From assembly GCF_017985075.1 (NCBI RefSeq), contig NZ_JAGNYF010000012.1:1-48252 (forward strand): 48,252 bases of DNA. The letters run 5' to 3'. Positions 1 to 48,252 of this stretch are shown here, in pieces. Source of the DNA: Flavobacterium sp. (GTDB lineage: Bacteria > Bacteroidota > Bacteroidia > Flavobacteriales > Flavobacteriaceae). The notes under the pieces were generated by a model, which had not been told where the DNA came from, made no database searches, and saw nothing but the letters and a program-made list of their open reading frames with translations. The translations under genes and the position numbers were made by a program. Position 1 is the stretch's first letter; the number at the start of each line of letters is the position of its first letter.

Positions 1-708
1 TTTTTTAAAACTATGAATCGTGCCGTATTAGACGGAATGTTAGGTTTTACTGGAGGTGTTATGGTTGCGGCAAGTTATTGGAGTTTGCTAGCACCAGCTA
101 TAGAAATGAGTGAAGGCGAAGGTTTTACAAAAGTAATTCCAGCCGCTTCTGGGTTTTTAATGGGTGCGTTGTTTTTATTTGCTTTAGATAAAACCTTACC
201 ACATTTGCATATTAATTTTAAAGAAACAGAAGGGATAAAATCGCCTTGGCAGCGAACTACTTTATTAGTGTTGGCTATTACACTACACAATATTCCAGAA
301 GGTTTGGCAGTTGGAGTTTTGTTTGGCGGCGTAGCAGCTGGAATTCCAGAAGCATCTATTGCTGGAGCCGTTACGTTAGCAATAGGTATTGGAATTCAAA
401 ATTTTCCTGAAGGAATTGCCGTTTCTATGCCTTTAAGAAGAATGGGGATGAGTCGTAGAAAAAGTTTTATGTATGGACAATCGTCTGCTATTGTAGAACC
501 TATTGCCGGAGTTATAGGGGCGTTTGCCGTAACATTTTTCACGCCAATTTTGCCTTATGCTTTAGCCTTTGCAGCTGGAGCGATGATTTTCGTAGTTGTA
601 GAAGAAGTTATTCCAGAAACCCAACAAGATAAAAATACAGATATTGCCACCTTAGGATTTATTGCAGGATTTATTGTAATGATGAGTTTAGACGTAGCTT
701 TGGGATAA
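1..708 (+). CDS. ZIP family metal (zinc/divalent cation) transporter, 5' truncated by window edge
   Basis: Integral membrane permease of the ZIP (ZupT/GufA-like) family, expected to import Zn2+ or other divalent cations into the cytoplasm. The visible 231+ residues contain the two family signature helices: HNIPEG (TM4) and NFPEG (TM5), whose His/Asn/Glu side chains form the transport metal site, followed by EPIAG and a hydrophobic C-terminal hairpin. The first ATG is at base 13, but the frame is open to base 1 (FFKT before the Met), and the residues around it look like the cytoplasmic loop after TM1. The true start therefore lies upstream of the window. Metal specificity cannot be told from sequence. 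The neighbouring feo genes on the other strand make this a metal-uptake corner of the chromosome. Confidence 0.88.
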   Translation, partial: FFKTMNRAVLDGMLGFTGGVMVAASYWSLLAPAIEMSEGEGFTKVIPAASGFLMGALFLFALDKTLPHLHINFKETEGIKSPWQRTTLLVLAITLHNIPEGLAVGVLFGGVAAGIPEASIAGAVTLAIGIGIQNFPEGIAVSMPLRRMGMSRRKSFMYGQSSAIVEPIAGVIGAFAVTFFTPILPYALAFAAGAMIFVVVEEVIPETQQDKNTDIATLGFIAGFIVMMSLDVALG

Positions 709-731
709 TAATATAAATATAAATATTAAAA

Positions 732-857
732 TCACTTACAATCGCAATTGTCTCCGCAACCTTTTTTATTTGCTTTTTTCTTCCAAAAGAATTTTTTAAA
801 TAAAAAACCAATGGCTAAAGCCAAACAGATATATGTTAAAATTTCTTGCAAATTCAT
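732..857 (-). CDS. FeoB-associated Cys-rich small membrane protein
   Basis: A 41-residue protein translated from ATG at 857. It has one N-terminal hydrophobic helix (about residues 5-20, ILTYICLALAIGFLF), a Lys-rich stretch, and a Cys-rich tail GCGDNCDCK. This is the layout of the small FeoB-associated Cys-rich membrane proteins found downstream of feoB. It starts 43 bases after the feoB stop on the same strand, so it is probably the last gene of feoA-feoB-this. The tail could bind iron or another metal, but its function is not established. Its small size makes it easy to miss. Confidence 0.8.
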   Translation of the reverse strand: MNLQEILTYICLALAIGFLFKKFFWKKKANKKGCGDNCDCK

Positions 858-900
858 AAATTCCAATTTTATTAATTTCTTAAATCGGTGTTTTCAAAAA

Positions 901-3003
901 CTATTTCAAGCTTTGATAAGCAATTAGTGCAACCAAATAAGCAAATCCGCTCATAAAAACCAGTTGAATAATAGGCCATTTCCACGAGTTGGTTTCTTTT
1001 TTTACAATAGCAAGTGTACTTACACATTGCATCGCAAAAGCATAAAATAACAGTAATGAAATTCCTGTGGCAAAATTAAATATCTTATTTCCTTTAGCAT
1101 CAATATCTTCCGCCATTTTCATTTTTATAGTAGCTTCTTCTTCGCTCTGATTTCCTACACTATATATGGTGGCAAGTGTTCCAACAAATACTTCTCTGGC
1201 TGCAAAAGAACTTACAACTGCGATTCCAATTTTCCAATCGTAACCTAATGGTTTTATCGCTGGCTCAATGGTTTTTCCCATAATCCCAATGTAGGAATTT
1301 TCTAATTTATAAGCAGAAACATTATTTTCAATTACGGATGGATTTATTTTTTGTTCATTAGAATATATCTGTTTTTCAACGATTTCTTGCGCGTTATTAA
1401 AACTTTCTCCAGGTCCGTGTGAGCCTAAAAACCATAAAATTACTGATAAAGCTAAAATTATTTTTCCAGCTCCAGTTACAAATGCTTTTGTTTTTTCCAG
1501 AACATTCAAGGCAACATTTTTTAATAGTGGTACCTTATAACTTGGCATTTCTACTATAAAATACGATTTGCATTTTAATTTCAAAGCTTTGTTTAACAAA
1601 TATGCCGACCCAATTGCTACCATAAAAGCCAATAAATACAAGCCCATTAAAGTTAAACCTTGTAAACTAAAACCTAAAAACCGTTTTTCTGGAATGATTA
1701 ATGAAATTAAGATGGCGTAAACCGGTAAGCGTGCAGAACAAGTAATAAAAGGCGTAATTAAAATTGTAATTAAACGTTCTTTCCAATTTTCAATATTTCG
1801 AGCACTCATTATGGCAGGAATAGCACAAGCCGTTCCGGAAATTAAAGGGACAATACTTTTTCCGGACAAGCCGAATTTTCGCATAATTTTATCCATCAAA
1901 AACACCACACGACTCATATAGCCGCTTTCTTCCAAAACAGAAATAAACAGGAACAAAAAGGCAATTTGTGGAATAAAAATAATAATACCTCCAATTCCAG
2001 GAATGATTCCGTCAGAAAGTAAATCCGTGAATTTTCCTTGAGGAAGACTTTCTTTAGTTAAAGCACTAAATTTTGAAAAAGTAGTATCTATAAAATCCAT
2101 TGGAATGCTACTCCAATCAAAAATAGATTGAAAAATAAGTAATAATATTCCAAAGAAAATTAAATATCCAAAGACTTTGTGAGTTAATATATTGTCTAAT
2201 TTACTTTGAAAATCGGTCGCTTTAGATTTGTCAATTTTTTGGGTAATCTTCAGCGTATCATTAATAAATTGATATCTTTTTATGGTTTCTTTTTGTTGCA
2301 GTTTTTTTAAATCAGAATGCGAACGTGTAAAATTATTTTCAATAGCATTTCGTTCTAAATTCAAGAAATTAACATCTTGTGTAATTACCAACCATAATTT
2401 GTAAAGCAACTGATTTGGAAATGCTTTTTTAAGACGATTAAAATATTCTATATCAATAGAACTCGCATTTAAACAAGCTTCTGTAGAAAGATTTTTGTAA
2501 TTTAAAATTAATTCTTTTATATACTCAATTCCAATATTTTTTCTGGAACTGATTAAGGCAATTTTGGTTTTTAATTCTGTTTCTAATGTTGGAATATCTA
2601 ATTCAATTCCTTTTTGTTTCATACGGTCACTCATATTTATTACAAGTAACGTGGGAATTTCAAGGTCTTTTATTTGTGTAAAAAGTAATAAATTTCGTTT
2701 TAAATTTTCTACTTCTGTAACCACAACAGCTACATCTGGAAAATCTTCATCATTTTTATTTAATAGTAATTCAATTACTACGTTTTCATCAATAGAATTG
2801 GCATTTAAACTATACGTTCCAGGTAAATCTATAATTTTAGCTTTCGTAATTTGATTGAGTTTACAAATGCCGGTTTTTTTATCCACAGTAATTCCAGGAT
2901 AATTTCCCACTTGCTGATTTAATCCTGTTAACTGATTAAAAACAGAAGTTTTACCCACATTTGGATTCCCTATTAACGCAACTTTTATGGTATTAGAATA
3001 CAT
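901..3003 (-). CDS. feoB: Ferrous iron transport protein B
   Basis: Inner-membrane Fe2+ transporter with an N-terminal GTPase domain, 700 residues. The G-protein motifs are visible: G1 GNPNVGKTS (residues 12-20), G3 DLPG (59-62) and G4 NMSD (123-126). A helical spacer follows, then the membrane domain with the gate regions, including the Cys-containing SGTACAIPAIMSARNI segment and the ITPFITCSARLPVY segment typical of FeoB. Length is in the usual range. The ATG at 3003 immediately abuts the feoA stop codon, so the two are translationally linked in one operon. It probably responds to iron and oxygen, but I could not identify a Fur box with confidence. Confidence 0.97.
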   Translation of the reverse strand: MYSNTIKVALIGNPNVGKTSVFNQLTGLNQQVGNYPGITVDKKTGICKLNQITKAKIIDLPGTYSLNANSIDENVVIELLLNKNDEDFPDVAVVVTEVENLKRNLLLFTQIKDLEIPTLLVINMSDRMKQKGIELDIPTLETELKTKIALISSRKNIGIEYIKELILNYKNLSTEACLNASSIDIEYFNRLKKAFPNQLLYKLWLVITQDVNFLNLERNAIENNFTRSHSDLKKLQQKETIKRYQFINDTLKITQKIDKSKATDFQSKLDNILTHKVFGYLIFFGILLLIFQSIFDWSSIPMDFIDTTFSKFSALTKESLPQGKFTDLLSDGIIPGIGGIIIFIPQIAFLFLFISVLEESGYMSRVVFLMDKIMRKFGLSGKSIVPLISGTACAIPAIMSARNIENWKERLITILITPFITCSARLPVYAILISLIIPEKRFLGFSLQGLTLMGLYLLAFMVAIGSAYLLNKALKLKCKSYFIVEMPSYKVPLLKNVALNVLEKTKAFVTGAGKIILALSVILWFLGSHGPGESFNNAQEIVEKQIYSNEQKINPSVIENNVSAYKLENSYIGIMGKTIEPAIKPLGYDWKIGIAVVSSFAAREVFVGTLATIYSVGNQSEEEATIKMKMAEDIDAKGNKIFNFATGISLLLFYAFAMQCVSTLAIVKKETNSWKWPIIQLVFMSGFAYLVALIAYQSLK

Positions 3004-3243
3004 TTATTGAATAGATTCTTGTAAAATATAGATTTCTTGAGCAGTTTTTTTTCTAATTGCCACTTTTGAGTCGTTTATATTAAAAAATAACGGATCACCC
3101 ATTGGCGCCACCTGAATTAATTCAATAGTATTACCAGGTAAACATCCCATTTCAATAAGTTTCAATGGAATTTCATCGATATTAATATCTGAAATTTGAG
3201 CCATTTGTCCCTTTTTCAATACAGTAGCATTACTATTTTTCAC
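3004..3243 (-). CDS. feoA: Ferrous iron transport protein A
   Basis: Small cytosolic SH3-like protein, 79 residues, that supports FeoB-dependent Fe2+ uptake. The family pattern is visible: LIEMGCLPGNTIELIQVAPMGDP in the middle (broken here as LIEMGCLPGN and IELIQVAPMGDP), then a short strand containing VAIRKKTAQEI. It is the first gene of the feoA-feoB operon, and its TAA directly touches the feoB ATG. A minus-strand TAnnTTTG element at 3270-3277 lies 27 bases upstream. Confidence 0.94.
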   Translation of the reverse strand: MKNSNATVLKKGQMAQISDINIDEIPLKLIEMGCLPGNTIELIQVAPMGDPLFFNINDSKVAIRKKTAQEIYILQESIQ

Positions 3244-3269
3244 AAACTTATTTAGATTGAATTAAAATA

Positions 3270-3277
3270 CAAAGATA
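3270..3277 (-). promoter_or_regulatory. Putative -7 element of the feoAB promoter
   Basis: On the minus strand this reads TATCTTTG, a perfect match to the Bacteroidota -7 consensus TAnnTTTG, 27 bases before the feoA start. A TTG is visible further upstream (top-strand CAA at 3292-3294), but the spacing is shorter than usual, so the -33 part is uncertain. Confidence 0.5.
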
Positions 3278-3366
3278 ACATATTCCGAAAACAAAAACCT
3301 AACAAATATCATGTTTTACCATTGAACAAATATTTGTACCTTAGTAACCGTAATTAAAATAAACAA

Positions 3367-4104
3367 ATGAGCAGAACCTTAGTCATTGGCGACATACACG
3401 GCGGATTAAAAGCAGTAATTCAAGTGCTACAAAAAGCAGCAATAAAAGCAGATGATACGTTAATTTTTTTAGGAGATTACGTAGATGGTTGGAGCGAATC
3501 GCCAGGCGTTTTAGATTTTTTAATTGCCTTATCGGAACAACAAAAATGTATTTTTATAAAAGGAAATCATGATGAATTGCTTTTGGATTGGTTAGAAAAT
3601 CGACATGAGAATATAAAAGAAGAACTATGGTTTAAGCATGGCGGCAAAGCCACTGTTGATGCTTATTTAAATATTTCAACTGAAATGAAACAAAAACACA
3701 TTACCTTTTTAAAATCATTACGAAATTATTATTTAGATACTGAAAACAGGTTGTTCATTCATGCAGGTTTTACTAATATGAATGGCGTTTCACAAGAATT
3801 TTTTCCTAAATTAATGTATTGGGACAGAACACTTTGGGAAGTGGCTTTGTGTTTAGATGAAACTATGGATAAAAATTCGCCTTTATATCCGAAAAGATTA
3901 AAAATTTATTCTGAAATATTTATAGGTCATACACCCGTTTCTAAAACTGAAAAAGTTGCGCCGCTTTGTAAAAACTCTGTTTGGAATTTAGATACTGGAG
4001 CTGCTTTTTTAGGCGTGTTAACCATAATGGATTGTGCCTCTAAAACGTACTGGCAAAGTGAGTTGGTTTCAGAATTATATCCAAACGAAATAGGAAGAAA
4101 TTAA
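3367..4104 (+). CDS. Serine/threonine protein phosphatase-like metallophosphoesterase
   Basis: A 245-residue cytosolic phosphoesterase of the PPP (PP1/diadenosine tetraphosphatase-like) family. The di-metal motifs occur in order: GDIHG (D9, H11), GDYVDG (D37), GNHDE, then a C-terminal HAGF and GHTPV that supply the remaining metal-binding histidines. All catalytic signature residues seem intact. Likely substrates are phosphoproteins or a small phospho-metabolite, and sequence does not decide between them. It is transcribed alone or with the next gene, which is 53 bases downstream but has its own promoter-like element. Start: ATG after an A-rich stretch with no Shine-Dalgarno, as is common in Bacteroidota. 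Confidence 0.88.
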   Translation: MSRTLVIGDIHGGLKAVIQVLQKAAIKADDTLIFLGDYVDGWSESPGVLDFLIALSEQQKCIFIKGNHDELLLDWLENRHENIKEELWFKHGGKATVDAYLNISTEMKQKHITFLKSLRNYYLDTENRLFIHAGFTNMNGVSQEFFPKLMYWDRTLWEVALCLDETMDKNSPLYPKRLKIYSEIFIGHTPVSKTEKVAPLCKNSVWNLDTGAAFLGVLTIMDCASKTYWQSELVSELYPNEIGRN

Positions 4105-4108
4105 TTCT

Positions 4109-4116
4109 TATATTTG
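4109..4116 (+). promoter_or_regulatory. Putative -7 element upstream of the PhnA-domain gene
   Basis: TATATTTG matches TAnnTTTG, 41 bases before the ATG at 4158. No convincing -33 TTTG is seen at the right distance, partly because that position is inside the upstream gene. Confidence 0.4.
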
Positions 4117-4157
4117 CCCAAAATTAGGAATAAATAACAGCCATAAAAACAGAAATA

Positions 4158-4733
4158 ATGAGTGTAATTGAAAGAAAATTAAAAGACAGAAGCGAGTCAA
4201 AATGTGAAATTAGTGGTGCTGAATTGGATTTAGTGGTGTATACTTTACCACCTTATACAGAAGAAAGTTTAGCACATTCGGTTTTATTGACCAAACAATT
4301 AAAAGATCAAGTGGAAAACCCAGATACTATGAATCCAAATGATTGGAGGGGCTTATCTGATAGTATGTGGAACGAAAATTTACCGGTTCAAATTTTATCT
4401 TGGAGAATGTTAGCACGTTTAAAAAATATCGATACTTTAGAAATGATGTATTTAGACGAAGAAGCATTAGAATGGGCAAAAGCTACAGGAGAAGGCGAAG
4501 AGGAAGACGAAAATAAAATTGTTCATAAAGACAGCAACGGTGCTATTTTAAAAGATGGCGATTCAGTAGTTTTAATTAAAGATTTAGATGTAAAAGGCGC
4601 TACGTTTACAGCAAAACGAGGCGCAGCAGTTCACAATATTAAAGTCGTTTGGGATGATGCTAACTTAATTGAAGGTAGAGTAGAAAACCAACATATTTAT
4701 ATTTTAACACAATACGTGAAGAAAACGAAGTAA
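4158..4733 (+). CDS. PhnA domain-containing protein with eroded N-terminal zinc ribbon
   Basis: A 191-residue cytosolic protein. The C-terminal third is a clear PhnA/YjdM domain: a DSNG-ILKDGDSV segment, then IKDLDVKGA, KRGA and the closing YVKK. The longer family members known to me also have an N-terminal zinc ribbon with CxxC pairs. Here those positions read CEISG (second Cys lost), LLTKQL (pair lost) and WRGLSDSMW (a Cys replaced by Gly), leaving a single Cys. The acidic patch GEGEEEDE and the preceding LYLDEEALEWAKATG are typical of the long form. The cellular role of PhnA-domain proteins is not well defined despite the historical link to phosphonate use. No phn genes are nearby. Confidence 0.8.
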   Translation: MSVIERKLKDRSESKCEISGAELDLVVYTLPPYTEESLAHSVLLTKQLKDQVENPDTMNPNDWRGLSDSMWNENLPVQILSWRMLARLKNIDTLEMMYLDEEALEWAKATGEGEEEDENKIVHKDSNGAILKDGDSVVLIKDLDVKGATFTAKRGAAVHNIKVVWDDANLIEGRVENQHIYILTQYVKKTK

Positions 4734-4768
4734 TTAGCCAATTTGCCAATTAGGCAATATGATACTAC

Positions 4769-4799
4769 AAAACCTGCAAAAACATTGCAGGTTTTTTTA
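4769..4799 (+). terminator. Rho-independent terminator after the PhnA-domain gene
   Basis: An 11-bp perfect stem (AAAACCTGCAA / TTGCAGGTTTT) with a 5-base loop is followed by a T run. It is 36 bases past the stop at 4733. Confidence 0.85.
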
Positions 4800-4815
4800 T
4801 TTTAAGAATATTTAG

Positions 4816-4823
4816 TAGATTTG
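4816..4823 (+). promoter_or_regulatory. Putative -7 element upstream of the secreted hypothetical gene
   Basis: TAGATTTG matches TAnnTTTG. It would give a leader of about 120 bases containing the left inverted repeat at 4906-4914. Confidence 0.3.
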
Positions 4824-4905
4824 AAAAACAAAAAAGTTAAACAAAACTTCCATAGCTATCCAAATATGGGTGTATAAATGAAGTTTTATGTCGCATATAT
4901 ACAAG

Positions 4906-4914
4906 TTAGTGGCA
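4906..4914 (+). repeat. Left arm of an inverted repeat flanking the gene at 4950-5549
   Basis: TTAGTGGCA here is the exact reverse complement of TGCCACTAA at 5554-5562. The match extends to 13 of 14 bases toward the gene (TTAGTGGCAATTTT versus TTAGTGGCAGTTTT after reverse complementing the right arm). Confidence 0.6.
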
Positions 4915-4949
4915 ATTTTGTCCGAACAGACCGCAAACAAACACAGAAA

Positions 4950-5549
4950 ATGAAAAAACAAATTTTATTCTTACTATTTACTTTTTTGACTTTGACAACT
5001 TTTGCTCAAACCAAAAAAAATATTATTGAAGAAACTTTTGATAATATTAAAAACAAGTCAAAAGTTGATAAAAGTGACTCAACTTGCTTAAAACTTATGC
5101 AGAAAATGTATGATGAAGCTCTACAAAATGAAATCTCTGAATTAAGTAATAGCACAATAGACGAGATTAAAAATTTTGAAAATAGTAGAAAATCTAAAAA
5201 TACATATTTATTTTCAGCTTTAATGTTTTACCAAGAAGTAATTACAAAATCTGCTGAGGAAAAAAAAATAAAGCCTGAACTACAAAGAGATTTAATAAAT
5301 TATTTGGAAAAAGAATTCCTATATGTATATAATAAAGTACCAACAATTGTTTATGTTTACAAAGTTGAGACTTTAAACTTATTTAAAGATAAAACTGAAT
5401 TAAAAAAGTATATTGACGAAGGACTGAAAAATTATCCAAATTCAATTCCATTGAAATATTACAGCTATAAGTATTTGAATGAGCAGACCTATAAAGAAGA
5501 TTTAATGAAACTAAATAAAAAACATTGGTTAATTAATATTGAAGAATAA
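4950..5549 (+). CDS. Secreted protein of unknown function
   Basis: A 199-residue protein that I do not recognise. The chosen start, ATG at 4950, gives a clean signal peptide (MKKQILFLLFTFLTLTTFAQ, cleavage after FAQ). An in-frame upstream ATG at 4878 would add 24 residues read through an intergenic repeat and is rejected. The mature part is helical and Lys/Glu-rich without cysteines in a motif, and ends in a region with tetratricopeptide-like spacing (YIDEGLKNYPNSIPLKYYSYKYL, given here as YIDEGLKNYPNS then LKYYSYKYL). The gene stands alone between a terminator and a converging gene and is flanked by short inverted repeats. It is more AT-rich than its neighbours, which suggests an accessory gene. 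Confidence 0.65.
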   Translation: MKKQILFLLFTFLTLTTFAQTKKNIIEETFDNIKNKSKVDKSDSTCLKLMQKMYDEALQNEISELSNSTIDEIKNFENSRKSKNTYLFSALMFYQEVITKSAEEKKIKPELQRDLINYLEKEFLYVYNKVPTIVYVYKVETLNLFKDKTELKKYIDEGLKNYPNSIPLKYYSYKYLNEQTYKEDLMKLNKKHWLINIEE

Positions 5550-5553
5550 AAAC

Positions 5554-5562
5554 TGCCACTAA
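5554..5562 (+). repeat. Right arm of the inverted repeat flanking the gene at 4950-5549
   Basis: TGCCACTAA begins 5 bases after the stop codon and is the exact reverse complement of 4906-4914. Confidence 0.6.
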
Positions 5563-5660
5563 AAAGAAGTTTGGCAAAATGGCGTTTTTTGTAGTAAATA
5601 CACGTTTACATTTCTCAAGAAATTTTATCTTTGATAGAAACCCTTACCTAATAAAACCAA

Positions 5661-5692
5661 AAAACCCCTGTAAAAATTTTACAGGGGTTTTT
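5661..5692. terminator. Bidirectional terminator between converging genes
   Basis: A 15-bp perfect stem (AAAACCCCTGTAAAA / TTTTACAGGGGTTTT) sits around position 5676, with A and T runs on both sides, so it can stop transcription from either direction. It lies between the plus-strand gene ending at 5549 and the minus-strand dehydrogenase ending at 5747. Confidence 0.85.
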
Positions 5693-5707
5693 CTTTATCT
5701 TAAAAAG

Positions 5708-5740
5708 CGACTAATCACTAATTACTTTTCACGAATCACT
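5708..5740. repeat. Degenerate short-unit intergenic repeat
   Basis: A run of loosely repeated units (CTAATCACTAATTAC then TTCACGAATCACTT) lies just past the dehydrogenase stop. It resembles other runs in this window at 14261-14298 and 29832-29870. Confidence 0.4.
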
Positions 5741-5746
5741 TCAATT

Positions 5747-7300
5747 CTACAAATCAAACTTAATACCTTGCGCTAATGGCAATTGATCCGAATAGTTTAC
5801 GGTATTGGTTTGTCGTCTCATATACACTTTCCAAGCATCTGAACCTGATTCTCTTCCGCCACCCGTTTCTTTTTCACCACCAAAAGCACCACCAATTTCT
5901 GCACCAGAAGTTCCGATGTTTACATTTGCAATTCCACAGTCGGAACCCGCGAAAGATAAAAATTTCTCAGCTTCTTTCATACTGTTTGTCATAATGGCTG
6001 AAGATAATCCTTGTGCTACACCATTTTGTTTTTCGATCGCATTTTCCACTTCGCCTTCGTATTTCATTAGATATAAAATAGGAGCAAACGTTTCGTGTTG
6101 TACAATTTCAAAATGATTTTCAGCTTCAATGATAGCTGGTTTTACATAACATCCAGATTCGTATCCTTCACCTGATAAAACACCACCTTCTACTAATACT
6201 TTTCCGCCTTCAGCTTTAGCTTTTTCAATTGCTGCTAAATACGTGTTCACCGCATCTGTATCAATAAGCGGTCCTATATGATTTTTCTGATCTAACGGAT
6301 TTCCAATCGTTAATTGCCCGTAAGCACCCACAATGGCATCTCTTACTTTATCGTATACACTTTCGTGAATGATTAATCTTCTTGTTGAGGTACATCTTTG
6401 TCCAGCTGTTCCAACGGCTCCAAAAACGGCTCCTGGAACAACAACTTTTAAATCGGCAGTTGGAGTAATAATAATGGCATTGTTTCCACCTAATTCCAAT
6501 AAAGATTTACCGAAACGTTGTGCCACAGTAGTACCAACAATTCTTCCCATTCTGGTAGAACCCGTAGCAGAAATTAATGGAATTCTTACGTCTGTAGTCA
6601 TCATTTCGCCAACTTTGTAATCACCGTTAATGATACAAGAAATTCCTTCTGGTAACTGATTTGCTTTTAAAATGTCAGCAATAATATTTTGACAAGCGAT
6701 TGAACATAAAGGTGCTTTTTCCGAAGCTTTCCACACACAAACGTCACCGCAAATCCAAGCCAATGCCGTATTCCAAGCCCAAACCGCTACTGGGAAGTTA
6801 AATGCAGAAATAATTCCTACTACTCCAATAGAATGCCATTGTTCTCTCATTACGTGCCCAGGACGCTCAGACGGAATGGTTTGTCCGTTTAATTGTCGAG
6901 ATAAACCTACGGCGAAATCGCAAATGTCAATCATTTCTTGTACTTCACCATATCCTTCTTGTAAGGATTTCCCCATTTCATAGGAAACTAATTTTCCAAG
7001 AGGTTCTTTTAATTCTCTTAATTTATTTCCAAATTGTCTAACAATCTCACCACGTTGAGGTGCTGGCATTGCGCGAAACGATTTGAATGCAGCTGTAGCA
7101 CTTTGCATTACTTTTTCGTAATCTGCAGCTGTGGTTGTTTTAACTTTTCCAATTAATTGACCATCAACTGGCGAATAACTTTCAATTATTTCTCCAGATG
7201 AAAAACTGTTAGAACCCGTTGAGGTTCCGTCATTAATTTCTTTTATTCCAAGTGCTTTTAATGCTTCAGGCATTCCAAATTGTGAGGCTATTGTTGACAT
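5747..7300 (-). CDS. Aldehyde dehydrogenase, antiquitin (ALDH7)-like; probable piperideine-6-carboxylate / aminoadipate semialdehyde dehydrogenase
   Basis: NAD(P)-dependent aldehyde dehydrogenase, 517 residues, cytosolic. Catalytic residues are present: N168 in SAFNFP, E269 in LLELGG and nucleophile C303 in GQRCTS. The WNTALAWICGD and ELGGNNA segments and the GTAGQRCTSTRRL block are characteristic of the antiquitin branch, whose members oxidise 2-aminoadipate 6-semialdehyde in lysine catabolism (AmaB in bacteria). Substrate assignment comes from family resemblance only. It follows 3-hydroxyanthranilate dioxygenase on the same strand at 84 bases with a promoter-like TATATTTG between, so it is probably its own unit. 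It is not the aminomuconate semialdehyde dehydrogenase type expected after that dioxygenase. Confidence 0.88.
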   Translation of the reverse strand: MSTIASQFGMPEALKALGIKEINDGTSTGSNSFSSGEIIESYSPVDGQLIGKVKTTTAADYEKVMQSATAAFKSFRAMPAPQRGEIVRQFGNKLRELKEPLGKLVSYEMGKSLQEGYGEVQEMIDICDFAVGLSRQLNGQTIPSERPGHVMREQWHSIGVVGIISAFNFPVAVWAWNTALAWICGDVCVWKASEKAPLCSIACQNIIADILKANQLPEGISCIINGDYKVGEMMTTDVRIPLISATGSTRMGRIVGTTVAQRFGKSLLELGGNNAIIITPTADLKVVVPGAVFGAVGTAGQRCTSTRRLIIHESVYDKVRDAIVGAYGQLTIGNPLDQKNHIGPLIDTDAVNTYLAAIEKAKAEGGKVLVEGGVLSGEGYESGCYVKPAIIEAENHFEIVQHETFAPILYLMKYEGEVENAIEKQNGVAQGLSSAIMTNSMKEAEKFLSFAGSDCGIANVNIGTSGAEIGGAFGGEKETGGGRESGSDAWKVYMRRQTNTVNYSDQLPLAQGIKFDL

Positions 7301-7335
7301 TTTTAACTTTTTTAAATGATTTTGTTATAATTATG

Positions 7336-7343
7336 CAAATATA
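7336..7343 (-). promoter_or_regulatory. Putative -7 element of the aldehyde dehydrogenase promoter
   Basis: Minus-strand TATATTTG matches TAnnTTTG, 36 bases before the ATG at 7300. No clear -33 element is seen. Confidence 0.4.
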
Positions 7344-7384
7344 ATAAATTGATTTTAGAATATAGAAAATAGAATAAGATGTGA

Positions 7385-7918
7385 TTATTTTACAAATTTT
7401 GGATTGCTTTCCATAACCGTTCCGCATTTTTCACACGTTCTTTTTTCTTCTGAAGCATAAAAATCAGTAAAATGTGTAAGGAAATCATTTTCAATATTAT
7501 TTAATTCAAAATATACTTCGTGAAGTTTGTGATTACACGAATCGCAAAACCAAAGCAATCCGTCTTTTACATCCAAATGATTTCGTTTTTTTTCAATTAC
7601 TAAACCAATAGAATTTTCTGTTCTGCTTGGCGAATGCGGTACTTTAGCAGGTAATAAAAACATATCTCCAGCAGAAAGATGCATTGCTTTTTTTTCGCCG
7701 TTTTCTTGAATATACACGGTAATATCACCTTCTAACTGATAAAATAATTCTTCGGTTTCGTTATAATGATAATCTTTTCTGGCATTAGGTCCAGCTACAA
7801 TCATAACAATATAATCGCCAGAATCTATATATAAATTTTTATTTGCAACTGGCGGAACAAGAAGATGTCTGTTTTCTTCTATCCATTTATTCAAGTTAAA
7901 AGGTTTTGCAATTGACAT
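7385..7918 (-). CDS. nbaC: 3-hydroxyanthranilate 3,4-dioxygenase
   Basis: Fe(II) cupin enzyme that opens the ring of 3-hydroxyanthranilate to 2-amino-3-carboxymuconate semialdehyde in the kynurenine route of tryptophan breakdown or quinolinate/NAD synthesis. It has 177 residues. The iron ligands are at the positions known for the bacterial enzyme: H51, E57 and H95, with substrate-binding arginines R47 and R99. The C-terminal rubredoxin-like metal site is intact: C125/C128 and C162/C165. No other kynurenine-pathway gene lies beside it. The predicted anthranilate-type cluster at 29229-40660 is separate. Start: ATG at 7918 gives the usual N-terminus (MSIAKPFNLNKWI). Confidence 0.96.
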   Translation of the reverse strand: MSIAKPFNLNKWIEENRHLLVPPVANKNLYIDSGDYIVMIVAGPNARKDYHYNETEELFYQLEGDITVYIQENGEKKAMHLSAGDMFLLPAKVPHSPSRTENSIGLVIEKKRNHLDVKDGLLWFCDSCNHKLHEVYFELNNIENDFLTHFTDFYASEEKRTCEKCGTVMESNPKFVK

Positions 7919-7949
7919 AAAAATAATTTTAAGTGGTAAAGTTACAAAA

Positions 7950-7976
7950 TAAAAAAAGGTACTTTTAATGTACCTT
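7950..7976 (-). terminator. Minus-strand terminator between the nuclease-like gene and nbaC
   Basis: On the minus strand a 7-bp stem (AAGGTAC / GTACCTT, 7-base loop) is followed by a run of seven T. It lies 200 bases downstream of the gene ending at 8176 and 32 bases ahead of the nbaC start. Confidence 0.7.
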
Positions 7977-8057
7977 CAATTATTTTTTTATTGGTGTCCA
8001 AAATACTTAAAACAACTCACTTTTAGTGTGTTTCTAATTCAGGTTTTGAAAAATTTT

Positions 8058-8116
8058 GCCACGGATTTCACGGATTTTCACGGATTAATTCGTGCTAATT
8101 TGTGTAATTTGTGTCA
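8058..8116. repeat. Degenerate periodic intergenic repeat (CACGGATT units)
   Basis: The top strand shows CACGGATT three times at about 10-base spacing, then AATTCGTG, AATTTGTG and AATTTGTG. The second half is roughly the reverse complement of the first, so the block can fold back on itself. This style of sequence recurs at 39808-39896 and 34212-34258. Confidence 0.6.
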
Positions 8117-8175
8117 AAAAAATAAGTTATTCAACTTTGCGCCAAGCAAAACTAAGAACTTCAAGTCCAAGTGGT

Positions 8176-9270
8176 TTACTTTTTTGCTTCTTTTATCAAG
8201 TAAATATAGGATGGAAAATGATCCGAATATCCAGGTCCTAACGCGCCATTTCGTAACGCATATCCTTTATATTGACCGGTTTGTTGAATCATAAAAGGCG
8301 CATTGTACACCCCAGCTTTCCAATATCTCCAAGAAGAATAGTCTTTTCTTAATAAAGGCTCAGATATGATAATTTGATCGAAAAAATCCCAAGAATCTCT
8401 AAAAGCTAAGGTTCCAATTCCTTTATTCATTAATTTTTCGGCAGGATTGTAAAGTCCTAACGGTTGTACTTCTTTTTCATCTCCTTTTGCACCTAAAACC
8501 TGTTTCACACTTTTATTAAAAGGGCCGTCATTCAAATCGCCCATTGTGAAGATTTTCGCATTCGGATTAATAACTTGTAACGAATCGATAATTTTTTTAT
8601 TTAATGCTGCTGCCGCTTCACGTAGTGGACTACTTCTTTTTTCGCCACCTCTGCGCGAAGGCCAATGGTTTACTATAAAATGCATTTCTTCACCGTCTAA
8701 TAATCCTGTCATTAATATTTGATCTCGAGTGTAAATTCTTTTGGTTTTAATATCTACTACATTATCATCGGTATCTTCTATTTTTTCTTTGTCTTTTGCT
8801 TTTTTGTCGGTTTCATCTTCAGTTACGATAAGTGCATAATTTTTATAACTCGTTGGTTGAAAATGTCCTTTTTGATATAAAAATCCGGTATCAATTCCTC
8901 GTCTATCTGGCGAATCAAAATGAATTACCGAATAGCCTTTAGCTGCTAACAAGGGTTGCTTGCAAAGGTCTTCTAATACTTGTCTGTTTTCAATTTCGGC
9001 TACGCCTAAAATTACGGGAGAATTCTTTTGCTCAGCACTAGTTCCAAGTTGAGCAATTACTCGTTCTAATTTTTGAAGTTTATCTTTATAATTTTCAGGC
9101 GTATAAATAAAATCTTCATCATTTATATTTGGATCATTTATTGTATCAAATAAATTTTCTAAATTGTAAAAAGCAATTGTATTAACCAGGTAGGTCTTTT
9201 TTTCTTGAGAAAAACTTGTTGAAACACATAATAGTATCGCTAAAGCGCTGTAAATTGATTTGATGTTCAT
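8176..9270 (-). CDS. Secreted endonuclease/exonuclease/phosphatase-family protein
   Basis: A 364-residue secreted protein with signal peptide MNIKSIYSALAILLCVSTSF (cleavage near FSQ). The EEP-fold motifs are visible: YNLENLFD near residue 35, AEIENR (metal-binding Glu), VNHWPSRRGG, GDLNDGP and a C-terminal SDHFP. This group is annotated as predicted extracellular nucleases, but phosphodiesterase activity on other substrates is possible. It is divergent from the TonB-dependent receptor/lipoprotein operon starting at 9405 and shares a 134-base promoter region with it. That suggests a joint role in using an extracellular phosphorylated polymer. Confidence 0.85.
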   Translation of the reverse strand: MNIKSIYSALAILLCVSTSFSQEKKTYLVNTIAFYNLENLFDTINDPNINDEDFIYTPENYKDKLQKLERVIAQLGTSAEQKNSPVILGVAEIENRQVLEDLCKQPLLAAKGYSVIHFDSPDRRGIDTGFLYQKGHFQPTSYKNYALIVTEDETDKKAKDKEKIEDTDDNVVDIKTKRIYTRDQILMTGLLDGEEMHFIVNHWPSRRGGEKRSSPLREAAAALNKKIIDSLQVINPNAKIFTMGDLNDGPFNKSVKQVLGAKGDEKEVQPLGLYNPAEKLMNKGIGTLAFRDSWDFFDQIIISEPLLRKDYSSWRYWKAGVYNAPFMIQQTGQYKGYALRNGALGPGYSDHFPSYIYLIKEAKK

Positions 9271-9313
9271 ATTTCAGGTTAAGTTATAATTATATAAAGT
9301 GCAATATTTGAAA

Positions 9314-9321
9314 CAAAGGTA
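9314..9321 (-). promoter_or_regulatory. Putative -7 element of the secreted nuclease gene
   Basis: Minus-strand TACCTTTG matches TAnnTTTG, 44 bases before the ATG at 9270. It lies in the shared divergent promoter region. Confidence 0.4.
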
Positions 9322-9341
9322 AATAATTTAATTTATTGTTT

Positions 9342-9349
9342 TATCTTTG
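9342..9349 (+). promoter_or_regulatory. Putative -7 element of the TonB receptor operon
   Basis: TATCTTTG matches TAnnTTTG, 55 bases before the ATG at 9405. The -33 region is T-rich without a clean TTTG. Confidence 0.45.
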
Positions 9350-9404
9350 TTAGCTTTTTAGTTTGTTACTAAATTGCTTGTAAGGTATTAATTAATAATA
9401 AAGT

Positions 9405-12236
9405 ATGAAAAAACTTGTATTAAGTCTTTTGTTTTTGTTTCAAGCTGTTTTTGTAATGGCTCAAAATCAATCAACTGTAAAAGGGAAAGTAGTTGATTCA
9501 AAATCGCAAAGCCCTTTGGGTAGCGTTAAAGTAATGATTCAGTCTAATGAACAATTTGTAACGACCAATAGTTTGGGAGAATTTCAAATTAGTGTTATAT
9601 CAGATGGAAATCAAATTTTAGTAATTTCTGTAGATGGCTACAATACTCAAAATTTTCCAATTGAAGTAGCGGCAAATCAAACGTTAGATGTAGGTTTATT
9701 GTTTTTGGAAGAAGACATTACATCAGAGCAGCAATTAAGTTTAGTAACCATTACTGAAAATGATTTAGGAGATGACAACAGTGGTTCTGAAAGTACTGCA
9801 GGTTTATTACAATCATCAAGAGATGCCTATCAGCAAGCAGCCGCTTTCAATTGGGGTCAATCTCGTTTTAGAATGAGAGGTTTAGATAATGAATATGGAA
9901 TAACTATGATTAATGGTATTTCAATGAATAAAATCTACGATGGAAGACCACAATGGAGCAACTGGGGTGGATTAAATGACGCCACAAGAAATCAAGAATT
10001 CACTTTAGGTTCTGCGCCTTCCGATTATACTTTTGGAGGTATTTTAGGAACGCAAGAAATTAATACAAGAGCCTCTTTATACAGAAAAGGAACAAGAATT
10101 TCTCAGTCAGGAACCAATACCAATTATTCTTGGCGTTCTATGATTACTCATAATTCAGGCTTAATGGAAAATGGTTGGGCATATAGTATTTCTGGTTCAA
10201 GAAGATGGGCGCAAGAAGGCTATTTTGAAGGAACTGATTATGGAGCTAATTCCTTTTTTGCAAGTGTAGAAAAAAGAATTAATAAGAAACACAGTTTGAA
10301 TTTTACATCAATTTATGCTCAAAACTATAGAGGTAAAAATTCTCCAAACTCACAAGAAGTTACAGATATTGCAGGTATAAAATATAATTCGTATTGGGGG
10401 TATCAAAATGGTGAGCAAAGAAACTCAAGAGTTAAAAGACTCGCTGAGCCGATTAATATGTTAAGTCATTATTGGAAAATGTCTGATAAAACTACTTTAA
10501 ATACAAATGTCTCTTATCAAACTGGTTCTATTGGAAACAGTAGATTAGATTATCAAGGTAAACCTAATCCAGATCCAACGTATTACAGAAACTTACCAAG
10601 TTATTATACTACTCAATTTGATGATAATGGGAATTATATTGGGAACAGTGCGGTAAATCAATTAGAAGCATCGCGTGCTAAGTTTCTTTCAAACAGACAA
10701 TTAAATTGGAATGAGCTTTATGACATTAATAGAATGAGTACTAACGGAAATAGCTATTATATTCTATATGAAGACAGAACTGACGACAAACAACTTTCGG
10801 CTAACTCAATTTTATTTTCAGATTTATCTGATAATGTAAAATTAAATGCTGGTGTAAGTTTCAAAAAATTAACATCTAATAATTTTCAAAATTTATTAGA
10901 TTTATTAGGAGGGAATTATTTTTTAGATATTGATACATTTGGTTCTGGAAGTCAACAACAAACGGATATTAATAATCCAAACAGACAAATTGTAGAAGGT
11001 GATAAATTTGGCTATAACTATAAGTTATTTGCTACTACATTTGATGCTTTTACGCAATTTAAGTTTACATATAAAAAAGTCGATTTTTATATAGCACAAA
11101 ACTATTCTCGTTCAGAGTATCAAAGAGAAGGTTTGTACAAAAACGGATACTATCCAACGAATTCTTTCGGAAAAAGTAAAAAAATTGAATTTGATAATTT
11201 CGGTTTCAAAGGAGGTTTTACGTATAAAATTACTGGAAAACAATTTTTCGACTTAAATGGATTTTATGCCACTAAAGCCCCAAATATGAGAAATACATTT
11301 CCAAATGCTAGAATTAATAATAACGTATTTCCAGAATTAAAAGGCGAAACAATTGCTAGTGCAGATGCAAGTTATATCATTAAAACGCCAAAAGTGAAAG
11401 CAAGAATTACAGGACATTATTCTTATATTAAAGGTTCAACAGAAACTTCATTTTTCTTTGCAGATGCAATTGATGATGGTAATACTGATAATGGTGAAAG
11501 TTCATTTGTTGCAGAAACTATTAATGGTTTAAATAAGAAAAATCTTGGTATTGAATTCGGTTTTGAATATCAAATTTCTAAAACGATTAAAGCTACATTA
11601 GCTGGTTCTTACGGTGAATATACATATGATAGTAACCCTACAGTTCAGTTAAACATTGATAGCCAATCTAGCGCTACTAATACTTTTCCTATAAAAGATT
11701 ATGGAACTGCTAATTTAAAAAACTACAAACAACCTGGTATGCCTCAAACCGCAGCATCTTTTGGCCTTGAGTATAGAGATCCAAACTTCTGGTGGATCGG
11801 AGCAAATGCTAATTATTTAGGAGATAGTTATATTGATGTGGCGCCAATTTTAAGAACTAATAATTTTTTAGTTGACCAAACGTTTGGTAATACATCTACT
11901 CCTTTTTATGAAGCCACTCAAGAAAGAGCAGATCAATTATTAAAACAAGAAAAATTTAATCCTTTTACACTAATCAATGCAACTGGAGGAAAATCTTGGA
12001 GAGTAGAGAATATAACTATTGGTTTCTTCGCTTCTGTGAACAATATTTTTGATATTACATACAAAACAGGTGGTTTTGAACAAGCTAGAAACTCGAGCTT
12101 CAGACAGTTAAATCAAGATGCTGGGCATATAGATGCTTCATCAAATCAATATGTTGCACACACACCATCTTTTGGATCTAAGTATTTTTACGGTTTCGGA
12201 AGAACTTATTTTGTTAACTTATATATTAACTTTTAA
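9405..12236 (+). CDS. TonB-dependent receptor with carboxypeptidase-like regulatory domain
   Basis: Outer-membrane active transporter, 943 residues. It has a signal peptide (MKKLVLSLLFLFQAVFVMAQ), then a carboxypeptidase-regulatory-like beta-sandwich (about residues 25-95, starting VKGKVVDSKSQSPL). The plug domain includes SRFRMRGLDNEYG and NGISMN (about 140-260), followed by a long beta-barrel ending in an aromatic residue (YINF). It is not a classical SusC, since no SusD follows. Two lipoproteins follow at 10- and 4-base gaps in one operon, and a secreted nuclease-like gene is divergent. The ligand cannot be read from sequence; nucleic acid or another phosphorylated polymer is an inference from neighbours. 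Confidence 0.9.
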   Translation: MKKLVLSLLFLFQAVFVMAQNQSTVKGKVVDSKSQSPLGSVKVMIQSNEQFVTTNSLGEFQISVISDGNQILVISVDGYNTQNFPIEVAANQTLDVGLLFLEEDITSEQQLSLVTITENDLGDDNSGSESTAGLLQSSRDAYQQAAAFNWGQSRFRMRGLDNEYGITMINGISMNKIYDGRPQWSNWGGLNDATRNQEFTLGSAPSDYTFGGILGTQEINTRASLYRKGTRISQSGTNTNYSWRSMITHNSGLMENGWAYSISGSRRWAQEGYFEGTDYGANSFFASVEKRINKKHSLNFTSIYAQNYRGKNSPNSQEVTDIAGIKYNSYWGYQNGEQRNSRVKRLAEPINMLSHYWKMSDKTTLNTNVSYQTGSIGNSRLDYQGKPNPDPTYYRNLPSYYTTQFDDNGNYIGNSAVNQLEASRAKFLSNRQLNWNELYDINRMSTNGNSYYILYEDRTDDKQLSANSILFSDLSDNVKLNAGVSFKKLTSNNFQNLLDLLGGNYFLDIDTFGSGSQQQTDINNPNRQIVEGDKFGYNYKLFATTFDAFTQFKFTYKKVDFYIAQNYSRSEYQREGLYKNGYYPTNSFGKSKKIEFDNFGFKGGFTYKITGKQFFDLNGFYATKAPNMRNTFPNARINNNVFPELKGETIASADASYIIKTPKVKARITGHYSYIKGSTETSFFFADAIDDGNTDNGESSFVAETINGLNKKNLGIEFGFEYQISKTIKATLAGSYGEYTYDSNPTVQLNIDSQSSATNTFPIKDYGTANLKNYKQPGMPQTAASFGLEYRDPNFWWIGANANYLGDSYIDVAPILRTNNFLVDQTFGNTSTPFYEATQERADQLLKQEKFNPFTLINATGGKSWRVENITIGFFASVNNIFDITYKTGGFEQARNSSFRQLNQDAGHIDASSNQYVAHTPSFGSKYFYGFGRTYFVNLYINF

Positions 12237-12246
12237 TAAAAAAAGC

Positions 12247-12861
12247 ATGAAAAAGATATTTATTTATTCGCTTTTAGCGCTTGCTAATTTTGCAACTTTT
12301 GTTAGTTGTACAGATGAAGGCGATGTAGAATACCCAAGAGTTAAAAAAACATTGTTTGTGGAAAACTTCACTGATAATACTGATGGAACAGTATTAAATT
12401 CAACAGGATGGACTAACTATGCTCAGGCTGGAACCAAAAAATTTTCAGAGGAAGTATATCAAGGTAATGGATATGCTGAATTTACTTCATATGGATCTGG
12501 TCAACCTTCAAATATTGCATGGTTAATTTCACCAGCATTTGATATGGACAAACAAGATGGTGAAAAATTAGTTTTTCAAGCTGCTCATGCTTATTTAACT
12601 AATACAGAAAACTCATTAGAATTAATGGTTTCAACAGATTATGATGGAAATATTGCCAACTTTAATCAATCAAGTTGGTTAAGTTTACCGGTAATTACTC
12701 CAACGCCAAGCAATGATTTTTATGAGTATGTAAATTCTGGCGAAGTAGATTTGTCAGGTTTTAATGGAACATTACACTTTGCATTTAAAGTTAAAGGTTC
12801 TGGATCGAACACAAGTTTAGATGCAACCTATCAAATTGATAACATTAGACTTTATTACTAA
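12247..12861 (+). CDS. Surface lipoprotein with choice-of-anchor J-like domain
   Basis: A 204-residue protein starting at ATG 12247 (MKKIFIYSLLALANFATFVS then Cys21). The signal with FVSC is a lipobox, so it is probably a lipidated envelope protein. The body is a beta-sandwich of the choice-of-anchor J type: an ENFTDN opening, a WTNYAQAGT core, WLISPAFD and a YQIDNIRLYY end. An in-frame upstream ATG at 12133 lies within the preceding gene and removes the signal peptide, so it is rejected. It is co-transcribed with the TonB receptor (10-base gap) and the DUF5689 lipoprotein, and probably captures or displays substrate for the receptor. Confidence 0.78.
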   Translation: MKKIFIYSLLALANFATFVSCTDEGDVEYPRVKKTLFVENFTDNTDGTVLNSTGWTNYAQAGTKKFSEEVYQGNGYAEFTSYGSGQPSNIAWLISPAFDMDKQDGEKLVFQAAHAYLTNTENSLELMVSTDYDGNIANFNQSSWLSLPVITPTPSNDFYEYVNSGEVDLSGFNGTLHFAFKVKGSGSNTSLDATYQIDNIRLYY

Positions 12862-12865
12862 AATT

Positions 12866-14203
12866 ATGAAAAAATTAATCACAACTTTATCGTTTTTTGC
12901 AATTATAGTTAGTTTCACTAGCTGTGTAGATGATGATACTAAAGCAGGTAATGCTGATTCTGATATTGTTACTCAAGAATTTACAGCAACAAAAACTATT
13001 CAAGATATTGTAACATTTAACAATACTCCAACACCTGTTGCTTACACTGCAGATGATATTATTGAAGCTTATGTTACTTCTTCTGATGAAACGGGAACTT
13101 TTTACAATACAATCAGTTTTCAAAATATTGGAACAAATACTTCTCAACCAATTGGGCTTAGTGTAAGTGCTAATTTTTCTTCTTATGGAAAAGGATTTAC
13201 ACCTGGAAGAAAAGCCTATATTAAATTAAAAGGTTTGTATACTGCTGTTGTTGACGGCTCTTTAAAAATCGGAAGCCTTTATAATGGTGAAATTGGTAGA
13301 ATTTCTGAAAATGAATGGCAAAAATACCTTTTTGTATCTGCAACAAAAGTGTCAGAAGAAAATATGGTAAGAATTGTTTCATTAGCTACGGCTGCAACAA
13401 ATACTAATCTTAACACTTTAATTGAAATTGATAATGTTCAATTTGCTGACGGTTCATTAGCTAGAACATATTTTGATGTAGATTCTGGAGGAAGTGCTAC
13501 AAATCACAATATTGTTGATATTGCTGGTGGTACAACAAGATATTTCAGAGTTAGTCAATATGCACTTTTTGCTTACCAAAATGTTCCAGCCGGAAGGGGT
13601 AAAATTAGAGGTATAATGACAAAGTATGGCTCAGATTATCAATTTATTGTTAGACATCAAAATGATGTAAAATTAGTAAATCCTAGAAGTTATACTTTTA
13701 ATAGTGCTTTAAATGAGAATTTTGAAAGTTATGCTCTTAACCAAAAAGGGTTTACAAATTATTTGAATTTTGCAACTTCTGGAACAAAAGATTGGATTGT
13801 TAAAACTGTAAATGGATCTAAATGTATTCAAATGTCTGCTTATGGTGGTTCTCTTGAAAGTAATAAGTCTTATTTTGTACTTCCTGTTGATTTTACTACA
13901 GCAAATACATTATCTTTTCAAGTTGATGCCGACTTCTATAGTACGGCATTTGGACTAAAAGTTTACAGAACAACTAATTATGTTCCTGGTAAAAAATTAT
14001 CGGAAGCAACTTTATTTGATATTTCTTCAAGTTTTATTTTTCCTAGTGCAAGTACAACGACTTTTAATTCTGCAGGAACTTATAATATTCCAACTTCTAT
14101 TCAAGGAAATGGTTATATAGTTTTCGAATATACTGGAAGTAATATTAGCGGTACCAATTTGAATACAACAAATTGTAATATCGATAACATCATTATCAAC
14201 TAA
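12866..14203 (+). CDS. DUF5689 and choice-of-anchor J lipoprotein
   Basis: A 445-residue predicted lipoprotein starting at ATG 12866. MKKLITTLSFFAIIVSFTSC is a signal with lipobox Cys20. Residues about 40-290 resemble DUF5689: AYVTSSDETGTFY, an OB-fold-like LKGLYTAV strand and IEIDNVQF. Residues about 300-445 form a choice-of-anchor J module (ENFESYALNQKG, SGTKDWIVK, terminal CNIDNIIIN). The start is 4 bases after the preceding stop, so the two are translated from one message. DUF5689 proteins have no settled function, and their linkage with secreted nucleases and TonB receptors here is the main clue. Alternative start at 12821 is rejected because it hides the signal peptide. Confidence 0.82.
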   Translation: MKKLITTLSFFAIIVSFTSCVDDDTKAGNADSDIVTQEFTATKTIQDIVTFNNTPTPVAYTADDIIEAYVTSSDETGTFYNTISFQNIGTNTSQPIGLSVSANFSSYGKGFTPGRKAYIKLKGLYTAVVDGSLKIGSLYNGEIGRISENEWQKYLFVSATKVSEENMVRIVSLATAATNTNLNTLIEIDNVQFADGSLARTYFDVDSGGSATNHNIVDIAGGTTRYFRVSQYALFAYQNVPAGRGKIRGIMTKYGSDYQFIVRHQNDVKLVNPRSYTFNSALNENFESYALNQKGFTNYLNFATSGTKDWIVKTVNGSKCIQMSAYGGSLESNKSYFVLPVDFTTANTLSFQVDADFYSTAFGLKVYRTTNYVPGKKLSEATLFDISSSFIFPSASTTTFNSAGTYNIPTSIQGNGYIVFEYTGSNISGTNLNTTNCNIDNIIIN

Positions 14204-14223
14204 ATAAATATATAACTCATAAA

Positions 14224-14260
14224 AAAATGCCTTCTTAATTTTAAGAAGGCATTTTTGTTT
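14224..14260. terminator. Terminator between the lipoprotein operon and polA
   Basis: A 15-bp perfect stem (AAAATGCCTTCTTAA / TTAAGAAGGCATTTT, 2-base nominal loop) ends in a T run. A and T runs on both sides let it serve both converging genes. Confidence 0.85.
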
Positions 14261-14298
14261 ATTAACTGATTACTAAAAACTGATCACTGAACACTATT
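14261..14298. repeat. Degenerate short-unit intergenic repeat (ACTGATTACT-like)
   Basis: Loosely repeated units AACTGATTACT, AACTGATCACT and GAACACT fill the gap between the terminator and the polA stop codon. Confidence 0.4.
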
Positions 14299-17133
14299 CT
14301 AATGTGCTTCCAACCAGTTTTTGCCACTACCAATTTCCACTTCTAACGGAACAATCATTTTAAAAGCATTTTCCATTTCGTGTTTAATCATCGGTTGAAT
14401 TTTTTCTAATTCGCTGTTATGCACATCAAAAACCAATTCATCATGCACTTGCAATAACATTTTTGATTGCCAGTTTTCCGATTTTAGTTTTTTATGAATG
14501 TTAATCATCGCAATTTTAATAATATCTGCAGCTGAACCTTGAATTGGTGCGTTTACGGCATTTCTTTCCGCGCCACCACGAACTATTGCATTTGCGGAAT
14601 TTATGTCTTTTAAATATCGTCTTCTTCCCGAAATCGTTTCTACATAACCGTTTTCTCTCGCAAAATCTACTTGATCTGAAATAAATGATTTTAATTTTGG
14701 ATAGGTTTTGTAATACGCATCAATCAACTCAGCACTTTCTTTACGTGATAAATTGGTTTGATTGCTCAATCCGAAAGCTGAAACTCCATACACAATTCCG
14801 AAGTTGACGGTTTTGGCGTGACTTCTTTGTTCTTTTGTTACTTCTTCTAAAGGAATATTAAAGACTTTAGCGGCCGTACTTTTATGAATATCTTCATTGT
14901 TTTTAAACGCAGCAATCATATTTTCTTCACCACATAAAGCCGCTATAATTCGCAATTCAATTTGAGAATAATCGGCAGAAACTAAGGTGTAATTTTCATC
15001 TCTGGCAATAAATGCTTTTCTAATTTGTCTACCTCTTTCGGTACGAATAGGAATGTTCTGTAAATTCGGATTATTAGAGCTCAAACGACCTGTCGCAGCA
15101 ACGGTTTGCATATAATCGGTATGCACGCGACCTGTTTTTGAATCCACTTGATTAGGCAACGCATCGATGTAAGTACTTTGTAATTTTACCATTTGACGCC
15201 ATTCTAAAATGTCTTTTACAATAGGATTGTCGTGGGCTAAATAACTTAATATTTCTTCACCAGTTGCATATTGACCCGTTTTGGTTTTTTTTTGTTTTGC
15301 TCCGCCAATTTTCATTTTGTCAAATAAAACATCACCTAATTGTTTTGGAGAGGCTAAATTGAACGTTTCGCCAGCTGTTTCGTATATTTTTTGCTCTAAA
15401 GCTTTACTTTCAGCCGTCATTTCAACGGACATTTTATTTAAAAAATCGACATCCAAATTAATTCCTTCTTTTTCCATATCGGCTAAAACGGGTACTAACG
15501 GAATTTCAATTTCATCATATAATTTTTTCGTACCTACTTTTTCTAAAATAGGTAAAAAATGATTTTTAAGTTGAATCGTAACATCGGCATCTTCTACAGC
15601 GTATTCTTTAATTTCATCTAAAGGAATATCGCGCATATTGCCTTGGTTTTTACCTTTTTTGCCAATTAATTCTGTAATAGATTTTGGCGAATATTTCAAA
15701 TATGTTTCACTCAACACATCCATATTATGACGCATATCTGGATTAATCAAATAATGCGCAATCATCGTATCGAATAAATTTCCTTTGACTTCAATTCCGT
15801 ATTGAGAAAGAATTTTTATATCGTATTTAATATTTTGACCCACTTTTTCGATGTTTTCATTTTCGAAAAATGGCTTGAATTTGTCAATTAAAACCTGTGC
15901 TTCATCTCTGTTTTCTGGAAAAGGCACATAAAATCCTTTTCCTTTTTCCCAAGAAAAGGCCAAACCTACTAATTCGGAATTTAAAGCATCTAAACCTGTT
16001 GTTTCCGTATCAAAACATACCGAAGTTTGATTCAATACATTTTGAATGAACATTTTTGTAGGTAAATCGCCTTGTACGTTTTGATAAAAATGTTCCGTAT
16101 TTTCTAAAGTTGCATAATACGATGTGTGTGTTTCTGTAGCATCTTCACCATCAGAAAAACCAAATAAATCATATTGTTCATCTGTAGTTTTCTTAACCGG
16201 CGCTTTCTTTAAAACGGGAATCTCAGAATTTGTTACTTCAGTATTCGCTGCTGGATTGTACAATTTATCGAATTGCGTTTTCATTTGTCGGAATTCTAAT
16301 TCCATAAACAACGCATCTGTTTTCTCTACATCTGGTGTAGATAATTCGTAATCTTTTTCATCAAAAGTTACTGGGCAATCTAATAAAATTGTAGCTAATT
16401 TTTTAGATAAAATTCCTTGTGCTTTGTTGGCTTCAATTTTGTCTTTTAAAGCACCTTTTAGTTTGTCTGTATTGTCTAAAAGATTCTCCATTGAACCAAA
16501 TTCAGCTAATAATTTCTTTGCTGTTTTTTCTCCAACACCTGGTAATCCTGGAATATTATCTACGGCATCTCCCATCATTCCAAGATAATCTATAACTTGT
16601 AATGGATGTTCTATTTCAAATTTTGCTTGTACCTCTGGAATTCCCCAAATTTCAATGTCATTACCCATTCTGGCAGGACGATACATAAAAATATTTTCGG
16701 AAACCAATTGGGCAAAATCCTTATCTGGCGTCACCATAAAAACTTTGTAATTTTCTTTTTCAGCTTGTTTGGCAATCGTTCCAATTAGGTCATCTGCTTC
16801 AAAGCCAGCAACTTCTATAATTGGAATATGCATAGCACGCAATAAATCTTGAATATAAGGCACAGCAATTTTTATGGCTTCTGGCGTAGCATCTCGGTTG
16901 GCTTTATATTGTTCGAACATTTCCAAACGAAACGTACTGCCGCCTTTATCAAAAGCAACTGCTAAATGATCTGGTTTTTCACGTTTAATCACATCCATTA
17001 AGGCATTCATAAACCCCATAATGGCAGAAGTATCCATACCTTTAGAATTGATTCTTGGGTTTTTTATAAAAGCATAGTAGCCTCGAAAAATTAATGCGTA
17101 AGCGTCTAAAAGAAATAAGCGTTTTTGTGACAT
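14299..17133 (-). CDS. polA: DNA polymerase I
   Basis: A 944-residue repair and replication polymerase. The N-terminal 5'-3' exonuclease (about residues 1-290) has DAYALIFRGYYAF, EADDLIGT, and a helix-hairpin-helix DNIPGLPGVGEKTA. The 3'-5' proofreading domain appears intact: FDTETTGLD (Exo I) and YAVEDAD (Exo III, Y-x3-D). Polymerase motif A is DYSQIELRI, motif B RSHAKTVNFGIVYG and motif C QVHDELVF. Length is typical for Bacteroidota, and all three activities are predicted. The start is 2 bases after the upstream secreted-protein gene, so both probably share the promoter near 17630. Confidence 0.97.
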   Translation of the reverse strand: MSQKRLFLLDAYALIFRGYYAFIKNPRINSKGMDTSAIMGFMNALMDVIKREKPDHLAVAFDKGGSTFRLEMFEQYKANRDATPEAIKIAVPYIQDLLRAMHIPIIEVAGFEADDLIGTIAKQAEKENYKVFMVTPDKDFAQLVSENIFMYRPARMGNDIEIWGIPEVQAKFEIEHPLQVIDYLGMMGDAVDNIPGLPGVGEKTAKKLLAEFGSMENLLDNTDKLKGALKDKIEANKAQGILSKKLATILLDCPVTFDEKDYELSTPDVEKTDALFMELEFRQMKTQFDKLYNPAANTEVTNSEIPVLKKAPVKKTTDEQYDLFGFSDGEDATETHTSYYATLENTEHFYQNVQGDLPTKMFIQNVLNQTSVCFDTETTGLDALNSELVGLAFSWEKGKGFYVPFPENRDEAQVLIDKFKPFFENENIEKVGQNIKYDIKILSQYGIEVKGNLFDTMIAHYLINPDMRHNMDVLSETYLKYSPKSITELIGKKGKNQGNMRDIPLDEIKEYAVEDADVTIQLKNHFLPILEKVGTKKLYDEIEIPLVPVLADMEKEGINLDVDFLNKMSVEMTAESKALEQKIYETAGETFNLASPKQLGDVLFDKMKIGGAKQKKTKTGQYATGEEILSYLAHDNPIVKDILEWRQMVKLQSTYIDALPNQVDSKTGRVHTDYMQTVAATGRLSSNNPNLQNIPIRTERGRQIRKAFIARDENYTLVSADYSQIELRIIAALCGEENMIAAFKNNEDIHKSTAAKVFNIPLEEVTKEQRSHAKTVNFGIVYGVSAFGLSNQTNLSRKESAELIDAYYKTYPKLKSFISDQVDFARENGYVETISGRRRYLKDINSANAIVRGGAERNAVNAPIQGSAADIIKIAMINIHKKLKSENWQSKMLLQVHDELVFDVHNSELEKIQPMIKHEMENAFKMIVPLEVEIGSGKNWLEAH

Positions 17134-17135
17134 AA

Positions 17136-17606
17136 TTAAAAAGTTAGTTTTAAACCAACTCCATTTGCATTGGCAATTATATTTGATTCAAAATTGATTC
17201 CAGTATTTTGTTTTTGTAATTTCATTTCATCATTCATTAAAATTACAGATTTTTTAATTTTCTTTTGAAACCCTATTTTTATTGGAATGGCAGTAATAAA
17301 AGATAACCCACTTAGTCCATAAGTAAAATATATTGTTCCTCTACTACTTTCATTTATAAGTTGTAATGTTCCAATACCAAGCATTGCAACACCATTTAAT
17401 AGCAATATATTTCCAATAGTCTTTTTGGTTCTTCCTGCTTTGTATAAATTTATAATTTCAGGTTTATGACCAAAATAGGCTTCTATTTCAGATGAATTAA
17501 TTTTTTTCCCGTTTTCAAATACGCGTCCACCATTTTTGAAAGTATATGTTTCTTGGGAAAAAGATACACTTGTAAAAAGTAGCAATACAATGATTAAATT
17601 TTTCAT
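17136..17606 (-). CDS. Small secreted/envelope protein of unknown function
   Basis: A 156-residue protein that I do not recognise. It has a signal peptide (MKNLIIVLLLFTSVSFSQ), then a soluble part with NGGRVFENGKKI and a two-helix hydrophobic hairpin (about residues 62-108: IGNILLLNGVAMLGIG, TYGLSGLSFITAIPI). A short C-terminal region ends in Phe (LKLTF), as many outer-membrane or envelope proteins of this phylum do. It is the first gene of a two-gene unit with polA at a 2-base gap. The pairing with polA may be only positional. Confidence 0.7.
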   Translation of the reverse strand: MKNLIIVLLLFTSVSFSQETYTFKNGGRVFENGKKINSSEIEAYFGHKPEIINLYKAGRTKKTIGNILLLNGVAMLGIGTLQLINESSRGTIYFTYGLSGLSFITAIPIKIGFQKKIKKSVILMNDEMKLQKQNTGINFESNIIANANGVGLKLTF

Positions 17607-17629
17607 AAATTATAGGTTTTTAGTTTCTA

Positions 17630-17637
17630 CAAATATA
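17630..17637 (-). promoter_or_regulatory. Putative -7 element for the secreted protein-polA unit
   Basis: Minus-strand TATATTTG matches TAnnTTTG, 24 bases before the ATG at 17606. It lies 9 bases from the divergent plus-strand element at 17647. Confidence 0.45.
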
Positions 17638-17646
17638 AACCTTTAA

Positions 17647-17654
17647 TACATTTG
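17647..17654 (+). promoter_or_regulatory. Putative -7 element for the membrane metallophosphoesterase
   Basis: TACATTTG matches TAnnTTTG, 16 bases before the ATG at 17671, which implies a very short leader. Confidence 0.5.
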
Positions 17655-17670
17655 TAAAAAATAAAAAAAT

Positions 17671-18900
17671 ATGAAAGGTTTACTACCGCTTCTAATATTA
17701 TTAATTGTCGAATTTTATTCATTTCAAGCAATTAAAACGATTACCAAAAACAAATGGGTTTTATTAATTTATTTAGTGATTTCAATCGTTTTAATGCTTT
17801 TTATCGTCTATTCATTTATGAATTTCGATAGAGGTAAAGGTCAAAATAAATCAAGTTTGCTTGTTATTGGGATGACATTACTTATTTATGTTCCTAAAAT
17901 ATTACTTTTCTTAATTTTATTTATTGAGGATGTTTCACGTTTGGTAGAAGCTTCAATTATGAGTTTTGTTGATGAAAACAGAGAACAATTTTTTAGTCCA
18001 AGAAGACGTTTTGTGAGTCAGATTGCTTTAGGAATTGCCACTATTCCTTTTGCGTCGTTACTTTACGGAATGACGATTGGAAAATATAATTTTAAAGTAC
18101 TGCGACAACAAATCTTTTTCGATGATTTACCAGAAGAATTTGACGGGATGACAATTACTCAAATTTCAGATATTCATAGCGGTAGTTTTGATGAAGATAC
18201 CGATAAAATTAAATACGCGGTAGATTTAATCAACCAACAAAATTCCGATTTATTATTGTTTACAGGTGATATAGTAAATACACACGCCAAAGAAATGGAT
18301 CCGTGGATTGATACGTTTAAAGGATTGTATCAACCAAAATTTGGTAAATTTTCCATTTTAGGAAACCACGATTATGGGAAGTATTTCGATTGGGATTCAG
18401 AAAAAGAAGAAATTCAAAATTTTGAAGATGTAAAAAACATTCATAAAAAATTAGATTTTACCTTGTTAATGAATGAAAATGTAAAGTTAAAAAAAGGTTC
18501 TTCTGAGATTGTGTTGGTTGGAGTAGAAAACTGGGGCGTACATTTTGGTAAAAAAGGCGATTTAAAAAAGGCTACATCAAATGTTAAACCAGAAGATTTT
18601 AAAATATTGATGAGTCACGATCCAAGTCATTGGGAAAATGAAATAAAAAATCACGATACTCATTATCATTTAACCTTATCAGGTCATACACACGGATTGC
18701 AATTTGGAATTGAAATTCCGGGTTGGTTCAAATGGAGTCCTGTACAGTATGTGTACAAACAATGGGCAGGATTGTATGAAAATGCCGGTAGATATATTTA
18801 TGTAAATCGTGGTTTTGGCTTTCACGCTTATCCAGGTAGAGTAGGAATTATGCCCGAAATTACTGTAATTGAGTTAAAAAAATCCAAAAAAGAGGCGTAA
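17671..18900 (+). CDS. Membrane-anchored metallophosphoesterase
   Basis: A 409-residue inner-membrane protein. Residues 1-135 hold about four hydrophobic helices (near 2-20, 29-50, 62-85 and 113-133). The calcineurin-like phosphoesterase domain begins near 150 with SDIHSG (D167, H169), followed by FTGDIV, GNHDYG, the LMSHDP block and SGHTHG, so the complete di-metal site is present. The layout resembles the YkuE/YaeI-type membrane phosphoesterases, which act on phospholipid-linked pyrophosphates such as UDP-diacylglucosamine, but the substrate here is unproven. It may be followed by its own termination; the next gene has a strong separate promoter. Confidence 0.88.
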   Translation: MKGLLPLLILLIVEFYSFQAIKTITKNKWVLLIYLVISIVLMLFIVYSFMNFDRGKGQNKSSLLVIGMTLLIYVPKILLFLILFIEDVSRLVEASIMSFVDENREQFFSPRRRFVSQIALGIATIPFASLLYGMTIGKYNFKVLRQQIFFDDLPEEFDGMTITQISDIHSGSFDEDTDKIKYAVDLINQQNSDLLLFTGDIVNTHAKEMDPWIDTFKGLYQPKFGKFSILGNHDYGKYFDWDSEKEEIQNFEDVKNIHKKLDFTLLMNENVKLKKGSSEIVLVGVENWGVHFGKKGDLKKATSNVKPEDFKILMSHDPSHWENEIKNHDTHYHLTLSGHTHGLQFGIEIPGWFKWSPVQYVYKQWAGLYENAGRYIYVNRGFGFHAYPGRVGIMPEITVIELKKSKKEA

Positions 18901-18924
18901 TCGCTTAAAAAATGTGGTTTTTTG

Positions 18925-18954
18925 TTTGATATATTAAAAAAATATATACATTTG
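18925..18954 (+). promoter_or_regulatory. Promoter of the thioredoxin-fold gene
   Basis: TTTG at 18925-18928, 18-base spacer, TACATTTG at 18947-18954: both elements of the Bacteroidota housekeeping promoter with standard spacing. The ATG is 20 bases downstream. Confidence 0.7.
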
Positions 18955-18974
18955 TTTAATAAACAATTCGGTCT

Positions 18975-19271
18975 ATGTCGAAATTTGGAGAACTTATAGA
19001 TGCACAAGTGCCAGTATTAATTGATTTTTTTACGGAATGGCACGAACAATCTATTATTATGAATGAAACAATTCGTCACGTTGCAGCTGCTTTAGGCGAC
19101 AAAGCAAAAGTGATTAAAATTGATGTAGATAAAAATAAAGAATTAGCGGAAGCACTTCGTATTAAAGGTCTACCAACTTTTATGATTTATAAAGATGGTC
19201 AAATGGTTTGGAGACAAAGTGGTGAATTTGATGCCAATACTTTAATTTCTCTTATTCAAGAACAAGCTTAG
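18975..19271 (+). CDS. Thioredoxin-fold protein lacking the CxxC active site
   Basis: A 98-residue protein with the full thioredoxin fold: a VLIDFFTEW strand, VIKIDVDKN, GLPTFMIYKDG with cis-Pro67, and a final helix. At the redox site WCGPC is replaced by WHEQS (W22-S26), and the protein contains no cysteine at all. Thiol-disulfide chemistry is therefore excluded, and a binding or chaperone-like role is more likely. No signal peptide, so cytosolic. It is driven by a near-consensus promoter, which suggests steady expression. It converges with the deacetylase gene, and the two stop codons overlap by 3-4 bases (19268-19271). Confidence 0.85.
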   Translation: MSKFGELIDAQVPVLIDFFTEWHEQSIIMNETIRHVAAALGDKAKVIKIDVDKNKELAEALRIKGLPTFMIYKDGQMVWRQSGEFDANTLISLIQEQA

Positions 19272-19897
19272 GCGATTTTTTCAAATTTAAATCCTTTACT
19301 TTTTAATGTTTCGATGGTTTTTTCTAAACTATTGAGAACATTCTCTTTTGCCTTATTGCTATCGTGAAACACAATAATACTTCCAGAAGAAACATTGTGA
19401 ATTACATTTTCATAACATTTTTCTGCTGAAATACTTGCATCATAATCTTTGCTCAATACATCCCACATAATTATTTTGTAACCTAATTTTCTTAATTTAT
19501 ACGATTGCCAAGGTGTAATTTTTCCATAAGGCGGTCTGAAAATTTGTGAATTTTGAATGGTAAATTGTGAATTCAGTTTAATTCTACAAGCTTCTGTGTT
19601 ACTTATGTATATTTTTGTAGGAGTTTTCCAACCCTTTAAATGACTATACGTGTGATTTCCTACAGAATGCTGTTTAGAAAGAATTTTCTGTACGATTTCT
19701 GGATGTTTTCTTACGTTGTCACCAATGCAAAAAAAGGTAGCTTTGATGTGATATTTGTCTAAAATTTCTAAAACCCTTTCTGTGATTTCTGGAGTAGGAC
19801 CGTCATCAAAAGTTAAATAAATAGTATTTTCAGAATTCGGAATATCCCAAACCTGATTGAAAAATAAGAGCTTTATTATTTTAGGAACTTTTATCAT
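19268..19897 (-). CDS. Polysaccharide deacetylase family protein (NodB domain)
   Basis: A 209-residue carbohydrate esterase family 4-type protein. All five NodB motifs are present: TFDDGP (catalytic and metal Asp), HTYSH (metal His pair), RPPYGK, WDVLSKD and IVFHDS (catalytic His). It probably removes acetyl groups from cell-surface or peptidoglycan GlcNAc. The start chosen is ATG 19897 (MIKVPKIIK). A start four codons upstream (19909) lies inside the stem of the terminator at 19903-19924, so it is unlikely. No clear signal peptide, although the N-terminus (IIKLLFFNQV) is mildly hydrophobic. It follows the DUF2723 gene across that terminator. Confidence 0.88.
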   Translation of the reverse strand: MIKVPKIIKLLFFNQVWDIPNSENTIYLTFDDGPTPEITERVLEILDKYHIKATFFCIGDNVRKHPEIVQKILSKQHSVGNHTYSHLKGWKTPTKIYISNTEACRIKLNSQFTIQNSQIFRPPYGKITPWQSYKLRKLGYKIIMWDVLSKDYDASISAEKCYENVIHNVSSGSIIVFHDSNKAKENVLNSLEKTIETLKSKGFKFEKIA

Positions 19898-19924
19898 AAA
19901 AAAAGCCATTCAAAGGAATGGCTT
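19896..19924 (-). terminator. Terminator of the DUF2723 gene, abutting the deacetylase start
   Basis: On the minus strand a 9-bp stem (AAGCCATTC / GAATGGCTT, 4-base loop) is followed by a T run that ends directly at the deacetylase ATG (19897). It is 10 bases after the DUF2723 stop. Confidence 0.75.
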
Positions 19925-19934
19925 AAATATTAGT

Positions 19935-22900
19935 TTATTCAATTTCTCTTTTATATTCACCCATCATTTTATTGAAGTTGTTGAATTTCACGCGTTGAAA
20001 ATTGTAAAACTCTACATCTCCATTTTCCTGAGCTAATAGCAATAGCGAACGATAAATTTCAATTTCTCTATAAATTTCCATGCGATAAAACGCTTTCTGT
20101 TTTTCGGATTGCGAATGAAAGAAAGTTAATTTTTCTTGATATTTTTTAATCAGTTGATTTAAGATTTTTCTTGCTTCTTCTTTTTTACCAATTTTATAAT
20201 ATCCTTCTGCAAATGGTTCTACAGTAGTATAATATTCAAAGTAATCAATTGGCATATTTTTCATAGCTATTTGAATTACTTTTTCGGCTTTATCAAATTT
20301 CTTTTCTTCAATTAATGCGGTCATTAAACGAGAAAGATTGTTTCTGTAAGATAATGCATTTTTACGCGTTTCTGGGTCGTGATAAATTTTATCGCTTCCT
20401 GCATTACCCCAAGTCCATTGGTTGATGATTTTGAAGGTTTTTTCAGTATCAATATAACCCATATCGTAAGAATTTCCTTCTTTTAGTTTGGTTCTTACAG
20501 GGACTAATTTATACACCATACCATCTAATTGAAGAAATTCTTTCATCCAAATATAATCATCTGCACCAAAACTTCCTGGAGAAAAATAGATAGGGCGTTT
20601 CCAGTTGTTGGCATTAAAAATATCTAACATTAAAATTCTGTTTTTATAAATCGCACCGCCTTTTAATTTTAAATTAATTTGTGGCACAATAGAATCGTAA
20701 TATTTTTTATCTACAACTTTATTTTTTATAATGTTTTGCTTGTCAATTTTAACTTTTAAATGTTCGCTTGGATAAAAATGTACAAACTGACCATTTTTCA
20801 TTTCTCTTTTTGAGCGATCGTCTTTTAAGAAATCTAAAGTTAAACCTAAGTCTAACGTGTCTGTTGTTCTTTCGTCAAATAAGCAATAATTTCTTTTGTC
20901 ACCCACATATTGATCATGTGTAAACGAAATAGGCACCGCATCTGATTTATTCGATTTGATTTTCATCTCATCAATATACCAATCAGTTGCTAACAAACTT
21001 GTGTTTACAATCCTTACATCTGTTCTGTATCCTTCAATTTCTTGTAAATACCACATTGGAAAGGTGTCATTGTCGCCAATTGTAAACAATATAGCATTGG
21101 GTTCGCAAGAATCTAAATAGGCTTTTGCCATCGCTACAGCGGTGTATTTATTGCTTCTATCATGGTCATCCCAGTTTTCGGTTGCCAATAATACTGGTGA
21201 AGCTAATAAAGTAGTGGCCAATACGGCTGGAAGCGCTACTTTAGGCGACACATATTTTAAGATATATTGATAAATGGCATAAATTCCAACGCCAATCCAC
21301 ATAGCAAAAATATAAAACGAACCTACTAAAGCATAATCTCTTTCTCTTGGTTCGAAAGGTCTTTCGTTTAAGTAAATTTTCAACACTAAACCAGTGAATA
21401 AAAACAAGAGTAGTAAAACATAAAATGATTTCCATTCTTTTTGTGCATGATAAACCATTCCGATAATTGCTAAAATGAATGGTAAAAAGAAATATGTATT
21501 TCTACCTTTATTGTTTTTCATATCGGTAGTTAATTCACTTTGATTGTCTAAATGTAGATTATCAATAAAGCTGATTCCGCTTAACCAATTTCCTTCTAAG
21601 CTTTCATAATTTCCTTGTAAATCATTTTGTCTTCCAACGAAATTCCACATTAAATATCGGAAATACATATAGCCAAATTGGTATTCAAACATAAATTTCA
21701 TATTGTCTGAAAACGATGGTTTTTCAATCGTTAAATAATCGCCATAGGTTTTTAAAAATTCTTCGTATTCGTCTAATCCAAGTTTGTTAGATGCAAATTG
21801 ACTTCTAAAATCAGAAACAATTTCGGTAAATTGTCCTAATTTATCTTCATCTGTTTCGCCAGTTTCTTCATCATAAAAGGCTTCATGATTTACGCTAAAC
21901 TCTAATGGTTTTGTAAATGTCATGTAGTTTTTGGCGTGTTCTTCACTCCAAAGTCTTGGTAAAAACGCATTGTGTTTAGAGTTTGGATTATGATTGGCGT
22001 TTTTATAATTATTTGTAATAATATATTTACCCGTTTTATCGTCTCTTTCGTAGTTTGGTTTATCATCAGAATACGGATTTTCTTCATCAGCTCCAGCATA
22101 AGCATTGGAAAACTGAGGACCATAAAACAACTTGGTTTCCCCGTATTGTTCTCTGTTGTAATACGCTAAAACTTCAGCAGCATCACTGGGTTTGTTCTCG
22201 TTTATGTTAATATTTGAATTTGCTCTTACTGGAAGCATTATCCATGTAGAAAATCCAATTAAAATAAATAATATACTTAATAATAGTGTATTAAACTTTA
22301 CTAATTCTTTTTTCTTAGTATATGATAAACCAAAATAAAAACCAGCTACAATTAGTAAAAAGGCAATAATAGTTCCAGAATTAAAAGGCAATCCCATGGA
22401 GTTTACTGCAAAAATTTCTGTTTTCGCAAAAAACGATAACGTATAAGGCAGTAAAAATTTAAAAATAAACATCAAAATAGCTACTATCACTACATTAGCA
22501 ATAATAAAATTCTTAACAGTAATATTTTTTTGTGTTTTGAAAAAATATAACATTCCAATTGATGGTAAAGCTAATAAGGCCAAGAAGTGAACCCCAAAGG
22601 AAAGCCCAATAACCAATGAAATTAAAATAACCCATTTATTTCCTCTTTCTGTTTCCAGTTCTTCTTCCCATTTTAGACCCAACCAAAATAATAAAGCAAT
22701 AAACAAAGAAGCCATTGAATATACTTCAGCTTCAACTGCATTAAACCAAAAACTATCTGTAAATGTATAGGATAAGGCAGCAATTAATGATGCACCTAGT
22801 GTAAGTTTTGAAGTTTCATTATTCCATTCAGAGGTAGCGACAACAATTTTTCGTATAATTTTTGATGCCGACCAAAACATAAATAAAATGGTAAAAGCAC

Positions 22901-23162
22901 TAGAAAATACAGAAACCATATTTACCATTAAAGCAATTTGACTTTCATTTGAAGCAAACATCGCAAAAAACGCACCTATCATTTGATATAATGGAGCTCC
23001 TGGCGGATGCCCTACTTCTAATTTGGCAGCGGTGGCAATATATTCACCACAATCCCAAAAACTCATTGTAGGTTCTACGGTTAGTGTGTAGGTTACTAAT
23101 GCAACTATAAAAGCAAACCAACCTATGAAGGTGTTCCATTTGCTGTAATTAAATGAAGTCAT
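19935..23162 (-). CDS. DUF2723 (TMEM260-like) membrane protein, probable GT-C glycosyltransferase
   Basis: A 1075-residue polytopic inner-membrane protein. The N-terminal block MSFWDCGEYIATAAKLEVGH and PPGAPLYQMIGA is the DUF2723 signature, with the acidic pair (D, E) in the first extracytoplasmic loop expected for GT-C enzymes. About twelve hydrophobic helices cover residues 10-700. The C-terminal 350 residues are soluble, with the conserved FTIGDNDTFPMWYLQE and TSLLATDWYIDEM segments and a helical TPR-like tail. The human family member TMEM260 is a protein O-mannosyltransferase, so an O-glycosylation role is plausible here but not shown. Large size is normal for Bacteroidota members. Confidence 0.87.
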   Translation of the reverse strand: MTSFNYSKWNTFIGWFAFIVALVTYTLTVEPTMSFWDCGEYIATAAKLEVGHPPGAPLYQMIGAFFAMFASNESQIALMVNMVSVFSSAFTILFMFWSASKIIRKIVVATSEWNNETSKLTLGASLIAALSYTFTDSFWFNAVEAEVYSMASLFIALLFWLGLKWEEELETERGNKWVILISLVIGLSFGVHFLALLALPSIGMLYFFKTQKNITVKNFIIANVVIVAILMFIFKFLLPYTLSFFAKTEIFAVNSMGLPFNSGTIIAFLLIVAGFYFGLSYTKKKELVKFNTLLLSILFILIGFSTWIMLPVRANSNININENKPSDAAEVLAYYNREQYGETKLFYGPQFSNAYAGADEENPYSDDKPNYERDDKTGKYIITNNYKNANHNPNSKHNAFLPRLWSEEHAKNYMTFTKPLEFSVNHEAFYDEETGETDEDKLGQFTEIVSDFRSQFASNKLGLDEYEEFLKTYGDYLTIEKPSFSDNMKFMFEYQFGYMYFRYLMWNFVGRQNDLQGNYESLEGNWLSGISFIDNLHLDNQSELTTDMKNNKGRNTYFFLPFILAIIGMVYHAQKEWKSFYVLLLLFLFTGLVLKIYLNERPFEPRERDYALVGSFYIFAMWIGVGIYAIYQYILKYVSPKVALPAVLATTLLASPVLLATENWDDHDRSNKYTAVAMAKAYLDSCEPNAILFTIGDNDTFPMWYLQEIEGYRTDVRIVNTSLLATDWYIDEMKIKSNKSDAVPISFTHDQYVGDKRNYCLFDERTTDTLDLGLTLDFLKDDRSKREMKNGQFVHFYPSEHLKVKIDKQNIIKNKVVDKKYYDSIVPQINLKLKGGAIYKNRILMLDIFNANNWKRPIYFSPGSFGADDYIWMKEFLQLDGMVYKLVPVRTKLKEGNSYDMGYIDTEKTFKIINQWTWGNAGSDKIYHDPETRKNALSYRNNLSRLMTALIEEKKFDKAEKVIQIAMKNMPIDYFEYYTTVEPFAEGYYKIGKKEEARKILNQLIKKYQEKLTFFHSQSEKQKAFYRMEIYREIEIYRSLLLLAQENGDVEFYNFQRVKFNNFNKMMGEYKREIE

Positions 23163-23250
23163 AAATATGCTAAATTAATTTAGATTACAAAGAAACCATT
23201 TATTGAAGAGATTACCAATTAATTTTTTCTTAAAAATTATTTAAAAATTA

Positions 23251-23281
23251 TTTGCAGAGAATAAAATATATATTACATTTG
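23251..23281 (+). promoter_or_regulatory. Promoter of tRNA-Gln
   Basis: TTTG at 23251-23254, 19-base spacer, TACATTTG at 23274-23281, 22 bases before the mature tRNA. Both elements and spacing match the Bacteroidota housekeeping consensus. Confidence 0.75.
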
Positions 23282-23302
23282 CACTCGCAATTACAAAATA
23301 AT

Positions 23303-23373
23303 TGGTTCATGGTGTAATGGTAACACTACTGTTTTTGGTGCAGTCATTCAAGGTTCGAGTCCTTGTGAACCAA
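23303..23373 (+). tRNA. tRNA-Gln (anticodon TTG)
   Basis: The 71-base cloverleaf has acceptor arms TGGTTCA / TGAACCA and a D-arm with GGTGTAATGGTAACAC. The anticodon arm is ACTGT-TTTTGGT-GCAGT, placing TTG at positions 34-36, and the T-arm is AAGG-TTCGAGT-CCTT. The 3' CCA is not encoded and must be added. A strong promoter lies upstream and a terminator directly downstream. Confidence 0.95.
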
Positions 23374-23374
23374 C

Positions 23375-23406
23375 AAAAAATCCCGCTTGAAAAAGCGGGA
23401 TTTTTT
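23375..23406. terminator. Terminator after tRNA-Gln
   Basis: A 14-bp stem (AAAAAATCCCGCTT / AAGCGGGATTTTTT) with GAAA loop starts one base past the tRNA. The A and T flanks mean it can also end the minus-strand stress-protein transcript. Confidence 0.9.
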
Positions 23407-23428
23407 ATTTTAATTATTTTGAAAATAC

Positions 23429-24253
23429 TTATATTTTGAAAGCTATCACTGGTCTTTTTGCATGATTAACTAAGTCTTCAGAAATACTTCCGTTTAAAAA
23501 GTGAGAGATTCCTTTTCTTCCGTGCGTAGAAACAGCAATAACATCAGAATTTGAATCTTTTGCAAAATGTAAAATTCCTTTTTCTACGTTAATGTCATTA
23601 TAAATGTGAGTAGAATAATTAGAAAAGTGAAATTCTTCAATAAAGTTTCTAACTTTTTCTTCAGCAGCTCTAGTTGTGCTGAAATTATTTGGTGTAATTA
23701 CATGAAGTAAATTAATATGAGCTCCGAAATAGTTCGCAAAATCAACTACTTTTTCAAAAGGTTTTTTAATTTCATCTGAAAAATTAGAAGCGAAAGTAAG
23801 TGTATCGATTTTAAAATTATCTTCTTCTTTTTTAATCACTAATACTGGAATTTCTGAATTCCTAACCACTTTTTCTGCATTGGAACCCACAAACATTTCA
23901 TGAAATCCGCTAGCTCCATGAGAACCCATAACTACTAAATCAGCTTGATGTTTTTTCCCGTTTTCTATAATTCCCTCAAAAGCCATATTAAATTGTACAA
24001 TGCTTGAAACTTTAATGTCTTTTAAAAAATCGGCGTTTTCTAAATCTTCTAATTTGGCTACAGCGGCATTTTTAAAGAACATTAATTCAGGTATTTCATG
24101 CGAAGTATTCAGCGCGTCATTTCCTGAAGTTGATAATTCCAACATGTGCAATAATATTATTTCGCCATTATTTTTTTTAGCAATTTGTGCGGCTACTTTT
24201 AAAGCATTTTCGGCATGTTTTGAAAAATCGGTAGGTACTAAAATTGTTTTCAT
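23429..24253 (-). CDS. Universal stress protein with tandem UspA domains
   Basis: A 274-residue cytosolic protein made of two UspA domains (about 1-143 and 150-274). The first opens KTILVPTDFSKHAENAL and carries the ATP-binding pattern GSHGASGF...GSNAEKV. The second has STHGRKG...NGSISEDLV, so both halves appear able to bind nucleotide. It is probably stress- or growth-phase responsive by family analogy. It is monocistronic, between the tRNA terminator and the divergent rimP promoter. Confidence 0.92.
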   Translation of the reverse strand: MKTILVPTDFSKHAENALKVAAQIAKKNNGEIILLHMLELSTSGNDALNTSHEIPELMFFKNAAVAKLEDLENADFLKDIKVSSIVQFNMAFEGIIENGKKHQADLVVMGSHGASGFHEMFVGSNAEKVVRNSEIPVLVIKKEEDNFKIDTLTFASNFSDEIKKPFEKVVDFANYFGAHINLLHVITPNNFSTTRAAEEKVRNFIEEFHFSNYSTHIYNDINVEKGILHFAKDSNSDVIAVSTHGRKGISHFLNGSISEDLVNHAKRPVIAFKI

Positions 24254-24338
24254 TTGTTTTAATTTAATTACTATTAATTATAGTATAAAGTTACGAATTT
24301 TTTTTTGAATTGTTTAACTTTTTTGGAAAAATGAAATA

Positions 24339-24371
24339 TTTGGACATTTTAAAAAAAATGTTGTATATTTG
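24339..24371 (+). promoter_or_regulatory. Promoter of rimP-nusA-infB
   Basis: TTTG at 24339-24342, 21-base spacer, TATATTTG at 24364-24371. Transcription should begin near 24378, giving a leader of about 55 bases that contains the hairpin at 24401-24426. Confidence 0.6.
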
Positions 24372-24398
24372 CCAAGTTATTTAGTAAACAACCAAATA

Positions 24399-24443
24399 AT
24401 GAGGCACGCATTGCGTGCCTCTTTTTATAAAGATGACATTTAA
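24399..24443 (+). other. Possible 14-codon leader ORF over the rimP attenuator
   Basis: ATG at 24399 opens a 14-codon frame (MRHALRASFYKDDI) that runs through the hairpin at 24401-24426 and ends after overlapping the rimP start codon at 24433. It could be coincidental, since it contains no obvious regulatory codon run. Translation of it would disrupt the hairpin. Confidence 0.25.
24401..24426 (+). terminator. Terminator-like attenuator in the rimP-nusA-infB leader
   Basis: A GC-rich perfect 9-bp stem (GAGGCACGC / GCGTGCCTC) with a 3-base loop is followed by TTTTT. It lies between the promoter (24339-24371) and the rimP ATG (24433). No other gene precedes it on this strand, so it cannot serve as a 3' terminator; it suggests attenuation, possibly through NusA itself. 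Confidence 0.6.
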
Positions 24444-24900
24444 AGAAAAAGTAAAAAGCTTGCTTGACAAAGCGTTAGAAGAGAACACACAATTGTTTCT
24501 GATTGATTTAGATTTTTCAGAATCAAACAAAATTTCCGTTATCTTAGATGGTGATTCTGGTGTAAATTTACAAGATTGTATCAATGTAAATAAGTTTTTA
24601 GATAGCGGGTTAGAAGCAGAAGATGTAGAATATTCTATTGAAGTTGCCTCGGCAGGAGTGTCTTCGCCATTAAAATTGGTTAGACAATATAAAAAAAATA
24701 TAGGAAGAACAGTAAAAGTAAAAACCATTTCTCAAGGCGATTTTGAGGCTACATTATCTTGTGCAGATGAACAAACAGCTACATTATCTTGGAGTGCAAG
24801 AGAACCAAAAGAAATAGGTAAAGGAAAAGTAACCGTTCAAAAAACAATCACAATTCCTTATTCAGACATAAAAGAAGCAGTAGTAATAATATCATTTTAA
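24433..24900 (+). CDS. rimP: Ribosome maturation factor RimP
   Basis: A 155-residue cytosolic protein required for 30S subunit maturation. The family segments are visible: the LFLIDLDFSESNKISVILDGDSGVNLQDC region (read here as FLIDLDF and DGDSGVNLQDC), DVEYSIEVASAGVSSPL, and a C-terminal Sm-like domain from GRTVKVKT onward. Start chosen at ATG 24433 (MTFKEKVKSLL). An in-frame ATG-less extension from 24415 would read through the hairpin and is rejected. It is the first gene of rimP-nusA-infB, the widely conserved order. Confidence 0.94.
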   Translation: MTFKEKVKSLLDKALEENTQLFLIDLDFSESNKISVILDGDSGVNLQDCINVNKFLDSGLEAEDVEYSIEVASAGVSSPLKLVRQYKKNIGRTVKVKTISQGDFEATLSCADEQTATLSWSAREPKEIGKGKVTVQKTITIPYSDIKEAVVIISF

Positions 24901-24914
24901 AAATAAAGCATACC

Positions 24915-26156
24915 ATGGAGAATATTGCATTAATAGATTCATTTTCAGAATTTAAAGACGACAAACTAATCGACAGAGTAACCCTTATGGCTATTTTGGA
25001 AGATGTGTTTAGAAATGCGTTGAAAAAGAAATATGGTTCAGATGACAATTTCGATATTATCATAAATCCTGACAAAGGAGATATGGAAATTTGGAGAAAC
25101 CGTGTAGTTGTAGCTGATGAAGATTTAGATCTTGAAAACGAAGAAATCACATTAACAGAAGCTAGAAAAATCGAACCTGATTTTGAAATTGGAGAAGAAG
25201 TATCTGAAGAAGTAAAATTAATCGATTTAGGTAGAAGAGCTATTTTAGCGTTACGCCAAAATTTGATTTCTAAAATTCATGAACACGATAATACCAATCT
25301 TTACAAACAATTTAAAGATTTAATTGGCGATATTTATACTGCCGAAGTACACCATGTACGACCAAAAATGGTAGTTTTAATGGATGACGATGGAAATGAA
25401 ATTATCTTACCTAAAGAAAAACAAATTCCAAACGATTTCTTTAAAAAAGGAGAAAATGTAAGAGGTATTATTGAAAGCGTTGAGCTTAAAGGAAATAAAC
25501 CTCAAATTATAATGTCAAGAACAGCACCAAGTTTCTTAGAGAAATTATTCGAACAAGAAATTCCTGAAGTTTTTGATGGTTTAATTACTATTAAAAAAGT
25601 AGTTAGAATCCCAGGAGAAAAAGCAAAAGTTGCCGTTGATTCTTATGACGATAGAATTGATCCAGTTGGAGCTTGTGTAGGTATGAAAGGATCTCGTATT
25701 CACGGAATTGTTCGTGAATTAGGGAACGAAAATATCGACGTAATAAATTACACACAAAACACTCAATTATTTATTACAAGAGCGCTTAGCCCAGCTAAAG
25801 TTTCTACAGTAAAAATTGATGAAGAAAATAAAAAAGCAGAAGTTTTCTTAAAAATTGAAGAAGTTTCAAAAGCCATTGGTAGAAACGGACAAAACATTAA
25901 ATTAGCGAGTCAATTAACTGGATACGAATTAGATGTAATTCGCGAAGGAATTGTTCAAGAAGAAGACGATGTGGAATTAAGAGAATTTAGTGATGAAATT
26001 GAAGAATGGATTATTGAAGAATTCGAAAAAATTGGTTTAGATACCGCTAGAAGTATTATCGATAAAGATGTTGCTGATTTAGTAAGAAGAACGGATTTAG
26101 AAGAAGAAACCATTTTAGAAGTTATCAACATCTTACAACAAGAATTAGATAGCTAA
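24915..26156 (+). CDS. nusA: Transcription termination/antitermination factor NusA
   Basis: A 413-residue RNA polymerase-associated factor modulating pausing, termination and antitermination. The N-terminal polymerase-binding domain covers about residues 1-125. It is followed by an S1 domain (GDIYTAEVHHV...), KH1 (GACVGMKGSRI) and KH2 (VSKAIGRNGQNI), and a short acidic tail. It has none of the C-terminal acidic repeats of the E. coli protein, as is normal outside Proteobacteria. It starts 14 bases after rimP. Because NusA stimulates hairpin termination, the leader hairpin at 24401 offers a simple route for feedback. Confidence 0.97.
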   Translation: MENIALIDSFSEFKDDKLIDRVTLMAILEDVFRNALKKKYGSDDNFDIIINPDKGDMEIWRNRVVVADEDLDLENEEITLTEARKIEPDFEIGEEVSEEVKLIDLGRRAILALRQNLISKIHEHDNTNLYKQFKDLIGDIYTAEVHHVRPKMVVLMDDDGNEIILPKEKQIPNDFFKKGENVRGIIESVELKGNKPQIIMSRTAPSFLEKLFEQEIPEVFDGLITIKKVVRIPGEKAKVAVDSYDDRIDPVGACVGMKGSRIHGIVRELGNENIDVINYTQNTQLFITRALSPAKVSTVKIDEENKKAEVFLKIEEVSKAIGRNGQNIKLASQLTGYELDVIREGIVQEEDDVELREFSDEIEEWIIEEFEKIGLDTARSIIDKDVADLVRRTDLEEETILEVINILQQELDS

Positions 26157-26209
26157 TCTACAATTAATTTAGCATCACAATCACAAAGAAAATTAAGCAA
26201 AAAACAAAT

Positions 26210-29035
26210 ATGTCTGAAGAAAGAGTAATACGAATAAGTAAAGTTTTAAAAGAATTCAACATTTCACTTGATAGAGCTGTTGACACCTTGAAAGAAAAGG
26301 GTCATACCATTGAGCATAGTCCCAATGCAAAAGTTTCTCAATTGGAATTCGACGTCTTGTGCAATATTTTTTCGGCCGATAAAGGAAATAAAGTAGCTTC
26401 GAAAGAAGTTGGCGAAGAAAAGAAAAAAGAAAAAGAAGCACTAAAACGTGAAATCGAAAAAGAACTTGAAGTAAAACGTCTTGCAGATGAAGAAAGACAA
26501 AAACAAGAAATAATAAAAGCAAAAGCAGTTGTTGCCGCACCAGTTTCTTTGGGAAAAATTGATTTAAATCCAAAAAAACAGGAAGCACCTAAAACAGATA
26601 AACCTGTTGCTGCTAAAGAAAATAATGTTGTTTCAAAAGAAGAAAAAACAGTTGTTGCAGAAAAAACTTCAGACAAACCTGCAGAAACGGTAAAAAAATC
26701 TGTTGAAAAAACAAAAGTGAAATCAGAAGAACCTTCAGTTCAACCTCAAGAATTTAATGCTGATGGTACAGCAATTGAAGTGAAGTTAGATACACAATAC
26801 ACGAAACTTTCAGGCGCTACTTTCACGGGTCAAACTATTGATTTATCTCAATTTAATAAACCTAAGAAAAAGAAAGAAGAATTTAAAAAACCAGGAACTC
26901 CAGGTGCTGCCGCAAATAAACCAGGAACTCCAGGCGCTCCAGGTTCAGCAGCAAATAAAAGAAAAAGAATCGTTAAACCAGGAACGCCAAATGCAGGTGG
27001 TACGGGCGGAAATACGCAAGGCGGAGGTCAAGGTGGTTTTGTAAAAAGACCATATCAAGGCGGACAAGGTGCTGGTGGCTTCAAAAAACCAGGTTTTAAC
27101 AAATCAACTCCGGTTGTAAAGGTTGAGCCAACGGAAGAAGAAGTAAAAAATCAAATTAAAGAAACTTTAGAAAGATTACAAGGAAAAGGTAATAAATCTA
27201 AAGCGGCAAAATATAGAAGAGATAAAAGAGATACGCACCGTCAACGTACTGATGACGATTTAGCACAACAAGATTTAGAGAGCAAAATCCTTAAAGTAAC
27301 AGAATTTGTTACGGTTGGTGAAATTGCAACTATGATGGATGTGCCAATTACAAAAGTAATCGGAACGTGTATGTCTTTAGGTATAATGGTAACCATGAAC
27401 CAACGTTTAGATGCTGAAACATTAACAATTGTAGCAGATGAATTTGGTTACGAAATGCAATTTATCACAACCGACATCGAAGAAAATGCAGTAATTATTG
27501 AAGACACTGAAGAAGAATTAGAATTCAGAGCACCAATTGTTACCGTTATGGGTCACGTCGATCATGGTAAAACATCGTTATTAGATTATATTCGTAAAGC
27601 AAACGTTATTGCTGGAGAATCTGGAGGAATTACACAGCATATTGGTGCCTATGGAGTAACTTTAGATGGTGGTCAAAAAATCGCTTTCTTAGATACACCA
27701 GGTCACGAAGCCTTTACAGCGATGCGTGCTCGTGGTGCTCAAGTTACCGATATTGCAATTATTGTAGTAGCGGCCGACGACGACATAATGCCTCAAACAA
27801 AAGAAGCAATTTCTCATGCACAAGCAGCAGGAGTTCCAATGATTTTCGCAATCAATAAAGTGGATAAACCAAATGCGAATCCTGAGAAAATTAAAGAGCA
27901 ATTAGCAGGTATGAATTTACTTGTAGAAGATTGGGGTGGAAAATACCAATCTCATGATATTTCTGCAAAGTTCGGACAAGGAATTCCAGAATTATTAGAA
28001 AAAGTATTATTAGAAGCTGAGGTTCTTGAACTAAAAGCAAATCCAAATAAACCAGCACAAGGAACTGTAGTAGAAGCACAATTAGACAAAGGTCGTGGTT
28101 ATGTTTCTACAATATTAGTACAAGCTGGAACTTTAAAAATTGGTGACTACATGTTAGCGGGTAAAAATCATGGTAAAATTCGTGCCATGTTTGATGAAAG
28201 AGGTAACAATGTAAAAATTGCCGGACCTTCAACACCAGTATCTGTTTTAGGTTTAGACGGAGCGCCAACAGCAGGAGACAAGTTTAATGTGTATGAAGAA
28301 GAAAGAGAAGCAAAACAAATTGCAACAAAACGTGCACAATTAGCTCGTGAGCAATCGGTTCGTACACAAAAACATATTACACTTTCAGAAATTGGACGTC
28401 GTATTGCTTTAGGACAATTTAAAGAATTAAACATTATCCTTAAAGGAGATGTGGATGGATCTGTAGAAGCCCTTTCTGATTCGTTCTCTAAATTATCAAC
28501 AGAAGAAATTCAAATTAACATCATTCATAAAGGAGTGGGAGCGATTACAGAATCTGACGTATTATTAGCTTCTGCTTCTGATGCGATTATTATCGGATTT
28601 AACGTTCGTCCTGCAGGAAATGCAAAAGCTTTAGCAGATAAAGAAGAAATTGATATCCGTAATTATTCAATTATTTACGCCGCTATCGACGATTTAAAAG
28701 ATGCGATGGAAGGTATGCTTTCTCCAGAATTGAAAGAAGAAATTACAGGTACTGCCGAAATTAGAGAATTGTTTAAAGTATCTAAAATTGGAACAATTGC
28801 TGGATGTATGATTACAGATGGTAAAGTAATCCGTAACAACAAAATCCGATTAATTAGAGAAGGTGTGGTTATTTTCACAGGAGAATTAGTAGCTTTAAAA
28901 CGTTTCAAAGACGACGTAAAAGAAGTGTCTAAAGGATACGATTGTGGTATGCAAATTAAAGGATACAATGATATTAAAGAATACGATATTATTGAAAGTT
29001 TCCACGAAATTGAAATCAAAAAGAAATTAAAATAA
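26210..29035 (+). CDS. infB: Translation initiation factor IF-2
   Basis: A 941-residue GTPase that places initiator tRNA on the ribosome. An N-terminal winged segment ([20 protein letters not shown]) is followed by a long charged, variable linker (about residues 60-320). The linker has a Gly/Pro-rich low-complexity stretch with three KPGTP units. The G domain has [24 protein letters not shown] and NKVDK, and the beta-barrel and C-terminal tRNA-binding domains follow in order. Length is typical of the phylum. It is the last gene of the operon, closed by a strong terminator. Confidence 0.97.
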
Positions 29036-29051
29036 AATTTCTTTAAAATAT

Positions 29052-29089
29052 AAAAACCCAATTCTCATATTAGAATTGGGTTTTTTTTT
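29052..29089 (+). terminator. Terminator of the rimP-nusA-infB operon
   Basis: A 14-bp perfect stem (AAAAACCCAATTCT / AGAATTGGGTTTTT) with 6-base loop and extended T run begins 17 bases after the infB stop. Confidence 0.9.
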
Positions 29090-29198
29090 GTTCTATTATT
29101 TTTCTATCCCTTTTTTTAAACGAAAAATAAAACAATAATTAGTAGAAAATCTTTAAACATTAAACCTAAAAAAAATATAATTATTATTATTTTTAACT

Positions 29199-29206
29199 TA
29201 TTTTTG
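29199..29206 (+). promoter_or_regulatory. Putative -7 element of the aromatic-acid cluster
   Basis: TATTTTTG matches TAnnTTTG, 23 bases before the first cluster gene. The upstream 90 bases are extremely AT-rich without a clear -33 TTTG or a recognisable operator. Confidence 0.4.
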
Positions 29207-29228
29207 AAGATATTAAATAAAATCTAAA

Positions 29229-29831
29229 ATGCAATTCGATATCAAAAACACCGAATCTTCGGCTTTATATAAATTATTGACAGGAACTGTTATACCAAGA
29301 CCTATCGCTTGGGTAGCCACAATCGATGAAAATGGAATTGATAATTTGGCGCCGTTTTCCTTTTTTAATGTAGTGAGTGAAGATCCGCCGCACATTATGT
29401 TTTCAACGGTTCGAACGGGTAATAAAAATAAAGACACATTAAATAATATTCTCGGCAATCAGCAATTTGTAGTCAATTTAGTTACGGAAGATGTTGTAGA
29501 ACAAATGAATACTACCTCACAATCGGTTGCCGCTGATGTAAACGAATTTGAATTGGCAAACGTAACTCCAATAGAATCCATTTACATCAAACCAAAACGA
29601 GTAAAAGAAAGCTTGGTGCAATTTGAATGCGAAATGGTACATCATTATTTTATCGAAAAGCATCAAAATGGTGGCGCGTGTATTATCATTGGAAAAATTA
29701 TTACAATGCATATTGACGATTCAATTTTGATGGAAAATCATAAAATAAATTTAGAAAAATACAAACCTGTCGCAAGATTAGCAGGTTCAAATTACAGCAA
29801 ATTAGGAGAAATATTCTCTATTAAAAGATAA
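29229..29831 (+). CDS. Flavin reductase family protein (FMN-binding split barrel)
   Basis: A 200-residue cytosolic protein of the flavin reductase-like family. The FMN-binding pattern is visible: GTVIPRPIAWVATIDENG, NLAPFSFFNVVSEDPP, then FVVNLV. Family members bind FMN and either supply reduced flavin to a partner or act as small oxidoreductases. It is the first gene of the aromatic-acid cluster and lies 40 bases before the monooxygenase/OYE fusion. That fusion has its own FAD and FMN domains, so the reason for a separate flavin protein is unclear. Confidence 0.85.
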   Translation: MQFDIKNTESSALYKLLTGTVIPRPIAWVATIDENGIDNLAPFSFFNVVSEDPPHIMFSTVRTGNKNKDTLNNILGNQQFVVNLVTEDVVEQMNTTSQSVAADVNEFELANVTPIESIYIKPKRVKESLVQFECEMVHHYFIEKHQNGGACIIIGKIITMHIDDSILMENHKINLEKYKPVARLAGSNYSKLGEIFSIKR

Positions 29832-29870
29832 TTTAATTATCAATTACCCATTGTTAATTATCCATTAAAA
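29832..29870. repeat. Degenerate short-unit intergenic repeat (CAATTACCCATT / TTAATTATCCATT)
   Basis: Two near-copies of an AATTA(T/C)CCATT-type unit lie in the 40-base gap between the flavin reductase and the fusion enzyme. Confidence 0.4.
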
Positions 29871-29871
29871 T

Positions 29872-32163
29872 ATGAAAATAACAGTTATAGGTGGTGGTCC
29901 AGGCGGACTTTACTTTTCGATATTAACCAAAAAAGCAATGCCGCATTGCCAAATCGATATTTATGAACGCAATAAGCCCGATGATAGTTTTGGATTCGGA
30001 GTTGTGTTTTCAGATGAAACCTTGGGCGAATTTCTAAAACGCGATATGAAATCGTATGAATTAATTAGAAGTAAATTTGCCTATTGGGATGATATTATTA
30101 TAGCGAGAGATGGCGAATCCGTAACTATTGCAGGAAATGGTTTTTGCGGTTGTTCCAGAAAAACCCTTTTGCAATTATTGCAACAACGTTGTTTAGAAGA
30201 AGGTGTGAATTTGCATTTCGAACAAAATGTAGATGATTTAACACAATTTGCAGATTCCGATATTATTCTGGCAACTGATGGAATTGGAAGTGCCATTCGT
30301 ACACAATATCAAAAGGAATTTGGAACAAAAATTGAATTGAAAAAGAACCGCTTCGTTTGGTTAGGCTCCACAAAACCGTTAGATGCTTTTACATATTTTT
30401 TCAGAAGTACACCTCACGGAACCATCGTGGCACATTCGTATCAATATGAAGAAGGTATGAGTACTTGGATTTTTGAATGTAGCGATGAAACCTGGAAAAA
30501 ACACGGTTTTGAAGTAACCAATGAAGCCGATACGATGGCAAAAATTGCCGAAATCTTCAAAGATGAATTAGATGGCCACCCACTAATTTCAAATAAATCA
30601 CACTGGCGTCAGTTTCCGCATGTAACGAATGAAAATTGGTATTATAATAACATTGTTTTATTAGGTGATGCCAAAGCTACAGCCCATTATTCTATTGGTT
30701 CAGGAACAAAATTAGCTATGGATAGCGCTATTGGATTATCCGATGCGGTGATAGCTCATCCAACTAATGTTCAAGCCGCTTTTGTTCAATACGATAAAAC
30801 CCGAAGAAATACGGTTGAAATGATTCAGTATGCCGCCATTGTTTCATTAGATTGGTTTGAAAATATGGATCGTCATATGCAACATACATTTCAGCAATTT
30901 GCTTTTGGCTGCATGACACGTTCCAAAAAAGTAACGTATGAAAATTTACGCTTAAGAGATAGTTCATTTACAGATAAAGTTTTAAATGAATTTAACGATA
31001 ATTGTCATTCTGAACTTGTTTCAGAATCTCCTGCCTTTACGACTTTCAAATTAAGAAATTTAGAGTTACAAAACCGTATTGTAATGTCCTCTATGGGGCA
31101 ATATTTAGCAGAAAACGGATTGGTAAATGATTGGCATTTTCAGCATTATACATCAAGAGCCGTTGGTGGTTTAGGATTAATTCTGACCGAAATGACCGCT
31201 GTTTCTGATACAGGAAGAATTACTGAAGGATGCGCAGGTATTTATACTATAAACCAAGTAAACGCTTGGAAACGAATTACTGATTTTATTCACCAATATA
31301 CTCAAACCAAAATCGGAATTCAATTGGGACATTCTGGAAGAAAAGGCTGTTCAAAAATTCCTTGGGAAGAACAATTTCAAGGTAATAAATGGGAGTTGCT
31401 TTCGGCTTCTGCCTTTCCTTTTAATGAGAATTCTGATTGTCCAAAAGAAATGACTTTGGAAGATATGCAATTGGTTAAAAATCAATTTGTGCAAGCCGTA
31501 AAAAATGCTAACGAAGCTGGTTTTGATATGATTGAATTACAAGCACATCACGGGTTTTTATTGGCGACTTTTTTGTCACCGTTAACTAATATTCGCACCG
31601 ATGATTTTGGCGGAAGTGTTCAAAATCGTTTAAAATATCCCTTGGAAGTGTTTACTGCTATTCGTGAAGTATTTCCAAAAGAAAAGCCAATTTCTGTTCG
31701 AATATCCGCTACTGATTGGGCTGAAAACGGAATTTCAGAAACTGATGTTTTTGTTATTTCAGAAGCGTTTAAAAAAGCAGGTGCGGATATCATTAATGTA
31801 TCCACAGGAAATACGGTTGCTAACCAAAAACCACAAACCGGCAGAATGTGGCAAACGCCTTTCTCAGATGCAGTTCGGAATACGGTTCATATTCCAACAA
31901 TAACTGCCGGTTACATTCAAGATATTGACCAAATTAACACGATTATTTTAAACGGAAGAGCCGATTTAGTTGCTTTAGGAAGACCATTATTATTGGATGC
32001 TAATTTTGTACGAAATGCGCAAGCGTACGAACAATTTCGCGCAACAGATATTCCAAATTCCTATAAAATGGGCATTTCACATTTGTATCCATTAAAAGCT
32101 TCAGAGCGAAAACAAATGGAAGGCATGAAAAAAGCATTGAAACCGAAAAGTAATAAGAAGTAA
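29872..32163 (+). CDS. Bifunctional FAD monooxygenase / Old Yellow Enzyme fusion, anthraniloyl-CoA or salicylyl-CoA 5-hydroxylase type
   Basis: A 763-residue two-domain enzyme related to 2-aminobenzoyl-CoA monooxygenase/reductase and salicylyl-CoA 5-hydroxylase. Residues 1-375 are a group A FAD monooxygenase: the Rossmann motif GGGPGG (7-12) and the FAD motif with GDAKATAHYSIGSG around G265-D266. Residues 389-763 are an Old Yellow Enzyme barrel (KLRNLELQNRIVMSSMG, LGHSGRKG, FLSPLTNIRTDDFGGS, ALGRPLL). The known reaction hydroxylates C5 of the CoA-bound ring, and the second half then reduces the ring. Here the usual HxxH pair of OYE reads QAHH (Q557, H560), so reduction may be lost or changed. 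A palindromic repeat is translated in the linker at 378-386. The gene ends 6 bases before the CoA ligase. Confidence 0.9.
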   Translation: MKITVIGGGPGGLYFSILTKKAMPHCQIDIYERNKPDDSFGFGVVFSDETLGEFLKRDMKSYELIRSKFAYWDDIIIARDGESVTIAGNGFCGCSRKTLLQLLQQRCLEEGVNLHFEQNVDDLTQFADSDIILATDGIGSAIRTQYQKEFGTKIELKKNRFVWLGSTKPLDAFTYFFRSTPHGTIVAHSYQYEEGMSTWIFECSDETWKKHGFEVTNEADTMAKIAEIFKDELDGHPLISNKSHWRQFPHVTNENWYYNNIVLLGDAKATAHYSIGSGTKLAMDSAIGLSDAVIAHPTNVQAAFVQYDKTRRNTVEMIQYAAIVSLDWFENMDRHMQHTFQQFAFGCMTRSKKVTYENLRLRDSSFTDKVLNEFNDNCHSELVSESPAFTTFKLRNLELQNRIVMSSMGQYLAENGLVNDWHFQHYTSRAVGGLGLILTEMTAVSDTGRITEGCAGIYTINQVNAWKRITDFIHQYTQTKIGIQLGHSGRKGCSKIPWEEQFQGNKWELLSASAFPFNENSDCPKEMTLEDMQLVKNQFVQAVKNANEAGFDMIELQAHHGFLLATFLSPLTNIRTDDFGGSVQNRLKYPLEVFTAIREVFPKEKPISVRISATDWAENGISETDVFVISEAFKKAGADIINVSTGNTVANQKPQTGRMWQTPFSDAVRNTVHIPTITAGYIQDIDQINTIILNGRADLVALGRPLLLDANFVRNAQAYEQFRATDIPNSYKMGISHLYPLKASERKQMEGMKKALKPKSNKK
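31004..31030 (+). repeat. Palindromic repeat inside the coding sequence of the fusion enzyme
   Basis: Perfect 8-bp arms ATTCTGAA (31007-31014) and TTCAGAAT (31020-31027) flank a 5-base centre. In frame it encodes CHSELVSES, the kind of peptide produced when interspersed palindromic repeats are read as protein. It falls exactly between the two enzyme domains. Confidence 0.65.
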
Positions 32164-32169
32164 TAAATA

Positions 32170-33750
32170 ATGAAGGATAATTTTGCTCAAATAAATTTAC
32201 CTAAACTGGAATTACAACCAGAATATACCTTTTTGGATTTTCCACAATTCCAACATTCAGAAATGTTGAATTGCTTAGATAAACTATTAGATTCTCACAT
32301 CAAAGAAGGTCGAGGAAATGCAGTTTGCATAAGAACCTTTGAAGAAACCTGGACGTATCAAGATTTGTTTGAAAAAGCCAATCAAATTGCACATGTTTTA
32401 GTCGAAGATTTTGGTTTACAATCTGGAAACCGTGTCTTGTTGCGTTCGGCGAATAACCCAATGATGGTAGCTTGTTGGTTTGCAGTTTTAAAAGCAGGTG
32501 GAATAGTCGTAGCCACTATGCCCTTATTGCGTTCTAAAGAAATAACCACTATAATTGATTGTGCTGAAATTTCACACGCCTTTTGCGACAGCTATTTAGC
32601 TGAAGAAATGAATTTAGTCCAATCAAATTTTCTAAAAAAAGTGAGTTTCTACAGAAATTCCGATTTAGAAAAGCTAATGGAGTCTAAACCAAAAACATTC
32701 GACAATTATCCCTCAAAATCTGATGATGTGGCACTAATTGGCTTTACTTCTGGAACTACTGGTTTACCAAAAATGACGGCGCATTATCACAAAGATATTT
32801 TAAATATTTGCGAAGCGTTTCCAAACTATTCCTTACAACCTACTGAAAATGATATATTTATTGGAAGTCCGCCAATTGGTTTTACATTTGGTTTAGGCGG
32901 ATTGGTGTTGTTCCCGATGTATTTTGGAGCTTCTACTTTTTTAATTGAAAAACCAAGTCCTGATGTGTTGTTACAAGCCATTCAAGAGTATAAAATTACG
33001 ATTTGTTTTACTGCTCCAACCGCTTGGCGAGTGATTACCACCAAAATTCAAGACTACGATATTTCGAGTTTACGAAAATGTGTTTCGGCAGGTGAAACGT
33101 TACCTTTGAAAGTTTGGCAAGATTGGTTTGATGCCACAGGACTAAAAATTATTGATGGAATTGGTGCTACCGAAATGTTACATATTTTTATTTCATCCAA
33201 TGAAGAAAATATGAAACCAGGCGCTACTGGAAAAGCGATTTCAGGTTACGAAGCTAAAATTATTGACCAACAAGGCAACGAATTACCAAGAAATGAAGCT
33301 GGAAGATTAGCGGTTCGAGGAATTACAGGTTGTAAATATTTGAATCGAGAAGAAAAACAACGCGAATACGTTGAAAACGGCTGGAACATTACAGGTGATA
33401 TTTTCCGACAAGATGAAGAAGGGTATTTTCATTTTGTGGCACGTGGCGATGATATGATTATTTCTTCAGGCTATAATATTGCAGCAATTGAAGTAGAATC
33501 CGTACTTTTAACACATGAAGCTATTTTAGAATGTGCCGTTGTGGGTTTACCCGATGAAGAACGAGGGATGTTGGTTTGTGCGCATATTGTTTTAAAAGAA
33601 CAAGAAATGGCAGATGAAGCATTAAAAATTCAGATTCAAAATTGGTTTAAAATCACAGCAGCGCCGTATAAATATCCAAGAGTAATTAACTTTGTTACAA
33701 GTTTGCCAAAAACAGAAACAGGGAAAATTCAAAGATTTAAGTTAAAATAA
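32170..33750 (+). CDS. Aryl-CoA ligase (benzoate/2-aminobenzoate-CoA ligase family)
   Basis: A 526-residue cytosolic AMP-forming ligase expected to activate an aromatic acid with ATP and CoA. The P-loop motif FTSGTTGLPK is at 192-201, the core GIGATEMLHIF follows, TGDIFRQDEEGYFHFVARGDDMI contains the hinge (read as TGDIF and GRGDD-like ARGDDMI), and the catalytic Lys519 lies in PKTETGKIQR. Overall closest in feel to benzoate- and 2-aminobenzoate-CoA ligases. Position directly after the anthraniloyl/salicylyl-CoA hydroxylase fusion supports anthranilate or salicylate as substrate. The two cannot be separated by eye. Confidence 0.88.
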   Translation: MKDNFAQINLPKLELQPEYTFLDFPQFQHSEMLNCLDKLLDSHIKEGRGNAVCIRTFEETWTYQDLFEKANQIAHVLVEDFGLQSGNRVLLRSANNPMMVACWFAVLKAGGIVVATMPLLRSKEITTIIDCAEISHAFCDSYLAEEMNLVQSNFLKKVSFYRNSDLEKLMESKPKTFDNYPSKSDDVALIGFTSGTTGLPKMTAHYHKDILNICEAFPNYSLQPTENDIFIGSPPIGFTFGLGGLVLFPMYFGASTFLIEKPSPDVLLQAIQEYKITICFTAPTAWRVITTKIQDYDISSLRKCVSAGETLPLKVWQDWFDATGLKIIDGIGATEMLHIFISSNEENMKPGATGKAISGYEAKIIDQQGNELPRNEAGRLAVRGITGCKYLNREEKQREYVENGWNITGDIFRQDEEGYFHFVARGDDMIISSGYNIAAIEVESVLLTHEAILECAVVGLPDEERGMLVCAHIVLKEQEMADEALKIQIQNWFKITAAPYKYPRVINFVTSLPKTETGKIQRFKLK

Positions 33751-33791
33751 TTAGTACTAATTTTGTAATTAGTGTTTAAAATAACAGAAAT

Positions 33792-34211
33792 ATGCAATTT
33801 ATAAAACAAGAAAAAGTCCGTTTTCAACATATAGATTATGCCGGAATAGTTTTCTATCCGAGATTTTTAGAAATGCTCAACGGTTTAGTTGAAGATTGGT
33901 TTGAAGAAGCCTTAGACCGACCTTTTTCAAAAATGCACGAAACCAATGGTATTCCAACAGTTGATTTAAAAATTCAATTCAAAAACGCTGCACGTTTGGG
34001 CGAAATCTTAACTAAAAAACTTTGGGTAAAAGAGTTAAAAAACTCGTCTATTCTTTGTGGATTTGAGTTTGAAAACGAAAGCAATACTATAGTTTTAGAA
34101 GGTGAAGTTACCTTAGTAAATGTAGCTTTCAACCCAGAAAGAAACGGCATCAAAGCCGAACCTTTTTCAGAAGAAATGAAAGAGAAAATTAATAAATATT
34201 TAAATTCATAA
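33792..34211 (+). CDS. 4-hydroxybenzoyl-CoA thioesterase family protein
   Basis: A 139-residue hotdog-fold thioesterase. The N-terminal motif VRFQHIDYAGIVFYPRF holds the catalytic Asp15 of the 4HBT/YbgC class. The central helix (LNGLVEDWFEEAL) and the IQFKNAARLGE strand match the fold. In this cluster it most simply releases free 5-hydroxylated aromatic acid from its CoA ester, providing substrate for the bicupin dioxygenase. It sits 41 bases after the ligase and 54 before the nitrilase. Confidence 0.88.
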   Translation: MQFIKQEKVRFQHIDYAGIVFYPRFLEMLNGLVEDWFEEALDRPFSKMHETNGIPTVDLKIQFKNAARLGEILTKKLWVKELKNSSILCGFEFENESNTIVLEGEVTLVNVAFNPERNGIKAEPFSEEMKEKINKYLNS

Positions 34212-34258
34212 AGACTTAGCGAAACTCTGTGATAACTTAGTGAAACTTAGTGTAACAA
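34212..34258. repeat. Degenerate periodic intergenic repeat (CTTAGTGAAAC units)
   Basis: CTTAGCGAAAC, CTCTGTGATAA, CTTAGTGAAAC and CTTAGTGTAAC follow one another at 11- or 12-base spacing directly after the thioesterase stop. Confidence 0.55.
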
Positions 34259-34265
34259 CATAAAT

Positions 34266-35246
34266 ATGGAATTCAAAAAATTCAAAGCCGCAACCGTTCA
34301 AACCTCACCCGTATTTCTAAACGTAGAAAAAACAGTGGATAAAGCCATTTCTTTTATTAAAGAAGCGGCCTCAAACCAAGCAAAACTTATTGCTTTTCCC
34401 GAAGTATTTATTTCAGGATATCCCTATTGGAATTGGATTATGACGCCTGTTCAAGGAAGCAAGTGGTACGAAGAATTATATAAAAATTCGGTCGACATTT
34501 CTGGACCTGAAATCAAGAAATTATGCTTGGCTGCTAAAGAAAATGATATGCATATCGTGATGGGGATCAACGAACGAGGCAAAAGCTATGGCGAAATTTA
34601 CAATACCAATTTAATCATCGATAATAAGGGCGTTATCATCGGAAAACATAGAAAATTAGTGCCAACTTGGGCAGAAAAACTGACTTGGACTTCTGGTGAT
34701 GGTTCTTCGTTGAAAGTATATGATACTGAAATAGGACCTATCGGAACTTTGGCGTGTGGCGAAAACACCAATACTTTGGCACGTTTTACACTACTTTCGC
34801 AAGGTGAATTGATACATATTGCCAATTACATTTCGTTACCCGTTGCGCCACCAGATTATGATATGGCGGAAGCGATTAAAATTCGTGCTGCTGCGCATTC
34901 TTTTGAAGGAAAATTATTTACGATTGTGTCGTGTTCCACGGTTTCTCAAGAAATCAAAGACGCATTACGTGCCGATGTGCCAAATGTAGATGAATTATTA
35001 GATAGAAAAAGTTCGGCATTCTCTGGATTTATTGGACCTAACGGAGCTGTAATCGGTACACCATTAATTGATGAAGAAGGAATAGTATATGCTGAAATTG
35101 ACTTAGAAAAGTGCATTCAACCGAAACAAATGCACGATATTTTAGGACATTACAACCGATTTGATATTTTCGATTTACGAGTAAACACTGCTCCCACTCG
35201 AAATATTACATTTATTGATAATCACGAAGACTTTAATAAGAGATAA
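34266..35246 (+). CDS. Nitrilase-superfamily carbon-nitrogen hydrolase
   Basis: A 326-residue cytosolic enzyme with the complete Glu-Lys-Cys site: E46 in FPEVF, K130 in HRKLVPTW and C164 in LACGENTNT. The CGEN motif and the length place it near branch-1 nitrilases, though superfamily members also hydrolyse amides. In this cluster a C-N hydrolase makes sense if the ring substrate carries nitrogen: gentisate-type cleavage of 5-hydroxyanthranilate would leave an amide needing hydrolysis. Alternatively it makes the aromatic acid from a nitrile. It is followed after 3 bases by a lipoprotein gene. Confidence 0.88.
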   Translation: MEFKKFKAATVQTSPVFLNVEKTVDKAISFIKEAASNQAKLIAFPEVFISGYPYWNWIMTPVQGSKWYEELYKNSVDISGPEIKKLCLAAKENDMHIVMGINERGKSYGEIYNTNLIIDNKGVIIGKHRKLVPTWAEKLTWTSGDGSSLKVYDTEIGPIGTLACGENTNTLARFTLLSQGELIHIANYISLPVAPPDYDMAEAIKIRAAAHSFEGKLFTIVSCSTVSQEIKDALRADVPNVDELLDRKSSAFSGFIGPNGAVIGTPLIDEEGIVYAEIDLEKCIQPKQMHDILGHYNRFDIFDLRVNTAPTRNITFIDNHEDFNKR

Positions 35247-35249
35247 AAA

Positions 35250-36500
35250 ATGAAAAAAATAATCATATTTTTATTTTCGTTGCTGCTATATTCTTGTGCT
35301 AAGAAAGAAAAAATACATTCTTCTGAATTTCTTTTAGCTCAAAAGGAACTTACAAAACAATTGACAAAAATTAGTAAGCAAACTGACTTTAATGGTTTTG
35401 GAGTAGCGATTGTAAATGAAAATGAAGTGTTATATCAAAATGGCTTTGGATTAGCTAATTTGGAACCCAAGCAAAAATATGACGAAAATACAGTTCAAAA
35501 TATTGCATCTGTATCGAAAACATTTATTGGTATTGCCATACTTAAGGCACAAGAATTAGGAAAATTGCAATTGGATGACCCAATTAACAAATACCTTTCT
35601 TTCAAAGTCACCAATCCATATTATCCCAATATTCCAATTACCATTAGACAATTAACCACACATACATCTTCAATAAATGATAATGAAGTTTATATGAAAA
35701 AAACAATCGTATTAAACGACACTATTAATCTTAAACAAAATCTTGATATTGATATTTTACCAACAAAGTTTAATCCACCGTCTGCTAAAATATCTATAGA
35801 AGCATTTTTGCAAAACACATTGGATAATAGAGGTAAATGGTATTTTAAAAATGTATTTCTGAACAAAAAACCTGGTGAAATTTACAACTATTCTAACATT
35901 GGAGCAACGCTTGCAGCTTTAGTCTTAGAAAAAGCAACTGGGATTTCTTATGATAAATTCACAACAGAACATATATTAAAACCTCTTCAAATGAATTCGT
36001 CTGGATGGAGCTTTGATTCGGTTAATTTTTCGAAATGCACAAACACCTTTCAAGATAAAAGTACACCCTATCCATTTTATTCCTTAAATACCTATCCTGA
36101 TGGAGGTATGCTAACAACTTCCAAAGATATGGGGAATTATATTAGTGAGCTTTTGAAGGGGTTTTTAGGAAAAGGTACCTTATTGAATAAAGAAAGTTAT
36201 CAAGAATATTTTAGACCTCAACTTCAAGCTAAAAACTTCATAGATAGAGATACAAGTGAATATGGAGATTATAATATTGGAATTACAATGACTATGTTTC
36301 CATCGGGTAATTTTGGGCATTTTGGAGGAGATCCTGGACTTTTTTCCGTTATTCAATTTGATAAAAAGAAAAAAACAGCCAGATATTATATTATAAATAC
36401 CAATCCAAGTGGACCAGAAACAAATAAATATCACAAGCAAATTAATGATGCTTTAGATATATATACAGAAAAACTAAACACATTAAGCAAATTAGAATAG
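35250..36500 (+). CDS. Serine hydrolase of the class C beta-lactamase family, lipoprotein
   Basis: A 416-residue predicted envelope lipoprotein (MKKIIIFLFSLLLYS then Cys16). The penicillin-binding fold motifs are present: SVSK (S87, K90), YSN (214-216) and HFGG (357-360, in the place of KTG). This group includes D-aminopeptidases, esterases and DD-peptidases, and the substrate cannot be told. It starts 3 bases after the nitrilase stop and lies inside the catabolic cluster, although an exported peptidase/esterase has no obvious pathway role. It looks like a passenger gene. Codon use seems more AT-rich than in the flanking catabolic genes. Confidence 0.88.
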   Translation: MKKIIIFLFSLLLYSCAKKEKIHSSEFLLAQKELTKQLTKISKQTDFNGFGVAIVNENEVLYQNGFGLANLEPKQKYDENTVQNIASVSKTFIGIAILKAQELGKLQLDDPINKYLSFKVTNPYYPNIPITIRQLTTHTSSINDNEVYMKKTIVLNDTINLKQNLDIDILPTKFNPPSAKISIEAFLQNTLDNRGKWYFKNVFLNKKPGEIYNYSNIGATLAALVLEKATGISYDKFTTEHILKPLQMNSSGWSFDSVNFSKCTNTFQDKSTPYPFYSLNTYPDGGMLTTSKDMGNYISELLKGFLGKGTLLNKESYQEYFRPQLQAKNFIDRDTSEYGDYNIGITMTMFPSGNFGHFGGDPGLFSVIQFDKKKKTARYYIINTNPSGPETNKYHKQINDALDIYTEKLNTLSKLE

Positions 36501-36524
36501 TTATTACGATTTAAAATAAAAACT

Positions 36525-37640
36525 ATGGAAGAAAATAACTTTTCAGATGACCAAATCGGTCGTGCAAGAGTACAAGATTCACCCGAATTAGTTGCCTATT
36601 ATAAAGAACTTGAAGCTTTAGGCGCAGGCGCTTTATGGACAGTAGCCAATGACATCGAACCTTGGGAACCGCGTTCGTCATCTGTTCCAATGCTATGGAA
36701 ATATGATGATTTACGTGATTTAGTTTTAAAATCATCCGAATTAGTTACACCAGAACAAGCAGGTCGTCGTGTGGTTTATTTGGTAAACGACAAACGTAAA
36801 GATGTATCAGCAGCTGTCGGTTGGTTGTACACTGGAATTCAAGTTACGCGTCCAGGAGAAAGTACTTCGGCTCACCGTCATAAGGCATCGGCATTGCGAT
36901 TTATTATGGAAGGTGAAAAAGGCTATACCGTTGTGGATGGTAATAAAATTATGCTTGAAGTGAATGATTTTGTTATTACACCTAATTCCACTTGGCACGA
37001 ACACGGCGTGGAAGAGGGCGGAAAAACCTGTATTTGGCAAGATGGTTTGGATATTCCGTTGGTCAATGCTTTGGAAGCTAATGACTATGCGGTGTATGAT
37101 GGCAAGCAGCCTTTAGTAAAACCGCTGAATTATTCACCAATAATGTATGGCTGCGCTGGATTAATTCCAGCTGACAAAACTTGGGACAAGCCGTATTCAC
37201 CATTATTCAAATATTCCTGGAAAAACGTGTATCCAGCACTTTTAGAAGCTCAAAAAGTCAATGAAATCAATTCATTTGATGGAATTTTTATGCAATATTC
37301 CAATTCGTTAACAGGCGGACATGTGATGCAAACTATGGGTGCGGCAATGCAATTATTACCGGCAGGTTTCAAGGGAAAAGCACACAAGCATACAGGTTCG
37401 TTCGTATATCAATGTGCGAAAGGAAAAGGTTTTTCCATCATCAACGGACAACGTTTCGATTGGAAAGAAAGAGATATTTTCTGTGTTCCGAGTTGGGCTT
37501 GGCACGAACACCACAATTTATCCGAAACCGAAGACGCTTGCCTATTTCAATTCAACGATTTACCAGTAATTGAAAGTTTAGGGCTTTTTCAATCAAGAGA
37601 ATTGGAAGAAAATAATGGACATCAAATAACCCTAAAATAA
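36525..37640 (+). CDS. Gentisate 1,2-dioxygenase-like bicupin
   Basis: A 371-residue cytosolic Fe(II) dioxygenase of the gentisate/1-hydroxy-2-naphthoate/5-nitrosalicylate group. Both cupins keep metal-binding residues: H117, H119 and H158 or H160 in the first (SAHRHKASALRF ... TWHEH), and H287, H289 and H327 or H329 in the second (AHKHTGSF ... AWHEHH). Such enzymes cleave between the carboxyl-bearing carbon and the adjacent OH- or NH2-bearing carbon. With gentisate the product is maleylpyruvate; with 5-hydroxyanthranilate it would be the corresponding monoamide. It forms the ring-cleavage step of the cluster. Confidence 0.88.
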   Translation: MEENNFSDDQIGRARVQDSPELVAYYKELEALGAGALWTVANDIEPWEPRSSSVPMLWKYDDLRDLVLKSSELVTPEQAGRRVVYLVNDKRKDVSAAVGWLYTGIQVTRPGESTSAHRHKASALRFIMEGEKGYTVVDGNKIMLEVNDFVITPNSTWHEHGVEEGGKTCIWQDGLDIPLVNALEANDYAVYDGKQPLVKPLNYSPIMYGCAGLIPADKTWDKPYSPLFKYSWKNVYPALLEAQKVNEINSFDGIFMQYSNSLTGGHVMQTMGAAMQLLPAGFKGKAHKHTGSFVYQCAKGKGFSIINGQRFDWKERDIFCVPSWAWHEHHNLSETEDACLFQFNDLPVIESLGLFQSRELEENNGHQITLK

Positions 37641-37664
37641 AAACAAATAAAATAGAATTGAAAT

Positions 37665-38840
37665 ATGAAACATTTACTAGTCTTAGTTCTTTTATTAATT
37701 AATTCTTTAATTTTTGGTCAAGTTAATTTTAATCAAGGCAGCATAAACCTTAAAGAATATTATGAAGTTATTCCATATCAAACAGAAATAGGAAAAATAA
37801 TACTTCCTGTTACTATAAATAACAAAACATATCGATTTTTGTTAGATACTGGGGCACCTAATTTATTCTCTCCAGAATTATTGAAAGAATTAAATGTTAC
37901 TGAAGGTGATTCAATAAATGTAAATGATGCAAACAATCAAGATCAAAAAATGAAATTCGCCGTGGTTCCTCAACTAAAAATTGGTAACCTTAGTTTTGAA
38001 AATCAAGCAGGTTTAATTTATAATTTTGAAGAACATAATTTACTTAGTTGTTATAAAATTGATGGTTTTATAGGTAGTAATTTATTGAGAAATTCTATTA
38101 TTAAGATAAATGGTGCAAATAAAACTATTATTATCACCAATAAAATAAAATCATTAAATATTGATAAAAAACCAATTAAGATGAAATTAGATTGGAATCA
38201 AAAATCACCCTATGTAGAATTAAAATTTGTAGGTAAAAATAATGAAAAAGCTTCAGATATGGTTCTTGTGGATACCGGTATGGATGGTCTTTATGATATG
38301 TCAAAAAGAGCTTATTCGATTTTTGAAAAAAGTAAAATTTTTGAAGCATTATACTCTGCTACAGGTATTGGAGATTCGGGTCTTTTTGGTGCGGGTAATA
38401 GCAATGAACAAAAATTGCTTGAAATTGAAAACGCTAACTTAAACCAACAGATCATAAATAATATAATGGTTTCAACAACCTCAGATGATAACTCAAGAAT
38501 TGGATTAGATATTCTAAAATATGGAGATGTAACTTTAGATTTTTTAAATAAAAAATTCTATTTCGAATCTACCAAAATTATTGATGTAAAAGAAAAAACA
38601 CCGAAGTTTTATACTTCTGTACAAAATGACAAAGTAGTTATTGGTATAGTCTGGGATGAAAAGCTAAAAACATTAATGAATACAGGCGATGAAGTTATAA
38701 GTGTTGATAAAATGGATATTACTAATATTTCTCTTTGTGATTTTTTAAGACTTAAAAAAGATTGGAAGAATAAAGATAGTTATATTTTAAAAATAAAAAA
38801 TAAAGAAGGTCAAATCAGCGAAATTACTATTGAAAATTAA
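37665..38840 (+). CDS. Secreted retropepsin-like aspartyl protease
   Basis: A 391-residue secreted protein with signal peptide (MKHLLVLVLLLINSLIFGQ). Two half-repeats each carry the aspartyl protease motif: LLDTGAP (near 58-64) and LVDTGMD (near 200-206). The C-terminal 90 residues resemble a degenerate PDZ domain (TGDEVISVDKMDI). It may be a protease or a processing enzyme of the envelope; both catalytic Asp residues are present. Like the beta-lactamase-like lipoprotein, it interrupts the catabolic gene order without an evident role in it, and it is strikingly AT-rich. Confidence 0.85.
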   Translation: MKHLLVLVLLLINSLIFGQVNFNQGSINLKEYYEVIPYQTEIGKIILPVTINNKTYRFLLDTGAPNLFSPELLKELNVTEGDSINVNDANNQDQKMKFAVVPQLKIGNLSFENQAGLIYNFEEHNLLSCYKIDGFIGSNLLRNSIIKINGANKTIIITNKIKSLNIDKKPIKMKLDWNQKSPYVELKFVGKNNEKASDMVLVDTGMDGLYDMSKRAYSIFEKSKIFEALYSATGIGDSGLFGAGNSNEQKLLEIENANLNQQIINNIMVSTTSDDNSRIGLDILKYGDVTLDFLNKKFYFESTKIIDVKEKTPKFYTSVQNDKVVIGIVWDEKLKTLMNTGDEVISVDKMDITNISLCDFLRLKKDWKNKDSYILKIKNKEGQISEITIEN

Positions 38841-38850
38841 TAACTATAAA

Positions 38851-38886
38851 AAGCTTTGCTACTTTGTAACTTAGCAACTTTGAAAC
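38851..38886. repeat. Degenerate periodic intergenic repeat (CTTTGCTAC / CTTAGCAAC units)
   Basis: GCTTTGCTA, CTTTGTAAC, TTAGCAAC and TTTGAAAC recur at 8-10-base spacing in the 55-base gap upstream of the FAH-family gene. Confidence 0.5.
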
Positions 38887-38895
38887 ATAAAAAAT

Positions 38896-39804
38896 ATGAA
38901 ACTACTTACCTACAAAACACAAGACACAGCACCTCGTTTGGGCTTTATTCATAATAACCAAGTTGTTGATATGGAGGATTTTGGCGAAATTTCTAATTTT
39001 CCATTAGCTAACGATATGTTGGAATTAATTGATATGGGATTTGAAATTATTGCTGAAATAAGCGAACTAATTTCGGAAACACCAGAAAATTTCTTCGAAG
39101 AAATTGCTTATGAAATGAATGAAGTTACGGTTTTAGCGCCTATCGAAAAACCAAGAAAAAACATCATCGGAATTGGGTTAAATTACACCGAACACGTATC
39201 AGAAAGTGCCCGTGGATTAGATACAACTGGTAAATTACCAACAAAACCAATCATATTTTCCAAACCACCTACAACAGTAACGGCTACGAATACGGAAATT
39301 ATCAAAAACACAAAATTAACTTCTCAATTGGATTGGGAATGTGAATTGGCAGTTGTGATTGCTAAAAAAGGGAAATATGTTGCTAAAGAAGATGCAATGG
39401 ATTATGTTTTTGGTTACACCGTAATTAATGATATTTCAGCGCGTGATTGCCGTAGAGAAGGACAATGGATTGTATCTAAAGGTCAAGATACTTTTGCGCC
39501 TATGGGACCTTATTTAGTTACAAAAGACGAAATTGAAAATCCACATAATTTGAATTTATCGTTAAAAGTAAACGGAGTTGAAAAACAAAATTCGAATACC
39601 AAATTTATGCTTTTCAATATCAATGATTTAATTGAAGATTTGAGTATCGTGTTTACCTTAGAACCAGGCGACATAATAGCAACAGGCACACCAGCAGGCG
39701 TTGGCGCAGGTCGTGACCCACAAGAATGGATGCATAATGGTGATGTGGTAGAAGCCACAGTGGAAGGCATTGGAACAATTGTAAATACGGTTAAAGAGAT
39801 ATAA
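38896..39804 (+). CDS. Fumarylacetoacetate hydrolase (FAH) family protein, probable acylpyruvate hydrolase
   Basis: A 302-residue cytosolic hydrolase. The FAH fold signature is visible: IGIGLNYTEHVSE (89-103), the metal ligands E148 and E150 in WECELAVV and D179 in VINDISARD, KGQDTFAPMGP, and a GDIIATGTPAGVG turn. Family members hydrolyse C-C bonds of acylpyruvates, including maleyl- and fumarylpyruvate. In this cluster it should split the ring-cleavage product to pyruvate plus maleate (or maleamate). No maleylpyruvate isomerase gene is present, so direct hydrolysis of the cis isomer is implied, which fits the maleate isomerase gene next to it. Confidence 0.9.
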   Translation: MKLLTYKTQDTAPRLGFIHNNQVVDMEDFGEISNFPLANDMLELIDMGFEIIAEISELISETPENFFEEIAYEMNEVTVLAPIEKPRKNIIGIGLNYTEHVSESARGLDTTGKLPTKPIIFSKPPTTVTATNTEIIKNTKLTSQLDWECELAVVIAKKGKYVAKEDAMDYVFGYTVINDISARDCRREGQWIVSKGQDTFAPMGPYLVTKDEIENPHNLNLSLKVNGVEKQNSNTKFMLFNINDLIEDLSIVFTLEPGDIIATGTPAGVGAGRDPQEWMHNGDVVEATVEGIGTIVNTVKEI

Positions 39805-39807
39805 AGT

Positions 39808-39896
39808 TATTACACAGAGTTCCACAGAGAAAAGCACAGAGTAACACAAAATTTTTTGTAAATCTTTGTGAAAACTTTGCGAATCTCTGCGAAACA
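39808..39896. repeat. Large degenerate inverted periodic repeat
   Basis: The left half carries CACAGAG three times (ACACAGAGTTCC, ACAGAGAAAAGC, ACAGAGTAACAC). The right half carries TTTGTGAAAAC, TTTGCGAATC and TCTGCGAAAC, roughly the reverse complement of the left. The block fills the 106-base gap between the FAH-family and maleate isomerase genes and could form a long imperfect hairpin in the mRNA. Confidence 0.6.
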
Positions 39897-39910
39897 AAAC
39901 AAATAATAAT

Positions 39911-40660
39911 ATGAAAAAATTTAGAATAGGACAAATAGTTCCATCCTCAAACGTAACGATGGAAACCGAAATACCAGCCATTTTTCGCTCACGTGAAACC
40001 ATTTTACCAGAGCGTTTTACGTTTCATAGCAGTAGAATGCGTATGAAAAAAGTCACCAAAGAAGAATTGGAAGCTATGGATGCGATGAGTTTGAAATGTG
40101 CTCAAGAATTGTCAGATGCTCACGTTGATGTGATGGGTTATGCCTGTTTGGTAGCGATTATGAGTATGGGACGCGGGTATCATTGTGTGTCGGAAGTAAA
40201 TTTACACCAAGAAACAATTGCTAATGATTTTCCAACACCTATTGTTACTTCAGCAGGTGCATTAATTAATGGACTGAAGGTTTTGGGTGCAAAACAAATT
40301 TCGATTATTACGCCGTATATGCGACCATTAACCGATATGGTAGTGGATTATATCGAAAATCAAGGTATCAAAGTAAAACAAAGTATTGCTTTAGAAATTC
40401 CAGATAATTTGGAAGTAGCGGCTCAAAACCCAATGAATTTATTGGAAATCTATAAACAATTAGATTTGACAGATGTAGATGTTTTAGTTGCTTCAGCTTG
40501 TGTGCAAATGCCATCGTTAGAAGCCATAGATTTAATTCAAGCCGAATGTGGAATTCCTGTTACTTCTGCAGCTGTTTGTACGACTTATGAAATGATGAAA
40601 AAAATTGGAATCGAAGCTAAATCCGCTATTGGTGGAGAATTATTGAGTGGGAAATATTAA
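39911..40660 (+). CDS. Maleate cis-trans isomerase (Asp/Glu racemase superfamily)
   Basis: A 249-residue cytosolic enzyme converting maleate to fumarate. The two catalytic cysteines of the family are present: C79 in MGYACLVAIM and C197 in VASACVQMPS. The N-terminal PSSNVTMETE segment (binding loop) is also typical. It ends the pathway predicted for this cluster, delivering fumarate to the TCA cycle. The same enzyme closes the nicotinate pathway (NicE), but no other nicotinate gene is seen. It is the last gene before the terminator at 40677. Confidence 0.93.
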   Translation: MKKFRIGQIVPSSNVTMETEIPAIFRSRETILPERFTFHSSRMRMKKVTKEELEAMDAMSLKCAQELSDAHVDVMGYACLVAIMSMGRGYHCVSEVNLHQETIANDFPTPIVTSAGALINGLKVLGAKQISIITPYMRPLTDMVVDYIENQGIKVKQSIALEIPDNLEVAAQNPMNLLEIYKQLDLTDVDVLVASACVQMPSLEAIDLIQAECGIPVTSAAVCTTYEMMKKIGIEAKSAIGGELLSGKY

Positions 40661-40676
40661 TCCAATTAACAGCATA

Positions 40677-40717
40677 AAAAAATGCGTTCTGAATATAAAT
40701 CAGGACGCATTTTGTTT
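40677..40717. terminator. Terminator at the end of the aromatic-acid cluster
   Basis: The stem AAAATGCGTTCTGA / TCAGGACGCATTTT (one G-T pair) has a 7-base loop with T-rich tail. It separates the cluster from the converging TonB receptor gene. Confidence 0.8.
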
Positions 40718-40730
40718 TCATATAGGATGT

Positions 40731-42929
40731 TTAAAAACTATATTTTGCACCACCATATATATTTCTTCCACCTGCGTTAATTCCAGAAGCAAAATTTCTA
40801 TATTGCGTATCTAATAGGTTTTCTACACCTGTAAATAAAGTAAATCCTTCTATTGATTTTGTTGCCGCTTTAAAATTATACGTCTCCCAAGCTGGCATAC
40901 CATTTGCTGGAGCATATACCAAATTGTCTTCACCACTTGTAGAATAATCACTTAAGTGTTTTTTTCCGTTAAACAGCATATAAGCTTCAAAATTCGCCCA
41001 TTTTGGCGTATAATTAATGCCTAATTTTCCAAAATATGGAGGAATATGATCTAAAGGTCTTTTGTTTCCATCAGTAGTAACTCTTCCTAAAGTAATATTG
41101 TACGAACCATTAAATTGCACGTTTTTAGCCAAAGTTGTTTTTATATTTCCGTTCACTCCAGTTACAAAAGCTTTTCCTAAATTTTGATTGGCAATTACGT
41201 TTCTTACATCACCGCCACCAAAATCGTAGGTGTTTTGACCATTAAAAGTAAATTTATCTGTTACAATAGCATCGTATAATTGCGTGTAAAAATAGGTAGC
41301 ATCAAATTGATGTTTGTTCGATTTAGATTTTAAAACGAATCCAAAATCTCCAGTAATAGTTTGTTCTGGTTTCAAATCTTTATTTGGAACAATTAAAGTT
41401 CCTGCGCCAGATTCAAATATTTTCGCTAAATCATCAATATTTGGCACTCTGAAACCAGAGCTTACATTGGTTTTAAGTATAAAGTTTTCCGATGCGTTAT
41501 GCACTAATCCTATGTTTCCGCTATAGGTTAAGTTTTGTTGTTTTATTTCATTAAAAGGTAAAGTCATTATTGAATTATCAGCTATTGTGCTTTTAAGAGT
41601 AGCGTATCCAACTCTTGCACCCATTGAAAAATTAGTAACCACATATCTTTTAGAAGTATAAGAAACATAAATATCATTTCGCATCATGTTATTTTTTCCG
41701 TTTGGATATCTTGTATCTAAAGGAACTATTAAGCCCGTATTTATGTTATTTTTAAAGGCGGTTGATTTCAAATCATCATAGTAATTTTCCATACCATAAT
41801 ATATATTTCCTTTTTTTAATTTAGTTTCAAAATTCGCAGCTAATGAATATATATTTACATTTTCTATTCTATTTTGAAGGTTGTAATTTCCAAAATTTCT
41901 GTTTACACGGCTTTCTTCCACATTTTGATAGCCTGCATCTAATTTGAAATCTGTATTTGCGAATACATTTTCTTTTTCTAAACTGTACACCCCTAAAAGT
42001 CTTTTTTGTGGTCCGTAGTACCATTTGGCACTTTTCAAACCAGAAGACGATGGATCGGTTAATCTATCGTATCTATTAATGTTTGAAGAGGTTGAGTATT
42101 GAAAATTGGCGTTATGAGTATACCCATTTTTAGATGTATAAACTATTTTTTGCATGAAGTTGTACTGTTTAAAAGCACTTCCAATTTGTACATATTTGTT
42201 GTCATTTGAAGTTAAAATATCAACCCCATTTATGGTTTCAACATATTTCGTTCTTTCTCCGAAAAAATCGCCGTTATGATTTTTAGATTTTCCCATTTTC
42301 AAATCACCAAAATCATTGTATGAAAAAGCGGTTAAAGACGCAAAATTCTTGCCTCCATAATTAAGGTCAAAATACCCTGATTTTTCCTCGTTTACAGAAG
42401 AATATCGTGTATTAAAATTTCCAGTAAAACCATCAATTAACTTTGCGTTTTTCGTAATCATATTTACCGAACCTCCAAGAGCGTCACTTCCATATAGGGA
42501 TGAGGTAGGTCCGTATTGAACTAAAGCTGTTTCTAAGAAATTTTCATCAACGGTAATCACATTTTGTAGGTGTCCAGATCTAAATATAAGGTTGTTCATT
42601 CTAACACCATCTACTAAAAGTAAAATTCGGCTGGATTCAAATCCTCTAATCACTGGACTTCCACCACCTTGTTGTGATTTCTGAACAAATAAAGCGCCAG
42701 AATTTGATAACATATCGGCAGTGCTTTGAAAGTTTTGAAATTCTATTTTTTCTTTTGAAAAGATTTCAATTTGTGAAGGTGTTTGATTTTTATCAATTGT
42801 AATTTTCTTAGAATTGATTTTTATTTCTTCAATGTTTTGTGTTTTGATACTGTCTTTAATTTCTTGACTAAAAGATAGTTGCGAAATTAATAGTAGAAAA
42901 AAGAAAAGAAATGTGTAGTTTTTTAACAT
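40731..42929 (-). CDS. TonB-dependent receptor, heme/hemoglobin-receptor type
   Basis: A 732-residue outer-membrane transporter with start chosen at ATG 42929 (MLKNYTFLFFFLLLISQLSF, signal peptide ending SFSQ). A GTG eight codons upstream is in frame but adds non-signal residues. The plug includes GSPVIRGFESSRILLLVDGVRMN and YGSDALGGSVNM, read here as VIRGFESSRILLLVDGVRM and GSDALGGSV, which is typical of the hemoglobin/heme receptor group. The barrel ends KYSF. It lies 52 bases after a SPOR-domain gene on the same strand and is probably co-transcribed. Ligand prediction is tentative. Confidence 0.88.
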   Translation of the reverse strand: MLKNYTFLFFFLLLISQLSFSQEIKDSIKTQNIEEIKINSKKITIDKNQTPSQIEIFSKEKIEFQNFQSTADMLSNSGALFVQKSQQGGGSPVIRGFESSRILLLVDGVRMNNLIFRSGHLQNVITVDENFLETALVQYGPTSSLYGSDALGGSVNMITKNAKLIDGFTGNFNTRYSSVNEEKSGYFDLNYGGKNFASLTAFSYNDFGDLKMGKSKNHNGDFFGERTKYVETINGVDILTSNDNKYVQIGSAFKQYNFMQKIVYTSKNGYTHNANFQYSTSSNINRYDRLTDPSSSGLKSAKWYYGPQKRLLGVYSLEKENVFANTDFKLDAGYQNVEESRVNRNFGNYNLQNRIENVNIYSLAANFETKLKKGNIYYGMENYYDDLKSTAFKNNINTGLIVPLDTRYPNGKNNMMRNDIYVSYTSKRYVVTNFSMGARVGYATLKSTIADNSIMTLPFNEIKQQNLTYSGNIGLVHNASENFILKTNVSSGFRVPNIDDLAKIFESGAGTLIVPNKDLKPEQTITGDFGFVLKSKSNKHQFDATYFYTQLYDAIVTDKFTFNGQNTYDFGGGDVRNVIANQNLGKAFVTGVNGNIKTTLAKNVQFNGSYNITLGRVTTDGNKRPLDHIPPYFGKLGINYTPKWANFEAYMLFNGKKHLSDYSTSGEDNLVYAPANGMPAWETYNFKAATKSIEGFTLFTGVENLLDTQYRNFASGINAGGRNIYGGAKYSF

Positions 42930-42981
42930 ATTAAATTTATTTAAAAATAACACATCAAAAATTATGCCATATAAGTTGGTT

Positions 42982-43374
42982 TTATTTTTTATTAGGTTCT
43001 ATAATTACAGCACTTAGATATTTCTTTTTTATACTAATAAGTGCTTTTTCTGCTTCAATTTTACTTTTAAAACTCCCAACCCAAACTTTGTATGAAGGAT
43101 TACTAAAAACGATGGTTCCGTCGGTTTGTAAAAATTCTTTTTTAAAAGCTAGTAATGTTTTTTTTGAGTCCTCTATATTCCCAAAAAATATTTGAATTTT
43201 AAATTTGTCATTTATAGTTATGCCGGAATTGTTTTTTCGTTTTTCAAGGAGCAATTTTTCAATTTTTTCATCTTGTTCTATACTCGTTTCATTAGTTTGT
43301 GAAAAAATATTTTGTGTTGTTAAAAGTGTGGCAACTAAGATTGAAAATGTTCTAATTTTTTTTAAAGTCTTCAT
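42982..43374 (-). CDS. Secreted SPOR-domain protein
   Basis: A 130-residue protein with an N-terminal signal (ends near IFSQ). The C-terminal half, from KFKIQIFFGN to AVIIEPNKK, has the SPOR fold pattern including YKVWVGSFKSKIEAE. SPOR domains bind denuded peptidoglycan strands, placing it in the periplasm. It precedes the TonB-dependent receptor by 52 bases on the same strand, a common pairing in Flavobacteria whose purpose is unclear. A minus-strand TAAATTTG promoter-like element lies 19 bases upstream. Confidence 0.85.
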   Translation of the reverse strand: MKTLKKIRTFSILVATLLTTQNIFSQTNETSIEQDEKIEKLLLEKRKNNSGITINDKFKIQIFFGNIEDSKKTLLAFKKEFLQTDGTIVFSNPSYKVWVGSFKSKIEAEKALISIKKKYLSAVIIEPNKK

Positions 43375-43392
43375 AATGAATGATATTTATTG

Positions 43393-43400
43393 CAAATTTA
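43393..43400 (-). promoter_or_regulatory. Putative -7 element of the SPOR-TonB receptor unit
   Basis: Minus-strand TAAATTTG matches TAnnTTTG, 19 bases before the ATG at 43374. Confidence 0.4.
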
Positions 43401-43498
43401 TTACTTAGATTTAGATTATAAGCCTTAATCTTATTTAGAATTAAAATAAATTACATTTTAAGATAAATTTAGGGTTTTTATAATTATTCTAATGTTGT

Positions 43499-43506
43499 AT
43501 TTTTGT
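43499..43506 (+). promoter_or_regulatory. Putative -7 element of the act (alternative complex III) operon
   Basis: TATTTTTG matches TAnnTTTG, with a T-run at -33 instead of TTTG. The ATG is 77 bases downstream. Confidence 0.4.
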
Positions 43507-43582
43507 CAAAGTTTTTAAAAAAGTATGATGAAGCATTAGCTAAAACCATACCAAAAAATAAGTTTGATAATTAATTTTTAAT

Positions 43583-44911
43583 ATGAAAAAGTTGGGTAAC
43601 CCTAAATCGTTTTCAAAAACTATCTTTTCTTTAGCACTTTCTGCATTTTTTGCAGTAGGTGTTTCTGCGCAAGAAGCTGTTGCAGCTGCTGCGCCTGCTG
43701 CAGCTGCAGCGGCACCAGCAACTGGTTCAGGTGATCCAGTAAAAGGAAAAGAATTGTTTAACACTAATTGTGCCGCTTGTCACAAATTAGATGCAAAAAT
43801 GACTGGTCCTGCATTGAGAGGTGTTGGCGATAAGTATGACAAAGAATGGTTGTACAAATGGATTAAAAATAGTTCAGACTTAATTAAGTCTGGTGATGCT
43901 AAAGCAGTAAAAGTGTACGAAGAATTTGCAAAAGCAAATATGACGGCTTTTCCTCAATTATCTAATGGCGACATTGATAACATTATAGCATACACTATGG
44001 AAGTTGCTCCGGCAGCGGAAACTCCAGCTCCTAAAAAATCTGTCGATCCAGATGGTGGTGATGGTGTATCAAATAACTTAATATTAGGTGTGTTAGCATT
44101 TGTGTTAGGTATTTTGGTATTTATGTTGGTTACTGTTAAACGATTATTGAAAAATGTAATAGAGTCTAAAGGCCTTGAAGTTGCAGAAGCACCTAAAGGA
44201 TTACCTTTCTGGAAAGCATTTGTAAAAAATCAGTTTTTAATGGTGGTAACGGCTATATTATTCCTTTTAATTTCTGCTTACTATATGTATGGTTATTTTA
44301 TGCAAATTGGAGTAGATCAAGGATATGAGCCAATTCAACCTATTCATTATTCACATAAAATTCACGCTGGTGAAAATGGTATTGATTGTAAATACTGTCA
44401 CTCATCTGCAAGAGTTTCTAAAAATGCGGGTATTCCTTCGTTAAATGTGTGTATGAATTGCCATAAAAACATTGCTGAATTCCAAGGCTCTAAAGATTCA
44501 ACTTATGTAGAATATACCAAAGAATTTTACACAGGTGAAATTCAAAAATTATATGACGCAGTAGGATGGGATAAAGCCACTCAAAAATACACAGGAAAAA
44601 CGAAACCAGTGAAATGGGTAAGAATTCATAATTTACCAGATTTTGTATATTTCAACCACTCACAACACGTAACCGTTGGTGGTATTGAATGTCAAAAATG
44701 TCACGGTAAAGTTGAATCATTTGAAGTAATGAAACAAGACCAACCTTTAACTATGGGATGGTGTATTAACTGTCACAGAGAGACAAATGTGAAAGTTGAA
44801 GACAATGGTTATTACAAAAAAATCCACGAACAATTATCTAAGAAATTAGGTGTTTCTAAGTTGACAGCTGCTCAAATGGGTGGTTTAGAATGTGGTAAAT
44901 GTCACTATTAA
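43583..44911 (+). CDS. actA: Alternative complex III multiheme cytochrome subunit ActA with fused N-terminal cytochrome c
   Basis: A 442-residue c-type cytochrome. It has a signal peptide ending VSAQ, an Ala/Pro linker (30-50), and a mono-heme class I domain with CAACHK (C63, C66, H67). Two membrane helices (about 158-178 and 214-236) follow, then five further CxxCH sites: CKYCH (269-273), CMNCH, CQKCH, CINCH and CGKCH, six in all. This matches ActA of alternative complex III, the quinol:electron acceptor oxidoreductase that replaces complex III in Bacteroidota, here with a mono-heme domain fused at the N-terminus. It is the first gene of the operon and is followed after 31 bases by actB. Confidence 0.92.
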   Translation: MKKLGNPKSFSKTIFSLALSAFFAVGVSAQEAVAAAAPAAAAAAPATGSGDPVKGKELFNTNCAACHKLDAKMTGPALRGVGDKYDKEWLYKWIKNSSDLIKSGDAKAVKVYEEFAKANMTAFPQLSNGDIDNIIAYTMEVAPAAETPAPKKSVDPDGGDGVSNNLILGVLAFVLGILVFMLVTVKRLLKNVIESKGLEVAEAPKGLPFWKAFVKNQFLMVVTAILFLLISAYYMYGYFMQIGVDQGYEPIQPIHYSHKIHAGENGIDCKYCHSSARVSKNAGIPSLNVCMNCHKNIAEFQGSKDSTYVEYTKEFYTGEIQKLYDAVGWDKATQKYTGKTKPVKWVRIHNLPDFVYFNHSQHVTVGGIECQKCHGKVESFEVMKQDQPLTMGWCINCHRETNVKVEDNGYYKKIHEQLSKKLGVSKLTAAQMGGLECGKCHY

Positions 44912-44942
44912 TAATAATATAAGAAGTTAATATCTATATACA

Positions 44943-47900
44943 ATGGCATCAAACAAAAAATACTGGAAAAGTGTTGAAGAACTAAATGAAAATAGTTCTA
45001 TTGTTGAGGCGTTACAAAGCAACGAATTTGTAGAGCAAATTCCTGTTGATGCGTTTTTAGGTGATAAAGAAAATCTTTCTAATTCATCTACTTCACGTCG
45101 TGACTTTTTAAAGTACGTTGGTTTCAGTACAGCCGCAGCATCATTAGCAGCTTGTGAAGGGCCGGTAATTAAGTCAATTCCTTATGTGGTTCAACCAGAA
45201 GAAATTATCCCAGGTGTAGCAGATTATTACGCTACAACTATAGCGGATGGGTACGATTTCGCGAATATTTTAATTAAAACTCGTGAAGGTCGTCCTATTA
45301 AAGTTGAAAACAATACAACTGAAGGAGCTGTAACAGGAGCAAACGCAAGAGTTCATGCTTCCGTTTTGTCTTTATATGATAATTTAAGATTGAAAAATCC
45401 TAAAATTGATAAAAAAGAGGCATCTTGGAATGAAGTACATGCAAAAGTGAAATCTGGTTTTGCAGAAGCAAAGGCTAAAGGTGGTCAAGTTGTTATTTTA
45501 ACAAATACTACTGCAAGTCCTTCAACAGACAAATTAATCTCAGATTTAGCAACTAAATATACAAATGTTAAACATATTATATATGATGCAATTTCTGATT
45601 CTAATGCTTTAGATGCTTTTCAAGCGGTTTATGGTTTCAGAGGTTTAGCAAATTACAACTTCGCTAATGCAGATACAATAGTTTCTGTTGGAGCAGATAT
45701 CTTAGGAGATTGGCAAGGTGGAGGTTTTGATGCAGGTTATGCAAAAGGACGTATTCCGAAAAACGGAAAAATGTCTAAACACATTCAAATTGAAGCAAAT
45801 ATGTCATTGGCAGGTGCCAATGCAGATAAAAGAATTCCTTTAACTGTTGCTAATCAAAAATTAGCTTTAGTAAAATTATACAATGCTGTTACGGGTTCAA
45901 ATGTTTCTGTAAATAGTGTTGGTGCTTTAGATAAAGAAGTAGAAAAAGCAGCACAACAATTAAAAGCCGCTGGTTCAAAAGGGGTAGTGGTTACAGGTTT
46001 AGATGATTTTGATGCACAATATTTAGTGTTGGGTATCAATTTAGCTTTAAAATCTGAAGCTTTTAATCCTTCTGATGCTAAGTTAACCAGAAAAGGTGAT
46101 GCAAAAGCAGTTGCTCAATTAGTAGCTGACATGAATGCTGGAAAAGTTCACACATTAATTATGAGTGGCGTAAATCCAGTATATACTTTAGCCAATTCAA
46201 AAGAATTTGTTGCAGGTTTAGGTAAAGTAAAATTATCAGTTTCATTTTCTACTAAAGAAGATGAGACAGCTGTTAAGACTACAATCGCTGCTGCTGCAAG
46301 TCATTACTTAGAATCTTGGAATGATGTTGCAATTACACGTTCAAACTATAGTATTGCTCAGCCAACAATTCGTCCATTATTCAATACGAAACAATTTCAA
46401 GAAGCATTATTAGCTTGGAATGATAATGTTACACCATATTATGATTTCTTAAAAGGTTTTGCTTCTGCTAATTTAGGTGGAAAAACTTGGAACCAAGCAG
46501 TTCATGATGGTTTTGTTGTAACTGCTGCTGGAAATGTATCTGCTCAAGCAGGTAATTTTGGAGCTTCAGCTACGAAACTTTCAGGTGCAAAATCAAATGG
46601 TTTAGACTTAGTTTTATATAGTAAAGTCGGAATGGGAGACGGGCAACAAGCCAACAACCCTTGGTTACAAGAGTTTCCAGATCCAATTACAAGAGTTTCT
46701 TGGGATAACTATGTAACTGTATCTAAAGCAGATGCTGAAAAATATAAATTAGAAAACTTTAATGTAGCAAACGGAGGTTTAAACGGAAGTTATGTTTCAA
46801 TTAAAGTTGGAAATGCTACTTTAGAAAATGTACCAGTAATTATTCAACCAGGTCAAGCTGCTGGAACAATTGGTTTAGCTTTTGGTTACGGTAGAAAAGA
46901 AGCTTTAAAAGATGAAATGCAAACTGGTGTTAATGCATATACTTTATATGCAAACGGTAATGCAAATCAATCGGCTACGGTTACTTTAACAGAAGGTGAG
47001 CACGAATTTGCTTGCGTACAATTACAAAGAACTTTAATGGGTAGAGGTGATATCGTAAAAGATACTACTTTATCTATATTCAATAAAGCGAATGAAGCGG
47101 GTAATAAAGAAATTTATAATCCAACACCAGTGGTTTCATTAGATCACAAAGAAGTTGCTGCTACATCAGTAGATTTATGGGCTTCTTTTGACAGAACTAC
47201 AGGTCATCATTTCAACTTATCTATCGATTTAAATTCTTGTACAGGTTGTGGAGCATGTGTAATAGCATGTCACGCTGAAAATAATGTACCAGTAGTTGGA
47301 AAATCGGAAATAAGAAGAAGTCGTGATATGCATTGGTTAAGAATCGACAGATATTATTCATCTGAAGAAACTTTTGCTGGAGATATTACTACTAAAAACA
47401 GTTCTGAAGGTTTAACAGGTACTATTTCAACTTTCCAAGAATTAGAAGATCCTTCTGCTAATCCACAAGTGGTTTTCCAACCTGTAATGTGTCAGCACTG
47501 TAACCACGCTCCATGTGAGACGGTTTGTCCAGTTGCAGCTACATCGCACTCTCGTCAAGGTCAAAACCATATGGCATATAACAGATGTGTTGGTACGCGT
47601 TACTGTGCGAATAACTGTCCGTATAAAGTACGTCGTTTCAACTGGTTCTTATATAACAAAAATGACGAGTTTGATTACCACATGAATGATGATTTAGGTC
47701 GTATGGTATTAAATCCAGATGTAAATGTACGTTCTCGTGGGGTTATGGAAAAATGTTCTATGTGTATCCAAATGACTCAAGCTACTATATTAAAAGCTAA
47801 GAAAGAAGGAAAAGAAGTTGGTAAAGACGATTTCCAAACGGCTTGTTCTGCGGCTTGTACTTCAGGAGCTATGATTTTTGGAGATGTGAATAATGAAGCA

Positions 47901-48008
47901 TCAGATGTTGCGCAACTTTTAGAAGACGACAGAATGTATCATTTATTAGAAAGCATTGGAACAAAACCAAACGTGATGTATCATGTTAAGGTAAGAAACG
48001 ATAAATAA
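44943..48008 (+). CDS. actB: Alternative complex III molybdopterin-like/iron-sulfur subunit ActB (Tat-variant)
   Basis: A 1021-residue periplasmic subunit. A Tat-like motif SRRDFLKYVG lies at residues 51-60, unusually far from the N-terminus, as in Tat-variant molybdopterin oxidoreductases, and is followed by ASLAAC71, which could be lipidated. Residues about 75-720 resemble a molybdopterin oxidoreductase fold, and residues 760-960 are ferredoxin-like: CTGCGACVIACH (from C766), CQHCNHAPCETVC, CVGTRYCANNCPY and CSMC...CSAAC, enough for four Fe-S clusters. It passes electrons from quinol oxidation toward ActA hemes. It starts 31 bases after actA, and actC follows after 27 bases. Confidence 0.93.
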   Translation: MASNKKYWKSVEELNENSSIVEALQSNEFVEQIPVDAFLGDKENLSNSSTSRRDFLKYVGFSTAAASLAACEGPVIKSIPYVVQPEEIIPGVADYYATTIADGYDFANILIKTREGRPIKVENNTTEGAVTGANARVHASVLSLYDNLRLKNPKIDKKEASWNEVHAKVKSGFAEAKAKGGQVVILTNTTASPSTDKLISDLATKYTNVKHIIYDAISDSNALDAFQAVYGFRGLANYNFANADTIVSVGADILGDWQGGGFDAGYAKGRIPKNGKMSKHIQIEANMSLAGANADKRIPLTVANQKLALVKLYNAVTGSNVSVNSVGALDKEVEKAAQQLKAAGSKGVVVTGLDDFDAQYLVLGINLALKSEAFNPSDAKLTRKGDAKAVAQLVADMNAGKVHTLIMSGVNPVYTLANSKEFVAGLGKVKLSVSFSTKEDETAVKTTIAAAASHYLESWNDVAITRSNYSIAQPTIRPLFNTKQFQEALLAWNDNVTPYYDFLKGFASANLGGKTWNQAVHDGFVVTAAGNVSAQAGNFGASATKLSGAKSNGLDLVLYSKVGMGDGQQANNPWLQEFPDPITRVSWDNYVTVSKADAEKYKLENFNVANGGLNGSYVSIKVGNATLENVPVIIQPGQAAGTIGLAFGYGRKEALKDEMQTGVNAYTLYANGNANQSATVTLTEGEHEFACVQLQRTLMGRGDIVKDTTLSIFNKANEAGNKEIYNPTPVVSLDHKEVAATSVDLWASFDRTTGHHFNLSIDLNSCTGCGACVIACHAENNVPVVGKSEIRRSRDMHWLRIDRYYSSEETFAGDITTKNSSEGLTGTISTFQELEDPSANPQVVFQPVMCQHCNHAPCETVCPVAATSHSRQGQNHMAYNRCVGTRYCANNCPYKVRRFNWFLYNKNDEFDYHMNDDLGRMVLNPDVNVRSRGVMEKCSMCIQMTQATILKAKKEGKEVGKDDFQTACSAACTSGAMIFGDVNNEASDVAQLLEDDRMYHLLESIGTKPNVMYHVKVRNDK

Positions 48009-48035
48009 TTATTAATAGAAACAATATAAAGGATT

Positions 48036-48252
48036 ATGTCTCATTACGAAGCACCCATTAGAAAACCTTTGGTTATTGGTGATAAATCTTATCACGATAT
48101 AACTGTAGATGTAGCTCGTCCAGTAGAAGGAAGAGCTAACAAATTATGGTGGACAGTATTTTCAATAGCATTAGCTGCGTTCCTTTGGGGACTTGGTTGT
48201 ATGGTATACACAATCACAACAGGTATCGGTACTTGGGGTTTAAATAAAACAA
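48036..48252 (+). CDS. actC: Alternative complex III membrane subunit ActC (NrfD-like), 3' truncated by window edge
   Basis: The first 72 residues of a membrane subunit are visible from ATG 48036 (MSHYEAPIRKPLVIGDKSYH), followed by a first transmembrane helix (WWTVFSIALAAFLWGLGCMVY). The NrfD/PsrC-type subunit is the expected next gene after actB and binds quinol in the membrane. The reading frame is open to the last base, so the gene continues outside the window. Confidence 0.9.
   Translation, partial: MSHYEAPIRKPLVIGDKSYHDITVDVARPVEGRANKLWWTVFSIALAAFLWGLGCMVYTITTGIGTWGLNKT

Follow-up and report, generated by a model that had tools for sequence, protein, structure and literature searches.

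An operon on the forward strand of a Flavobacterium sp. contig probably encodes the aerobic degradation of anthranilate, a waste product of tryptophan, via 5-hydroxyanthranilate, ring cleavage by a bicupin dioxygenase, and maleamate to fumarate. The gene content, its conservation and an association between active-site residues and gene context are observed, and all of the reactions are inferred from them. The operon occupies positions 29229-40660 of the window (the whole stretch of DNA analysed, 48,252 nucleotides), and the eight genes named in the original prediction are all present as intact open reading frames (Table 1). Their families and order are as predicted. The genes are not strictly consecutive, as two further ORFs are interleaved, for which tblastn (E 1e-5) gave no match in the five related clusters. 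Terminator-like hairpins flank the operon; 11 such sites occur in the whole stretch, with 7.6 expected.

Table 1. Features of the proposed anthranilate operon and its flanks
Feature	Position	Strand	Remarks
Terminator-like hairpin, bidirectional	29052..29085	.	5' of operon, after infB; 14-pair stem, T tails on both strands; consensus match only
Flavin-reductase-like protein	29229..29831	+	PF01613; 61-73% identity in 5 related clusters
FAD monooxygenase/old-yellow-enzyme (OYE) fusion	29872..32163	+	NF006101-like, 763 aa; proposed anthraniloyl-CoA 5-hydroxylase, reductase half altered (Q557, H560, F562)
Aryl-CoA ligase (AMP-forming)	32170..33750	+	Proposed anthranilate-CoA ligase; best PDB match 4wv3; 48-52% identity to abm-type cluster ligases
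4HBT-type thioesterase (4HBT_2)	33792..34211	+	Proposed 5-hydroxyanthranilate release
Nitrilase-superfamily C-N hydrolase (CN_hydrolase)	34266..35246	+	Proposed maleamate/maleamoylpyruvate amidohydrolase; E46, K130, C164 invariant (n=10)
Beta-lactamase/PBP-like ORF, interleaved	35250..36500	+	Without match in 5 related clusters
Bicupin ring-cleavage dioxygenase, gentisate-dioxygenase-like	36525..37640	+	Proposed 5-hydroxyanthranilate 1,2-dioxygenase
Aspartyl-protease-like ORF, interleaved	37665..38840	+	Without match in 5 related clusters
FAH-family hydrolase (FAA_hydrolase)	38896..39804	+	Proposed maleamoylpyruvate (maleylpyruvate) hydrolase
Maleate cis-trans isomerase	39911..40660	+	C79 and C197 conserved
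Terminator-like hairpin at operon 3' end	40679..40713	+	14-pair stem, T tail; consensus match only

The proposed pathway would begin with the conversion of anthranilate to anthraniloyl-CoA by the ligase, followed by hydroxylation at C5 by the FAD half of the fusion. The reductase half of the classical 2-aminobenzoyl-CoA monooxygenase/reductase goes on to remove the aromaticity of the ring. As the His that binds the substrate and the Tyr that donates the proton both appear to have been lost from this half here, the product would stay aromatic, as 5-hydroxyanthraniloyl-CoA, from which the 4HBT thioesterase would release 5-hydroxyanthranilate. The bicupin would then cut the ring between C1 and C2, and since the carbon that carries the amino group would end up as a carboxamide, the cleavage product would be maleamoylpyruvate. 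The FAH-family enzyme would split this compound into maleamate and pyruvate, the nitrilase-type enzyme would convert maleamate to maleate and ammonia (or would act before the FAH-family enzyme), and the maleate isomerase would form fumarate. The order of CoA ligation, 5-hydroxylation, thioester release, gentisate-type cleavage, FAH-type hydrolysis and isomerization is that of the original prediction and is favoured by the comparative evidence. The available text of PMC3534580, citing earlier work, reports 5-hydroxyanthraniloyl-CoA as a product formed by the classical enzyme under NADH limitation.

The fusion is full length, with Gln557 and Phe562 replacing a His and the Tyr of the OYE active site, and His560 kept. 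Fusion loci were compared in two classes, 33 linked to β-oxidation genes and 26 linked to the bicupin, the hydratase serving to define the classes. All 33 β-oxidation-linked fusions keep the His/His/Tyr set, which is altered in 25 of the 26 distinct bicupin-linked fusions: 22 have Gln at the first His and 19 lack the Tyr. The single exception (L069) keeps all three residues, and six other bicupin-linked fusions keep the Tyr. On the tree, these data reduce to five independent contrasts, of which an average of 4.9 agree with the trait and none oppose it (sign test, median p 0.0625, the minimum attainable with five). In three lineages of bicupin/isatin-type fusions, the rate of divergence of the OYE half is 1.5-2.3 times that of the monooxygenase half, compared with ratios of 0.88-1.03 in the β-oxidation-linked fusions. 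In the window's own lineage the ratio is 0.99, and the OYE half, which is thus not evolving faster, may retain some function.

The partner genes differ between the two classes as well. RidA is found in 27 of the 33 β-oxidation-linked loci and in one of the 26 bicupin-linked loci; the nitrilase in none and 24, respectively; and FAH in none and all 26. No enoyl-CoA hydratase match was found in any of 80 bicupin loci, and the predicted lack of β-oxidation genes holds for the ten ORFs of the operon. A fusion is present somewhere in 39 of 50 bicupin genomes searched, and 27 of the 40 fusion regions from these genomes are β-oxidation-linked with intact residues. Possession of the bicupin therefore does not imply an altered fusion, and many genomes must supply the bicupin with its substrate by some other means.

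The choice between anthranilate and salicylate, left open in the original prediction, is best settled in favour of anthranilate, on the grounds of the ligase's orthology, the conserved nitrilase-type hydrolase and the genes near related fusions. Sequence comparisons suggest that the ligase is an anthranilate-CoA ligase, as is 4wv3. The window ligase is 50-52% identical to the ligases of five other fusion clusters, but only 27% and 23% identical to those of two fusion-free bicupin loci (Tistrella and Sulfitobacter). It shares 47.6% identity with a ligase encoded next to the fusion on a plasmid of Arthrobacter Rue61a (L115). By gene order, this plasmid-borne ligase was equated with ARUE_113p00220, which was expressed and confirmed as an anthranilate-CoA ligase, as stated in the accessible part of PMC3534580. 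The same text reports that this strain does not grow on 5-hydroxyanthranilate, and its cluster differs from that of the window. Related fusions elsewhere lie near genes for tryptophan 2,3-dioxygenase, kynureninase and isatin hydrolase.

Conservation of the nitrilase-family hydrolase together with the bicupin extends across phyla. It belongs to the nitrilase superfamily, and its E46, K130 and C164 are presumably the Glu-Lys-Cys catalytic residues; against the Nit6803 subfamily it scores 233 bits, below the cut-off of 502. Its best PDB matches are nitrilases, and since its sequence places it among the true nitrilases, its action as a maleamate or maleamoylpyruvate amidase is a guess. Among the 80 bicupin loci, 31 have a window-type nitrilase and 26, some of them short, have neither this nor a second type within reach; the window type was found elsewhere in only one of these 26 genomes. 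Each of the 21 loci with a maleate isomerase also has the window-type nitrilase; the isomerase occurs in none of the 49 loci that lack this nitrilase. The window isomerase is closely related to the solved structure 4fq7 from Pseudomonas putida (315 bits), and its two Cys residues, conserved in four sequences, are presumably catalytic. The bicupin is a member of the gentisate 1,2-dioxygenase family, and its HxH histidines H117, H119, H158, H160, H287, H289, H327 and H329, presumably ligands, are invariant in 12 sequences. It scores 299 bits against TIGR02272 (equivalog cut-off 442) and 511 bits against its relative 3bu7, which is identical to the R. pomeroyi protein of locus L024.

The eight genes travel together, in identical order, in five further genomes of the genus, which are all the others there in which the fusion was found. 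A bicupin search (E <= 1e-60) returned exactly these six among 395 genomes of the phylum. The fusion search (E <= 1e-80) matched 12 of the 395: the six, at 72-100% identity over the full length; one genome (G340) with a fusion 44% identical that adjoins β-oxidation-type genes; and five with a match to one half only. The nitrilase ortholog (80-100% identity) is present in the same six of 24 genomes of the genus, with no window-type nitrilase at E <= 1e-40 in the remaining 18. Kynureninase and tryptophan dioxygenase are each present in 23 of the 24, cluster-bearing and cluster-free alike, so that the co-occurrence check suggested with the original prediction does not discriminate. Many other bacteria have related gene sets. 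Among the 20 bicupin-linked fusion loci outside the genus no ligase match of at least 38% identity was found, so that the complete window-type set is seen only in this genus; two of these loci (L081 and L089) have distant ligase matches of 30-33%.

Several other readings of the operon have to be weighed against degradation via 5-hydroxyanthranilate. Over its whole length the fusion shows homology to the family of the classical enzyme, and a separate fusion of the classical kind is often present in genomes with the bicupin. The reductase half could then be active in the classical 2-aminobenzoyl-CoA pathway, with the β-oxidation genes elsewhere and the bicupin, FAH enzyme and isomerase serving another substrate. 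This is very unlikely given the altered OYE residues, the confinement of fusion, bicupin and nitrilase to the same six genomes of the genus, and the lack of any nearby acyl-CoA dehydrogenase or SDR match in the 26 bicupin-linked loci, compared with 30 and 33, respectively, of the 33 β-oxidation-linked ones. A salicylate route would proceed through salicylyl-CoA ligase, salicylyl-CoA 5-hydroxylase, thioesterase, gentisate 1,2-dioxygenase, maleylpyruvate hydrolase and maleate isomerase. It has in its favour the NCBIfam name of the fusion family (salicylyl-CoA 5-hydroxylase), the family of the bicupin, and the textbook gentisate chemistry after CoA release. It is nevertheless unlikely: the fusion scores 970 bits against NF006101, below the curated cut-off of 1078, the ligase is orthologous to those of anthranilate-type clusters, and tryptophan, kynurenine and isatin genes neighbour the related clusters. 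On a substrate without nitrogen, the nitrilase-type hydrolase that is co-conserved with the bicupin would have no obvious function. Only a route in which the nitrogen is still on the ring at cleavage calls for an amidase of the maleamate type, which favours anthranilate.

It is also conceivable that 5-hydroxyanthranilate is formed as proposed and then deaminated to gentisate before ring cleavage, the nitrilase-type enzyme acting elsewhere. The same order of intermediates was proposed for Nocardia opaca (Cain 1968, as cited in the available text of PMC4539516), and 3bu7 was deposited as a gentisate 1,2-dioxygenase. We consider this quite unlikely, as no deaminase candidate was recognized among the families of the cluster and RidA is almost absent from the bicupin-linked loci. 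The least probable reading, which we regard as remote, is that a nitrile- or amide-bearing aromatic is degraded, with a true nitrilase reaction of this enzyme as the opening step. The retained Glu-Lys-Cys set and the best solved relatives of the enzyme, which are nitrilases, would fit such a role. Against it, the nitrilase accompanies the bicupin and FAH in clusters with the ligase, with IorAB or with neither, and hence with no single upper pathway, and the second nitrilase, only 32-33% identical, replaces the window type in 23 of the 80 loci.

The route was originally predicted to be undescribed. The gene set and the mechanism appear to be new; the existence of such a route had already been proposed on chemical grounds (Cain 1968; Claus and Kutzner 1983; both as cited in the available text of PMC4539516 and PMC6221969). 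In the part of PMC6221969 (2018) available, the gentisate branch is attributed to an unreported enzyme whose functional gene was not revealed, and our literature search found no assigned genes for a gentisate-type anthranilate route. Reports of this branch of anthranilate and indole breakdown go back to 1968 but name no genes; this operon and its relatives would provide a concrete and testable gene set.

More tentatively, and with somewhat less than even confidence, the route may be widespread. In about five lineages, the classical anthraniloyl-CoA monooxygenase/reductase would repeatedly have lost its reductase function and gained new partners: a 5-hydroxyanthranilate 1,2-dioxygenase, a hydrolase of the FAH type and a maleamate-type amidase of the nitrilase superfamily. 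In the proteobacterial versions, isatin hydrolase and IorAB would supply anthraniloyl-CoA straight from isatinate, and 3bu7, judged by its gene neighbours, would be a 5-hydroxyanthranilate dioxygenase. If true, a bifunctional enzyme would have lost one of its catalytic halves several times over, always with the same exchange of partner genes, which would clearly exemplify the convergent rewiring of a pathway. The automatically assigned name 'salicylyl-CoA 5-hydroxylase' may have to be reconsidered, and possibly also the name of 3bu7.

The window cluster resembles several known systems in part. With the abm (2-aminobenzoyl-CoA) pathway of the Azoarcus evansii type it shares the monooxygenase/OYE fusion and, judged by sequence, an anthranilate-CoA ligase; it differs in lacking enoyl-CoA hydratase, acyl-CoA dehydrogenase, SDR and RidA, in its altered OYE site, and in the proposed opening of the ring by a bicupin dioxygenase. 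The salicylyl-CoA to gentisate route of the Streptomyces sdg type likewise combines CoA ligation, 5-hydroxylation and a gentisate-type dioxygenase, from which the window would differ in substrate, fusion architecture and the added nitrilase. Maleamate is converted to maleate and then fumarate in the lower pathway of nicotinate and nicotine degradation (NicF/NicE and Iso), and the window maleate isomerase is close to 4fq7; the known type of maleamate amidase, unlike the one proposed here, is not of the nitrilase superfamily. The proteobacterial relatives of the cluster have IorAB and isatin-type genes in common with the indole-3-acetate iad loci, as these are described in the available text of PMC9613470, whereas the window carries a ligase in their place, and the families found there include no isatin genes. 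The gentisate branch of Nocardia opaca and Alcaligenes In3, for which genes are unknown in the accessible parts of PMC4539516 and PMC6221969, shares a 5-hydroxyanthranilate-type intermediate and gentisate-type ring cleavage; the window would differ from it in CoA activation and in the proposed departure of the nitrogen as an amide after the ring has been cleaved.

The eight genes of the operon encode a flavin-reductase-like protein, a fusion (763 aa) of an FAD monooxygenase with an old yellow enzyme (OYE), an AMP-forming CoA ligase and a 4HBT thioesterase, followed by a nitrilase-superfamily hydrolase, a gentisate-dioxygenase-like bicupin, an FAH-family hydrolase and a maleate isomerase. Beta-lactamase/PBP-like and aspartyl-protease-like ORFs are interleaved among them; neither is matched in any of the five related clusters searched, and some of those clusters contain other ORFs, differently placed. 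The beta-lactamase/PBP-like ORF following the nitrilase gene is weakly and partially matched (23-36% identity) close to the bicupin gene in six proteobacterial loci (L064, L066, L068, L074, L083 and L097), which is either chance or a serine hydrolase recurring in such clusters. Genes flanking two of the related clusters carry Por_Secre_tail (secretion-tail) domains, which agrees with an origin in Bacteroidota. Promoter-like matches are not in excess in the window (48 found, 55.6 expected). The host assembly comprises 2.28 Mb in 112 contigs and is 91% complete.

Features of the operon, and a kynurenine-branch gene with its neighbour, in the window
Feature	Position	Strand	Remarks
Aldehyde dehydrogenase	5747-7300	-	adjoins the 3-hydroxyanthranilate 3,4-dioxygenase gene; above the L-piperidine-6-carboxylate dehydrogenase cut-off (813 vs 730 bits)
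3-Hydroxyanthranilate 3,4-dioxygenase	7385-7918	-	NF009763, 266 bits vs cut-off 220
Terminator-like hairpin	29052-29085		just past infB
Operon	29229-40660	+	flanked by terminator-like hairpins at both ends
Flavin-reductase-like gene	29229-29831
Nitrilase-family gene	34266-35246
Beta-lactamase/PBP-like ORF	35250-36500
Terminator-like hairpin	40679-40713		3' of the operon

The original prediction, that these genes form one route, is supported as far as their travelling together is concerned: the fusion, the bicupin and the nitrilase are confined to the same six genomes of the genus, with the eight genes in one identical order in all six. Fusion matches at E <= 1e-80 occur in 12 of 395 genomes of the phylum. 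Six of these are full-length and close (the genome itself at 100% and five of the same genus at 72-85% identity), one genome (G340) has a full-length fusion of 44% identity with SDR-like and enoyl-CoA-hydratase-like genes next to it, and the remaining five matches cover one half only. The bicupin at E <= 1e-60 is limited to the same six of the 395 genomes, and the nitrilase ortholog is found in the same six among 24 genomes of the genus. In the related clusters the bicupins are 81-95% and the nitrilases 80-88% identical to the window proteins. Within the genus the genes look as if they were gained or lost together, as one unit, and among the loci compared its ligase-bearing version occurs in this genus only. 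Kynureninase (above cut-off) and tryptophan dioxygenase are each present in 23 of the 24 genomes and 3-hydroxyanthranilate dioxygenase in 22, whether or not the cluster is there. About 21 kb separate the operon from the last of these, a standard kynurenine-branch gene, in the window.

For comparison with other bacteria, the best 80 of at least 579 public-genome relatives of the bicupin were taken, a non-random sample ranked by similarity to the Tistrella protein and read with as much as 10 kb of flanking DNA on either side, together with 14 plasmid loci. For 50 of the 80 loci the genome was searched for fusions, and 40 fusion regions were fetched from these; eight plasmid fusions without a bicupin were chosen by hand, to cover a wide spread, among 95 matching plasmid records. 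A locus is called beta-linked when an enoyl-CoA hydratase matches at >=38% identity within 9.5 kb, and bicupin-linked when a bicupin does so without the hydratase; both classes are defined by neighbouring genes, within a sample that is not random. The OYE active sites were compared by alignment, omitting L001-L012, L019, L020, L035 and L143-L172, which duplicate other loci or hold a lone half, and L067, whose fusion runs off the end of the locus. Of the 74 fusions taken, L182, a repeat of L056, was then removed, leaving 73 in total and 26, not 27, that are bicupin-linked. The tree, made by a quick method, has 72 rows, the truncated L206 being also omitted. L071 is entered under the title Mesoflavibacter sp., which is a flavobacterial name; in the tree its fusion forms a pair with the one from Pacificispira (G410), and the title looks wrong.

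OYE enzymes hold their substrate by a His/His pair and draw a proton from a Tyr, the counterparts in YqjM being His164, His167 and Tyr169. At these sites the window fusion has Gln557, His560 and Phe562. Among the 73 distinct fusions, the three residues are kept in all 33 beta-linked ones, which include several near-copies of one another (e.g. Achromobacter), but not in 25 of the 26 bicupin-linked ones, where Gln replaces the first His in 22 and the Tyr is absent in 19. The lone exception with all three residues, L069, is also the sole one of the 26 with RidA. The site is altered in 5 of 6 loci that have isatin- or Ior-type neighbours and no bicupin nearby, and is intact in both monocupin-linked and in 5 of 6 unclassified fusions. 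On the 72-row tree, the bicupin-linked label needs eight changes and the altered state six. Five independent pairs can be drawn; 200 random pairings gave a mean of 4.9 of 5 with the trait and none against, and the median p of 0.0625 is the minimum attainable with five.

The OYE half diverges faster than the monooxygenase half in three lineages containing fusions of bicupin and isatin type (median ratios 1.49, 1.61 and 2.31, the last from 3 pairs), the ratio in beta-linked fusions being 0.88-1.03. This is a second sign of relaxed constraint; the window's own lineage has a ratio of 0.99, so that relaxation is not seen there. Columns invariant in beta-linked fusions are retained in the bicupin-linked ones to 96.5% (monooxygenase half) and 86.2% (OYE half).

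The reduced product of the classical 2-aminobenzoyl-CoA pathway is an enamine. RidA-type genes accompany 27 of the 33 beta-linked loci and 1 of the 26 bicupin-linked ones, while nitrilase-type genes are found in none of the former and 24 of the latter, being absent from the Cupriavidus loci L022 and L090. This exchange fits a release of the nitrogen in amide form once the ring is open. Flavin-reductase-like genes follow the same division (20 of 26 bicupin-linked loci vs 0 of 33). The nitrilase would act on maleamoylpyruvate or on maleamate; maleate is favoured as its product because the nitrilase is associated with maleate isomerase. Among the best 80 of at least 579 bicupin loci, at >=38% identity, the isomerase is present in 21, all of them among the 31 with the window-type nitrilase; it is found in none of the 23 with only a second nitrilase type and none of the 26 with neither. 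The second type is 32-33% identical to the window nitrilase and is accompanied by a flavin reductase in 23 of 23 cases. The lower pathway may have two endings, and one idea is that the second nitrilase with its flavin reductase forms a reductive branch. Where neither nitrilase is in reach, the window type occurs elsewhere in 1 of the 26 genomes.

Several observations bear on the identity of the substrate. The window ligase shares 47.6% identity with the one adjoining the fusion of Arthrobacter Rue61a, which is taken, going by gene order, as ARUE_113p00220, an enzyme with demonstrated anthranilate-CoA ligase activity (PMC3534580). It is 50-52% identical to five other ligases of fusion clusters, vs 27% and 23% for those of fusion-less bicupin loci (Tistrella and Sulfitobacter THAF37). 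Classical fusions lie near tryptophan 2,3-dioxygenase in R. pomeroyi and near kynureninase in Ensifer. If the amino group lasts to ring cleavage, a cut at the amino-bearing carbon yields a carboxamide, and a nitrilase-type C-N hydrolase is therefore expected. Salicylate as the substrate, or deamination of 5-hydroxyanthranilate to gentisate ahead of ring cleavage, would suit a gentisate-dioxygenase-like bicupin. Over 374 residues the Ruegeria pomeroyi bicupin is identical to PDB 3bu7, whose deposited name is gentisate 1,2-dioxygenase; the gene for this protein lies between nitrilase and FAH genes, near maleate isomerase, thioesterase and IorAB genes, and a nitrilase-type hydrolase has no evident use for gentisate. 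Both explanations are ranked below anthranilate with its amino group kept until ring cleavage, as is a nitrile substrate, even though the window nitrilase resembles a true nitrilase by sequence. Classical beta-oxidation, to which the fusion itself might point, is also ranked lower; a beta-oxidation-type enoyl-CoA hydratase (>=38% identity) is present in none of the best 80 of at least 579 bicupin loci. The thioesterase is given little weight, because similar ones occur in 6 of the 33 beta-linked clusters.

Among the same 80 loci, again at >=38% identity, FAH is present in 75, IorA in 17 and the fusion in 16. The 20 bicupin-linked fusion loci outside the window's genus have no ligase match at >=38%, two distant ones being at 30-33%. 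IorA occurs in 12 of the 26 bicupin-linked loci and a cyclase-family gene in 8; the cyclase of Caballeronia SBC1 is a predicted isatin hydrolase, judging from relatives of solved structure (5nmp, 461 bits). The iad auxin loci include IorAB, and their pathway proceeds via isatin and isatinic acid to anthranilate (PMC9613470). Given these loci and the IorA- and isatin-type neighbours, we infer that the proteobacterial versions would take isatinate to anthraniloyl-CoA via IorAB. The fusions of Cupriavidus sp. IDO, Glaciimonas and Pseudoduganella each have an indole-monooxygenase-like gene in their neighbourhood. Three loci with an indole/styrene-monooxygenase-like gene near a fusion of altered OYE site are candidate indole degradation clusters, L180 and L183 with an isatin-hydrolase-like cyclase and L112 (Cupriavidus sp. 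IDO) with IorAB and a bicupin.

A fusion is present in 39 of the 50 bicupin genomes searched. The 40 regions comprise 27 that are beta-linked and intact, 2 bicupin-linked, 5 of isatin/Ior type and 6 unclassified. As the bicupin and the altered fusion are not always together, the bicupin module must in many genomes be supplied by other routes. One megaplasmid of R. pomeroyi DSS-3 carries two clusters: a classical fusion cluster close to tryptophan dioxygenase (L118) and, apart from it, a fusion-less bicupin-nitrilase-IorAB cluster (L024), which may act on an indole compound that is hydroxylated beforehand. In Arthrobacter Rue61a, Rhodococcus BG43 and Alloyangia (L115, L119 and L117), a fusion with intact OYE site is accompanied by a small monocupin, an FAH hydrolase and a thioesterase, in the first two also by a ligase; this arrangement is possibly another ring-cleaving solution.

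5-Hydroxyanthranilate and gentisate are described in Nocardia opaca in one review (PMC4539516), and another gives the gentisate branch of anthranilate degradation as having no known genes (PMC6221969). Among the open-access matches listed for the route and its intermediates, no paper assigning this gene set was found; a description in a subscription paper is possible. In the classical enzyme, hydroxylation of anthraniloyl-CoA is followed by reduction of the ring, and when NADH is limiting the product is 5-hydroxyanthraniloyl-CoA (PMC3534580, citing earlier work). We read the operon as two known half-pathways that have been joined, with the bifunctional enzyme modified.
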